The notes beneath the pieces were generated by a model, which did no database searches, was not told where the DNA came from, and saw only the letters and a list, made by a program, of their open reading frames with translations. DNA of 59,618 nt from Gracilaria domingensis (lineage: Eukaryota; Rhodophyta; Florideophyceae; Gracilariales; Gracilariaceae). Made by a program: the position numbers and the translations under genes. The stretch spans positions 1 to 59,618 of the forward strand of contig VCMS01000328.1 of the NCBI GenBank assembly GCA_022539475.1, written 5' to 3'. Below are positions 1 to 59,618 of this stretch, one piece after another (position 1 is the first letter of the stretch; every line of letters begins with the position of its first letter).

Positions 1-3000
1 CCCGGTGTAGACACCTCGTCTGCGTCATTCGGCTTGAGGTGCATTTCACCAACAAGGAAGGCGTATATCTTGGCGTGCCACTGTCTTGGTGCTTGTCTAA
101 GCCCATAGATCGCTTTCTTCAGTCGGCACACCAAGTCCTCCTTTCCCTGCTGTGTGAACCCCATTGGCTGCTCCATGTACACTGTCTCGTCAAGGTCACC
201 GTTCAGAAAGGCAGTCTTCACATCCATCTGGTGCAAGTGGAAGTCTCGTACGGCAGTCACTGACAGGATCATTCTGATGGATGTGAACTTCACCACAGGT
301 GCATATGTCTCTGAGAAGTCCACACCCTCGATCTGCGGAAGCCTCTTGCAACACACGAGCCTTGTAACGCACTGTCGGTTCACCAGATGACGAAGCCTCA
401 TACTTCTGTACATACACCCACTTGGACGAAATCACGTTGCTGTCTGCTGGCCTTGGCACTAGATCCACGTGTCATGCTCCATCAACGATTGTACTCACTC
501 TTCATCGCCTTCTTCCAAGCTTCGGAATCAGGACGTGACACTGCGTCACCGTACGACGAAGGAGTATCATCACTGGCTGTAAGGAAAGCACTGGCACCAC
601 GCCACCACGAGGATGGCGTCTTTCTCTGACGTGTGGATCTACGAAGGGGCTGCGTCTCTGTCACTTCCGGCTCATCTTGTGGAACTGGTGTGGTGTGTTC
701 ATCCGTACTGGCATTCGTGGTACTCTCATGAGAAGCTGGTGCAGAAGGATCATCTTCAGAATGATCGGCGGATGTGTCGGAGGTTGGGGCTTCAGCAGAT
801 ACCGACTTGTCGACCAAGTCGATATCCGCATAGTCCTCGTCTTCAGAGTGCTCGTCACTTTCAGTTGCAGAGCACTCGTCAAACCTCACATCTCGTGACA
901 CAATCACCTTCTTCTTCTGGCTGTCCCACAACTTGTACCCGTGGGAGCCTGAAGTGTACCCAATGAAGATGGCCTCCACTGCACGCTCTTCCAGCTTCTT
1001 CAACTTGTGATCAACCACCTTGTACCAGCAACGGCTACCAAACACACGCAGATTGCTCAGATCAGGCTTCTGTCCATGCCACAGCTCAAACGGCGTCACG
1101 TCACTCGGAAGCGCTTTGCAGGTCACTCTGTTGCGCACATACACAGAAACATTCAGAGCCTCAGCCCAAAAGCTTTTTGGCACATTCTTGTGATGCAACA
1201 TTGACCTGACCAAGTCCATGAGTGTGCGGTTGAACCTCTCGGCAAGCCCGTTCTGCTGTGGATTGTAAGGCACAGTTCGCTGATGCTCAATACCGTACTG
1301 CTCAAGCTTTTCGGAGAACCGATTGGACAAGTACTCACCACCATTGTCAGTGCGTAATGCACGCAACACACTCTTGCGAGCGGTGATGGTTAACACTTTC
1401 CTGCCCATCTGGTTCTCCACAAACCTGAGCCACTTGATGAACATCCGGAACACCTCATCCTTCGTCTTGAGCATGTACAGAAGCAGTAGCGGCTGTGGTC
1501 ATCGATGAATGTGACAAAGTAGTGCGAGCCTCCCAAGGACTTCACGTTCACTGGACCCGATATATCAGAGTGTACCAGGTCCAGTACGTGTTCAGCTCGT
1601 TCCCCCCTTGCTTGGGAGTCGGAGCACGGGTTGCTTTGCCCACTACACAAGAGCCACACACATCCAGCTTCTGAGCCACATCCACATTCAGACCTGACAC
1701 AACACCGTTTCGAGCCATCTGCTTGATGCCTTCCACATTCACATGAGCCATTCGAGCATGCCAAAGAGACAAGTCTGACACAAGCGCACTGTCCGTGTCC
1801 GTGAACTGATCTGCAGCAGTGCAAAGGTAGTACAGGTCTTTGACGCGGCGCCCAACGGCAACCACTTTTGACCCCTTGTACACACATACCTTTTCTTTGT
1901 CAAACACTACCGTGCAGCCCAGATCACAAATCTGTGACACAGACAACAAGTGGTACCGTAAGTTGGGCACGTGTACCACCTGCTTTAGCTTGCACTTACG
2001 CTTGGACCCTTCAACTGTCAGATCGAGCTCCACACTTCCGTGACCAACAGACTGCAACTTGGAATCATTGCCGATACTCACACCCGACGACACCTTTGTC
2101 TCGTACGTTTGGAACATTGAGTCATCATAAGTCATGTGCGCAGTAGCTCCAGAGTCAACAATCCAGTCACTGTTAGTGGCCTTGTCGGCACCATTCGCAA
2201 TGAGGCATACAAAGTCAGAATCGCTGCCGCCCGTACCTTGCTCATCGTTGAGCGCGGTATGTACACTTGGGTGAGCAGCATCGATCTGATCCTTGTTAGC
2301 CCCATCACGTTGCTTTTTGAAACAGTTCTTCTGGATATGACCCTTTATGCCACAATAGTAACACACAACCGACTTCAATGACTTCCTACGAAACTGGCGT
2401 CCCACGAGTGCAGCATCACACCGGACTCCTCCTTGGCACGATCACTCATACGTTGCTCTTCTTGCAATAGACGGCTCTTCACAAACTCCATAGTGAGTTG
2501 GCGATCTCCGATCGTGGTGTCAATTGCAACAATGAGGTGCTCAAAACGATCCGGAAGTCCACATAGAGCAGCCATAGCAATGTCCTCTTCTTCAACGTTG
2601 ACGTCCATACTCTTGAGGTCGGAGGCCAAGTGCCGAACACGATTGATGAATTGCAACATCTTCTCGTCCTCGCGCATTTTGACAGAGTAGAAAGCACGTC
2701 TGGCGTTGATTCGGTTAAGAAGAGTCTTACGTTGAAACACATTGCAAATGGCCTTCCATGCGTCAGCAGCAGTCTCGATGTCTCGAATGTGATCCAAGTG
2801 CTCGTCGGCAAGCGTGAGTCCAATGATAGCTCTGCCCTTTCGTCGCGGATTTGCCACTTTACCAGTTCCTCTTCATCCGTGGGTGCAGAAGTGGTGAGAT
2901 GGTTCTTGAGGTCTTTCAGTGCAAGTACATACTGAATCTTCTGCTTCCAAGTATGGAAGTTATCCTCACCCAACTCTCGATCTTGAGCCCACTAAACGAG

Positions 3001-3005
3001 TCCAT
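1..3005 (-). pseudogene. A1 gag-pol, frameshifted and truncated
   Basis: Copia gag-pol polyprotein read leftwards from the gag ATG at 3003-3005 (MDSFSGLKIE). Visible domains in order: UBN2-type gag, CCHC knuckle (CYYCGIKGHIQKNC), aspartic protease (DSGATAHMT), GAG-pre-integrase (LWHARMAH), integrase (DNGGEY, NGLAERFNR), then the start of reverse transcriptase up to the window edge. Against copy A2 the frame is lost near 2978, 2835, 2412, 1608, 1470 and 496, in nearly every case by one missing base. Product would be non-functional as written. Whether the losses are real or consensus errors cannot be told from this sequence alone. Confidence 0.9.
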
Positions 3006-4233
3006 GATGTAAGAGAGGAACTGCAGCGAACCAGATAATGCGGTGGCAGACAGGCGGCAATAGCAAACGACAGCGGTAAACAACAACAGCAAACAACAAC
3101 AACAAACAACAACAAACAACAATAACAACAAACAACAACACAATAAAGATGAATAGTCGGGTGCAAAGGAACTAAGATTCCTGGTACCCTAGGGAGTCGG
3201 ACCCCTGACCCCCGGAGACTCTCCGGGTAAGAAACGACTTCTGCAGTCTACCTCCTCCTGCGTTCTAGGAGAAGGTGCGTCGCTCTCTACGAGACTTCCA
3301 GAGGATGGTTAATGACCGAAGATATGCCTTCACCAAGTAAAACCCTCTCTGGTCTCTTGCAAGAACTTGCGCGACCCTGAAACTGCAGGTACTATGACAA
3401 ACCGAGGTACGCTTCTAGCAAGCAAACAATGAAGTTCACAAGCGGCCTGATCCTAAAAAGGAGGTCAGCCTACGACACGTCGCCTCCCCGCACCACCGAA
3501 GCAGTACGGATCAAAAGCTCGTTTCAGTTTGCCTTCGCCACAGATCAAGAACCCAACACAAAGTCAGGTCAGCAACAATAAAGGTGGACCACCTCCTGTC
3601 CAGTGCAGTACGTCACGGCACCCCGTCCACAAATCCCCCGCGAAGAATACCAGGTCTTTCGACCGACACCGTTATCTGCCCCTAAGGACCGGTGGGAAAC
3701 TCGCAAGACGGAACAAATGCTTTGGTTCAAGCCGCCAGACTAACGTCCCCGATTGCTCGGATCAACCGCTCGTCGCACCGAAACTCAAGTGATCACCACA
3801 CCTGCCGAGCACACACGCAGTGCACGGACTTCAACAGAAACGAATGCTGAGCACAACACACAAGTGCACAGACTTCAACAACACAAGGTCCTCAACCTCT
3901 CGGATCAGAACCCACAAAGACGACGTGGGGATCCCAACAATAATAACAGAGGGAGACCAAACGAAGCGGATAGCGATCGACAACACGGGCAACAACGAGC
4001 GCCCAAACACAATCACGATAGAAAGTCAACGTCGAACCACCACCAACAAAACGCCCTCAGGGAGGAACGAACGACCGAAAGAAGAAAGTCAACACCGACC
4101 AACGATACGGTCAACACACCCGACGCAACGGAGAAGGGAACGAAAGGGAAAACAGCGAAGCGGATGAACGGCGGTGAGGGAGAGCGGCGAGAATCAGCGG
4201 CGAGAGGGAACGATAACGGCAGAGGTCAGCGGG
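3006..4233 (-). other. A1 untranslated leader
   Basis: About 1.2 kb between the primer-binding site and gag, without a sense-strand coding frame that looks real. The gag-proximal end is a (TTG)n tract in sense orientation (about 3066-3140) and, right before the gag ATG, a pyrimidine-rich stretch ending in CTGCAG. A short GC-rich hairpin (CCGGAGAGTCTCCGG) lies near 3215-3230. The same leader is present in A2, A3, A5 and A6. Confidence 0.75.
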
Positions 4234-4248
4234 GCTGGGCCCATAACC
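4234..4248 (-). promoter_or_regulatory. A1 primer-binding site, half initiator tRNA-Met
   Basis: The sense strand reads GGTTATGGGCCCAGC directly after the LTR. It is exactly complementary to the anticodon stem-loop region of eukaryotic initiator tRNA-Met (GCTGGGCCCATAACC), not to the tRNA 3' CCA end. This matches the half-tRNA priming known for Drosophila copia. Confidence 0.85.
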
Positions 4249-5022
4249 TGATAGAGGTTGAAGCTGAAAGGGAAGGTTGAAGAAAGGATAGGGGAATGAA
4301 GGGAAGTTCGCCAGCTCTGGCTCGGAATTTACTTGGAGGCGCTCGAGTCACCGCTTATATAGAACTACTTTGCGCAACCATCGCACAACTCCAACTCCAA
4401 GCAATACCTAAACCACTAGCTAGAGACACTCAATACTACCAATCATCTTCTAACATAACATGGTAACACTCCACACTATCATGGCAGCTTACAACAACAA
4501 AGCACAACAGCACAACAGTGCACAACGTGCACACAATTACGTGCCTACACATAACCATGACCATGCACAGATTCACATAGTGCCAACACACTGTAATCCC
4601 TACACGACACCATAACAGTTACGTACAAGCTCACCAACAACACTCACCACAAACTCACTCCAAGTCCTACGTCACCAACAATACCACACTGTAATCCTCT
4701 TGACACCACATCACTCTTCACCATAGTGCCAAGTCACATGAAGCTGTCCTACATGTCCACGTACATACGTGTGTACCCTGTGCATCATGTACAGTATGCC
4801 CAGTGTACTAGCTACACACGTGTACCCGGAAACAACCCATTAGCGCCACAACACTTGTACGAATCACAATGCATATGACATTTGCAGTAGCCAATCAGAA
4901 GCCCGTTTCACGTTGAGTTTGCGCAGAGGCGCATATGCGCTTTTCCAACGGCACCCTCCAAAACAGCCCATGCTCCCCAGCACTTTTGGTTTTCAGTGAC
5001 AGCACAGGGTCAACATCCAACA
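4249..5022 (-). repeat. A1 5' LTR
   Basis: 774 bp, sense-strand ends TGTTGGATG ... CTCTATCA. It matches the A2 LTRs over its whole length with several small deletions, and carries the TATATAA box and the GCGCATATGCGC palindrome. Confidence 0.93.
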
Positions 5023-6953
5023 ATCTGTTTGTCGGCTAAGCACCCCACTGACACCAAGTTGTACTCCATGGAGGGAACCAACAACGCATCGGTCAAACGT
5101 AGATTCACGTTCTCGAAAGGCAAAATCACATCTCCACGTTGAGTTGCAGACACACAGGTCTTGTCCGCGAGCTGTATAACACGCTCCTCCACGTCATGCA
5201 GTGTGCTGGGAACGAATACAGAAGGCGAGTGGAAGTAGTGCGAGGTCGCTTTACTATCTGCGTAAGTGTCCATGTCTCTTTTCGTGGGTGGTAGAACCGT
5301 TGCCTTTTCCATAGACATGCCCGCGATTTCGATCTTGGACGATTTACCGGAAGATTTTGACGATGTCTTCGGCTTCTCCTTGGACTTGAATGCCAACTTG
5401 TCCAGAATACTCTTCGGCAAATGGTTGTGCACCATTTGAAGGTCTCTCGGGTTGATATGAGCCAATCGGCGGTGCCATAGTTGAGTCAACTCCGGTAATG
5501 ATGCTTCAACATGCACTGCAAATCGGCTTTACCAGCGAGTAATGCGTGCTCCGCGCCGAAATGCATGACAGGTTCGGGCAAAGTATACAGGCCAGAACGT
5601 TTATCGCGCTGACCGCTCCCGATGACCAAGCCATTTTCATGAATCAAGCGAACTTCACGTGCACGGAACCGAGACTCAATAGACTTGTCGGCAAGGCTCC
5701 CAACGGAAACTAGGTTGTACTCCATGTCAGGCACGAGTAGGGCATCAGTCAACCTTAGATTCACATTGTCAAAAGGCAGAATAACATCTCCACATTTCGT
5801 CGCAGACACAGTACTCTTGTCGGCCAGCCGTATGTGTCGCTCCTCCACATCGTGCAATGAGCTTGGAACGAAGGCAGCTGCAGAGTGGAAGTAATGGGAA
5901 GTTGCTCCACTGTCTGCATAGGTGTCCATTTCTCGTTGCGCAGGTGCAGGACTGTCGCTTTCTCAAATGACATGCCTGCAATCTCTATCTTGGAGGACTT
6001 ACTAGACGACTTTGCTGACGCTTTAGATCCTCCAGACTTGTCCTTCGCCTTCAAAGCCAACTTGTCGAGTATGCTCTGAGGCAGATGGTTGTCAGGATTG
6101 TCCAGGTTTACAAAGCAACGATCTTTGGTATGTCCATCTCGACCACAAAAGTCACAGTGATACCCGCTGCCACTGGCTGCTGCAAGTGCATGTGTGCCAG
6201 AAACATCATCCGAATCATTACCATCTCGATGATGTGTGATAGAGGAGGTACCATGAGACTTGTTGGAACCTCTTCCCTTTCCTTTCTTTCGGCTGCGACT
6301 GCGACCAGTAGTCATGTGACGTGCATTGTATTCATCAATGAGGTGGTAGCAACATAGTCCCACGTTAACTCAGAGATCTCCTTGGTACGTAATGCTGCAG
6401 CCGTGGACTCCAGTGAGCTCTGCCGATCAATAGAAGCCAACAACATTGGAGCTTTGTGAGATTCGGGATGGCAGCATCCTTGCCCATACGATCCAACTGC
6501 GAGAACAGAGCCGTGAATTGGTCAACGTATTCGGACATGTTCTGCCATTGTATGTCATACGGAATAGTTGGGTCTGAACAGCAATCCTAGACACCGTGCG
6601 ATTCGAAGCATAGCGTGCATCCAGCAACTTGATCATCTTTGCCGGATCGTCATCCACGTCCATAACCACACGTAAAGGAGCATCACCAAGTGCACAGATG
6701 ATGATTCCGCAAGCCTTCTCGCGTTTGGATAACGTGCGAATGGCATCAACAGAGGATCCCTGACCATCAGTAGCGGTCGTCTCAGTTGAAATAGACTGCT
6801 CAGTATCTGTGTTAACCACATTCCAGACACCTTTGATGCGACAGGCGGCACGAAGTCGATGCCTCCAGAGTGCGTAATCCTCACCACGCTTGCCATGGAA
6901 GCGAGGAATCTTCACACCAGAGTTGGTATCCGTTTCCTTTCGGAGTCAGACAT
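5023..6953 (-). pseudogene. B1 gag-protease with internal duplication, broken
   Basis: Gag-pol fragment starting at the ATG at 6951-6953 (MSDSERKRIP) and frameshifted within its first 15 codons into the gag body (IPRFHGKRGEDYALWRHRL). A CCHC knuckle (CDFCGRDGHTKDRC) lies at about 6115-6156. The protease motif YADSGATSHYF is near 5910, and GAG-pre-integrase (LWHRRLAHINPRD) near 5480. After LVHNHLP-like residues the frame re-enters a second, diverged copy of the gag tail plus protease (5023 to about 5430), where the motif reads YADSKATSHYF: the catalytic glycine is lysine. No integrase, RT or RNase H is present before A1 interrupts it. Confidence 0.8.
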
Positions 6954-7318
6954 GACAAAAGAGCCTGAGGAGCACAGTCGGAATCGGCAACCAGGTAGTA
7001 ACCAAGCCAAGAAAGTAGAGAACCAGCTCGGAAGTGAAAAGCAAGCTCAAAGAAACAAACAAGAAGCGGAAAGAGGAATCAACGCTTCAGTTACACAGAG
7101 GGTAAAGGCTGGAGTGGAGTATTCTCACACTCAACAGCGAGGCGCCAGCGGAGACCGTGTAACCAGGTCTACAACGCTCGTCGGGACGCGTCCGTACGCG
7201 ATCACAGGCGGAGTTCGGGTACTCGACGCCTGGAGTATACTCATGGGTGAGACAGAACTCAACCCGGAACAACAAGAAGAGAAGAAGCAGCGGTCCACTG
7301 CAGGATCTAATATCCGGT
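6954..7318 (-). other. B1 leader, gag-proximal part
   Basis: Non-coding leader of B1 upstream of gag. It is interrupted by A2 and continues at 14188-14512. No sense-strand coding frame is convincing here. Confidence 0.6.
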
Positions 7319-8103
7319 TGTTGGATGTTGACCCTGCGCTGTCACTGAAAACCAAAAGTGCTGGGGAGCATGGGCTGTTTTGGAGGGTGCCGTTGGAAAA
7401 GCGCATATGCGCCTCTGCGCAAACTCAACGTGAAACGGGCTTGTGATTGGCTACTGCAAATGGTCATATGCATTGTGGTTGTACAAGTGTTGTGGCGCTA
7501 ATGGGTTGTTTCCGGGGTACACGTGTGTAGCTAGTACACTGGGCATACTGTACATGATGCACAGGGTACACACGTATGTACGTGGACATGTAGGACAGCT
7601 TCATGTGACTTTGGCACTATGGTGAAGAGTAGATGCGCTGTCAAGAGGTTTACACTGTGGTATTGTTGGTGACGTAGGACTTGGAGTGAGTTTGTGGTGA
7701 CGTGTTAGTTGGTGAGCTTGTACGTAACTGTTATGGTGGCGTGTACGGATTACAGTGTGTTGGCACTATGTGAATCTGTGCATGGTCATGGTTATGTGTA
7801 GGCACGTAACTTGATGTGCACGGTTGTGCACTGTTGTGCGTTGTTGTGCTTTGTTGTTGTAAGCTGTCATGATAGTGTGGCAGTGTTACCATGTTATGTT
7901 AGAAGATGATTGGTAGTATTGGGTGTCTCTAGCTAGTGGTTTAGGTATTGCTTGGAGTTGGAGTTGTGCGATGGTTGCGCAAAGTAGTTCTATATAAGCG
8001 GTGACTCGAGCACCTCCAAGTAAATTCCGTGCCAGAGCTGGCGAACTTCCCTTCATTCCCCTATCCTTTCTTCAACCTTCCCTTTCAGCTTCAACCTCTA
8101 TCA
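7319..8103 (+). repeat. A2 5' LTR
   Basis: 785 bp, TGTTGGATG ... CTCTATCA. U3 contains the 12-bp palindrome GCGCATATGCGC (7401-7412), an inverted CCAAT box (GATTGG, 7445-7450), an octamer-like TGCAAAT (7455-7461) and a TATA box at 7991-7997. Transcription should start about 25-30 bp after the TATA box, leaving a short R-U5 of roughly 80 bp. Confidence 0.95.
7991..7997 (+). promoter_or_regulatory. TATA box of A2 5' LTR
   Basis: TATATAA, followed by GCGGTGACTCGAG. The same box is conserved in the full-length family A LTRs and is missing from the deleted LTR at 32863-33085. Confidence 0.75.
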
Positions 8104-8118
8104 GGTTATGGGCCCAGC
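8104..8118 (+). promoter_or_regulatory. A2 primer-binding site, half initiator tRNA-Met
   Basis: GGTTATGGGCCCAGC begins at the first base after the LTR and is complementary to the anticodon arm of initiator tRNA-Met. Confidence 0.85.
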
Positions 8119-9348
8119 CCCGCTGACCTCTGCCGTTATCGTTCCCTCTCGCCGCTGATTCTCGCCGCTCTCCCTCACCGCCGTTCATCCGCTTCGCTGT
8201 TTTCCCTTTCGTTCCCTTCTCCGTTGCGTCGGGTGTGTTGACCGTATCGTTGGTCGGTGTTGACTTTCTTCTTTCGGTCGTTCGTCCTCCCTGAGGGCGT
8301 TTTGTTGGTGGTGGTTCGACGTTGACTTTCTATCGTGATTGTGTTTGGGCGCTCGTTGTTGCCCGTGTTGTCGATCGCTATCCGCTTCGTTTGGTCTCCC
8401 TCTGTTATTATTGTTGGGATCCCCACGTCGTCTTTGTGGGTTCTGATCCGAGAGGTTGAGGACCTTGTGTTGTTGAAGTCTGTGCACTTGTGTGTTGTGC
8501 TCAGCATTCGTTTCTGTTGAAGTCCGTGCACTGCGTGTGTGCTCGGCAGGTGTGGTGATCACTTGAGTTTCGGTGCGACGAGCGGTTGATCCGAGCAATC
8601 GGGGACGTTAGTCTGGCGGCTTGAACCAAAGCATTTGTTCCGTCTTGCGAGTTTCCCACCGGTCCTTAGGGGCAGATAACGGTGTCGGTCGAAAGACCTG
8701 GTATTCTTCGCGGGGGCATTTGTGGACGGGGTGCCGTGACGTACTGCACTGGACAGGAGGTGGTCCACCTTTATTGTTGCTGACCTGACTTTGTGTTGGG
8801 TTCTTGATCTGTGGCGAAGGCAAACTGAAACGAGCTTTTGATCCGTACTGCTTCGGTGGTGCGGGGAGGCGACGTGTCGTAGGCTGACCTCCTTTTTAGG
8901 ATCAGGCCGCTTGTGAACTTCATTGTTTGCTTGCTAGAAGCGTACCTCGGTTTGTCATAGTACCTGCAGTTTCAGGGTCGCGCAAGTTCTTGCAAGAGAC
9001 CAGAGAGGGTTTTACTTGGTGAAGGCATATCTTCGGTCATTAACCATCCTCTGGAAGTCTCGTAGAGAGCGACGCACCTTCTCCTAGAACGCAGGAGGAG
9101 GTAGACTGCAGAAGTCGTTTCTTACCCGGAGAGTCTCCGGGGGTCAGGGGTCCGACTCCCTAGGGTACCAGGAATCTTAGTTCCTTTTGCACCCGACTAT
9201 TCATCTTTATTGTTGTTGTTGTTTGTTGTTATTGTTGTTTGTTGTTGTTTGTTGTTGTTGTTTGCTGTTGTTGTTTACCGCTGTCGTTTGCTATTGCCGC
9301 CTGTCTGCCACCGCATTATCTGGTTCGCTGCAGTTCCTCTCTTACATC
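8119..9348 (+). other. A2 untranslated leader
   Basis: 1.23 kb without a convincing sense-strand frame. It holds a CCGGAGAGTCTCCGG hairpin near 9127, a (TTG)n tract (about 9208-9280), then TTCGCTGCAG about 15 bases before the gag ATG. The pyrimidine/TTG-rich run ending in CTGCAG resembles a 3' splice site, so the leader could be spliced out. The TTG tract is open in frame with gag and would add a Leu/Cys/Val-rich stretch, but there is no reason to think it is translated. Confidence 0.7.
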
Positions 9349-12300
9349 ATGGACTCGTTTAGTGGGCTCAAGATCGAGAAGTTGGGTGAGGATAACTTCC
9401 ATACTTGGAAGCAGAAGATTCAGTATGTACTTGCACTGAAAGACCTCAAGAACCATCTCACCACTTCTGCACCCACGGATGAAGAGGAACTGGTAAAGTG
9501 GCAAATCCGCGACGAAAGGGCTAGAGCTATCATTGGACTCACGCTTGCCGACGAGCACTTGGATCACATTCGAGACATCGAGACTGCTGCTGACGCATGG
9601 AAGGCCATTTGCAATGTGTTTCAACGTAAGACTCTTCTTAACCGAATCAACGCCAGACGTGCCTTCTACTCTGTCAAAATGCGCGAGGACGAGAAGATGT
9701 TGCAATTCATCAATCGTGTTCGGCACTTGGCCTCCGACCTCAAGAGTATGGACGTCAACGTTGAAGAAGAGGACATTGCTATGGCTGCTCTATGTGGACT
9801 TCCGGATCGTTTTGAGCACCTCATTGTTGCAATTGACACCACGATCGGAGATCGCCAACTCACTATGGAGTTTGTGAAGAGCCGTCTATTGCAAGAAGAG
9901 CAACGTATGAGTGATCGTGCCAAGGAGGAGTCCGGTGTTGATGCTGCACTCTTGGGACGCCAGTTTCGTAGGAAGTCATTGAAGTCGGTTGTGTGTTACT
10001 ATTGTGGCATAAAGGGTCATATCCAGAAGAACTGTTTCAAAAAGCAACGTGATGGGGCTAACAAGGATCAGATCGATGCTGCTCACCCAAGTGTACATAC
10101 CGCGCTCAACGATGAGCAAGGTACGGGCGGCAGCGATTCTGACTTTGTATGCCTCATTGCGAATGGTGCCGACAAGGCCACTAACAGTGACTGGATTGTT
10201 GACTCTGGAGCTACTGCACACATGACTTATGATGACTCAATGTTCCAAACGTACGAGACAAAGGTGTCGTCGGGTGTGAGTATCGGCAATGATTCCAAGT
10301 TGCAGTCTGTTGGTCACGGAAGTGTGGAGCTCGATCTGACAGTTGAAGGGTCCAAGCGTAAGTGCAAGCTAAAGCAGGTGGTACACGTGCCCAACTTACG
10401 GTACCATTTGTTGTCTGTGTCACAGATTTGTGATCTGGGCTGCACGGTAGTGTTTGACAAAGAAAAGGTATGTGTGTACAAGGGGTCAAAAGTGGTTGCC
10501 GTTGGGCGCCGCGTCAAAGACCTGTACTACCTTTGCACTGCTGCAGATCAGTTCACGGACACGGACAGTGCGCTTGTGTCAGACTTGTCTCTTTGGCATG
10601 CTCGAATGGCTCATGTGAATGTGGAAGGCATCAAGCAGATGGCTCGAAACGGTGTTGTGTCAGGTCTGAATGTGGATGTGGCTCAGAAGCTGGATGTGTG
10701 TGGCTCTTGTGTAGTGGGCAAAGCAACCCGTGCTCCGACTCCCAAGCAAGGGGGGGAACGAGCTGAACACGTACTGGACCTGGTACACTCTGATATATCG
10801 GGTCCAGTGAACGTGAAGTCCTTGGGAGGCTCGCACTACTTTGTCACATTCATCGATGACCACAGCCGCTACTGCTTCTTGTACATGCTCAAGACGAAGG
10901 ATGAGGTGTTCGGATGTTCATCAAGTGGCTCAGGTTTGTGGAGAACCAGATGGGCAGGAAAGTGTTAACCATCACCGCTCGCAAGAGTGTGTTGCGTGCA
11001 TTACGCACTGACAATGGTGGTGAGTACTTGTCCAATCGGTTCTCCGAAAAGCTTGAGCAGTACGGTATTGAGCATCAGCGAACTGTGCCTTATAATCCAC
11101 AGCAGAACGGGCTTGCCGAGAGGTTCAATCGCACACTCATGGACTTGGTCAGGTCAATATTGCATCACAAGAATGTGCCAAAAAGCTTTTGGGCTGAGGC
11201 TCTGAATGTTTCTGTGTATGTGCGCAACAGAGTGACCTGCAAAGCGCTTCCGAGTGACGTGACTCCGTTTGAGCTGTGGCATGGACAGAAGCCTGATCTG
11301 AGCAATCTGCGTGTGTTTGGTAGCCGTTGCTGGTACAAGGTGGTTGATCACAAGTTGAAGAAGCTGGAAGAGCGTGCAGTGGAAGCCATCTTCATTGGGT
11401 ACACTTCAGGCTCCCACGGGTACAAGTTGTGGGACAGCCAGAAGAAGAAGGTGATTGTGTCACGAGATGTGAGGTTTGACGAGTGCTCTGCAACTGAAAG
11501 TGACGAGCACTCTGAACACGAGGACTATGCGGATATCGACTTGGTCGACAAGTCGGTATCTGCTGAAGCCCCAACCTCCGACACATCCGCCGATCATTCT
11601 GAAGATGATCCTTCTGCACCAGCTTCTCATGAGAGTACCACGAATGCCAGTACGGATGAAGACACCACACCAGTTCCACAAGATGAGCCGGAAGTGACAG
11701 AGACGCAGCCCCTTCGTAGATCCACACGTCAGAGAAAGACGCCATCCTCGTGGTGGCGTGGTGCCAGTGCTTTCCTTACAGCCAGTGATGATACTCCTTC
11801 GTCGTACGGTGACGCAGTGTCACGTCCTGATTCCGAAGCTTGGAAGAAGGCGATGAAGAGTGAGTACGAGTCATTGATGGAGCATGACACATGGGATCTA
11901 GTGCCAAGGCCAGCAGACAGCAACGTGATTTCGTCCAAGTGGGTGTATGTACAGAAGTATGAGGCTTCGTCATCTGGTGAACCGACAGTGCGTTACAAGG
12001 CTCGTGTAGTTGCAAGAGGCTTCCTGCAGATCGAGGGTGTGGACTTCTCAGAGACATATGCACCTGTGGTGAAGTTCACATCCATCAGAATGATCCTGTC
12101 AGTGACTGCCGTACGAGACTTCCACTTGCACCAGATGGATGTGAAGACTGCCTTTCTGAACGGTGACCTTGACGAGACAGTGTACATGGAGCAGCCAATG
12201 GGATTCACACAGCAGGGAAAGGAGGACTTGGTGTGCCGACTGAAGAAAGCGATCTATGGGCTTAGACAAGCACCAAGACAGTGGCACGCCAAGATATACG

Positions 12301-13382
12301 CCTTCCTTGTTGGTGAAATGCACCTCAAGCCGAATGACGCAGACGAGTGTGTCTACACCGGGATCATACTGGGTTTCTTGGTTATCATTGCTCTGTATGT
12401 TGACGACTTGCTGATTGCGAGTCCGAGCATGAAAACCGTGGAACGTGTGAAGGCAGAGCTGTCAAGTCGTTTCCGCATGAAGGACCTCAAAGAAGCTCGC
12501 ATGGTTCTTGGATTTGAAATCCATCGAGACAGAACCAAGCGAGAGCTGTACTTGACTCAGTCAGCGTACACGAACAAGGTCCTGGAGCGATTTGGCATGC
12601 AGCTGTCGAAACCCGTTGACACTCCTATGGAGTGCGGTGTGGACTTGTCTGTTGAGGAGGAAGTGCTCACGCATGTACCGTATCGTCAGGCGATTGGCTG
12701 CCTCATGTATCTGTCTGTGGGAACTCGTCCAGACATCTCATATGCTGTGGCTAAGCTGGCCAAGTATGTTGAGAAGCCGGGAAACACTCACTGGAAGGCG
12801 GTCAAGCGTGTTCTTCGCTACCTCAATGGCACTACCACGTTCGGGTTGACGTATGGCTCCAGCACCGATTTGCAACTGCACGGCTATGTGGACTCTGACT
12901 GGGCTGGCGATGTTGCCAACCGCAAGTCCACTAGTGGATACTTGTTCATGATGTGCGGTGGTGCTGTGTCGTGGTCTTCTCGTCAACAGGAGGTAGTTGC
13001 TCTGTCGAGTGCAGAGGCTGAGTACGTGAGCTTGTGCTCTGGCACCAAGGAGGCGATCTGGCTTAGGCGACTTTGGAACGGCATTGGCAGTGTGATTGGT
13101 ATGGAAGCAGACGGGTCTGTGAAGCTGCTGGTTGAACCCACTCCCATGTATGTTGACAACCAGGGCAGCATTGACCTTGCTCGAAATGGAGTGGTGAACA
13201 GGCGAACCAAGCACATTGACATTCGGTTCCACTTCACTCGAGAAGCTCTGCAGGCCAAGTCGATTGTGCTGTTCTACTGCCCGACGGATTCCATGGTTGC
13301 CGACATGCTGAATAAGCCACTTGCGCGAGTGAAGCACGAGAAGTTCCGCGAAGCCGGTGGTGTGATCCACATAGAAGTTTGA
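9349..13382 (+). pseudogene. A2 gag-pol polyprotein, one frameshift
   Basis: Single copia-type gag-pol frame starting at ATG 9349 (MDSFSGLKIEK). Domains: gag; CCHC knuckle at 9994-10035; aspartic protease DSGAT at 10201; GAG-pre-integrase LWHARMAH near 10590; integrase with the first Asp near 10786, DNGGEY near 11010 and the catalytic Glu near 11115; reverse transcriptase with YVDDLL at 12396-12413; RNase H with DWAGD near 12898, SSAEAEY near 13008 and YVDNQGS near 13150; terminal ADMLNKPL; stop TGA at 13380-13382. One C is missing near 10912 (GTGTTCGGATG, against GTGTTCCGGATG in other copies), which breaks integrase. Upstream in-frame codons come from the TTG repeat and are not taken as coding. 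The other ends of the frame are intact, so this copy may be active if the missing base is a consensus error. Confidence 0.93.
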
Positions 13383-13392
13383 AGTCAGTGAC

Positions 13393-13402
13393 AGAGGGGG
13401 GG
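13393..13402 (+). promoter_or_regulatory. A2 polypurine tract
   Basis: AGAGGGGGGG immediately before the 3' LTR, the expected plus-strand primer. Confidence 0.85.
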
Positions 13403-14187
13403 TGTTGGATGTTGACCCTGCGCTGTCACTGAAAACCAAAAGTGCTGGGGAGCATGGGCTGTTTTGGAGGGTGCCGTTGGAAAAGCGCATATGCGCCTCT
13501 GCGCAAACTCAACGTGAAACGGGCTTGTGATTGGCTACTGCAAATGGTCATATGCATTGTGGTTGTACAAGTGTTGTGGCGCTAATGGGTTGTTTCCGGG
13601 GTACACGTGTGTAGCTAGTACACTGGGCATACTGTACATGATGCACAGGGTACACACGTATGTACGTGGACATGTAGGACAGCTTCATGTGACTTTGGCA
13701 CTATGGTGAAGAGTAGATGCGCTGTCAAGAGGTTTACACTGTGGTATTGTTGGTGACGTAGGACTTGGAGTGAGTTTGTGGTGACGTGTTGGTTGGTGAG
13801 CTTGTACGTAACTGTTATGGTGGCGTGTACGGATTACAGTGTGTTGGCACTATGTGAATCTGTGCATGGTCATGGTTATGTGTAGGCACGTAACTTGATG
13901 TGCACGGTTGTGCACTGTTGTGCGTTGTTGTGCTTTGTTGTTGTAAGCTGTCATGATAGTGTGGCAGTGTTACCATGTTATGTTAGAAGATGATTGGTAG
14001 TATTGGGTGTCTCTAGCTAGTGGTTTAGGTATTGCTTGGAGTTGGAGTTGTGCGATGGTTGCGCAAAGTAGTTCTATATAAGCGGTGACTCGAGCACCTC
14101 CAAGTAAAATCCGTGCCAGAGCTGGCGAACTTCCCTTCATTCCCCTATCCTTTCTTCAACCTTCCCTTTCAGCTTCAACCTCTATCA
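13403..14187 (+). repeat. A2 3' LTR
   Basis: 785 bp, TGTTGG ... CTATCA. Nearly identical to 7319-8103; the visible differences include GTTGG for GTTAG and AAATCC for AATTCC. Confidence 0.95.
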
Positions 14188-14493
14188 CGGTTACCCTAGA
14201 GGTCCGAACCTCTGGTCCCTGGTTACTCTCTCCAGTGAGCACGAATTCTTCTTGACCTACCCTGCTCTGCGTACTGCAGAGCGAGGGCTTTACAATCCGT
14301 ACGAGACGTCCCAGGGAGTTAGTAGCCAAGATATGCGTTCACCAGTTACCCTGCTAGTCGCTTGCGGGAAACAGCGCGGTCCTTCTGCTCGCTCGCTCGC
14401 TCGCTCGTCGCAACGCGTACCTGTCGCAGAAACAAACTTCGTAGAATCCAAACGAGAAATTAGTAGAGAGCGTGACGTCTGCGAAGAGTCGAC

Positions 14494-14512
14494 GCTCTGG
14501 CCATAACCAACG
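14494..14512 (-). promoter_or_regulatory. B1 probable primer-binding site
   Basis: Sense strand reads GGTTATGGCCAGAGC four bases after the LTR. It resembles the family A site GGTTATGGGCCCAGC with short G and C runs. It lies in a deletion-rich tract, so an original half initiator tRNA-Met site is plausible but not proven. Confidence 0.45.
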
Positions 14513-15132
14513 TAACGACGCAGGTTAGACAGTAGAAGGAAAAAGATGTGAACAGATAGGTAGACAAGCAAAGGGGTAGGCCACCTTCGACCGAGTTGTG
14601 AACGGGACGATCGCACTACTAGTACTACGCGCACCGCGCGTCCTGCATGAGACATAACAGCACACGCTGTCAGTGTACACTTGACACGAAAGCGCGCGCA
14701 ATCACAATACGATTCAACACTAATCAAACGCGCCAAATCATGCCAACTCCTGATCCAATCGCTCTAAAATCAACTTCCATCTGGCGCACAACCCCTCGCG
14801 CAGCTCAGAATCGCACATTCGCTCCAAATCCTTGACTAGCCTAGATCGACATAGCAAACCGAACAGCTGTATTCGCACATCTCAGTACTGCATAACTGGC
14901 CAGCACTAGCACACTGCAGCCATCACAGCGCACCACTTGTGCCATCCGCATCTGCCATACAGCCAGTCCACTTGTCCACACTACGTTGCATATACGCATT
15001 TGCAGTAGCCAATCATATGCAGTATCACGTTGGTTTACGAAGGCATATGCGCTTTCCGGAGTCCAAAGTGCCATGCTCCTGCAACTGGTTCAGTACTGAG
15101 CAATTCGACTCCAGGCACTCGCATCCACTCCA
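14513..15132 (-). repeat. B1 5' LTR, deletion-riddled
   Basis: Aligns end to end with the two solo B LTRs (26940-27669 and 35104-35832) but is only 620 bp against about 730, because dozens of 1-6 base deletions are scattered along it. The LTR boundary (sense TGT...) abuts family A leader sequence at 15133. Confidence 0.82.
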
Positions 15133-15705
15133 CTAGGTACCAGAATCTAGTTCTGCACCGACTATTCATCATTGTGTTGTGTTTTATGTGTTGTTGTTGT
15201 TGTGTTGCTGTTGTTGACGCTGTCGTTGCATGCGCTGTCTGCACCGATATTGGTTCGCTGCAGTTCTCTTACATCATGGCTCGTTAGTGGCTCAGATCAG
15301 AAGTTGGTGAGATACTTCCACTGAAGCAGTTCAGATGTACTTGCACTGAAGCCTCAAGAACCATCTCACCACTTCTGCACCACGATGAAGAGGAACTGTA
15401 AAGTGCATCGGACAGCTAGAGCATATGACTCACGTTGCACAGCACTGGCACTTCAGACATCAACTGCTGTGCCATGAAGCCATGCAATGGTCACAGACTC
15501 TTACGTAAGCCAGACTGTCACTCGTCAGAGCCAGACAGAAGTGCAATCAATCGTGCACTGTCACCCAGAATGGAGTCAACTTGAAGAAGACATTGATGGC
15601 TCCATGTGATTCCGGAACGTTCGACACATGACTTGCAACTGAGATCGCAATACATGGAGTTGGAAGACGTCATGAGGAGCAACGTTGAGTATCGTGCAAG
15701 GATCG
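15133..15705 (+). pseudogene. Copy A4, left segment: leader end and gag start, heavily deleted
   Basis: Family A leader end and gag, collinear with A2 from about 9160 to 9935, but shortened by many small deletions, often single bases of a run (for example GGACTCGTTTAGTGGG becomes GGCTCGTTAGTGG). The gag ATG is at 15276-15278 and no frame survives. The segment is cut at 15705 by A3 and continues at 22563 (GTCCGG in gag). The 5' LTR of A4 would lie on the far side of B1, outside the window. Confidence 0.85.
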
Positions 15706-16486
15706 TGATAGAGGTTGAAGCTGAAAGGGAAGGTTGAAGAAAGGATGGGGAATGAAGGGAAGTTCGCCAGCTCTGGCTCGGAATTTACTTGGAGGCGCTC
15801 GAGTCACCGCTTATATAGAACTACTTTGCGCACCATCGCACAACTCCAACTCCAAGCAATACCTAAACCACTAGCTAGAGACACTCAATACTACCAATCA
15901 TCTTCTAACATAACATGGTAACACTGCCACACTATCATGACAGCTTACAACAACAAAGCACAACAACGCACAACAGTGCACAACCGTGCACATCAAGTTA
16001 CGTGCCTACACATAACCATGACCATGCACAGATTCACATAGTGCCAACACACTGTAATCCGTACCGCCACCATAACAGTTACGTACAAGCTCACCAACTA
16101 ACACGTCACCACAAACTCACTCCAAGTCCTACGTCACCAACAATACCACAGTGTAAACCTCTTGACAGCGCATCTACTCTTCACCATAGTGCCAAAGTCA
16201 CATGAAGCTGTCCTACATGTCCACGTACATACGTGTGTACCCTGTGCATCATGTACAGTATGCCCAGTGTACTAGCTACACACGTGTACCCGGAAACAAC
16301 CCATTAGCGCCACAACACTTGTACAACCACAATGCATATGACCATTTGCAGTAGCCAATCAGAAGCCCGTTTCACGTTGAGTTTGCGCAGAGGCGCATAT
16401 GCGCTTTTCCAACGGCACCCTCCAAAACAGCCCATGCTCCCCAGCACTTTTGGTTTTCAGTGACAGCACAGGGTCAACATCCAACA
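15706..16486 (-). repeat. A3 3' LTR
   Basis: 781 bp, same ends and boxes as the A2 LTRs. Followed inwards by CCCCCCCTCT (16487-16496), the complement of the polypurine tract. Confidence 0.94.
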
Positions 16487-16506
16487 CCCCCCCTCTGTCA
16501 CTGACT

Positions 16507-19500
16507 TCAAACTTCTATGTGGATCACACCACCGGCTTCGCGGAACCTCTCGTGCTTCACTCGCGCAAGCGGCTTATTCAGCATGTCGGCAACCATGGAA
16601 TCCGTCGGGCAGTAGAACAGCACAATCGACTTGGCCTGCAGAGCTTCTCGAGTGAAGTGGAACCGAATTTCAATATGCTTGGTTCGCCTGTTCACCACTC
16701 CATTTCGAGCAAGGTCAATGCTGCCCTGGTTGTCAACATACATGGGAGTTGGTTCAACCAGCAGCTTTACAGACCCGTCTGCTTCCATGCCAATCACACT
16801 GCCAATGCCGTTCCAAAGTCGCCTAAGCCAGATCGCCTCCTTGGTGCCAGAGCACAAGCTCACGTACTCAGCCTCTGCACTCGACAGAGCAACTACCTCC
16901 TGTTGACGAGACGACCACGACACAGCACCACCGCACATCATGAACAAGTATCCACTAGTGGACTTGCGGTTGGCAACATCGCCAGCCCAGTCAGAGTCCA
17001 CATAGCCGTGCAGTTGCAAATCGGTGCTGGAGCCATACGTCAACCCGAACGTGGTAGTGCCATTGAGGTAGCGAAGAACACGCTTGACCGCCTTCCATGA
17101 GTGTTTCCCGGCTTCTCAACATACTTGGCCAGCTTAGCCACAGCATAGAGTCTGGACGAGTTCCCACAGAGAGATACATGAGGCAGCCAATCGCCTGACG
17201 ATACGGTACATGCGTGAGCACTTCCTCCTCAACAGACAAGTCCACACCGCACTCCATAGGAGTGTCAACGGGTTTCGACAGCTGCATGCCAAATCGCTCC
17301 AGGACCTTGTTCGTGTACGCTGACTGAGTCAAGTACAGCTCTCGCTTGGTTCTGTCTCGATGGATTTCAAATCCAAGAACCATGCGAGCTTCTTTGAGGT
17401 CCTTCATGCGGAAACGACTTGACAGCTCTGCCTTCACACGTTCCACGGTTTTCATGCTCGGACTCGCAATCAGCAAGTCGTCAACATACAGAGCAATGAT
17501 AACCAAGAAACCCAGTATGATCCCGGTGTAGACACACTCGTCTGCGTCATTCGGCTTGAGGTGCATTTCACCAACAAGGAAGGCGTATATCTTGGCGTGC
17601 CACTGTCTTGGTGCTTGTCTAAGCCCATAGATCGCTTTCTTCAGTCGGCACACCAAGTCCTCCTTTCCCTGCTGTGTGAATCCCATTGGCTGCTCCATGT
17701 ACACTGTCTCGTCAAGGTCACCGTTCAGAAAGGCAGTCTTCACATCCATCTGGTGCAAGTGGAAGTCTCGTACGGCAGTCACTGACAGGATCATTCTGAT
17801 GGATGTGAACTTCACCACAGGTGCATAAGTCTCTGAGAAGTCCACACCCTCGATCTGCAGGAAGCCTCTTGCAACCACACGAGCCTTGTAACGCACTGTC
17901 GGTTCACCAGATGACGAAGCCTCATACTTTGTACATACACCCACTTGGACGAAATCACGTTGCTGTCTGCTGGCCTTGGCACTAGATCCCATGTGTCATG
18001 CTCCATCAATGACTCGTACTCACTCTTCATCGCCTTCTTCCAAGCTTCGGAATCAGGACGTGACACTGCGTCACCGTACGACGAAGGAGTATCATCACTG
18101 GCTGTAAGGAAAGCACTGGCACCACGCCACCACGAGGATGGCGTCTTTCTCTGACGTGTGGATCTACGAAGGGGCTGCGTCTCTGTCACTTCCGGCTCAT
18201 CTTGTGGAACTGGTGTGGTGTCTTCATCCGTACTGGCATTCGTGGTACTCTCATGAGAAGCTGGTGCAGAAGGATCATCTTCAGAATGATCGGCGGATGT
18301 GTCGGAGGTTGGGGCTTCAGCAGATACCGACTTGTCGACCAAGTCGATATCCGCATAGTCCTCGTCTTCAGAGTGCTCGTCACTTTCAGTTGCAGAGCAC
18401 TCGTCAAACCTCACATCTCGTGACACAATCACCTTCTTCTTCTGGCTGTCCCACAACTTGTACCCGTGGGAGCCTGAAGTGTACCCAATGAAGATGGCCT
18501 CCACTGCACGCTCTTCCAGCTTCTTCAACTTGTGATCAACCACCTTGTACCAGCAACGGCTACCAAACACACGCAGATTGCTCAGATCAGGCTTCTGTCC
18601 ATGCCACAGCTCAAACGGCGTCACGTCACTCGGAAGCGCTTTGCAGGTCACTCTGTTGCGCACATACACAGAAACATTCAGAGCCTCAGCCCAAAAGCTT
18701 TTTGGCACATTCTTGTGATGCAACATTGACCTGACCAAGTCCATGAGTGTGCGGTTGAACCTCTCGGCAAGCCCGTTCTGCTGTGGATTATAAGGCACAG
18801 TTCGCTGATGCTCAATACCGTACTGCTCAAGCTTTTCGGAGAACCGATTGGACAAGTACTCACCACCATTGTCAGTGCGTAATGCACGCAACACACTCTT
18901 GCGAGCGGTGATGGTTAACACTTTCCTGCCCATCTGGTTCTCCACAAACCTGAGCCACTTGATGAACATCCGGAACACCTCATCCTTCGTCTTGAGCATG
19001 TACAAGAAGCAGTAGCGGCTGTGGTCATCGATGAATGTGACAAAGTAGTGCGAGCCTCCCAAGGACTTCACGTTCACTGGACCCGATATATCAGAGTGTA
19101 CCAGGTCCAGTACGTGTTCAGCTCGTTCCCCCCCTTGCTTGGGAGTCGGAGCACGGGTTGCTTTGCCCACTACACAAGAGCCACACACATCCAGCTTCTG
19201 AGCCACATCCACATTCAGACCTGACACAACACCGTTTCGAGCCATCTGCTTGATGCCTTCCACATTCACATGAGCCATTCGAGCATGCCAAAGAGACAAG
19301 TCTGACACAAGCGCACTGTCCGTGTCCGTGAACTGATCTGCAGCAGTGCAAAGGTAGTACAGGTCTTTGACGCGGCGCCCAACGGCAACCACTTTTGACC
19401 CCTTGTACACACATACCTTTTCTTTGTCAAACACTACCGTGCAGCCCAGATCACAAATCTGTGACACAGACAACAAATGGTACCGTAAGTTGGGCACGTG

Positions 19501-20534
19501 TACCACCTGCTTAGCTTGCACTTACGCTTGGACCCTTCAACTGTCAGATCGAGCTCCACACTTCCGTGACCAACAGACTGCAACTTGGAATCATTGCCGA
19601 TACTCACACCCGACGACACCTTTGTCTCGTACGTTTGGAACATTGAGTCATCATAAGTCATGTGCGCAGTAGCTCCAGAGTCAACAATCCAGTCACTGTT
19701 AGTGGCCTTGTCGGCACCATTCGCAATGAGGCATACAAAGTCAGAATCGCTGCCGCCCGTACCTTGCTCATCGTTGAGCGCGGTATGTACACTTGGGTGA
19801 GCAGCATCGATCTGATCCTTGTTAGCCCCATCACGTTGCTTTTTGAAACAGTTCTTCTGGATATGACCCTTTATGCCACAATAGTAACACACAACCGACT
19901 TCAATGACTTCCTACGAAACTGGCGTCCCAAGAGTGCAGCATCACCACCGGACTCCTCCTTGGCACGATCACTCATACGTTGCTCTTCTTGCAATAGACG
20001 GCTCTTCACAAACTCCATGGTGAGTTCGCGATCTCCGATCGTGGTGTCAATTGCAACAATGAGGTGCTCAAAACGATCCGGAAGTCCACATAGAGCAGCC
20101 ATAGCAATGTCCTCTTCTTCAACGTTGACGTCCATACTCTTGAGGTCGGAGGCCAAGTGCCGAACACGATTGATGAATTGCAACATCTTCTCGTCCTCGC
20201 GCATTTTGACAGAGTAGAAAGCACGTCTGGCGTTGATTCGGTTCAGAAGAGTCTTACGTTGAAACACATTGCAAATGGCCTTCCATGCGTCAGCAGCAGT
20301 CTCGATGTCTCGAATGTGATCCAAGTGCTCGTCGGCAAGCGTGAGTCCAATGATAGCTCTAGCCCTTTCGTCGCGGATTTGCCACTTTACCAGTTCCTCT
20401 TCATCCGTGGGTGCAGAAGTGGTGAGATGGTTCTTGAGGTCTTTCAGTGCAAGTACATACTGAATCTTCTGCTTCCAAGTATGGAAGTTATCCTCACCCA
20501 ACTTCTCGATCTTGAGCCCACTAAACGAGTCCAT
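16507..20534 (-). pseudogene. A3 gag-pol, several frameshifts
   Basis: Same polyprotein as A2. ATG at 20532-20534, last codons at 16507. Open segments are about 20534-19515 (gag, knuckle, protease), 19520-17935 (GAG-pre-integrase, integrase, start of RT), 17930-17150 (RT with YVDDLL) and 17043-16507 (RNase H with SSAEAEY). Breaks compared with A2: one base missing near 19511, one near 17932, several bases near 17147 and one near 17098. All are losses. Confidence 0.9.
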
Positions 20535-21762
20535 GATGTAAGAGAGGAACTGCAGCGAACCAGATAATGCGGTGGCAGACAGGCGGCAATAGCAAACGAC
20601 AGCGGTAAACAACAACAGCAAACAACAACAAACAACAACAAACAACAATAACAACAAACAACAACAACAATAAAGATGAATAGTCGGGTGCAAAAGGAAC
20701 TAAGATTCCTGGTACCCTAGGGAGTCGGACCCCTGACCCCCGGAGACTCTCCGGGTAAGAAACGACTTCTGCAGTCTACCTCCTCCTGCGTTCTAGGAGA
20801 AGGTGCGTCGCTCTCTACGAGACTTCCAGAGGATGGTTAATGACCGAAGATATGCCTTCACCAAGTAAAACCCTCTCTGGTCTCTTGCAAGAACTTGCGC
20901 GACCCTGAAACTGCAGGTACTATGACAAACCGAGGTACGCTTCTAGCAAGCAAACAATGAAGTTCACAAGCGGCCTGATCCTAAAAAGGAGGTCAGCCTA
21001 CGACACGTCGCCTCCCCGCACCACCGAAGCAGTACGGATCAAAAGCTCGTTTCAGTTTGCCTTCGCCACAGATCAAGAACCCAACACAAAGTCAGGTCAG
21101 CAACAATAAAGGTGGACCACCTCCTGTCCAGTGCAGTACGTCACGGCACCCCGTCCACAAATGCCCCCGCGAAGAATACCAGGTCTTTCGACCGACACCG
21201 TTATCTGCCCCTAAGGACCGGTGGGAAACTCGCAAGACGGAACAAATGCTTTGGTTCAAGCCGCCAGACTAACGTCCCCGATTGCTCGGATCAACCGCTC
21301 GTCGCACCGAAACTCAAGTGATCACCACACCTGCCGAGCACACACGCAGTGCACGGACTTCAACAGAAACGAATGCTGAGCACAACACACAAGTGCACAG
21401 ACTTCAACAACACAAGGTCCTCAACCTCTCGGATCAGAACCCACAAAGACGACGTGGGGATCCCAACAATAATAACAGAGGGAGACCAAACGAAGCGGAT
21501 AGCGATCGACAACACGGGCAACAACGAGCGCCCAAACACAATCACGATAGAAAGTCAACGTCGAACCACCACCAACAAAACGCCCTCAGGGAGGAACGAA
21601 CGACCGAAAGAAGAAAGTCAACACCGACCAACGATACGGTCAACACACCCGACGCAACGGAGAAGGGAACGAAAGGGAAAACAGCGAAGCGGATGAACGG
21701 CGGTGAGGGAGAGCGGCGAGAATCAGCGGCGAGAGGGAACGATAACGGCAGAGGTCAGCGGG
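20535..21762 (-). other. A3 untranslated leader
   Basis: Collinear with the A2 leader, including the (TTG)n tract (about 20605-20672), the CTGCAG before gag and the CCGGAGAGTCTCCGG hairpin near 20740. No sense-strand gene seen. Confidence 0.75.
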
Positions 21763-21777
21763 GCTGGGCCCATAACC
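21763..21777 (-). promoter_or_regulatory. A3 primer-binding site, half initiator tRNA-Met
   Basis: Sense GGTTATGGGCCCAGC directly following the 5' LTR, identical to A1 and A2. Confidence 0.85.
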
Positions 21778-22562
21778 TGATAGAGGTTGAAGCTGAAAGG
21801 GAAGGTTGAAGAAAGGATGGGGAATGAAGGGAAGTTCGCCAGCTCTGGCTCGGAATTTACTTGGAGGCGCTCGAGTCACCGCTTATATAGAACTACTTTG
21901 CGACACCATCGCACAACTCCAACTCCAAGCAATACCTAAACCACTAGCTAGAGACACTCAATACTACCAATCATCTTCTAACATAACATGGTAACACTGC
22001 CACACTATCATGACAGCTTACAACAACAAAGCACAACAACGCACAACAGTGCACAACCGTGCACATCAAGTTACGTGCCTACACATAACCATGACCATGC
22101 ACAGATTCACATAGTGCCAACACACTGTAATCCGTACACGCCACCATAACAGTTACGTACAAGCTCACCAACTAACACGTCACCACAAACTCACTCCAAG
22201 TCCTACGTCACCAACAATACCACAGTGTAAACCTCTTGACAGCGCATCTACTCTTCACCATAGTGCCAAAGTCACACAAGCTGTCCTACATGTCCACGTA
22301 CATACGTGTGTACCCTGTGCATCATGTACAGTATGCCCAGTGTACTAGCTACACACGTGTACCCCGGAAACAACCCATTAGCGCCACAACACTTGTACAA
22401 CCACAATGCATATGACCATTTGCAGTAGCCAATCAGAAGCCCGTTTCACGTTGAGTTTGCGCAGAGGCGCATATGCGCTTTTCCAACGGCACCCTCCAAA
22501 ACAGTCCCATGCTCCCTAAGCACTTTTGGTTTTCAGTGACAGCACAGGGTCAACATCCAACA
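21778..22562 (-). repeat. A3 5' LTR
   Basis: 785 bp, ends TGTTGG ... CTATCA in sense. Matches the A3 3' LTR closely. Confidence 0.94.
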
Positions 22563-25500
22563 GTCCGGTGGTGATGCTGCACTCTTGGGACGCCAGTTTC
22601 GTAGGAAGTCATTGAAGTCGGTTGTGTGTTACTATTGTGGATAAAGGGTCATATCCAGAAGAACTGTTTCAAAAGCAACGTGATGGGCTAACAAGGATCA
22701 GATCGATGCTGCTCACCCAAGTGTACATACCGCGCTCAACGATGAGCAAGGTACGGGCGGCAGCGATTCTGACTTTGTATGCCTCATTGCGAATGGTGCC
22801 GACAAGGCCACTAACAGTGACTGGATTGTTGACTCTGGAGCTACTGCGCACATGACTTATGATGACTCAATGTTCCAAACGTACGAGACAAAGGTGTCGT
22901 CGGGTGTGAGTATCGGCAATGATTCCAAGTTGCAGTCTGTTGGTCACGGAAGTGTGGAGCTCGATCTGACAGTTGAAGGGTCCAAGCGTAAGTGCAAGCT
23001 AAGCAGGTGGTACACGTGCCCAACTACGGTACCATTTGTTGTCTGTGTCACAGATTTGTGATCTGGGCTGCACGGTAGTGTTTGACAAAGAAAAGGTATG
23101 TGTGTACAAGGGGTCAAAAGTGGTTGCCGTTGGGCGCCGCGTCAAAGACCTGTACTACCTTTGCACTGCTGCAGATCAGTTCACGGACACGGACAGTGCG
23201 CTTGTGTCAGACTTGTCTCTTTGGCATGCTCGAATGGCTCATGTGAATGTGGAAGGCATCAAGCAGATGGCTCGAAACGGTGTTGTGTCAGGTCTGAATG
23301 TGGATGTGGCTCAGAAGCTGGATGTGTGTGGCTCTTGTGTAGTGGGCAAAGCAACCCGTGCTCCGACTCCCAAGCAAGGGGGGAACGAGCTGAACACGTA
23401 CTGGACCTGGTACACTCTGATATATCGGGTCCAGTGAACGTGAAGTCCTTGGGAGGCTCGCACTACTTTGTCACATTCATCGATGACCACAGCCGCTACT
23501 GCTTCTTGTACATGCTCAAGACGAAGGATGAGGTGTTCCGGATGTTCATCAAGTGGCTCAGGTTTGTGGAGAACCAGATGGGCAGGAAAGTGTTAACCAT
23601 CACCGCTCGCAAGAGTGTGTTGCGTGCATTACGCACTGACAATGGTGGTGAGTACTTGTCCAATCGGTTCTCCGAAAAGCTTGAGCAGTACGGTATTGAG
23701 CATCAGCGAACTGTGCCTTATAATCCACAGCAGAACGGGCTTGCCGAGAGGTTCAACCGCACACTCATGGACTTGGTCAGGTCAATGTTGCATCACAAGA
23801 ATGTGCCAAAAAGCTTTTGGGCTGAGGCTCTGAATGTTTCTGTGTATGTGCGCAACAGAGTGACCTGCAAAGCGCTTCCGAGTGACGTGACTCCGTTTGA
23901 GCTGTGGCATGGACAGAAGCCTGATCTGAGCAATCTGCGTGTGTTTGGTAGCCGTTGCTGGTACAAGGTGGTTGATCACAAGTTGAAGAAGCTGGAAGAG
24001 CGTGCAGTGGAGGCCATCTTCATTGGGTACACTTCAGGCTCCCACGGGTACAAGTTGTGGGACAGCCAGAAGAAGAAGGTGATTGTGTCACGAGATGTGA
24101 GGTTTGACGAGTGCTCTGGAACTGAAAGTGACGAGCACTCTGAACACGAGGACTATGCGGATATCGACTTGGTCGACAAGTCGGTATCTGCTGAAGCCCC
24201 AACCTCCGACACATCCGCCGATCATTCTGAAGATGACCCTTCTGCACCAGCTTCTCATGAGAGTACCACGAATGCCAGTACGGATGAAGACACCACACCA
24301 GTCCACAAGATGAGCCGGAAGTGACAGAGACGCAGCCCCTTCGTAGATCCACACGTCAGAGAAAGACGCCATCCTCGTGGTGGCGTGGTGCCAGTGCTTT
24401 CCTTACAGCCAGTGATGATACTCCTTCGTCGTACGGTGACGCAGTGTCACGTCCTGATTCCGAAGCTTGGAAGAAGGCGATGAAGAGTGAGTACAGTCAT
24501 TGATGGAGCATGACACATGGGATCTAGTGCCAAGGCCAGCAGACAGCAACGTGATTTCGTCCAAGTGGGTGTATGTACAGAAGTATGAGGCTTCGTCATC
24601 TGGTGAACCGACAGTGCGTTACAAGGCTCGTGTGGTTGCAAGAGGCTTCCTGCAGATCGAGGGTGTGGACTTCTCAGAGACATATGCACCTGTGGTGAAG
24701 TTCACATCCATCAGAATGATCCTGTCAGTGACTGCCGTACGAGACTTCCACTTGCACCAGATGGATGTGAAGACTGCCTTTCTGAACGGTGACCTTGACG
24801 AGACAGTGTACATGGAGCAGCCAATGGGATTCACACAGCAGGGAAAGGAGGACTTGGTGTGCCGACTGAAGAAAGCGATCTATGGGCTTAGACAAGCACC
24901 AAGACAGTGGCACGCCAAGATATACGCCTTCCTTGTTGGTGAAATGCACCTCAAGCCGAATGACGCAGACGAGTGTGTCTACACCGGGATCATACTGGGT
25001 TTCTTGGTTATCATTGCTCTGTATGTTGACGACTTGCTGATTGCGAGTCCGAGCATGAAAACCGTGGAACGTGTGAAGGCAGAGCTGTCAAGTCGTTTCC
25101 GCATGAAGGACCTCAAAGAAGCTCGCATGGTTCTTGGATTTGAAATCCATCGAGACAGAACCAAGCGAGAGCTGTACTTGACTCAGTCAGCGTACACGAA
25201 CAAGGTCCTGGAACGATTTGGCATGCAGCTGTCGAAACCCGTTGACACTCCTATGGAGTGCGGTGTGGACTTGTCTGTTGAGGAGGAAGTGCTCACGCAT
25301 GTACCGTATCGTCAGGCGATTGGCTGCCTCATGTATCTCTCTGTGGGAACTCGTCCAGACATCTCATATGCTGTGGCTAAGCTGGCCAAGTATGTTGAGA
25401 AGCCGGGAAACACTCACTGGAAGGCGGTCAAGCGTGTTCTTCGCTACCTCAATGGCACTACCACGTTCGGGTTGACGTATGGCTCCAGCACCGATTTGCA

Positions 25501-26022
25501 ACTGCACGGCTATGTGGACTCTGACTGGGCTGGCGATGTTGCCAACCGCAAGTCCACTAGTGGATACTTGTTCATGATGTGCGGTGGTGCTGTGTCGTGG
25601 TCGTCTCGTCAACAGGAGGTAGTTGCTCTGTCGAGTGCAGAGGCTGAGTACGTGAGCTTGTGCTCTGGCACGAAGGAGGCGATCTGGCTTAGGCGACTTT
25701 GGAACGGCATTGGCAGTGTGATTGGCATTGGCAGTGTGATTGGCATGGAAGCAGACGGGTCTGTAAAGCTGCTGGTTGAACCAACTCCCATGTATGTTGA
25801 CAACCGAGCATTGACCTTGCTCGAAATGGAGTGGTGAACAGGCGAACCAAGCATATTGAAATTCGGTTCCACTTCACTCGAGAAGCTCTGCAGGCCAAGT
25901 CGATTGTACTGTTCTACTGCCCGACGGATTCCACGGTTGCCGACATGCTGAATACGCCGCTTGCACGAGTGAAGCACGAGAGGTTCCGCGAAGTTGGTGG
26001 TGTGATTCACATAGAAGTTTGA
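22563..26022 (+). pseudogene. Copy A4, right segment: gag end to pol end
   Basis: Resumes A4 gag at GTCCGGTGG and runs to the pol stop at 26020-26022. The first 0.5 kb has short deletions near 22642, 22674, 22687, 23003 and 23024. The rest is nearly clean. Integrase (23440-24300) breaks near 24301 (CCAGTCCAC for CCAGTTCCAC) and 24494. The stretch 24500-25820 carries intact RT (YVDDLL near 25023) and most of RNase H. An 18-bp tandem duplication (25706-25741) adds six residues, and a small deletion near 25805 breaks YVDNQGS. Confidence 0.9.
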
Positions 26023-26041
26023 AGTCAGTGACAGGGGGGGG

Positions 26042-26827
26042 TGTTGGATGTTGACCCTGTGCTGTCACTGAAAACCAAAAGTGCTGGGGAGCATGGGCTG
26101 TTTTGGAGGGTGCCGTTGGAAAAGCGCATATGCGCCTCTGAGCAAACTCAACGTGAAACGGGCTTCTGATTGGCTACTGCAAATGGTCATATGCATTGTG
26201 GTTCGTACAAGTGTTGTGGCGCTACTGGGTTGTTTCCAGGGTACACGTGTGTAGCTAGTACACTGGGCATACTGTACATGATGCACAGGGTACACACGTA
26301 TGTACGTGGACATGTAGGACAGCTTCATGTGACTTTGGCACTATGGTGAAGAGTAGATGCGCTGTCAAGAGGTTTACACTGTGGTATTGTTGGTGACGTA
26401 GGCCTTGGAGTGAGTTTGTGATGACGTGTTAGTTGGTGAGCTTGTACGTAACTGTTATGGTGGCGTGTACGGATTACAGTGTGTTGGCAGTATGTGAATC
26501 TGTGCATGGTCATGGTTATGTGTAGGCACGTAACTTGATGTGCACGGTTGTGCACTGTTGTGCGTTGTTGTGCTTTGTTGTTGTAAGCTGTCATGATGGT
26601 GTGGGAGTGTTACCATGTTATGTTAGAAGATGATTGGTAGTATTGAGTGTCTCTAGCTAGTGGTTTAGGTATTGCTTGGAGTTGGAGTTGTGCGATGGTT
26701 GCGCAAAGTAGTTCTATATAAGCGGTGACTCGAGCGCCTCCAAGTAAATTCCGAGCCAGAGCTGGCGAACTTCCCTTCATTCCCCTATCCTTTCTTCAAC
26801 CTTCCCTTTCAGCTTCAACCTCTATCA
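26042..26827 (+). repeat. Shared LTR between A4 and A5
   Basis: 786-bp family A LTR that follows the A4 polypurine tract and is itself followed directly by a primer-binding site and leader. It is at once the 3' LTR of A4 and the 5' LTR of A5. TATA box near 26713. Confidence 0.92.
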
Positions 26828-26842
26828 GGTTATGGGCCCAGC
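26828..26842 (+). promoter_or_regulatory. A5 primer-binding site, half initiator tRNA-Met
   Basis: GGTTATGGGCCCAGC directly after the shared LTR. Confidence 0.85.
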
Positions 26843-26939
26843 CCCGCTGACCTCTGCCGTTATCGTTCCCTCTCGCCGCTGATTCTCGCCGCTCTCCCTC
26901 ACCGCCGTTCATCCGCTTCGCTGTTTTCCCTTTCGTTCC

Positions 26940-27669
26940 TGTTGATGTTGGGTCATGGTCGAGTGCCTGTCAGTCCCTCAAGGGTGCTCCAAGTACTTGG
27001 AATACAAAGTTGCAGGGGAGCATGGGCACTTTTGGGCACCCTCGCGCGAAAGGCGCATATGCGCCTCTACGCAAACTCAACGTGATACTGCAATATGATT
27101 GGCTACTGCAAATGCGTGTATGCAACGTAGTTTGGACAAGTGGTTCTGGCTGTATGGGCTAGGAGTGGCGGATGGCACAAGTGGTGCGCTGTGATTGGTT
27201 GGAGTCTGCTAGTGTTGGCCACTTATGCAGTAGCTGAGAATGTGCGAATACAGGCTATACTGGGCGGTTTTTGCAAGATGTGCGATTCTAGGCTATTGCG
27301 AAGGGTTTTGGAGCGAATGTGCGATTCTGAGCTGCGCGAGGGGGTTTGATGCGCCGGATTGAAAATGTTGATTTTTTGGGGCTACTAATGGATCATGGAG
27401 TTGGCATTGGATTTGGCGCGGTTTGATTTAGTTGTTTTGATTTCGCATTGTGATTTGCGCGCGCTTTCGTTGTCAAGGTGTACACTTTGACAGCGTGTGC
27501 TGTTATGTCGCATGCAGCGACGGCGGCGGTGCGCGGTTAGTACTAGAAGGTTGCGATCGTCCCCGTTCACTAAACTCGGTCGAAGGTGGCCTACCCCCTT
27601 TGTTTGTTTTACCAATCTTGCTCACATTTTTCCTCACTTCCCTTTGTCTAACCTGCGCACGCTGCGTTA
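26940..27669 (+). mobile_element. Solo LTR of copia family B in the A5 leader
   Basis: 730 bp, begins TGTTGATGTT and ends TGCGTTA, flanked by a perfect 5-bp duplication GTTCC (26935-26939 and 27670-27674). It corresponds to the B1 5' LTR in reverse orientation. It shares with the family A LTR the palindrome GCGCATATGCGC (27053-27064), the inverted CCAAT box (27097-27102) and TGCAAAT (27107-27113). No internal B sequence is present, so it is the product of LTR-LTR recombination. Confidence 0.9.
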
Positions 27670-28808
27670 GTTCCCTTCTCCGTTGCGTCGGGTGTGTTGA
27701 CCGTATCGTTGGTCGGTGTTGACTTTCTTCTTTCGGTCGTTCGTTCCTCCCTGAGGGCGTTTTGTTGGTGGTGGTTCGACGTTGACTTTCTATCGTGATT
27801 GTGTTTGGGCGCTCGTTGTTGCCCGTGTTGTCGATCGCTATCCGCTTCGTTTGGTCTCCCTCTGTTGTTATTGTTGGGATCCCCACGTCGTCTTTGTGGG
27901 TTCTGATCCGAGAGGTTGAGGACCTTGTGTTGTTGAAGTCTGTGCACTTGTGTGTTGTGCTCAGCATTCGTTTCTGTTGAAGTCCGTGCACTGCGTGTGT
28001 GCTCGGCAGGTGTGGTGATCACTTGAGTTTCGGTGCGACGAGCGGTTGATCCGAGCAATCGGGGACGTTAGTCTGGCGGCTTGAACCAAAGCATTTGTTC
28101 CGTCTTGCGAGTTTCCCACCGGTCCTTAGGGGCAGATAACGGTGTCGGTCGAAAGACCTGTTGTTCTTCGCGGGGGAATTTGTGGACGGGGTGCCGTGAC
28201 GTACTGCACTGGACAGGAGGTTGTCCACCTTTATTGTTGCTGACCTGACTTTGTGTTGGGTTCTTGATCTGTGGCGAAGGCAAACTGAAACGAGCTTTTG
28301 ATCCGTACTGCTTCGGTGGTGCGGGGAGGCGACGTGTCGTAGGCTGACCTCCTTTTTAGGATCAGGCCGCTTGTGAACTTCATTGTTTGCTTGCTAGAAG
28401 CGTACCTCGGTTTGTCATAGTACCTGCAGTTTCAGGGTCGCGCAAGTTCTTGCAAGAGACCAGAGAGGGTTTTACTTGGTGAAGGCATATCTTCGGTCAT
28501 TAAACATCCTCTGGAAGTCTCATAGAGAGCGACGCACCTTCTCCTAGAACGCAGGAGGAGGTAGACTGCAGAAGTCGTTTCTTACCCGGAGAGTCTCCGG
28601 GGGTCAGGGGTCCGACTCCCTAGGGTACCAGGAATCTTAGTTCCTTTAGCACCCGACTATTCATCTTTATTGTTGTTGTTGTTTGTTGTTATTGTTGTTT
28701 GTTGTTGTTTGTTGTTGTTGTTTGCTGTTGTTGTTTACCGCTGTCGTTTGCTATTGCCGCCTGTCTGCCACCGCATTATCTGGTTCCCTGCAGTTCCTCT
28801 CTTACATC
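27670..28808 (+). other. A5 leader after the solo LTR
   Basis: Collinear with the A2 leader from the insertion point to gag, with the (TTG)n tract (about 28670-28735) and the terminal CTGCAG. No gene seen. Confidence 0.75.
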
Positions 28809-31800
28809 ATGGACTCGTTTAGTGGGCTCAAGATTGAGAAGTTGGGTGAGGATAACTTCCATACTTGGAAGCAGAAGATTTAGTATGTACTTGCACTGAA
28901 AGACCTCAAGAACCATCTCACCACTTCTGCACCCACGGATGAAGAGGAACTGGTAAAGTGGCAAATCCGCGACGAAAGGGCTGGAGCTATCATTGGACTC
29001 ACGCTTGCCGACGAGCACTTGGATCACATTCGAGACATCGAGACTGCTGCTGACGCATGGAAGGCCATTTGCAATGTGTTTCAACGTTAGACTCTTCTGA
29101 ACCGAATCAACGCCAGAGGTGCCTTCTACTCTGTCAAGATGCGCGAGGACGAGAAGATGTTGCAATTCATCAATCGTGTTCGGCACTTGGCCTCCGACCT
29201 CAAGAGTATGGATGTCAACGTTGAAGAAGAGGACATTGCTATGGCTGCTCTATGTGAACTTCCGGATCGTTTTGAGCACCTCATTGTTGCAATTGACACC
29301 ACGATCGGAGATCGCCAACTCACCATGGAGTTTGTGAAGAGCCGTCTATGGCAAGAAGAGCAACGTATGAGTGATCGTGCCAAGGAGGAGTCCGGTGGTG
29401 ATGCTGCACTCTTGGGACGCCAGTTTCGTAGGAAGTCATTGAAGTCGGTTGTGTGTTACTATTGTGGCATAAAGGGTCATATCCAGAAGAACTGTTTCAA
29501 AAAGCAACGTGATGGGGCCAACAAGGATCAGATCTATGCCGCTCACCCAAGTGTACATACCGCGCTCAACGATGAGCAAGGTACGGGGGGCAGCGATTCT
29601 GACTTTGTATGCCTCATTGCGAATGGTGCCGACAAGGCCACTAACAGTGACTGGATTGTTGACTCTGGAGCTACTGCGCACATGACTTATGATGACTCAA
29701 TGTTCCAAACGTACGAGACAAAGGTGTCGTCGGGTGTGAGTATCGGCAATGATTCCAAGTTGCAGTCTGTTGGTCACGGAAGTGTGGAGCTCGATCTGAC
29801 AGTTGAAGGGTCCAAGCGTAAGTGCAAGCTAAAGCAGGTGGTACACGTGCCCAACTTACGGTACCACTTGTTGTCTGTGTCACAGATTTGTGATCTGGGC
29901 TGCACGGTAGTGTTTGACAAAGAAAAGGTATGTGTGTACAAGGGGTCAAAAGTGGTTGCCGTTGGGCGCCGCGTCAAAGACCTGTACTACCTTTGCACTG
30001 CTGCAGATCAGTTCACGGACACGGACAGTGCGCTTGTGTCAGACTTGTCTCTTTGGCATGCTCGAATGGCTCATGTGAATGTGGAAGGCATCAAGCAGAT
30101 GGCTCGAAACGGTGTTGTGTCAGGTCTGAATGTGGATGTGGCTCAGAAGCTGGATGTGTGTGGCTCTTGTGTAGTGGGCAAAGCAACCCGTGCTCCGACT
30201 CCCAAGCAAGGGGGGGAACGAGCTGAACACGTACTGGACCTGGTACACTCTGATATATCGGGTCCAGTGAACGTGAAGTCCTTGGGAGGCTCGCACTACT
30301 TTGTCACATTCATCGATGACCACAGCCGCTACTGCTTCTTGTACATGCTCAAGACGAAGGATGAGGTGTTCCGGATGTTCATCAAGTGGCTCAGGTTTGT
30401 GGAGAACCAGATGGGCAGGAAAGTGTTAACCATCACCGCTCGCAAGAGTGTGTTGCGTGCATTACGCACTGACAATGGTGGTGAGTACTTGTCCAATCGG
30501 TTCTCCGAAAAGCTTGAGCAGTACGGTATTGAGCATCAGCGAACTGTGCCTTACAATCCACAGCAGAACGGGCTTGCCGAGAGGTTCAACCGCACACTCA
30601 TGGACTTGGTCAGGTCAATGTTGCATCACAAAAATGTGCCAAAAAGCTTTTGGGCTGAGGCTCTGAATGTTTCTGTGTATGTGCGCAACAGAGTGACCTG
30701 CAAAGCGCTTCCGAGTGAGGTGACTCCGTTTGAGCTGTGGCATGGACAGAAGCCTGATCTGAGCAATCTGCGTGTGTTTGGTAGCCGTTGCTGGTACAAG
30801 GTGGTTGATTACAAGTTGAAGAAGCTGGAAGAGCGTGCAGTGGAAGCCATCTTCATTGGGTACACTTCAGGCTCCCACGGGTACAAGTTGTGGGACAGCC
30901 AGAAGAAGAAGGTGATTGTGTCACGAGATGTGAGGTTTGACGAGTGCTCTGGAACTGAAAGTGACGAGCACTCTGAACACGAGGACTACGCGGATATCGA
31001 CTTGGTCGACAAGTCGGTATCTGCTGAAGCCCCAACCTCGGACACTTCCGCCGATCATTCTGAAGATGACCCTTCTGCACCAGCTTCTCACGACAGTACC
31101 ACGAATGCCAGTACGGATGAAGACACCACACCAGACGCCCATGAAAAGGGAGGAGTGCCAGAGACGCAGCCCCTTCGTAGATCCACACGTCAGAGAAAGA
31201 CGACATCCTCATGGTGGCGTGGTGCCAGTGCTTTCCTTACAGCCAGTGATGATACTCCTTCGTCGTGCGCTGACGCAGTGTCACGTTCTGATTCCGAAGC
31301 TTGGAAGAAGGCGATGAAGAGTTAGTATCAATCGTTGATGGAGCATGACACATGGGATCTAGTGCCAAGGCCAGCAGACAGCAACGTGATTTCGTCCAAG
31401 TGGGTGTATGTACAGAAGTATGAGGCCTCGTCATCTGGTGAACCGACAGTGCGTTACAAGGCTCGTGTGGTTGCAAGAAGCTTCCTGCAGATCGAGGGTG
31501 TGGACTTCTCAGAGACATATGCACCTGTTGTGAAGTTCACATCCATCAGAATGATCCTGTCAGTGACTGCCGTACGAGACTTCCACTTGCACCAGATGGA
31601 TGTGAAGACTGCCTTTCTGAACGGTGACCTTGACGAGACAGTGTACATGGAGCAGCCAATGGGATTCACACAGCAGGGAAAGGAGGACTTGGTGTGCCGA
31701 CTGAAGAAAGCGATCTATGGGCTTAGACAAGCACCAAGACAGTGGCACGCCAAGATATACGCCTTCCTTGTTGGTGAAATGCACCTCAAGCCGAATGACG

Positions 31801-32843
31801 CAGACGAGTGTGTCTACACCGGGATCATACTAGGTTTCTTGGTTATCATTGCTCTGTATGTTGACGACTTGCTGATTGCGAGTCCGAGCATGAAAACCGT
31901 GGAACATGTGAAGGCAGAGCTGTCAAGTCGTTTCCGCATGAAGGACCTCAAAGAAGCTCGCATGGTTCTTGGATTTGAAATCCATCGAGACAGAACCAAG
32001 CGAGAGCTGTACTTGACTCAGTCAGCGTACACCAACAAGGTCCTGGAGCGATTTGGCATGCAGCTGTCGAAACCCGTTGACACTCCTATGGAGTGCGATG
32101 TGGACTTGTCTGTTGAGGAGGAAGTGCTCACGCATGTACCGTATCGTCAGGCGATTGGCTGCCTCATGTATCTCTCTGTGGGAACTCGTCCAGACATCTC
32201 ATATGCTGTGGCTAAGCTGGCCAAGTATGTTGAGAAGCCGGGAAACACTCACTGGAAGGCGGTCAAGCGTGTTCTTCGCTACCTCAATGGCACTACCACG
32301 TTCGGGTTGACGTATGGCTCCTGCACCGATTTGCAACTGCACGGGTATGTGGACTCCGACTGGGCTGGCGATGTTGCCAACCGCAAGTCCACTAGTGGAT
32401 ACTTGTTCATGATGTGCGGTGGTGCTGTGTCGTGGTCGTCTCGTCAACAGGAGGTAGTTGCTCTGTCGAGTGCAGAGGCTGAGTACGTGAGCTTGTGCTC
32501 TGGCACGAAAGAGGCGATCTGGCTTAGGCGACTTTGGAACGGCATTGGCAGTGTGATTGGCATGGAAGCAGACGGGTCTGTGAAGCTGCTGGTTGAACCA
32601 ACTCCCATGTATGTTGACAACCAGGGCAGCATTGACCTTGCTCGAAATGGAGTGGTGAACAGGCGAACCAAGCATATTGAAATTCGGTTCCACTTCACTC
32701 GAGAAGCTCTGCAGGCCAAGTCGATTGTACTGTTCTACTGCCCGACGGATTCCACGGTTGCCGACATGCTGAATACGCCGCTTGCACGAGTGAAGCACGA
32801 GAGGTTCCGCGAAGTTGGTGGTGTGATTCACATAGAAGTTTGA
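28809..32843 (+). pseudogene. A5 gag-pol, one frame with three amber stops
   Basis: From the gag ATG at 28809 to the stop at 32841-32843 the reading frame never shifts. It is interrupted only by TAG codons near 28881 (where other copies have CAG), near 29088 (AAG in other copies) and at 31323-31325 (GAG in other copies). Gag, knuckle, protease, integrase, RT (YVDDLL near 31857) and RNase H are otherwise complete. The integrase-RT hinge reads DAHEKGGVPETQ rather than the PQDEPEVTETQ of A1-A3, which groups A5 with A7. The ending ADMLNTPL differs from the ADMLNKPL of A2. Confidence 0.9.
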
Positions 32844-32862
32844 AGTCAGTGACAGGGGGGGG

Positions 32863-33085
32863 TGTTGGATGTTGACCCTGTGCTGTCACTGAAAACCAAA
32901 AGTGCTGGGGAGCATGGGCTGTTTTGGAGGGTGCCGTTGGAAAAGCGCATATGCGCCTCTGAGCAAACTCAACGTGAAACGGGCTTCTGATTGGCTACTG
33001 CAAATGGTCATATGCATTGTGGTTCAACTTCCTTTCATTCCCTTATCCTTTCTTCAACCTTCCCTTTCAGCTTCAACCTCTATCA
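32863..33085 (+). repeat. Internally deleted LTR shared by A5 and A6
   Basis: 223 bp. The first 163 bases match U3 of other LTRs, then the sequence jumps at about 33025 to the last 60 bases of U5. About 563 bp are missing, including the TATA box and presumed transcription start. The primer-binding site of A6 follows directly. Confidence 0.9.
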
Positions 33086-34331
33086 GGTTATGGGCCCAGC
33101 CCCGCTGACCTCTGCCGTTATCGTTCCCTCTCGCCGCTGATTCTCGCCGCTCTCCCTCACCGCCGTTCATCCGCTTCGCTGTTTTCCCTTTCGTTCCCTT
33201 CTCCGTTGCGTCGGGTGTGTTGACCGTATCGTTGGTCGGTGTTGACTTTCTTCTTTCGGTCGTTCGTTCCTCCCTGAGGGCGTTTTGTTGGTGGTTTTTC
33301 GACGTTGACTTTCTATCGTGATTGTGTTTGGGCGCTCGTTGTTGCCCGTGTTGTCGATCGCTATCCGCTTAATTTAGTCTCCCTCTGTTATTATTGTTGG
33401 GATCCCCACGTCGTCTTTGTGGGTTCTGATCCGAGAGGTTGAGGACCTTGTGTTGCTGAAGTCTGTGCACTTGTGTGTTGTGCTCAGCATTCGTTTCTGT
33501 TGAAGTCCGTGCACTGCGTGTGTGCTCGGCAGGTGTGGTGATCACTTGAGTTTCAGTGCGACGAGCGGTTGATCCGAGCAATCGGGGACGTTAGTCTGGC
33601 GGCTTGAACCAAAGCATTTGTTCCGTCTTGCGAGTTTCCCACCGGTCCTTAGGGGCAGATAACGGTGTCGGTCGAAAGACCTGGTATTCTTCGCGGGGGC
33701 ATTTGTGGACGGGGTGCCGTGACGTACTGCACTGGACAGGAGGTGGTCCACCTTTATTGTTGCTGACCTGACTTTGTGTTGGGTTCTTGATCTGTGGCGA
33801 AGGCAAACTGAAACGAGCTTTTGATCCGTACTGCTTCGGTGGTGCGGGGAGGCGACGTGTCGTAGGCTGACCTCCTTTTTAGGATCAGGCCGCTTGTGAA
33901 CTTCATTGTTTGCTTGCTAGAAGCGTACCTCGGTTTGTCATAGTACCTGCAGTTTCAGGGTCGCGCAAGTTCTTGCAAGAGACCAGAGAGGGTTTTACTT
34001 GGTGAAGGCATATCTTCGGTCATTAACCATCCTCTGGAAGTCTCGTAGAGAGCGACGCACCTTCTCCTAGAACGCAGGAGGAGGTAGACTGCAGAAGTCG
34101 TTTCTTACCCGGAGAGTCTCCGGGGGTCAGGGGTCCGACTCCCTAGGGTACCAGGAATCTTAGTTCCTTTTGCACCCGACTATTCATCTTTATTGTTGTT
34201 GTTGTTTGTTGTTATTTTTGTTTGTTGTTGTTTGTTGTTGTTGTTTGCTGTTGTTGTTTACCGCTGTCGTTTGCTATTGCCGCCTGTCTGCCACCGCATT
34301 ATCTGGTTCGCTGCAGTTCCTCTCTTACATC
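33086..34331 (+). other. A6 primer-binding site and leader
   Basis: GGTTATGGGCCCAGC (33086-33100) followed by the family leader with a few substitutions, the (TTG)n tract (about 34190-34260) and CTGCAG before gag. No gene seen. Confidence 0.75.
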
Positions 34332-36269
34332 ATGGACTCGTTTAGTGGGCTCAAGATCGAGAAGTTGGGTGAGGATAACTTCCATACTTGGAAGCAGAAG
34401 ATTCAGTATGTACTTGCACTGAAAGACCTCAAGAACCATCTCACCACTTCTGCACCGACGGATGAAGAGGAACTGGTAAAGTGGCAAATCCGCGACGAAA
34501 GGGCCAGAGCTATCATTGGACTCACGCTTGCCGACGAGCACTTGGATCACATTCGAGACATCGAGACTGCTGCTGACGCATGGAGGGCCATTTGCAATGT
34601 GTTTCAACGTAAGACTCTTCTTAACCGAATCAAAGCCAGACGTGCTTTCTACTCTGTCAAAATGCGCGAGAACGAGAAGATGTTGCAATTCATCAATCGT
34701 GTTCGGCACTTGGCCTCCGACCTCAAGAGTATGGAAGTCAACGTTGAAGAAGAGGACATTGCTATGGCTGCTCTATGTGGACTTCCGGATCGTTTTGAGC
34801 ACCTCATTGTTGCAATTGACACCACGATCAGAGATCGCGAACTCACTATGGAGTTTGTGAAGAGCCGTCTATTGCAAGAAGAGCAACGTATGAGTGATCG
34901 TGCCAAGGAGGAGTCCGGTGTTGATGCTGCACTCTTGGGACGCCAGTTTCGTAGGAAGTCATTGAAGTTGGTTGTGTGTTACTATTGTGGCATAAAGGGT
35001 CATATCCAGAAGAACTGTTTCAAAAAGCAACGTGATGGGGCTAACAAGGATCAGATCGATGCTGCTCACCCAAGTGTACATACCGCGCTCAACGATGAGC
35101 AAGTGTTTATGTTTGGATAGGGTCGAGTGCCTGGCAGTCCTTCAATGTGTCTCCAATTACCTGGAACACAAAGTTGCATGGTAGCCTGGGCACTTTTGGG
35201 CACCCTCGCGCGAAAAGCACATAAGCGCCTCTCCGAAAACCCAACGTGATACTGCAATATGATTGGCTACTGCAAATGCGTGTATGCAACGTAGTATGGA
35301 CAAGTGTGCCTGGCTGTATGGGGCAGGAGTGGTGGATGCTACAAGTGGTGCGCTGTGATTGGCTGAAGTGTGCTAGTGCTGGCCAGTTATGCAGTAGCTG
35401 AGAATGTGCGAATAGAGGCTGTTCTGGGCGGGTTTTGCTTTATGTGCGATTCTAGGCTAGTACGAAGGGTTTTGGAGCGAATGTGCGATTCTGAGCTGCG
35501 CGAGGGGGTTTGTTGCGCCAGATGGAAATTGTTGATTTTTTAGAGCGATTTATAAATCATGGAGTTGGCATTGGATTTGGCGCGGTTTGATTTAGTTGTT
35601 TTGAATTCGTATTATGATTTGCGCGCGCTTTCGTTGTCAAGGTGTACACTTTGACAGCGTGTGCTGTTATGTCGCATGCAGCGACGGCGGCGGTGCGCGG
35701 TTAGTACTAGTAGGTTGCGATCGTCCCCGATCACTAAACTCGGTCGAAGGCGGCCTACCATCTTTACTTGTTCTACTCTTCTTGTTTGTCTCTTTGTCAT
35801 TTCCCTTTCTCAAACCTGCGCGCCTTGCGTTAGCAAGGTACGGGCGGCAGCGATTCTGACTTTGTATGCCTCATTGCGAATAGTGCCGACAAGGCCACTA
35901 ACAGTGACTGGATTGTTGACTCTGGAGCTACTGCACACATGACTTATAATGACTCAATGTTCCAAACGTACGAGAAAAAGGTGTCTTCGGGTGTGAGTAT
36001 CGGCAATAGTTCCAAGTTGCAGTCTGTTGGTCACGGAAGTGTGGAGCTCGATCTGACAGTTGAAGGGTCCAAGCGTAAGTGCAAGCTGAAACAGGTGGTA
36101 CACGTGCCCAACTTACGGTACCACTTGTTGTCTGTGTCGCAGATATGTGATATGGGCTGCACGGTAGTGTTTGACAAAGAAAAGGTATGTGTGTACAGGG
36201 GGTCAAAAGTGGTTGCCGTCGGGCGTCGCGTCAAAGACCTGTACTACCTTTGCACTGCTGCAGAACAGT
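34332..36269 (+). pseudogene. A6 gag-protease, split by solo LTR and truncated
   Basis: Gag from ATG 34332 is open to the solo B LTR at 35104, then resumes at 35833-36269 with the protease (DSGATAHMT near 35922) and the start of GAG-pre-integrase. The frame is lost at the fusion point. CCHC knuckle at about 34977-35020. Confidence 0.9.
35104..35832 (+). mobile_element. Solo LTR of copia family B in A6 gag-pol
   Basis: 729 bp, begins TGTTTATGTT and ends TGCGTTA, with a perfect 5-bp duplication GCAAG (35099-35103 and 35833-35837). It is clearly diverged from the other solo B LTR, for example CACATAAGCGC in place of the palindrome, so the two are independent insertions. Confidence 0.9.
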
Positions 36270-36959
36270 TGGAGGCGCTCGAGTCACCGCTTATATAGAA
36301 CTGCTTTGCGCAACCATCGCACAACTCCAACTCCAAGCAATACCTAAACCACTAGCTAGAGACACTCAATACTACCAATCATCTTGTAACATAACATAAT
36401 AACACTCCCACACTATCATGGCAGATTACAACAACAAAGCACAACAACGCACAACAGTGCACAACAAGTTAGGTGCCTACACATAACCATGACCATGCAC
36501 AGATTCACATAGTGCCAACACACTGTAATCCCTACACGAGACCATAACAGTTATGTACAAGCCCATCAACAACATCTCACCACAAACTCACTCCAAGTAC
36601 CACGTCACCAACAGCACCACACTGTAATCCTCTTGACGCCGCATCAACTCTTCACCATAGTGCCAAAGTTACACCAAGCTGTCCTACATGTCCACGTACA
36701 TACGTGTGTACCCTGTGCATCATGTACAGTATGCCCAGTGTACTAGCTACACACGTGTACCCTGGAAACAACCCATTAGCGCCACAACACTTGTACGAAC
36801 CACAATGCATATGACCATTTGCAGTAGCCAATCAGAAGCCCGTTTCACGTTCACTTTGCGCAGAGGCGCATATGCGGTTTTCCAACCGCACCCTCCAAAC
36901 CAGCCCATGCTCCCCAGCACTTTTGGTTCTCAGTGACAGCAGAGCGTCAACATTCAACA
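36270..36959 (-). repeat. A7 3' LTR, truncated
   Basis: 690 bp of family A LTR from TGTTGAATG (sense) to within the R-U5 region. The terminal roughly 95 bp are missing at the fusion with A6. Confidence 0.9.
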
Positions 36960-36979
36960 CCCCCCCCCTGTCACTGACT

Positions 36980-39560
36980 TCAAACTTCTATGTGAATCAC
37001 ACCACCGGCTTCGCGGAACCTCTCGTACTTCACTCGTGCAAGCGGCGTATTCAGCATGTCGGCAACCGTGGAATCCGTCGGGCAGTAGAACAGTACAATC
37101 GACTTGGCCTGCAGAGCTTCTCGAGTGAAGTGGAACCGAATTTCAATATGCTTGGTTGGCCTGTTCACCACTCCATTTCGAGCAAGGTCAATGCTGCCCT
37201 GGTTGTCAACATACATGGGAGTTGGTTCAACCAGCAGCTTCACAGACCCGTCTGCTTCCATGCCAATCACACTGCCAATGCCGTTCCAAAGTCGCCTAAG
37301 CCAGATCGCCTCCTTCGTGCCAGAGCACAAGCTCACGTACTCAGCCTCTGCACTCGAAAGAGCAACTACCTCCTGTTGACGAGACGACCACGACACAGCA
37401 CCACTGCACATCATGAACAAGTATCCGCTAGTGGACTTGCGGTTGGCAACGTCGCCAGCCCAGTCAGAGTCTACATAGCCGTGCAGTTGCAAATCGGTGC
37501 TGGAGCCATACGTCAACCCGAACGTGGTAGTGCCATTGAGGTAGCGATAAACACGCTTGACCGCCTTCCAATGAGTGTTTCCCGGCTTCTCAACATACTT
37601 GGCCAGCTTAGCCACAGCATATGAGATGTCCGGACGAGTTCCCACAGAGAGATACATGAGGCAGCCAATCGCCTGACGATACGGTACATGCGTGAGCACT
37701 TCCTCCTCGACAGACAAGTCCACATCGCACTCCATAGGAGTGTCAACGGGTTTCGACAGCTGCATGCCAAATCGCTCCAGGACCTTGTTCGTGTACGCTG
37801 ACTGCGTCAAGTACAGCTCTCGCTTGGTTCTGTCTCGATGGATTTCAGATCCAAGAACCATGCGAGCTTCTTTGAGCTCCTTCATGCGGAAACGACTTGA
37901 CAGCTCTGCCTTCACACGTTCCACGGTTTTCATGCTCGGACTCGCAATCAGCAAGTCGTCAACATACAGAGAAATGATAACCAAGAATCCCAGTATGATC
38001 CCGGTGTAGACACACTCGTCTGCGTCATTCGGCTTGAGGTGCATTTCACCAACAAGGAAGGCGTATATCTTGGCGTGCCACTGTCTTGGTGCTTGTCTAA
38101 GCCCATAGATCGCTTTCTTCAGTCGGCACACCAAGTCCTCCTTTCCCTGCTGTGTGAATCCCATTGGCTGCTCCATGTACACTGTCTCGTCAAAGTCACC
38201 GTTCAGAAAGGCAGTCTTCACGTCCATCTGGTGCAAGTGAAAGTCTCGTACGGCAGTCACAGACAAGATCATTCTGATGGATGTGAACTTCACCACAGGT
38301 GCATAAGTCTCTAAGAAATCCAAACTCTCGATCTGCAGGAAGCCTCTGGCAACCACACGAGCCTTGTAACGCACTGTCGGTTCACCAGATGACGAGGCCT
38401 CATACTTCTGTACATACACCCACTTGGACGAAATCACGTTGCTGTCTGCTGGCCTTGGCACTAGATACCACGTGTCGTGCTCCATCAACGATTGATACTC
38501 ACTCTTCATCGCCTTCTTCCAAGCTTCGGAATCAGGACGTGACACTGCGTCACCGTACGACGAAGGAGTATCATCACTGGCTGTAAGAAAAGCACTGGGA
38601 CCACGCCACCATGAGGATGTCGTCTTTCTCTGACGTGTGGATCTACGAAGGGGCTGCGTCTCTGGCACTCCTCCCTTTTCATGTGCGTCTGGTGTGGTGT
38701 GTTCATCCGTACTGGCATTCATGGTACTCTTGTCAGAAGCTGGTGCAGAAGGGTCATCTTCAGAAGCATCGGTGGATTTGTCAGAGGTTGAGGTTTCAGC
38801 AGCTCCCGACTTGTCGACCAAGTCGATTTCCGCATAGTCCTCGTGTTCAGAGTGCTCGTCACGTTCAGTTCCTGAGCACTCGTCAAACCTCACATCTCGT
38901 GACACAATCACCTTCTTCTTCTGGCTGTCCCACAACTTGTATCCGTGGGAGCCTGAAGTGTACCCAATGAAGATGGCTTCCACAGCACGCTCTTCCAGCT
39001 TCTTCAACTTGTAATCAACCACCTTGTACCAGCAACGGCTACCAAACACACGCAGATTGCTCAGATCAGGCTTCTGTCCATGCCACAGCTCAAACGGAGT
39101 CACGTCACTCGGAAGCGCTTTGCAGGTTACTCTGTTGCGCACATACACACAAACATTCAGAGTCTCAGCGCAAAAGCTTTTTGGCACAATCTTGTGATGC
39201 AAAATCGATCTGACCAAGTCCATGAGTGTGCGATTGAACCTCTCGGCAAGCCCGTTCTGCTGTGGATTGTAAGGCACAGTTTGCTGATGCTCAATACCGT
39301 ACTGCTCCAGTTTCTCGGAGAACCGATTGGACAGGTACTCACCACCGTTGTCTGTGGGCAAAGCACGCAGCACACTTTTACGAGCGGTGATGGTTAGCAC
39401 CTTTCTGCCCATCTGGTTCTCGACAAACCTGAGCCACTTGATGAACATCCGGAACACCTCGTCCTTCGTCTTGAGCATCTACAGAAAGCAGTAGCGGCTG
39501 CGGTCATCGATGAATGTGACAAAGTAGTGCGAGCCTCCCAAGGACTTCACGTTCACTGGA
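36980..39560 (-). pseudogene. A7 pol fragment: integrase C-part, RT, RNase H
   Basis: An unbroken frame of 832 codons (36980-39478) covers the rest of integrase (DNGGEY, NGLAERFNR), the divergent Ser/Asp-rich hinge, RT (YVDDLL near 37958) and RNase H (DWAGD, SSAEAEY, YVDNQGS), ending in ADMLNTPL. Immediately upstream in the same frame is a TAG (39479-39481) where other copies have a Tyr codon, preceded by FVTFIDDRSRYCF. The domain set is intact, but gag, protease and the integrase N-terminus are missing. Confidence 0.9.
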
Positions 39561-40147
39561 CTCAGTCAGAAATCAACGAGGGTCTTCATACTGCGGACGT
39601 GATACTTTTCGTACGCGAGCCATGGTTTGAGATACTTTAAACCTTGATAGAAAACATTTTGTGCTTCGTCCAGACCTGCAGAAGTCGAAGAGCTATATTG
39701 CCTTTCAAAAACAAAATGAAAGCGTTCTCGTTTGTCCGCATCTGTAATGGCTACGTACCTGCTCTTAAGGATCAACGTAGAATTGGAAGCTTGAAAAAGG
39801 CTGTCGTTATTGAGGTATACGGATGCTACTCTCACGCTGTAGCTCTGGCGATAAATAACAATTTCAATTGGGCGCCCATTCGTGCTCTTGGGTTTGCGTT
39901 GTGCGGAATATACTGCTCTGCATCCTGTTTCACAAATTGGAACCCCTTTGTGTTTGGTTCTTATTGGATAATTGCCGAACACAAAATGGTAATCCAAAGA
40001 TGGTTTATGAGTTCAGATTGCAGTGGCTCTTATTCTGTCATCGAGATAATTGATACTCTTCTTCATGATTGTATCCGCCATAGGCTGCAAATATTGCATC
40101 CGATATTTGTTTGCAGTTGGTACGCCCTGAAGGAGGCGAACTAATCT
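39561..40147 (-). pseudogene. Unrecognised coding remnant
   Basis: On the minus strand, one frame runs from about 40147 to 39566 with a single TGA near 40016. The part after it (39997-39566) encodes about 143 residues such as YRQSYSVRVASVYLNND and KRERFHFVFERQYSS and ends at TAA or an equivalent stop. It has no ATG of its own and no motif I recognise. Position just beyond the broken A7 suggests a piece of another mobile element or a decayed host gene. An opposite-strand frame at 39644-40144 is taken as its shadow. Confidence 0.3.
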
Positions 40148-40620
40148 TTACCACTCATCAAGGACCTTATCTCTATATCACGAGTAGTGACTGGCTACGA
40201 AGACAGGATTCTAAGCAGAACAGATAGCGTTATTCACAGGACTCATTGTTTTCTTTCGCTTGTTAACATAGGTTACGCAGGCGGAACTTTCTGTCATTAG
40301 CTTTTCAATCAGTTTTCTATAAGTAGCGATATTTTCGTTATACTCCAATATCTTTCCAATGCCAATTTCCCGTCAAATTTTTTTTGCTTGCCATCTCTCA
40401 TTGGAAATGCAATAAATTGCCGTTCTAATCAATTACCAGAGAACCTAAAGAATTCTTCTTGAAGCATGACTGAAATCTTAATGACAGACGCCGTCCAGTT
40501 TTTCCGCCTGGGTTATTAAAGTCAGCAACGAAACAGCGCATGGTTTTCGTCGTTGATGATTATCATCAAGACTGAAAACAGTTGCTTCGGGATCGAGCAA
40601 AAACAAACTGTTGATAGCTG
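40148..40620. other. AT-rich spacer, no gene seen
   Basis: AT-rich non-coding sequence with TTTTTTT and ATTTCCC runs. No ORF, RNA gene or repeat that I can support. Confidence 0.5.
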
Positions 40621-40624
40621 CAAG

Positions 40625-41049
40625 TTAATCTCCTAACTCGGTTATCAAGGCTTCAGCCCTCATGATCCCATTCGACCAGCAATTTCGACGACGCTCTGCT
40701 CGCTGTCTACATTCGGTCGTGCAGCAAAGCGCGGACCATCCCTCCGCAAATCGCTTCCGGAAGAGGCCAATCTGGAAGAAGAATTCCTCATCTTCTTCGA
40801 GGTCTTGGTCTTCACCGAGAAATTGTAAGAGGCAGCCAGGACGTGCCAAATTATCACCGCTTTTAAGTGCAGAGAATCTGTCAGCTTCTGTGTTCTTGAT
40901 TTCATGGTACGATTTATGTTCATGACAATTTTGCCGAGAATATAATCAGGTAGGAAAGTGTCAAATGCATCGAGGCGAGTCAGGTCAGCTGCAATTACAA
41001 CGCTTCGAGAATTTCTTTCCCTTACCTCCTTCATGACACTATCCAACAC
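40625..41049 (-). pseudogene. Unrecognised coding remnant, two overlapping frames
   Basis: Minus-strand frame 41049-40660 begins LDSVMKEVRERNSRSVVIAADL and switches plausibly near 40855 into a second frame that includes LLQFLGEDQDLEEDEEFFFQ and ends at 40625. A single lost base would join them into about 140 residues. No known domain recognised. Confidence 0.25.
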
Positions 41050-41059
41050 TCTCAGAGAG

Positions 41060-41490
41060 GTGATTTGATGTCAGGGTGATATCCTCCAGATAACCCATAT
41101 TAGAATTACGAAACCTGAAGATGTCCATTTGATCTCCTTATGATATCGACATGATATACGTAAATGATGCTCAGATGATGCATGAAGTATAACAAAATGA
41201 TAAACGCCCGATATGCGTATGATGTACGAAGAGATGGCCAATGGATTTTGTCATGTACAAGTGATGCACCGTGGATTCCCGGACATCCATCGGACATATC
41301 TTTGTGCATCATATGAATATCTTTTGAACAGTTTCAGTCGATCCAAAGAAAATGTCAAGGGCATCAATTAGGCCTATCCAAGCGTGTACCATGACATATC
41401 ATTGGGATATCCTGGATGTGCAGAAGATATCCGAATGATATCCCGTAGATGTCCCAAATTCTCATACGATGGACATCCACATCACTTTAT
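41060..41490. repeat. Degenerate GATATCC/GATGTCC-rich tract
   Basis: Words such as GATATCC, GATGTCC, GACATCC, GATATCG and CATATC recur irregularly across about 430 bp (for example near 41080, 41115, 41143, 41281, 41410, 41435, 41448, 41470). The pattern suggests an old, eroded short-period satellite. There is no coding frame of note. Confidence 0.45.
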
Positions 41491-42388
41491 CTCACAGGGA
41501 CTGATTTTGTCTCCAGAAAAAACCGTTTTCCCAGCTCTTCGTCCACGGAATCAATGTCTATCGTAATCGAATAAAATGGGGAGCTATACTCCCAATCAAG
41601 AAGACCATTTCCGAAATGTCTCCTGTTGGTTGTTTCAAAAGCAGTTACTACTTCACTTCTGAAGAGCATGGGGAGAATAATTGCTTTTCTCCAAAGGACA
41701 ATCAATGTCCGCTTTGGAACCCGAAGACCACAAATCTTCACTCGCTACTATTCTTGGTTCTGCAGCCTTTGTGGCTGCGGTACAAAGGGTGCCCCGTGCA
41801 CGTAACATATTTGGTATTCTCCTAGTCCTTGTAGTTCTTGTCATGGGATGTGCTCATCGTAGAAATATGTGTTGCCAAAAAGCTCAATCGTTGATGAAGA
41901 CTGTTCCGTCTGTCTCTTGCAGATGCTAGTTTTTGGCGAGGGTCGTCCAGAAATTGGCAAGGGTCGTCAAGTAAATTTTTTGAAAAAATATCGAGATCAA
42001 TTATTTCAAAATTTGGAGATAATTGCTTGGGTCGTCCAGAATCACTGTGCAGTAAATACTGGTGGGTTTTCCACTCATGCTAGTTCTTTAGTCGAGGGCT
42101 ACCTGAACGGTATTTCGCGAAGTCTAGGTTCAGTTTCCATTAAGGTGCACATTACACGATACCTTCTGCGGAATGATACCCTGCAACGCATGGAATACTA
42201 GTGCTAGTACAGATGGTACCCATTATAAAATCATACCGTTTTATTCGTATCTATTTTTCTATCGACCGCTTTTGCTAACCACTACTTCGCTATATTACAT
42301 GTACCATTTCTCCATGATGGTGCGGGTGTAGGCGCATTCTGCGCCAGCTGCCGCAGAGGGCGGTATCGGTAGAACAAATACGCACTCC
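41491..42388. other. Spacer, no supported gene
   Basis: Only short overlapping ORFs on both strands (the longest is 110 codons at 41869-42201, no recognised motif). The phrase GGTCGTCCAGAA or GGTCGTC recurs three times at about 41940-42045. Confidence 0.4.
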
Positions 42389-42421
42389 GAGAGGATGAGG
42401 CGCGAAGGGCCTCATCCTCTC
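42389..42421. repeat. Hairpin 1, perfect 13-bp arms
   Basis: Arms GAGAGGATGAGGC (42389-42401) and GCCTCATCCTCTC (42409-42421) with a 7-base loop. Confidence 0.85.
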
Positions 42422-42423
42422 CG

Positions 42424-42473
42424 TTCCTCATGTAGGGAACCATGCCCAGATGCATGGTTCCCTACTTGAGGAA
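42424..42473. repeat. Hairpin 2, 22-bp arms
   Basis: Arms 42424-42445 and 42452-42473 with one mismatch and a 6-base loop. Core is GTAGGGAACCATGC / GCATGGTTCCCTAC. It lies two bases after hairpin 1. Confidence 0.85.
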
Positions 42474-43315
42474 CCTGCACCTGCAACTCGTGAGCTACGT
42501 ACGCATCAAAAGTCATTTACCTGTATACGCAAGCAGAAAGTATCCATACGTTAGTCAATTCTCCGTTGGATACATTTGAAATGCGATGGAACGTACCATT
42601 GATGGAGCAAAACAGAAACGTTGCGCTAGAAAAGCCGAGGGACCTAGTAACTCGCAAAAGTAACCCAAAGCTTATTTCCTGCCGTGTACATGTCGCAGAG
42701 CGCGAAGAGACGTGGTGAGGATTGGTTAGTTTAGAACAAAGATACGTAGAAGGATATGGAAGCACGTACGAAAAGACTGCACGGAATACATCCGTGAGAT
42801 ACGGATGATGTCCGCTTTATGGAGGCGTCCATTAGGCGGACATGAAGCGTACCTCATTCTCTTCCCCGCACTCTACTTTGTAGCCAGTGCGAGGGCGGAG
42901 AAAGGTACGACGGAGCGCCGCTCGTGATCCGTGCTATCCACATCCTGGCATTCTACTCCGGCGGAGTAGAACGCGCGACGGTAACGGTAGGTCGGACGCC
43001 GGACGCCGGAGGCGCGGCGGCGGCGGCGGAAGGAAGAGATTTATTTTTCTCTGCAAGATTGGACAGGTGTACAGCGTACAACGTTGTGAAACCACAGGTT
43101 TATAACCAGTGGTAGATAATACGAGAAGTACACCCTTGTATTGAGGTCGACGTGTACCTACTTTCCTTTTTGAACGAAAGCACGTGATTTAAACTCAAAA
43201 TATATTCTCCGTTCTCAGCTTGACGTCGATCTTGACTGTCGCTCGACCTCCTTTTCCCTTTGGACGACCTTCTCTTGCAGTCTTTGTCGTCGTTTCTCGT
43301 TCATTTCTTCTTCCC
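42474..43315. promoter_or_regulatory. Upstream region of the transposase gene
   Basis: Non-coding. Includes a GC-rich stretch with GCGGCGGCGGCGG near 43015. Near the gene there is a CACGTG E-box (43181-43186) directly followed by TTTAAA (43188-43193), 123 bp before the transposase ATG. The same TTTAAA word sits in both promoters at 52282-53030. Confidence 0.4.
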
Positions 43316-46300
43316 ATGGTCTACTACTGTACACATAAGAAGCGTGGGTGCCCCTTCGTTACTCGCCGAGGAGTTTTATCTCTTCAACAGCATGTCAACC
43401 ATTGCCCGTTTCGTCTGAAAGCAGCGCTGGAAGACGAAAATAGGCGGCCCATTCGGAGAAGCAAGCGTCTCAAGCTTTCCGCGCCGGCGCCCGCATCTTC
43501 CGAAACGGTCAGTGCCCCTTGTCGCCTTCCCGAGCCTCCGGTGTGCGAGGAAATCGTCGACCCCACTCCGTGCGCCCCTCCCATTCCGGACACTTCGCAT
43601 TGTGTTTCTCCTTCCCCGGCTCCCGCGTCATTGGAGCGAGAACACGGAAGCAGTTCCCGCCCAGTGCCTTCTGAGGAGGCCCTCGGTGATTAGCATATGG
43701 ATTATCTCACGGTTTGTCTGGCTTCAATAGCTTCCGATCTTGGTCATCGTGAGGCAGACGAGTTAATTGGGCTACTTCGGGACCCGCGATTCTCGCAAAA
43801 GCGATTCAACGAGACCATAACATGTTCCAAGCGCTGTACAGAACTGAAGAACGCCATTTTCGAACGATACGCCTCAAAGGACGGTTTCAATCGAAGAACT
43901 GTCTCGCCAGAAGGATGTAAGTTCAGCGCCACCCTCTACACGAGAGACCCCGTTCAGACACTTGTGAAACAGCTCCAGTTGGCTAACAACGAAAACACAT
44001 TCTTCCACCCTATACCTCAGACCCACTCCACGAAAATATCTCACCCCATGTCCGGCTCTCTCGCAAGAGAGGCCACCTCAAAACTTAAGGAAATGGTCAT
44101 GGGCTCTTTGGATAGTAGAATAGTGTGGTACTCCCAAGAAATTAGTTACAGTGAATCTTTCGTAGGTCTTCTGCAGGTATACACCGATAAGTCTTCAACA
44201 ACTCTAAAGCAAACATCGGTTACCGCCTATCCTCTTCACCTCATATTTCTCAACTTCTCCGACGAGCTTCGCCGTAAGTGTATCCGTGATCACCTCACAG
44301 TAGTGGCATACTTCCCTACCACACTGATCGAGGTTTCCGCATCTGAAGCAGACGCAATGCCATTCGTTTCTAGCAAGTCTCTGCGCGAGTCCAGGATGCA
44401 AATCCTTCAAGAATCTCTTCGTCAAGTCCTGGAGCCCATTCTAAATCTCACGCAGAAAGGTTTTCAGTTCATCGGCGAAGAAAAATTAAGTCGAGTGTGC
44501 CATCCTCTGCTTGCAAGTTATTGTGCGGATATTCCTGAGGCTAAGGACATTCTGTCCATTCTTCATGGGACCAAAACGGAAAGCCCGTGTCATAGATGCA
44601 AATCCCCTCGCTCATCTTTATGCAGTCCTATTCCCACCTCATTCAACGGACGTTCTCAAAAGCACACGAAAAGCATCCGAAAGACATACACAGCTATCTT
44701 GCAACATGCACAAAAAGATGAGGCGGAAAGACGTCCACGTCGTGCGAGGGAGAGGAGATCTCAAGCGGATACTCTGATGCGTTCAAATTCCATATCTCTC
44801 ATTCCTTCGTTCCTCGAAACTTCCGTAAGCCTTGGAATGATCCCGGGATTGTCTCCATACAGTCTGTTCTCATTCGAACCATTACACGACTTGCATCTTG
44901 GCATCTCGAAGCTGATAAAAACGGCCACAATCGAGAGACTGCAGTCAGACACCCTGTGCACCACAATAGGAACATCTGCATCGCGTTCATTTCGAACGAT
45001 ACGCACCCAACTCCTCAACCATGCAAACGCAATTCTAGCTGCCATAGAACGCGATTCTCCTGCCAAAGGTTTACATATCCATTTCTCCACGCAGGAGAAA
45101 GGCAAATCTTTGAATGGTATCTTCACGAAAGACGGTCTCCGTGGAATGCTGGAGGCCAAAAACTACAAAGCACTTGACATGGTCTTCCCCTTCATAGGAG
45201 CATTCATTGACATATGCTGTGGAGAACAGGACGTTACCCCAATCACAACCGTTTTCTCTCAGTACTCGGACTTGCTTTCGACCTTATTCAGATACAATCG
45301 TGACCCTGGACTGAAAGCTCTCTCCTGTGTCTTAGTTCGGAGATTGAAGCCTTCAAGCGTTCCGCAACAAAGACTCTGGCAGATTTTCATCCCTCCAGAC
45401 TGGGAACTCTGAAGTTTCATCTTCTCGATCATCTCGTGGACGATATTCGCCGTCTGGGAAGTATCAAGTATTACGACGCAGGCATATACGAACATGCACA
45501 CCTACTATTTAAGAGACACTACAAAAAGACGTCCAGAAGAATAGCAACGGCTGTGGAGGAGACTATTCGCTCCATTGAGCACGGACATGTTAGAATGCAA
45601 TGGAATGGCAATACTCCTTACCAGCGTAATCCAGGTTTACCAGGAACTTCCACACAGCTTCCTCGATTTGCATTGAGAGGGCGTTCTTTCACTTTACGAG
45701 CTCTTCAACATTGTGTTTCAAGTATGTCCAGTTCAAAAACATGGACTGCTGTTAAGAGATGTTCTCAAGTACGGACCCAAGGTCGATTCTTGACCAGATT
45801 AGTGAACAGGCCCTTCCTCCTTTCCTCAGTCTCGTGAAAGAAACACTGGATGAGCACTCTATTACATACTTCCCAGAAAAGACAAGGATAACTCTGGTGA
45901 ATTCGGCCGTCGTGAAAGGCGGTTTCGTTCCGACTCTTGAACACTTCGATTCGTCTTCTAAGGCACTTAAGCTGGGACGACCCAAATACCCCATCATCCA
46001 ACGTGTCTTCGCTTCTCCAGCATTTGGTCCCAGTAGAAAGCCAAAGTTTTCCACTGTATTGGTAAGCGGAGAAGATTCAGAGACTTGGGTTGCCCAGGTA
46101 GTCGCTCTGATTCGAATATCTCTCCTTGATTCTGCACTTACCGCACCAGAGGTGGCATTCGTCCGGTATTTCGAGGTTTTACCCCCCGCAACAAACATCG
46201 ACCACATATTGAAATGCATATCTTTACGGTGGGCTACAAACGATGAAAAGAACCACACTCTTCCGTTCCCTCGTCATTCCAAAGCGGAGACTATCGTAGA

Positions 46301-46490
46301 GTTAACTCCTTGGTACGGGATGGTTCCGGCTTCTGCACTACAGGGAACTGTCCATATTGTTCGATCAAACTACCCTGCTCCACCTTTTTGTCCTCCACTT
46401 CAATGGTTTCAACACCGATTCTACATCAATCGATTCTATCATGATTCAGATGAAGGACCAACTGAGCACGTTGATCTTGTACAGCCTTAA
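43316..46490 (+). pseudogene. Plavaka/CMC-like DDE transposase with N-terminal zinc finger, broken
   Basis: Likely catalyses cut-and-paste movement of the surrounding DNA. The ATG at 43316 opens a C2H2-type finger (CTHKKRGCPF, then HVNHCPF) and a Pro/Ser-rich linker. An in-frame TAG at 43691-43693 is followed two codons later by ATG 43697 and 571 codons in the same frame. Those include VYTDKSSTTLKQTSVTAYPL (about residue 161), CHRCKSP (298) and FEPLHDLHLGISK (393). The next segment needs a one-base shift near 45330-45340 and carries FHLLDHLVDDIR and YEHAHLLFKRHYKKTSRR, the E-x2-H-x3-K-x2-Y block seen near the C-terminus of Plavaka-type transposases. A second one-base shift after 45755 gives the last 240 codons, ending TAA at 46488-46490. 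Family assignment is by motif pattern only. The breaks could be mutations or missing bases in the consensus. Confidence 0.6.
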
Positions 46491-46639
46491 ACATTAAGGG
46501 CTCCATCCTCTACATGTTCACCTTGTGGTGCCTTTTCTTGTGATCCTGTGCTACTTCCGAAATCGTTCATGTCCATTTCCTTGAACTCCATATCCCCTTC
46601 CTCGCATTGACCAACGAAACAATCGCTAATAGAACCCAA

Positions 46640-48883
46640 TCATCGGCTCACACTGTCAATAAAAAATTGTTCTTGCACAGTGAGGTAAAGTCTTCCGTTC
46701 GACGGCGTTCGATATCCAAATGTAGCCTCTCTCATGTCATTACCAAGAACCTTAGTCCAATCTTCGGTTTTCGTTCCAAAATTATGAAACTCGCTCGAAT
46801 TGGTCCTCAAGACACGTTGCCTAACATCCCCCAGAACATTCTTTAAACACAGAGGTAGCAGTTGGGCAAACTTCTTTGTAAACAGTTTCTGTCTCTGGCC
46901 ACCCCTTGACACATCCGTACTTAGAAGGCTCACAACCGTCAACACCCAAGCGTCCAAACGTGCGAGCAACAGTATTGTTCCATCTAAAAAGGTGCCCGTA
47001 TCCTTGTCTTCCACATCATACCCAATAAACTCCTTCAGTACTTGTACCCCGACACGGTTTCGGAAGAACAAGTCTTGATCTTCCGTCGGCATATCCTCGA
47101 TATTGTCCGCATTGGAGTACTTTAGACGAACAAATGGGGCTTTTCTCTACCATGAAGTGTTCGGTACACCATTTTCGTCAAGACGCAGTATGTTCTCCTG
47201 CGCTTCCTTCAACTGCATTGTGAGTTCGTCAGCATTATCTTCTACCAGCTTTGTTCTGCTCCAAATCAGATCGTACCCCAGGAGCAGAAATAGTTTATCC
47301 CTCGTATTTCTCTTCCGAACGCCCACGACGTCACTCATGGTCTGCCGCATTCTCTGCATAAGGCACATATCTGCACAAAGTTCCAGTATACACCTGTCGG
47401 TAAGAGATGCTTTTCTAATACTTTCCCAGCTCAACTCCTTCAACTCGCTTTCAACCATTTTCTTCAGCAAAGCATCTGACCCCTCCTCTACTGACGGTGT
47501 GAACATGCCAAAACTGCCCAAGAGCTCCACGGGGTTTTTAGGAACCATGTATGAACCACCTTTCTCCGGCTCAATAAGCCCTTCCCCACTCTCAGTTGCG
47601 TCTTCCACCTTCTCGGCACGGTTACCCCAATTTCGGGTGAGCGACTCACCTTCGAGCCATAGCTCACTTGTTTCTCTCCTTACCCACGTCAGCATGTTGT
47701 GATACACTGCTCGAGCAACCCCTCGAAACTCGTGGCACACCTCAATTTTATGCTTCTTTCGACCTGTCTGCCCAGGTTCACCAGCACGTGTACTCCTATC
47801 TCCCTCCTGTTTCAGTGCCCCCTTTAGCCTTTCAATGACTAGATCCTTCTCTTCAAGCCTCTTTTTCAAAGCCGTACTCTGCTCTTGGGCAATTTTTACT
47901 AGAATACCCCGAACCATCAAGTCCTCTTGTAGCGTCTTAACCTTTTCTTTCAAGCAATTCAGTTCATTTAAAAGATCACGTCTGTTCATAGAGGTTGGAT
48001 TCACACCAGTGTGGATATCTTCCGGTATTTCCATAGCCTCTTCGGCGACAGGCCCCGGTAATTCCGCAGGATTCGGTGTTATTTCGTTATCGCAACTATC
48101 CTAATGTGCCATACCCTTAGACACGAGAGGCTGCAGGCGTTCTGTGTCTACCCTTGGCACGGCTCCGAGCTCCAACTCACGTGTCTGTCCTCCTCCATGG
48201 CATCGTATATCAGATGAATTGGGCCTCGTACGAGCTGCAACGGCCCCCGTTCTGGAAAGAGGGAAAGGTCGAGGAGTAACTCGTCCATCAGTTGTCTCTC
48301 GATTTTTTATTGTCTTTCTCCCTTGTCCGGACCCATTGCGAGGCATAATACGATTCATAGCGGCCCCAGTTCTAAAAGAGAGGGAAGGACGTGACGATCT
48401 TAATATACTAGGGCTCTCACGACTTCTCGTCATTGTCCCTTGTTTTCCAGATCCACTGGACGGCGTAACCCGCGCCCCAGTAGCTCCGGTCTTCGATATC
48501 GGCCGGGGACATCAAGGTTTTGGTTTCATACGAACCTCTTCAGTTCCAGTTGTCATGCCCTCCTGTCCTGACCCGCTGGGCCGAGTTACCTCATCTTCTC
48601 GAGGAGCAGAGACAGATGCACGATTTGCATTATCGGGAGTTGACGGCACGACATCGTTCGCTGATCCACGAATTCTGGACGCAATCCCGGAAGACGCTCC
48701 GCTTAGAGATGGGCGAGAGAGTACTGTAGAACGACGCCCACTGACTCTCTCCTTCGTCGAGGACGACTTCCGTTTAGGAAGTGCGGTGCTTGTAGCCTGA
48801 TTCGTATCATCCGATGCTCTTCTCTTCTTCTGTCCACTCTTGTTCCGCTGCGTACCATTTCGCTTTCTCGGCGTTATACCCAT
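46640..48883 (-). pseudogene. Nuclear coiled-coil protein in one frame with three internal stops
   Basis: A 747-codon frame runs without any shift from ATG 48881-48883 to TGA at 46640-46642. It is interrupted by TGA at 48512-48514, TAG at 48101-48103 and TAG at 47147-47149. The N-terminus is basic and disordered (MGITPRKRNGTQRN, GQKKRRASDD), looking like a nuclear signal. A Ser/Arg/Gly-rich region follows. After 48034 comes a heptad-like coiled coil (LLNELNCLKEKVKTLQEDL, then LKKRLEEKDLVIERLKG), then a helical C-terminal half with no recognised domain. It lies convergent to the transposase (150-bp gap) and in tandem with the methyltransferase-SET gene (245-bp gap). It could be an accessory factor of the same element. 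Function unknown. Confidence 0.55.
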
Positions 48884-49128
48884 GTTGTGGAGATAAACGG
48901 GGTAATGAAACGAAATTGTTGGGGGGGAAGGGGTGAGGGGGGGGGTGCATGGTTCAGATATTCCGGGAGACTCCGCAGTTCCTGCTTTTTAGGAATTTGA
49001 GGTGCCCAATGGGTCGCAAATATCGCCGTTACAGATGAAAAGCTCCAGTGTACATGTACAACAACGCGTATTGCAGTCAGCTGCAACATTCACAAGCATA
49101 TTTACTTTCTATTCGGTACTGAACTCAT
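48884..49128. other. Intergenic spacer with G-rich tract
   Basis: Upstream of the coiled-coil gene and downstream of the methyltransferase-SET gene. Plus strand 48921-48946 has G-runs of 7, 4 and 9, able in principle to form a quadruplex. On the minus strand this is a C-rich stretch just upstream of ATG 48883. Confidence 0.5.
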
Positions 49129-52100
49129 CTATTGCTCCAATGTCAGAGCCCAGTCCCAGGCGTACTGCTCTCCGTAGTTGAAATACAACTCTTCGCCCCT
49201 CTCAAAATCTCTTACTGCTCTGCAACGAAGTAGAGCATAGTTAGAAAGGTCGGATTTAAACTGTATCACGGACTTCGCTTCCACCACCTGCACAATGGCA
49301 CCTCGAGTCCTGTTTGACCGGGGCTCCGATAAATCGGGATCCCCGGCATGATATCCGGCGTCGTTAATGTAGCCCCCGATACAAAAAGGCGCCGGGACAA
49401 TGTACGCTTCGCTCTCCTTCCTATCCTGAGCCTGTCCTGGTCTATTCCTCAGGTGCAGAAAATCCGTACCAGTCACAGTGACCATCATAGAAAACAACTT
49501 GTACCGCACTGGAGTTGCTCTGAGACAGCCAATTCCATACGTTAAGTGTCTTGTCTTCCCGTTCGTCAGATCCGTGTATACCAAAGTTCCATAAAAATGA
49601 CAGATAGTTTCCCCAGCCAATATCTTATGTTCCGTGAACACCCCCATACCAGCACGGGGATGTCGAATCTTAGAAGATGCTACATGTAAGCGATAGAGAT
49701 TGGCTTCAAAAGTCAATAGCATATGCATATCCATTAGATTCAGAGCTCCTCGGTACTTCTCCTCCCAAAGATCTACAGTATGCTGTCCACACTTGTCGAC
49801 AAAGTCCCAGTCCTTCCAGTATCTTCCTAGGAACTGAGTAATATGTGCAGGCATCACTTGGTACTGGGGGTAACCAAATGGAGCCTCCCATTCAAGCCGA
49901 CCTCGGTCCCGATGTGGAACCCGTTCATAAGTCGTTGAAGCCGTATCCACCACCTCCTGTTCAACCAGGATGTCATTCTTCCCCCCGCGAATAACTTCGG
50001 CCATAAGAGTCGTTAGATGGTGCTTCGCATGGCTGAAACATGGCCTATTCTTCTCGCACCCCAAGAACTTCCTATGCTTTGTCAGCGATAGGCACGCCCT
50101 ACCCGTAGAAAACGTTCCCGCGAACATGTCCATGACAAAATCACCCGGTCTTGTGAAGCGACATATCAACTCTTTCATCAACTCCCTCGACTTCTGCTCC
50201 GGTCTAATGTACTGCCCACCTGGTACTGAACTACCTGGCTCATGTACCTTCCATGTCAAGCACTCCCCCGCTCTCGGTTTTGGCACCCGGTCAATTACAT
50301 TCCTGTTAGGCGGGAAAGTAGAAGGAATGAAATTGTTCTCCTCAAATGGAGTAAGACTGGCTTCCTCCGATGGTCGCAATCCACGCTTCACCCCATGAAC
50401 GGCGTACTCCGTTACGGGCTGTATCCCAAACTTCCGTGTATTCCCTCCAACATTACTTCGATCCCGGATGAACACCAGTGGATTCGCATCCACTTTAAAC
50501 GAAGGCGTGAGTTCTGGTTTACCTTCGCTTCCAGCTTCATCTTTAGTACTCGCCGTTTCCGAAAGTATCCTGTGCCAAACATGAAACTGTGTCATGGCAC
50601 AGAATATAATGAAGTGCCCACCTGACCGAAGCGCGGAACTTATTAAGTCAGCCGTACGGATCATGTCATCCTCACTGAAGACATCGTGAGCACTATTCCG
50701 TTTGCTTCTCTTCCTTCCAGTGTTAAAGGGAAGGTCTGTTAGGACAAGCTGTGCCTCACCCCATAAAATCTCACTCTGATTCACAAACGTTTCGTGTGTG
50801 TGCCTCAGGTCCTTCATGTCACAGTTGTACGCTACAAAGTGTGACTTTCTCATCCCCTTCCACACCTTGTCCATATTCATTCGAAGGAGACTGGATATCC
50901 CGTTCATGGGCGGCTCAATACCAGTCTTTTGGATGTTGTAACCGGCAACCCGAGATTCATGCTGCGCAAGATTCACCGGCTTCTCGAAGTCGTCACCATC
51001 GGAGCTCACGAGGTTCATATACTCTCGACGAGGTGGGGGTGGGGCAGACTTGGTCGAAGAAGGTTCGGCATTACCGGAATTTTTAGGGGTTTTCGTCAGT
51101 TCAATATCAGGTTTCGCATGAATGCCGACATGGAACCCTGCCGCATGACGCATATCCTGTATCGGTTTCCATAGCAACTCCGAAAACTTCTGAAATCGAG
51201 CAGGCAACTCACCGGAGTCAGAACCAGATACGGTATCCATCCGTATCTCCGAAAACTCTATCCAGTTCCTCATCTGATCAGCCCGTAAGCTATGGAGGCT
51301 ATCGTGGGTGCATACGGTTTCGAGGTCTGTCAAAAATTCCTTAGCCAGTATTCGGAGGTTTGTATCGCATTCATCACTCAAGGTCTCCACCGATCCACTA
51401 GTACTGCTCTGTGGCACATCATTTGTGTTGAATCGAGTACTCTGGCTCGGCGGGGCATAACCAGACTCCCGTGTCTCTAGCGCCGTATACTTCAACGTCT
51501 GCATATTCATGTAAATGTATGGTTTCACCATATGCTGAACGTTTGTGTATCCAAGATGAGCCGCAAAACAACTCCATGCCCATACGACCTCACTGAAAGC
51601 GAATCCCAGTCGATCACAGTTGTCTTTGGAGAACGACGTAAAAGTGGGTATGTACACAGATGGTGCGTGGTTCACTTTTCGTTTCTTTTTCGGTTGTTTC
51701 TTCTTCATCATTCGGATGTTGTCGTTCTCTCCCATTATGTGGCCGAGGTATGATAAGTATATAACGACCTCAAATGGGTTCACAGCTGTTGGTGGGATGA
51801 ACACTGTCGTCTTCAGAACCTGCTTTCTCCTGGTCATGAAATAACCAACCAGGCATCGCACCGGTTGGTATATACCCATATCCATAGAGAGAAGGAAAAA
51901 ATCGCGCAGTCTCTGGTCCTCATCCCCGTCCTTCTTGTCAAGAAGCTTCGTTACAAGATATCGTTCTTCCACAGGTTTGTTATTCACAACACTCTTTCGC
52001 AGCTGTTGCAGTGTCAAGTTCTGGAGGTTCTTGGAGTTAGTGGCCTCCTCAAACATCTTCCTTGCCTCCGGAATATCCTTATAGTTCTCGGCGAAGAACT

Positions 52101-52266
52101 CTATTAACCCTCTAAACCCCACGTCCCGTGGCCGATCAGGGCCTCCATCGCTGTTTGCCAAAGCATCGCGAAGAACCAAGAAAAGTCTGACATATGCATG
52201 GAACGCCGGAGGCGGAGCACTCATGTCGATAGGATGTATCTCCTCTCCATCATCGGTGGAATCCAT
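49129..52266 (-). CDS. DNA methyltransferase-SET domain fusion protein, 1045 aa
   Basis: Intact single-exon frame. N-terminal 470 residues are unassigned, with a basic nuclear signal KKKQPKKKRKV at 188-198 and a Pro-rich linker near 410. Residues about 500-755 form an N4/N6-type DNA methyltransferase in the order IV-X-I: motif IV is LVLTDLPFN (D511-L-P-F514), motif X is RPEQKSRELMKELI (688-701), motif I is VMDMFAGTFSTGRA (711-724), followed by FLGCEKN. Aspartate in motif IV favours adenine N6 as target (inference). Residues about 865-1040 are a SET domain: GMGVFTEHKI (873-882), the YINDAG block in the place of NHxC (966-971), and GEELYFNYGEQY (1024-1035). No cysteine-rich pre- or post-SET is seen. 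The protein could therefore write both DNA and lysine methyl marks in the nucleus. The ATG is only 30 bp from a TTTAAA box, so Met15 is a possible alternative start. Stop is TAG. Confidence 0.85.
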   Translation of the reverse strand: MDSTDDGEEIHPIDMSAPPPAFHAYVRLFLVLRDALANSDGGPDRPRDVGFRGLIEFFAENYKDIPEARKMFEEATNSKNLQNLTLQQLRKSVVNNKPVEERYLVTKLLDKKDGDEDQRLRDFFLLSMDMGIYQPVRCLVGYFMTRRKQVLKTTVFIPPTAVNPFEVVIYLSYLGHIMGENDNIRMMKKKQPKKKRKVNHAPSVYIPTFTSFSKDNCDRLGFAFSEVVWAWSCFAAHLGYTNVQHMVKPYIYMNMQTLKYTALETRESGYAPPSQSTRFNTNDVPQSSTSGSVETLSDECDTNLRILAKEFLTDLETVCTHDSLHSLRADQMRNWIEFSEIRMDTVSGSDSGELPARFQKFSELLWKPIQDMRHAAGFHVGIHAKPDIELTKTPKNSGNAEPSSTKSAPPPPRREYMNLVSSDGDDFEKPVNLAQHESRVAGYNIQKTGIEPPMNGISSLLRMNMDKVWKGMRKSHFVAYNCDMKDLRHTHETFVNQSEILWGEAQLVLTDLPFNTGRKRSKRNSAHDVFSEDDMIRTADLISSALRSGGHFIIFCAMTQFHVWHRILSETASTKDEAGSEGKPELTPSFKVDANPLVFIRDRSNVGGNTRKFGIQPVTEYAVHGVKRGLRPSEEASLTPFEENNFIPSTFPPNRNVIDRVPKPRAGECLTWKVHEPGSSVPGGQYIRPEQKSRELMKELICRFTRPGDFVMDMFAGTFSTGRACLSLTKHRKFLGCEKNRPCFSHAKHHLTTLMAEVIRGGKNDILVEQEVVDTASTTYERVPHRDRGRLEWEAPFGYPQYQVMPAHITQFLGRYWKDWDFVDKCGQHTVDLWEEKYRGALNLMDMHMLLTFEANLYRLHVASSKIRHPRAGMGVFTEHKILAGETICHFYGTLVYTDLTNGKTRHLTYGIGCLRATPVRYKLFSMMVTVTGTDFLHLRNRPGQAQDRKESEAYIVPAPFCIGGYINDAGYHAGDPDLSEPRSNRTRGAIVQVVEAKSVIQFKSDLSNYALLRCRAVRDFERGEELYFNYGEQYAWDWALTLEQ

Positions 52267-52281
52267 CGCTTCAGCGCAAAC

Positions 52282-53030
52282 AACGGATGCGAGCCTTTAA
52301 ATGGCGACTTACGCTGGGCACCCCCGCTTTCGGCAGCTCCTCCCAGCCCACTGCCAGTCTCGTCCGTGTCCGTGTCCGCTCGGTGCGAGAGCGTCGCGTG
52401 TCGGCCACGTCACGATTCCGAGCTATTTCAAAAGTCGCGTAATGTGCTAAAAGCCGCGCATCAAGTGGGTGTGAAGCGCTAGTTTCCCCTAGTTCGATAT
52501 ATGTGCACGACGTGTGCAGCGAAATCACTGCCGGAAGTGCCGCGAGGAGTGCTTTGGAAGGTCTCCGGAAGGCGCCGGAATGTGGCCAGAACGTGCCCGC
52601 GGGCGGGGGGTCGGTCGTGTTAGGGTACCTACCCTAACACGACCGGACCCCCCCGCCGGCGGGCACATTCTGGCCACATTCCGGCGCCTTCCCGGGACCT
52701 CCCAAAACACGCCGCCCCGCAGTGATTTCGCTACACCAGGCCGCCGGTACGTTGGCGCCGCTGTCCACGTGTATTTGCGGGAGTAGGCTGTACATGGAAG
52801 TGAATGAGTGTACTCTTGACTACTATGCAAAGCATTTGAAGAGCATGATTAGAGAGCGCGACCATTGCTCGCGTGAGTCATCATTGCGCGAACTCCACGA
52901 CTCTAAAGCGTACAATGAGCGTGCGAGCGGCCACGGACAGGACACGGACGAGACTGGCAGTGCGCTGGGAGGAGCTGCCGAAAGCGGGGGTGCCCAGCGT
53001 AAGTCGCAATTTAAAGGCTCGCCTCCGTTC
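52282..53030. promoter_or_regulatory. Divergent promoter built as a large inverted repeat
   Basis: Outer arms 52282-52382 and about 52924-53030 are inverted copies, roughly 100 bp each and over 90 percent identical by eye. Each arm holds, reading toward its gene, a GC-rich block (GCTGCCGAAAGCGGGGGTGC) then ATTTAAAGGCTCG. The TTTAAA boxes are at 52296-52301 (30 bp from the methyltransferase-SET ATG) and 53010-53015 (77 bp from the ParB-dioxygenase ATG). Identical promoter arms imply that both genes answer to the same signals. Between the arms lies a second palindrome (52518-52732). Confidence 0.75.
52518..52732. repeat. Inner palindrome, about 105-bp arms
   Basis: Arms 52518-52627 and 52630-52732 pair around the two bases CC at 52628-52629. 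The innermost 16 bp are perfect (CGGTCGTGTTAGGGTA / TACCCTAACACGACCG) and the outermost 14 bp are also perfect (AGCGAAATCACTGC / GCAGTGATTTCGCT). The middle part is imperfect but clearly paired (GGCGCCGGAATGTGGCCAGAA). It could be a foldback or MITE-like insertion, a pair of abutting element ends, or a regulatory hairpin. No flanking target duplication was recognised. Confidence 0.85.
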
Positions 53031-53091
53031 TTGTATCGTCCAGAGCGAGAGTATTGTTGATATACACCTTTCACTGCAATAGCTGTTCAAG

Positions 53092-56000
53092 ATGAAGCCA
53101 ACTCGTGTTCGAAAGCGTACGCAAAGCGTGACTCCTCGCACTCGGCGGAGCACTCGATTATTGCAAGGTGGAATGCGGATTTCTCTGCAGATGGATATTG
53201 AGAATGAAGGAAAGGTGATAGTCGGGAAAGCGTTGTTGCATGGAATTGGAAGTGTTCTACGCCGCGAGTTGCACGGGAAGCAATTGGACCCAGATCTTGT
53301 GGTGGTTCATAATATTCTCATCAGTCGAAGCGGTCAGACGTTCTACCCTTACCGGGCGGAGGGCCTGGATCTTCCACAATACATCCAGGATCTCCCGACG
53401 GCCCCTCCTTGGGATGAGAAAATAGTGGAACCGGTGGCAGCCAGCATTCCGGCGTCGAAGCGAGGAACGGTGAGCGCTATGAGTGAGGTGATGACGCCGA
53501 CAAGCCGCACGGAGCCAATTCGAAGTTCATCAACACCGAGAGGTAGCGCATCAGTAGCACCTCCGCGGGCAGGTCCGTCGTCTGTTACGAAGCGGTCTAT
53601 GGAGACGAGAGCATCCCCAGCTACGAAGCAGACAGGTCAAACAAAGTCTACCTCCGCTACGAAGCCCACTGCGTCGAAAAGGGCTTCTCCTGCGATGAAT
53701 CAGACCGTCGACAAAAGGGGATCTTCTGCGTCGAAACAGAGGGTTCAGCAGGGGACGGCTGTGCAAGAGGAGGAAGATGAGATCATAAAAGGTCCCCTTC
53801 CAGACGCGGATGCGCAATCCGCACAAGGAGCTGGTCCATCTGTACCCCAAACTGCACCACAAACTGCCGAGCAGCAGGACGATGACGTTGTGCTTCTGTC
53901 CGCAAGAATGACACGTTCAAGTGTTTCTGGCGAGCGGTCTGGAACACAAGGGACACCTACTCGGAGCAAGACGTACAGACGAATTCGTCAGAAGGTACCA
54001 AAAGTGAACCTCAATCAGTACCGGATGGTTGTTGTTACTGTTGACATCAGTCTGGTGGACACTCCGCCCAATGTACTCCGTGGAGTAAGTAAACGCCACG
54101 TTGAAGCCCTTGTGAAGAGTATGGAGGAGCGGGGGATATTGCAGTCGATGGGTTCTCCAGTGGTGGCCTTACAAGATGCTACTACGGGAGAGAGGGATAC
54201 TGACAAGGGACGCCTAACGAAGAAGTGCTTCATTGTAGATGGTTTGCATCGTCTGAAAGCTATACAATATTTGGCAGCGACTGGTGCACCGAAGTGGAAG
54301 CGATTAGCCAAGTTTTGGCGTTGCAATCTGCTGATACGAAGAGATGGGAGACCCATTGGGATGAAGGAATTGTTATGTGTTGCTTCGTACCTCAATGAGT
54401 CGACGAGTACCATGCGAAGGATGATTTTTGCAGACAAGATACACTCTATAGTTAGTGTGGTCGCCATTCTAATTGAAGATGTTGAGGGGGTGACTCCGGC
54501 AGACGTGGATCCTGCAGAAGTAACAGAAGTGTTGAAGGAGAGCCAACTGATTGGGACTGTGCAAGAGCGTCAGTATCTGAGATATGCCAATGTCGCCCTG
54601 CAACTCATGTCTCCTGAGGGAATGCTGGCCCATTTCGAGGATATATGTGAGACTGTGAGTGACATACGTCTCACACATCTGTCCCATACTCCGCTTTATG
54701 TTTTGGATGCCGAGGAGTTTTCCTTCATTCTTGATTGTCTTCAGATGTTTCTATTGAAGGGCAAGTCGACGAAGACAAAGCAATGGAAACGTTTTGAGGA
54801 GGTTCGAGGTTTCTTTTATGATAGAGCAGTGTCCCTGTTCCGCGTGGCTCGAGCAGTGAGGAATGAACTGAACGAGGAAGAGTCCATGGAAGTGTTCCTG
54901 AAACGCGAAGTCAGTCTTTCTGCTCCATCGAATGAAGATGACGTTGAAGCCCCAGACAACAACGCAGCTGTGTATCAGTTCCTTTTGGGACAAGTTGTGA
55001 ACTTCAACACATTGCCGCGTGTTTGGAGCAGGACGAACTCAATTAGAACTGCCACGACTTCCGTTCAGAATCGATTGCGGACGATGGTCAAGGTAATTCC
55101 GCCCCCCGCACCATTGAAGCAGTCCGTGACGAAGAGGAGGACTCCCGCTGCTGCTGCTGCAACATCTGGCAGTGAAGAAGGGGAGCCGCGAAGAAGTGCA
55201 CGAGAACGGGCGCAGGTGAGTTATAGGGAAATTGAGCACGGCCGAAATCGAGGTGCCATAGAAGTTCTGGATAGCCCCGAAGAAGAACAGCGGGCTCCGC
55301 CGAGGAAGAAACGGAGAAAGACTTTCACACAACAGATGAGATCTACTCTGAACAGCATGACACCGGATGACCTGATGTCTCAACTAAATGAACATGTGCT
55401 GAGAGGAAGGTCGATGAAGGTTCAATTCGTGGCATTGGAAGAGGGAGCGAATGCAGAGAACGCAGGCAGTTCTGCATTTGTGGATGACGAAGAGCTTCTT
55501 TCTGTGACAGTTCCACGGGTTGTAACCGTCGAGAAAGATGCTGCGCCAGACGATCAGCAAGAGACAGGTGGGGGGTCATTTGATGACGAGTTACCTATAG
55601 CACTTCCGGAATCTGAGGAGCGCGGACTTGTTCGAGGAGACCCATATGATGGCCCACCGAACCCATCATGGTGCGGGTATGTCAGGCTGAGACCGCAGGA
55701 ATGGCAAGGGAAGAACGTAATTGAGCACAAGGACCCCGGGCTCAGAGTCATTCACTTGCCGAAGGGACATAGGTCGGAGCTGCTAAGTGTCTCGAATCTC
55801 AGAGATGTACACCATCTTGTCTTTTGGCACGCTGCAAGGGCTGAACATCTCCTACGGGCGGAGACTTTATGTATGCAGTATCCTCGTACTCGACCGACAG
55901 GTATGGATGATGAAGAGGTGCTGTGGGTTGCTGCGAAGGAGCATGACGAATTTGGGCAAATGTTCTTCGCCCGAATGCAAGCTGAGCTAAGGCAGAATGG

Positions 56001-57000
56001 ATATTGCGTGCTTGATGGCTTTGCGACGGATAATGGTGTCCCTAAATGGGAGGAGCTGGAAGAAGTTCGGGAGTTCGGAGATGTGTCGGGGAAGTTGGTG
56101 GACTTCTTCGAGAATGAGTACGGAGCGATGCCGGATATACGGAAAGGGGAGGAACAGAAGTCGTTTGTTCAAATAATCAACGATGATGAAGGATGGAAGG
56201 ACGGTAGCGATGGAACATTTGAGGGGAGAGTGATGTCGACACGTTGGGTACGTTGGAGAAGCCGGAGGATAATGAGGAGCTCAGGTGGGTTGTAAGGTCG
56301 CGTGCTTTACTTGATGTTCGAATGGGTACAATTGCTGCGGCTTTGGGACTATGGGACAATGAAAGGAAGCTGTGAAGATGTACACTCCGAAAACTGGTGG
56401 TCGATTTCTGGGAACGACGAGAAAGTGCAAGCGCCAGACGCTGCACAACGACTTCAGTGGTCAAAGGAAACAAGGAATACTGGTAACCCCGGATACTTTG
56501 TAATGGCCTCTGGAAAAGAGAGCTTTCCTCTCTGGGTGAGCGCTGGAAGCCATCAACTGGTGGGGATGAACAACCAACAGTTGCGAGTGATGTCGGAGGT
56601 GTATCCAGCGAAGAAGATAATCATCCCACCGTACTCTGTATTCGTGGGCCGTGGTGATGTGACACATGCTGGAGCAAGTGGGAAGGACAAGGTGGATAGG
56701 CCAGAGTCTATAGATTTTCTGGTTAGATACCACATGTACATGGTACCAGAGGGCTACGCACTACCTGATGCTGTTCATCGGGTGCGGGATTTCCGACCCA
56801 CGTTTGTCAATGGTGACGAGGAGGAGGAGGCGGAGGATGAACTGTTGTCCGATAAGGAGGGTGGGGCGGTTGACATGGAAGAAGACCAAGTGGTCGTGGA
56901 GATTGGTGTGGAAGCCGACGCCGGTAGAACCGAAGTGCTCGAGAGTAGTAGTGATGACGAGTTGCCAGTAATGAGGCTGCGAGCGCCTCGAAGTGGATGA
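53092..57000 (+). pseudogene. ParB-like domain joined to 2-oxoglutarate/Fe(II) dioxygenase, frameshifted at the C-terminus
   Basis: ATG 53092 opens 1067 intact codons. N-terminus is basic, then a long Ser/Thr/Lys/Pro-rich region (about 110-300). A ParB-like domain at about 305-450 shows RGVSKRHVEALVKSMEERG and IVDGLHRLKAIQYL (381-394, matching the ParB GERR-x-x-A box). A helical region, a basic patch RKKRRK (about 738) and an acidic linker follow, then the start of an oxygenase fold (LRQNGYCVLDGF, about 966). The rest lies in other frames: one shift near 56225, a second near 56372, a third near 56456. Each equals one lost (or two gained) bases, and together they restore the first frame. In the shifted parts the iron ligands are visible: HND at 56444-56452, distal His at 56665-56667 in GDVTHAGA, and a candidate 2-oxoglutarate Arg at 56725-56727. 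Last stop TGA at 56998-57000. Substrate unknown; oxidation of a methylated base or side chain is an inference from its partner gene. Confidence 0.7.
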
Positions 57001-58685
57001 AAATGAGATGATTAGTAAATTATGAGTGTCTTTGCGAGTACTAAGAGTAGTATATTATTACAAGGCTATGCATATGAACATAGAAAAGGTGCGGCAGGCT
57101 GGTAATTGAACAAATGTCAAACGTCTTTGGTCCAGTTGCGTCTAATTGCAACATGCCAAATGCTCGGTATGGTTAACATCATTGGTGGCACCAGTCAATT
57201 CGCAATTGAACATGTAGCGTCCTAACATTTCTGAAACTGCACTTAAGGTTGCTTTTAAGAGAAGTATGAAACTGAGAAGTCTATACAGTTCCTGTCTATG
57301 CGGTACTTGTGGCAGTGTGGTGACTGTATCAGGAAAAATGGCAGAGGAACAGAGAGACTTGGCGGAAATTTCACCCAATACCTTTCTAAGTTCATATATG
57401 CCAATGGTTACGGTATATTAAGTTCCGTTGATGAACTTGAGAAGAGAAGGAGAGTCAATTCCAGAAGAAGTGTGAAGTATGATAGAGGTCATTGAAACGT
57501 GGGTTCGAATTTCACAGGGCTGGATGTGGCGACGGTGGAGGGATGTATGTGTTATGATAGTGTTTGTTGTTTATGTAGGACTCGAGACTATAATGGTTTG
57601 GTTGTCTCGGTCGGATATCAATGGAGCTTTCTCCGCGTTGCGTCTGACGAAGAGTTATTGAGTAATGTGAGATGGGGCAGTTGTCCAGTGAGGAGTGCTG
57701 AGCGGAATTCGCCGTTATCCTTACTCACTAGTGCACACGTTTGACACTGGCAAGGGATTTAAATAGGAGGCAATGGTATTGTGAATGATGATGAGAAGGG
57801 GTTCGTGGGAGACCAGAAGTGATACGTGGGCTTCCCAATTCGTGTTACCAATCAAACTGTGGCAGTGGAGAGAGAAGTGGATTCTGCTATTGGGGAATCC
57901 TCTGTGTGTCAGAAGAGTGTTGATGGTTTTTATCTACTTCCCCGGCGATAAAAAGTTGCGAAATTGACAAGCCTCAACTACGATAAAAGGAAAGCGGACG
58001 GAGGAAAATCTATGATGGATATGAATCCTCGAGATTTATTGATACGCGCATTGACGTCGTGACGCTTCGAAAATAGTACTTTGAAGCGAAGGACCTTTGC
58101 ATGAGGTAGGCGTGTACTGGCGTTCACGTCAAAGAAGATGTATCCCCGGGTAGAGTACACAACCTGTTTCGAAGCGTGAGAGTGTGTAATTCGACAATTA
58201 TGCTGGTGGCTCTGGTTCGTACGCTACGAGAAGAAAGACAGCGAAGATAAAAACCACCATGAACATAAGAAAAGTATGTGAGGATAGTATGACGACACTG
58301 TTTATTACTGAAATCTCATAGCTCATAGACTAGATGATTGACAGGCAGTCGTAAGCACGTAAGAAGCAAGATGCGCAAGAGCATGTCTTAAAGCCGATTG
58401 ACACTTATTTTGTGTTATGTGCCTCTCTGTTTACAGTTCTGCCGACCCTTCTGATTCTCAATGGCACGTCCTCGCACCCCATCAACGAAGATATAGTTAC
58501 CGCTGCTGGGAGCGGTTCGTCTCGCCGTTCACATTGAACTAGCCAGGGTGCAGTTCATATAAGAGGGCCATGCATTGGAAGGGATTCCCGAAAGCATAGG
58601 ACGAAAACGTGGGTCGAAACTGGGCTCGTTTTCAACCAAGCTAGCCGAGCCCCACTATTTTTCGTGAAACGAAATGTCCCCTATG
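57001..58685. other. Spacer downstream of the dioxygenase gene, no supported gene
   Basis: About 1.7 kb with only short ORFs (up to 81 codons) and no recognised motif. A TTTAAAT word is at 57756-57762. A short inverted pair CGCTTCGAAA / TTTGAAGCG lies near 58061-58086. No obvious terminal inverted repeat matching the region left of the transposase was found. Confidence 0.4.
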
Positions 58686-58979
58686 TCACATTTCGATCGT
58701 TGATTGTGTGCGTACGCAAACGCGGTTCGGAATAAGGATGCTCAACACTTTTGAAATACCGCGAGTTAACTTCTGTTTTCCACTTCGGACAGTCCAGTTG
58801 TACGTGAAGTTAGGGAGTCCACTGGTCTTTTCTAACGTGCTCAAAACTGCTTGTGACCGCCTGCTTCGTGAACTCGCGTGCGATTCATTTAATGTGTATT
58901 TAGCGAAGCTCTCAAGCCCTCGCGTGCACACTCGGTAGCTCTTTCGGCCTTCAAGCCGGAGATCTATCGGTATGCTCAT
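58686..58979 (-). CDS. Hypothetical short ORF
   Basis: 97 codons from an ATG at 58977-58979 (MSIPIDLRLEGRKSY) to TGA or an equivalent stop at 58686. Basic, with a C-terminal IPNRVCVRTQ. No recognised domain and no promoter evidence. A chance ORF is as likely as a gene. Confidence 0.15.
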   Translation of the reverse strand: MSIPIDLRLEGRKSYRVCTRGLESFAKYTLNESHASSRSRRSQAVLSTLEKTSGLPNFTYNWTVRSGKQKLTRGISKVLSILIPNRVCVRTQSTIEM

Positions 58980-59231
58980 GGATAATCTCACCCGTGGCCT
59001 GTGGGTTCAGAGGATTGCAAAAGTGTAGCCACGCTGCAGGTGCCTTCCCATGAAACTCTTCGGCTATCCTCTATTATCTCGCCCAAGTAGCAATTCCGAA
59101 AAGGCGCAACGCGTGCATTGACTGTACGTGTCATGCATTTGAGCTGTTCGCAGGAATGTTCTCCGCCACTGCTTTTCGAGAGTACCGTCAATATCCACTT
59201 AATCACGGCGTAAGCCATTTTCGAATATTCG

Positions 59232-59591
59232 TTAGCCAGCTGGCTGAGGGTTACTGTCTTGGCTCCTAACTTCTGAGTGTATACATGTGGTTTGTTTGGT
59301 TGTGTGGTATACGTCTTCTATATAATGGGCGTCAAATGGGTGTGGTATGCCAGGATGAGCAAGGATGTGATTGATGTTCACAAGGTGTTTCGTAGATAAA
59401 AAGTAGTCTGAAGAACGACCATATACGGGTATTGCTAGCACTGTTTCAAAACGTGTTACACGACGAGAAGCTTTCGCACTCGATTGCCAGTAAAGAAAAG
59501 GCGATGATTTAGAACTCATAATATTATATGTACGGGTTTCAAGTGGGTAAAGAAAACTATGAATATCTTCAACATGAGCCTTAGAAATCAA
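59232..59591 (-). other. Open frame without ATG, possible coding remnant
   Basis: 119 codons opening at a TTG, ending in EVRSQDSNPQPAG and TAA. The composition looks protein-like (VLAIPVYGRSSDYFLSTKHL), but there is no start codon and no known motif. It may be the end of another element running off the window. Confidence 0.2.
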
Positions 59592-59618
59592 GATCAGTAA
59601 AGACGACCTCCATTATGG

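Follow-up and report, generated by a model that had tools for sequence, protein, structure and literature searches.

Two large genes that face away from each other in the red alga Gracilaria domingensis, one joining a DNA methyltransferase (MTase) to a SET domain and the other a ParB-like module to a 2-oxoglutarate/Fe(II) (2OG) oxygenase-type domain, ride on a Plavaka-type DNA transposon that is about 19.7 kb long and has inverted ends. Here, we describe this element from a window of 59,618 nucleotides, the whole stretch of DNA analysed, and propose that the pair forms a writer/oxidiser cassette through which the transposon controls its own epigenetic state, a reading to which we assign a probability of roughly 0.6. 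The features of the window are collected in Table 1.

Table 1. Features of the transposon and its cargo in the analysed window.
Feature	Position	Strand	Evidence or description
Transposon left terminus	41907..41929	+	CGTCTGTCTCTTGCAGATGCTAG; three other copies show element similarity from this point
Plavaka-type transposase ORF, 571 aa	43697..45412	+	PF18759 E 2.9e-18, cut-off exceeded
Gene in pieces, protein without known family	46640..48883	-	ORFs 46640-47092, 47147-48034, 48512-48883
DNA methyltransferase-SET gene	49129..52266	-	Single 1045-aa ORF
SET domain, residues 873-1032	49171..49650	-	PF00856 E 9.2e-5, over curated cut-off
N6_N4_Mtase domain, residues 506-743	50038..50751	-	PF01555 E 1.4e-13, over curated cut-off
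Shared divergent intergenic region, presumed promoter	52279..53032	.	93-nt inverted repeat around hairpin
ParB-like/2OG oxygenase gene	53092..57000	+	1067-aa frame from 53092, then another frame to 57000
ParB-like domain with IVDGLHR	54004..54861	+	Weak PHROG matches; DGxHR motif
2OG-Fe(II) oxygenase-type domain	55567..56820	+	HxD 56444-56452 (HND), distal H 56665-56667
Decayed HAD-like phosphatase gene 1	57741..58247	+	tblastn 36%, 7 stops in stretch
Decayed HAD-like phosphatase gene 2	58430..59284	-	tblastn 35-40% in pieces

Comparison of copies gave the termini of the element as CGTCTGT on the left and ACAGACG on the right, found five and eight times, respectively, in the window and the fetched loci. 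Copy C168, the sole copy with two ends identified, spans 19.7 kb and is flanked by TA on both sides. Plavaka termini are given as 5'-TGT..ACA-3' (PlavakaA) or 5'-CATCA..TGATG-3' (PlavakaB) with a target-site duplication of 2–3 bp (PMC12730594). The ends 5'-CGTCTGT..ACAGACG-3' match neither of these two consensus sequences as published there, and the element is thus Plavaka-type by its transposase only. This transposase shares the element with the gene pair in four other copies. Among the matches listed there were at least 44 copies of the MTase-SET gene, the window's included and the others 85–96% identical, and at least 43 matches to the ParB-2OG gene, again including the window's. Some of these have identical scores (C128/C169 and C160/C203 for MTase-SET, C364/C411 and C34/C388 for ParB-2OG), so contig duplication may account for some of them. 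A single-copy host locus was rejected, since each gene has over 40 copies among the matches listed. The annotated G. domingensis proteins P0005 and P0006 are 89–92% identical over 78–79% of the query, which led to rejection of the fungal source that the TET/Plavaka association might suggest. No relatives were found in the viral or prokaryote genome contigs searched. The original prediction had suggested that the two genes form a self-contained system; since they travel as cargo of a transposon present in many copies, that description fits the whole element, with its transposase, inverted ends and further genes, but not the two genes alone.

The fusion of an MTase to a SET domain, first proposed from visible motifs, is borne out by the PF01555 and PF00856 profiles within one open reading frame. 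The MTase is permuted in the manner of the beta class, motif IV (DLPF in the window copy) preceding motif I (DMFAGTFST). DLPF itself, however, one of the motifs on which the first domain calls rested, is private to the window copy among those compared: motif IV reads DPPF in 12 of the 13 copies, all 12 of which carry the catalytic (D/N/S)PP(Y/F) motif that the window copy lacks. In diverged lineages it reads DPPY (B and C), NPPY (E) and EPPY (D). The SET part has the GxG, Y, N and ELxxDYG-like motifs in addition to its profile match, with the canonical NH(S) replaced by IND in lineages A, B and E and by INH in D, and matches EZH2 and SETD8/KMT5A profiles weakly (E 0.008–0.1). PF00856 scored above cut-off in P0001, P0003, L028 and L030, and was not listed for L029 and L033, two fragments in which the frame stops inside SET.

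The second gene begins on the forward strand at 53092. Its reading frame is interrupted in the window copy, somewhere from about 56250 to 56490 in the 2OG region; another copy (L018:4611-8528) has the gene intact, as a single 1305-aa frame. Profile scans returned no Pfam or NCBIfam match for the protein, and a lax Pfam scan (to E 10) of ten family members or pieces gave scattered one-member matches, none of them ParB or oxygenase. PHROG matches to 'ParB-like partition protein' were weak (E 0.0017 to 0.077). The DGxHR motif, which we take to mark the ParB/sulfiredoxin superfamily, occurs in all six representatives readable there (family A, P0007, P0008 and lineages B, C and D), but not in P0005, an annotated family A copy that has DDLHG for DGLHR and misses part of the 2OG domain. 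HxD, H and R follow in order in all five readable representatives (family A, P0007, P0008, lineages B and D), and this triad is readable in six of nine family A copies, the window, C171 and C55 being out of frame at that point. No sequence match was obtained in a PDB profile search with ParB-2OG or by tblastn of P0007 against phages, and a profile search with the family alignment re-found only P0005 and P0006. The predicted ParB-like plus 2OG architecture is supported by these residues; both domain identities are putative, being drawn from motifs and weak ParB profile matches.

The search for further divergent pairs that had been suggested as a check was positive. A listed divergent MTase lay within 6 kb of 14 of the 43 listed ParB-2OG matches and four more were too near a contig end to judge, in a count that took 44 of the 46 rows of the MTase-SET listing (two split rows excluded) together with 13 of the 150 PF01555 rows, chosen by eye from contigs that also had a ParB-2OG match. 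Eight of the remaining 25 were sampled, and five had MTase-SET sequence upstream. Lineages only 25–43% identical keep both genes adjacent, three divergently and one head-to-tail; B and C are divergent and D is tandem, the partner genes fetched from these three lineages being cut or not single open frames. Catalytic residues persist in the alignment across copies and diverged lineages. Judged from such sequences, the pairing of the two genes is old.

We propose that one palindromic, divergent promoter region would drive both genes. The writer, a beta-class MTase, would N6-methylate adenine in DNA while its SET domain may methylate a histone or other lysine; the ParB-like domain would bring the oxygenase to DNA, where it may oxidise a base, most simply at the methyl group installed by the partner MTase. 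The two enzymes together would establish and reset the marks carried by copies of the element itself and so keep it transcribable and mobile, letting it spread by a presumed anti-silencing role. As the element carries its own predicted methylating and oxidising enzymes, it is probably in control of its chemical marks and independent of the host's. The enzymes could instead target the host.

Several observations bear on which base is marked. The profile search gave 150 scored PF01555 matches in the genome, six of which were fetched, while PF00145 (C5-DNA-methyltransferase) gave none in the assembly, a search blind to any gene missing from the assembly and run with controls that were all prokaryote (10 of 14 positive). 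CpG o/e was 0.96 both for that part of the window which belongs to the element and for the other loci fetched, and C>T rates among 13 copies were equal at CpG and non-CpG sites (0.0087 vs 0.0089). On account of these many PF01555 matches, the missing C5-DNA-methyltransferase match and the lack of CpG decay in the element, N6-methyladenine appears the likelier mark. DPPY is described as the bacterial N6-adenine type, with DPPY/F found in N6AMT2 (PMC8885841). A bolder version, which we regard as fairly unlikely, is that this seaweed lineage has lost or sidelined cytosine methylation, that transposons have put a mark system of their own in place, in which at least 100 transposon-borne N6-adenine MTase-SET fusions mark DNA and histones, and that the adjacent ParB-guided oxygenase erases or converts the mark; if true, competing mobile elements would control most of the epigenome.

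A rather improbable rival reading is that the oxygenase, as a TET/JBP relative, demethylates or oxidises host 5-methylcytosine (5mC) while the MTase-SET acts independently. Fungal Plavaka and other DNA transposons do carry TET/JBP genes, and their distant PE-type TETs are linked to known TETs weakly by HHpred and more clearly by predicted structure (PMC12730594). Cytosine methylation has been reported in Gracilariopsis chorda (PMC8566409) and in Gracilaria dura and Gracilariopsis lemaneiformis (PMC9861306), and with such reports from other Gracilariales 5mC may instead be the substrate. The whole window, mostly Copia elements, has a CpG o/e of 0.85 with TG and CA at 1.27–1.28. Against this stand the genome-wide lack of a PF00145 match, with the prokaryote-only controls noted, the undecayed CpG in the element and among the 13 copies, and an oxygenase-type domain that matches no Pfam family. 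Tet_JBP (PF12851) was not listed, even at E values as high as 10, in the lax scan of ten ParB-2OG family members or pieces; PE-type TETs are likewise recognised only by structure, so this lowers membership of TET/JBP without settling descent. A whole-genome PF12851 search gave no matches, its control being equally silent.

The intergenic region had been predicted to be common to two genes facing apart, and this region is real. Its inverted repeat arms (52279-52371 and 52940-53032; 93 nt, 96% complementary) enclose a hairpin at 52514-52736 (z = -17.5), and the same architecture is found in copies C168, C262 and C171, with large inverted repeats between the paired genes of lineage B as well. A scan for bacterial-type promoters and terminators found nothing; the region presumably acts as a promoter. 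These repeats, and a transposase riding on the same element, would also suit control in cis, in which the transposase is permitted or prevented from acting by adenine methylation at the ends, much as in Tn10 with Dam methylation, and ParB binds the internal palindrome. We regard cis control as unlikely here, as it leaves the SET domain unexplained and has neither a known binding site nor a known methylation motif to support it.

Further cargo genes raise the idea of base hypermodification, methylation and oxidation starting a decorated base that is fed by HAD phosphatases, a reductase-like protein and ribulose-phosphate epimerase. The element does encode the epimerase (PF00834 E 1.5e-61), and the intact form of HAD-like gene 2 matches PF08282 (E 1.4e-10); the part of the element that holds HAD-like gene 1 has about 82% DNA identity to other copies, the gene being open in C168, and a PanE-like gene is common to lineages A and B (46% identity). 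This idea is very improbable, however, since no glycosyltransferase or other base-attaching enzyme was recognised in the element, many epimerase matches are 3' fragments or contain stops, and the reductase-like call is weak (PF08546 E 0.062) for a gene with dN/dS of 1.52 among four copies. The gene next to the MTase-SET gene, of which a 537-aa stop-to-stop frame in C168 covers much, had no Pfam match over cut-off for its two larger pieces.

Stops or frame breaks interrupt many of the copies. The window copy is one of these, damaged in MTase motif IV and the 2OG region. Counting single-base codon variants only, an excess of silent changes between copies was found for MTase (p = 1.1e-5), SET (p = 1.1e-5) and the transposase (p = 0.006, five copies). 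For ParB-2OG of family A selection was not significant in six copies (ParB p 0.085, 2OG p 0.19, N-terminal part p 0.36), the window, C171 and C55 having been left out because their frame is broken. Broken frames and the ParB-2OG result would agree with captured genes hauled by the transposase without function, which is nevertheless barely credible given the silent-change excess in MTase and SET and the catalytic residues and pairing kept at 25–43% identity; pure decay of the cargo is thus disfavoured on these alignments.

Transposons with epigenetic enzymes are already known, and the combination of MTase-SET with ParB-oxygenase was seen in none of the nearest kinds, as far as their accounts were available. 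The TET+ fungal DNA transposons (Kojima 2025, PMC12730594), Plavaka included, likewise carry a 2OG oxygenase, presumed to alter DNA marks; theirs is TET/JBP and their hosts are fungi, ParB occurs nowhere in the main text, and no paired amino-methyltransferase-SET like that of the Gracilaria element is described in the parts consulted. Phytophthora HarbingerS and MuDR elements, treated in the same paper, bear a SET histone methyltransferase as here, whereas the passage on them speaks of neither a fusion to a DNA methyltransferase nor a partner oxygenase. Genes of the Plavaka giant repeats of Amoebidium have matches that include red algae; many of their cargo genes are tyrosine recombinases, and MTase-SET and ParB-oxygenase go unmentioned in the portion consulted (PMC11244446). 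The bdelloid N4CMT (PMC8885841) is, like MTase-SET, a bacterial-type permuted PF01555 amino-methyltransferase in a eukaryote and resembles it in being functionally tied to histone marks; it belongs to the host, carries a chromodomain and an SPPY motif and is linked to transposon silencing, whereas the Gracilaria enzyme is transposon-borne, SET-fused and has DPPF/DPPY. Searches of the open literature, within what they reached, found no published transposon with a DNA methyltransferase-SET fusion and none pairing such a writer with an oxidiser.

The pair persists across deeply diverged lineages of one genome in which no C5-DNA-methyltransferase was detected. This makes a clear prediction, namely that amino-methylated and possibly oxidised DNA lies on the elements. 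If the self-directed cassette proposed here is true, mobile elements would bring an epigenetic code with them, beyond merely dodging one.

A mobile element of Gracilaria domingensis, a florideophycean red alga, bears a conserved pair of genes flanking a palindromic intergenic region, for which the sequences predict the roles of writer (MTase-SET) and oxidiser (ParB-2OG). The element is a Plavaka-type transposon whose left end was placed in the window by comparison of eight regions (see table) and whose right end lies past the contig end. Its termini are inverted (CGTCTGT...ACAGACG), the left being found five times and the right eight times among the loci fetched by that point and the window, and the 19.7 kb copy on contig C168 is flanked by TA at either side. 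A Plavaka transposase lies within the element (PF18759, E 2.9e-18) and occurs together with the pair on one element in four further copies; the pair is transposon cargo. The 77.9 Mb assembly searched, which includes the window as contig C328, held at least 44 MTase-SET copies (46 matches, two split ones merged) and at least 43 ParB-2OG matches, each count including the window's and some entries possibly representing duplicated contigs. The other MTase-SET copies listed were 85–96% identical to that of the window.

Features of the window that bear on the element
Feature	Position	Strand	Remark
Copia-type region	1-39500		Copia-type retrotransposon domains in 12/12 larger ORFs scanned
Element left end	41907		
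MTase-SET	49129-52266	-	one uninterrupted 1045-aa frame
Hairpin centre	52605-52652		GTTAGGGTACCTACCCTAAC; inverted telomere-like repeats
ParB-2OG	53092-57000	+	frame broken between about 56250 and 56490

The MTase-SET product matched N6_N4_Mtase (PF01555, E 1.4e-13) and SET (PF00856, E 9.2e-5) within its single frame, both over the Pfam cut-off, which bears out the original prediction of a DNA methyltransferase joined to a SET domain. With motif IV before motif I, the methyltransferase domain is assigned to the permuted beta class; among solved structures the nearest to it in sequence are DpnA and CcrM, followed among those named by MboIIA and RsrI, and the SET part weakly matched EZH2 and SETD8. 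The partner, 1305 aa long in a copy where it is unbroken, had been predicted to join a ParB module to a 2-oxoglutarate oxygenase. Both domains stay predictions, drawn from conserved motifs and, for ParB, from weak PHROG matches; the protein had no match in Pfam or NCBIfam, and lax profile scans of ten members or pieces gave scattered matches only. DGxHR was seen in all six representatives readable there (the element's own family A, the database proteins P0007 and P0008, and the diverged lineages B, C and D of the same genome), and HxD, H and R in all five readable there (the same without lineage C). P0007 and P0008 are distant relatives with both domains in common, at 35–36% identity in the C-terminal part and 26–28% in the ParB-like part. 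P0005 and P0006, G. domingensis proteins 89–92% identical to the ParB-2OG protein, carry the misleading public names 'cell-wall-anchored protein SasA' and 'mediator subunit 15-like'; P0005, a family A copy, has lost DGxHR.

The pair travels together. A divergent listed methyltransferase lay within 6 kb of 14 of the 43 scored ParB-2OG matches, a further four being too close to a contig end; in a sample of eight from the remaining 25, five had MTase-SET sequence upstream, two adjoined another part of the same element and are probable deletion forms, and one had neither. A genome profile search with PF01555 scored the best 150 of 328 candidates, the window's included, and the six fetched comprised two of family A and four separate lineages, B to E, respectively 43% (in the MTase-SET half), 31%, 25% and 30% identical to the window protein. 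The predicted divergent layout holds for family A and lineages B and C; in lineage D the ParB-like partner runs in the same direction, and lineage E has none within 4.5 kb, a family A left terminus lying there instead. The partners in B and D are spread over several frames; MTase-SET is fragmented in B and a single open frame in D. Between its two genes lineage B has large inverted repeats, and it shares with family A a PanE-like gene, at 46% identity. In lineage C, which is also truncated where the contig ends, an inserted right terminus of family A appears to interrupt the MTase-SET gene within SET (L029:1981), which suggests that one element inserted into another. TTAGGG/CCCTAA cores like the window's occur also in the C168 and C171 intergenic regions.

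Further cargo in better-preserved copies comprises two HAD-type phosphatase-like genes, a PanE-like reductase (a weak call) and a ribulose-phosphate 3-epimerase. One HAD-like gene (L019:647-1510; C296:17650-18510) had 136 scored matches, the best of 908 candidates, the others being 94–98% identical and 128 of the 136 without stops. Several (e.g. on C1, C13, C40, C101 and C109) have a 3' fragment of the epimerase gene no more than 3 kb away, an abundant short derivative with a single gene left intact. A 57% identical epimerase without stops at C17:505012-505731 is possibly the host gene, and the element's own may be an old capture.

Motif IV reads DPPF in 12 of 13 family A copies, DPPY in B, C and the related protein P0003, NPPY in E and EPPY in D. 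Because the accessible text of PMC8885841 gives DPPY as the motif of bacterial N6-adenine enzymes and SPPY as that of most N4-cytosine enzymes in bacteria, N6-methyladenine is the better guess for the mark, with N4 methylation a possible product. Cytosine methylation, reported in related seaweeds in the literature accessible in part, counts against the N6 reading, and the oxygenase could alternatively act in 5mC oxidation. PF00145 had no match genome-wide, the same profile matching 10 of 14 controls, all prokaryote; this one eukaryotic genome sets the best 150 of 328 candidates for PF01555 against none. CpG observed/expected was 0.96 both for the window's share of the element and for the other loci fetched (286,715 bases), showing no depletion, and C>T was no commoner at CpG (0.0087 vs 0.0089 elsewhere). 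Taken over its full length, the window consists mostly of Copia elements and is unlike the element in this respect (0.85, with TG and CA in excess).

Other alternatives are that the pair serves transposition control or base hypermodification, or that it is junk cargo; in 13 family A copies, silent changes exceeded neutral expectation in MTase and SET (p 1.1e-5 each) and in the N-terminal part (p 0.037), as they did in five copies of the transposase (p 0.006). No part of ParB-2OG was significant in six copies (N-terminal p 0.36, ParB 0.085, linker 0.076, 2OG 0.19). Pairwise dN/dS gave a similar picture (MTase 0.35, SET 0.29, ParB 0.49, 2OG 0.52), with mixed values for the other cargo genes in few copies, from 0.50 (HAD2) to 1.52 (PanE-like).

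In the accessible parts of the literature, TET-bearing fungal transposons, the Amoebidium Plavaka giant repeats (with red-algal matches), bdelloid N4CMT and SET-bearing Phytophthora transposons each have one aspect in common with the element, and no element with MTase-SET and ParB-2OG on a transposon was found in the open-access part. The writer would methylate both DNA and a lysine of a histone; the oxygenase, recruited to DNA by the ParB-like part, would convert a methylated base. Transposon-borne TETs have been proposed, in the text accessible, to relieve silencing (Kojima, PMC12730594); by extension of that proposal, this element may bring its own mark.
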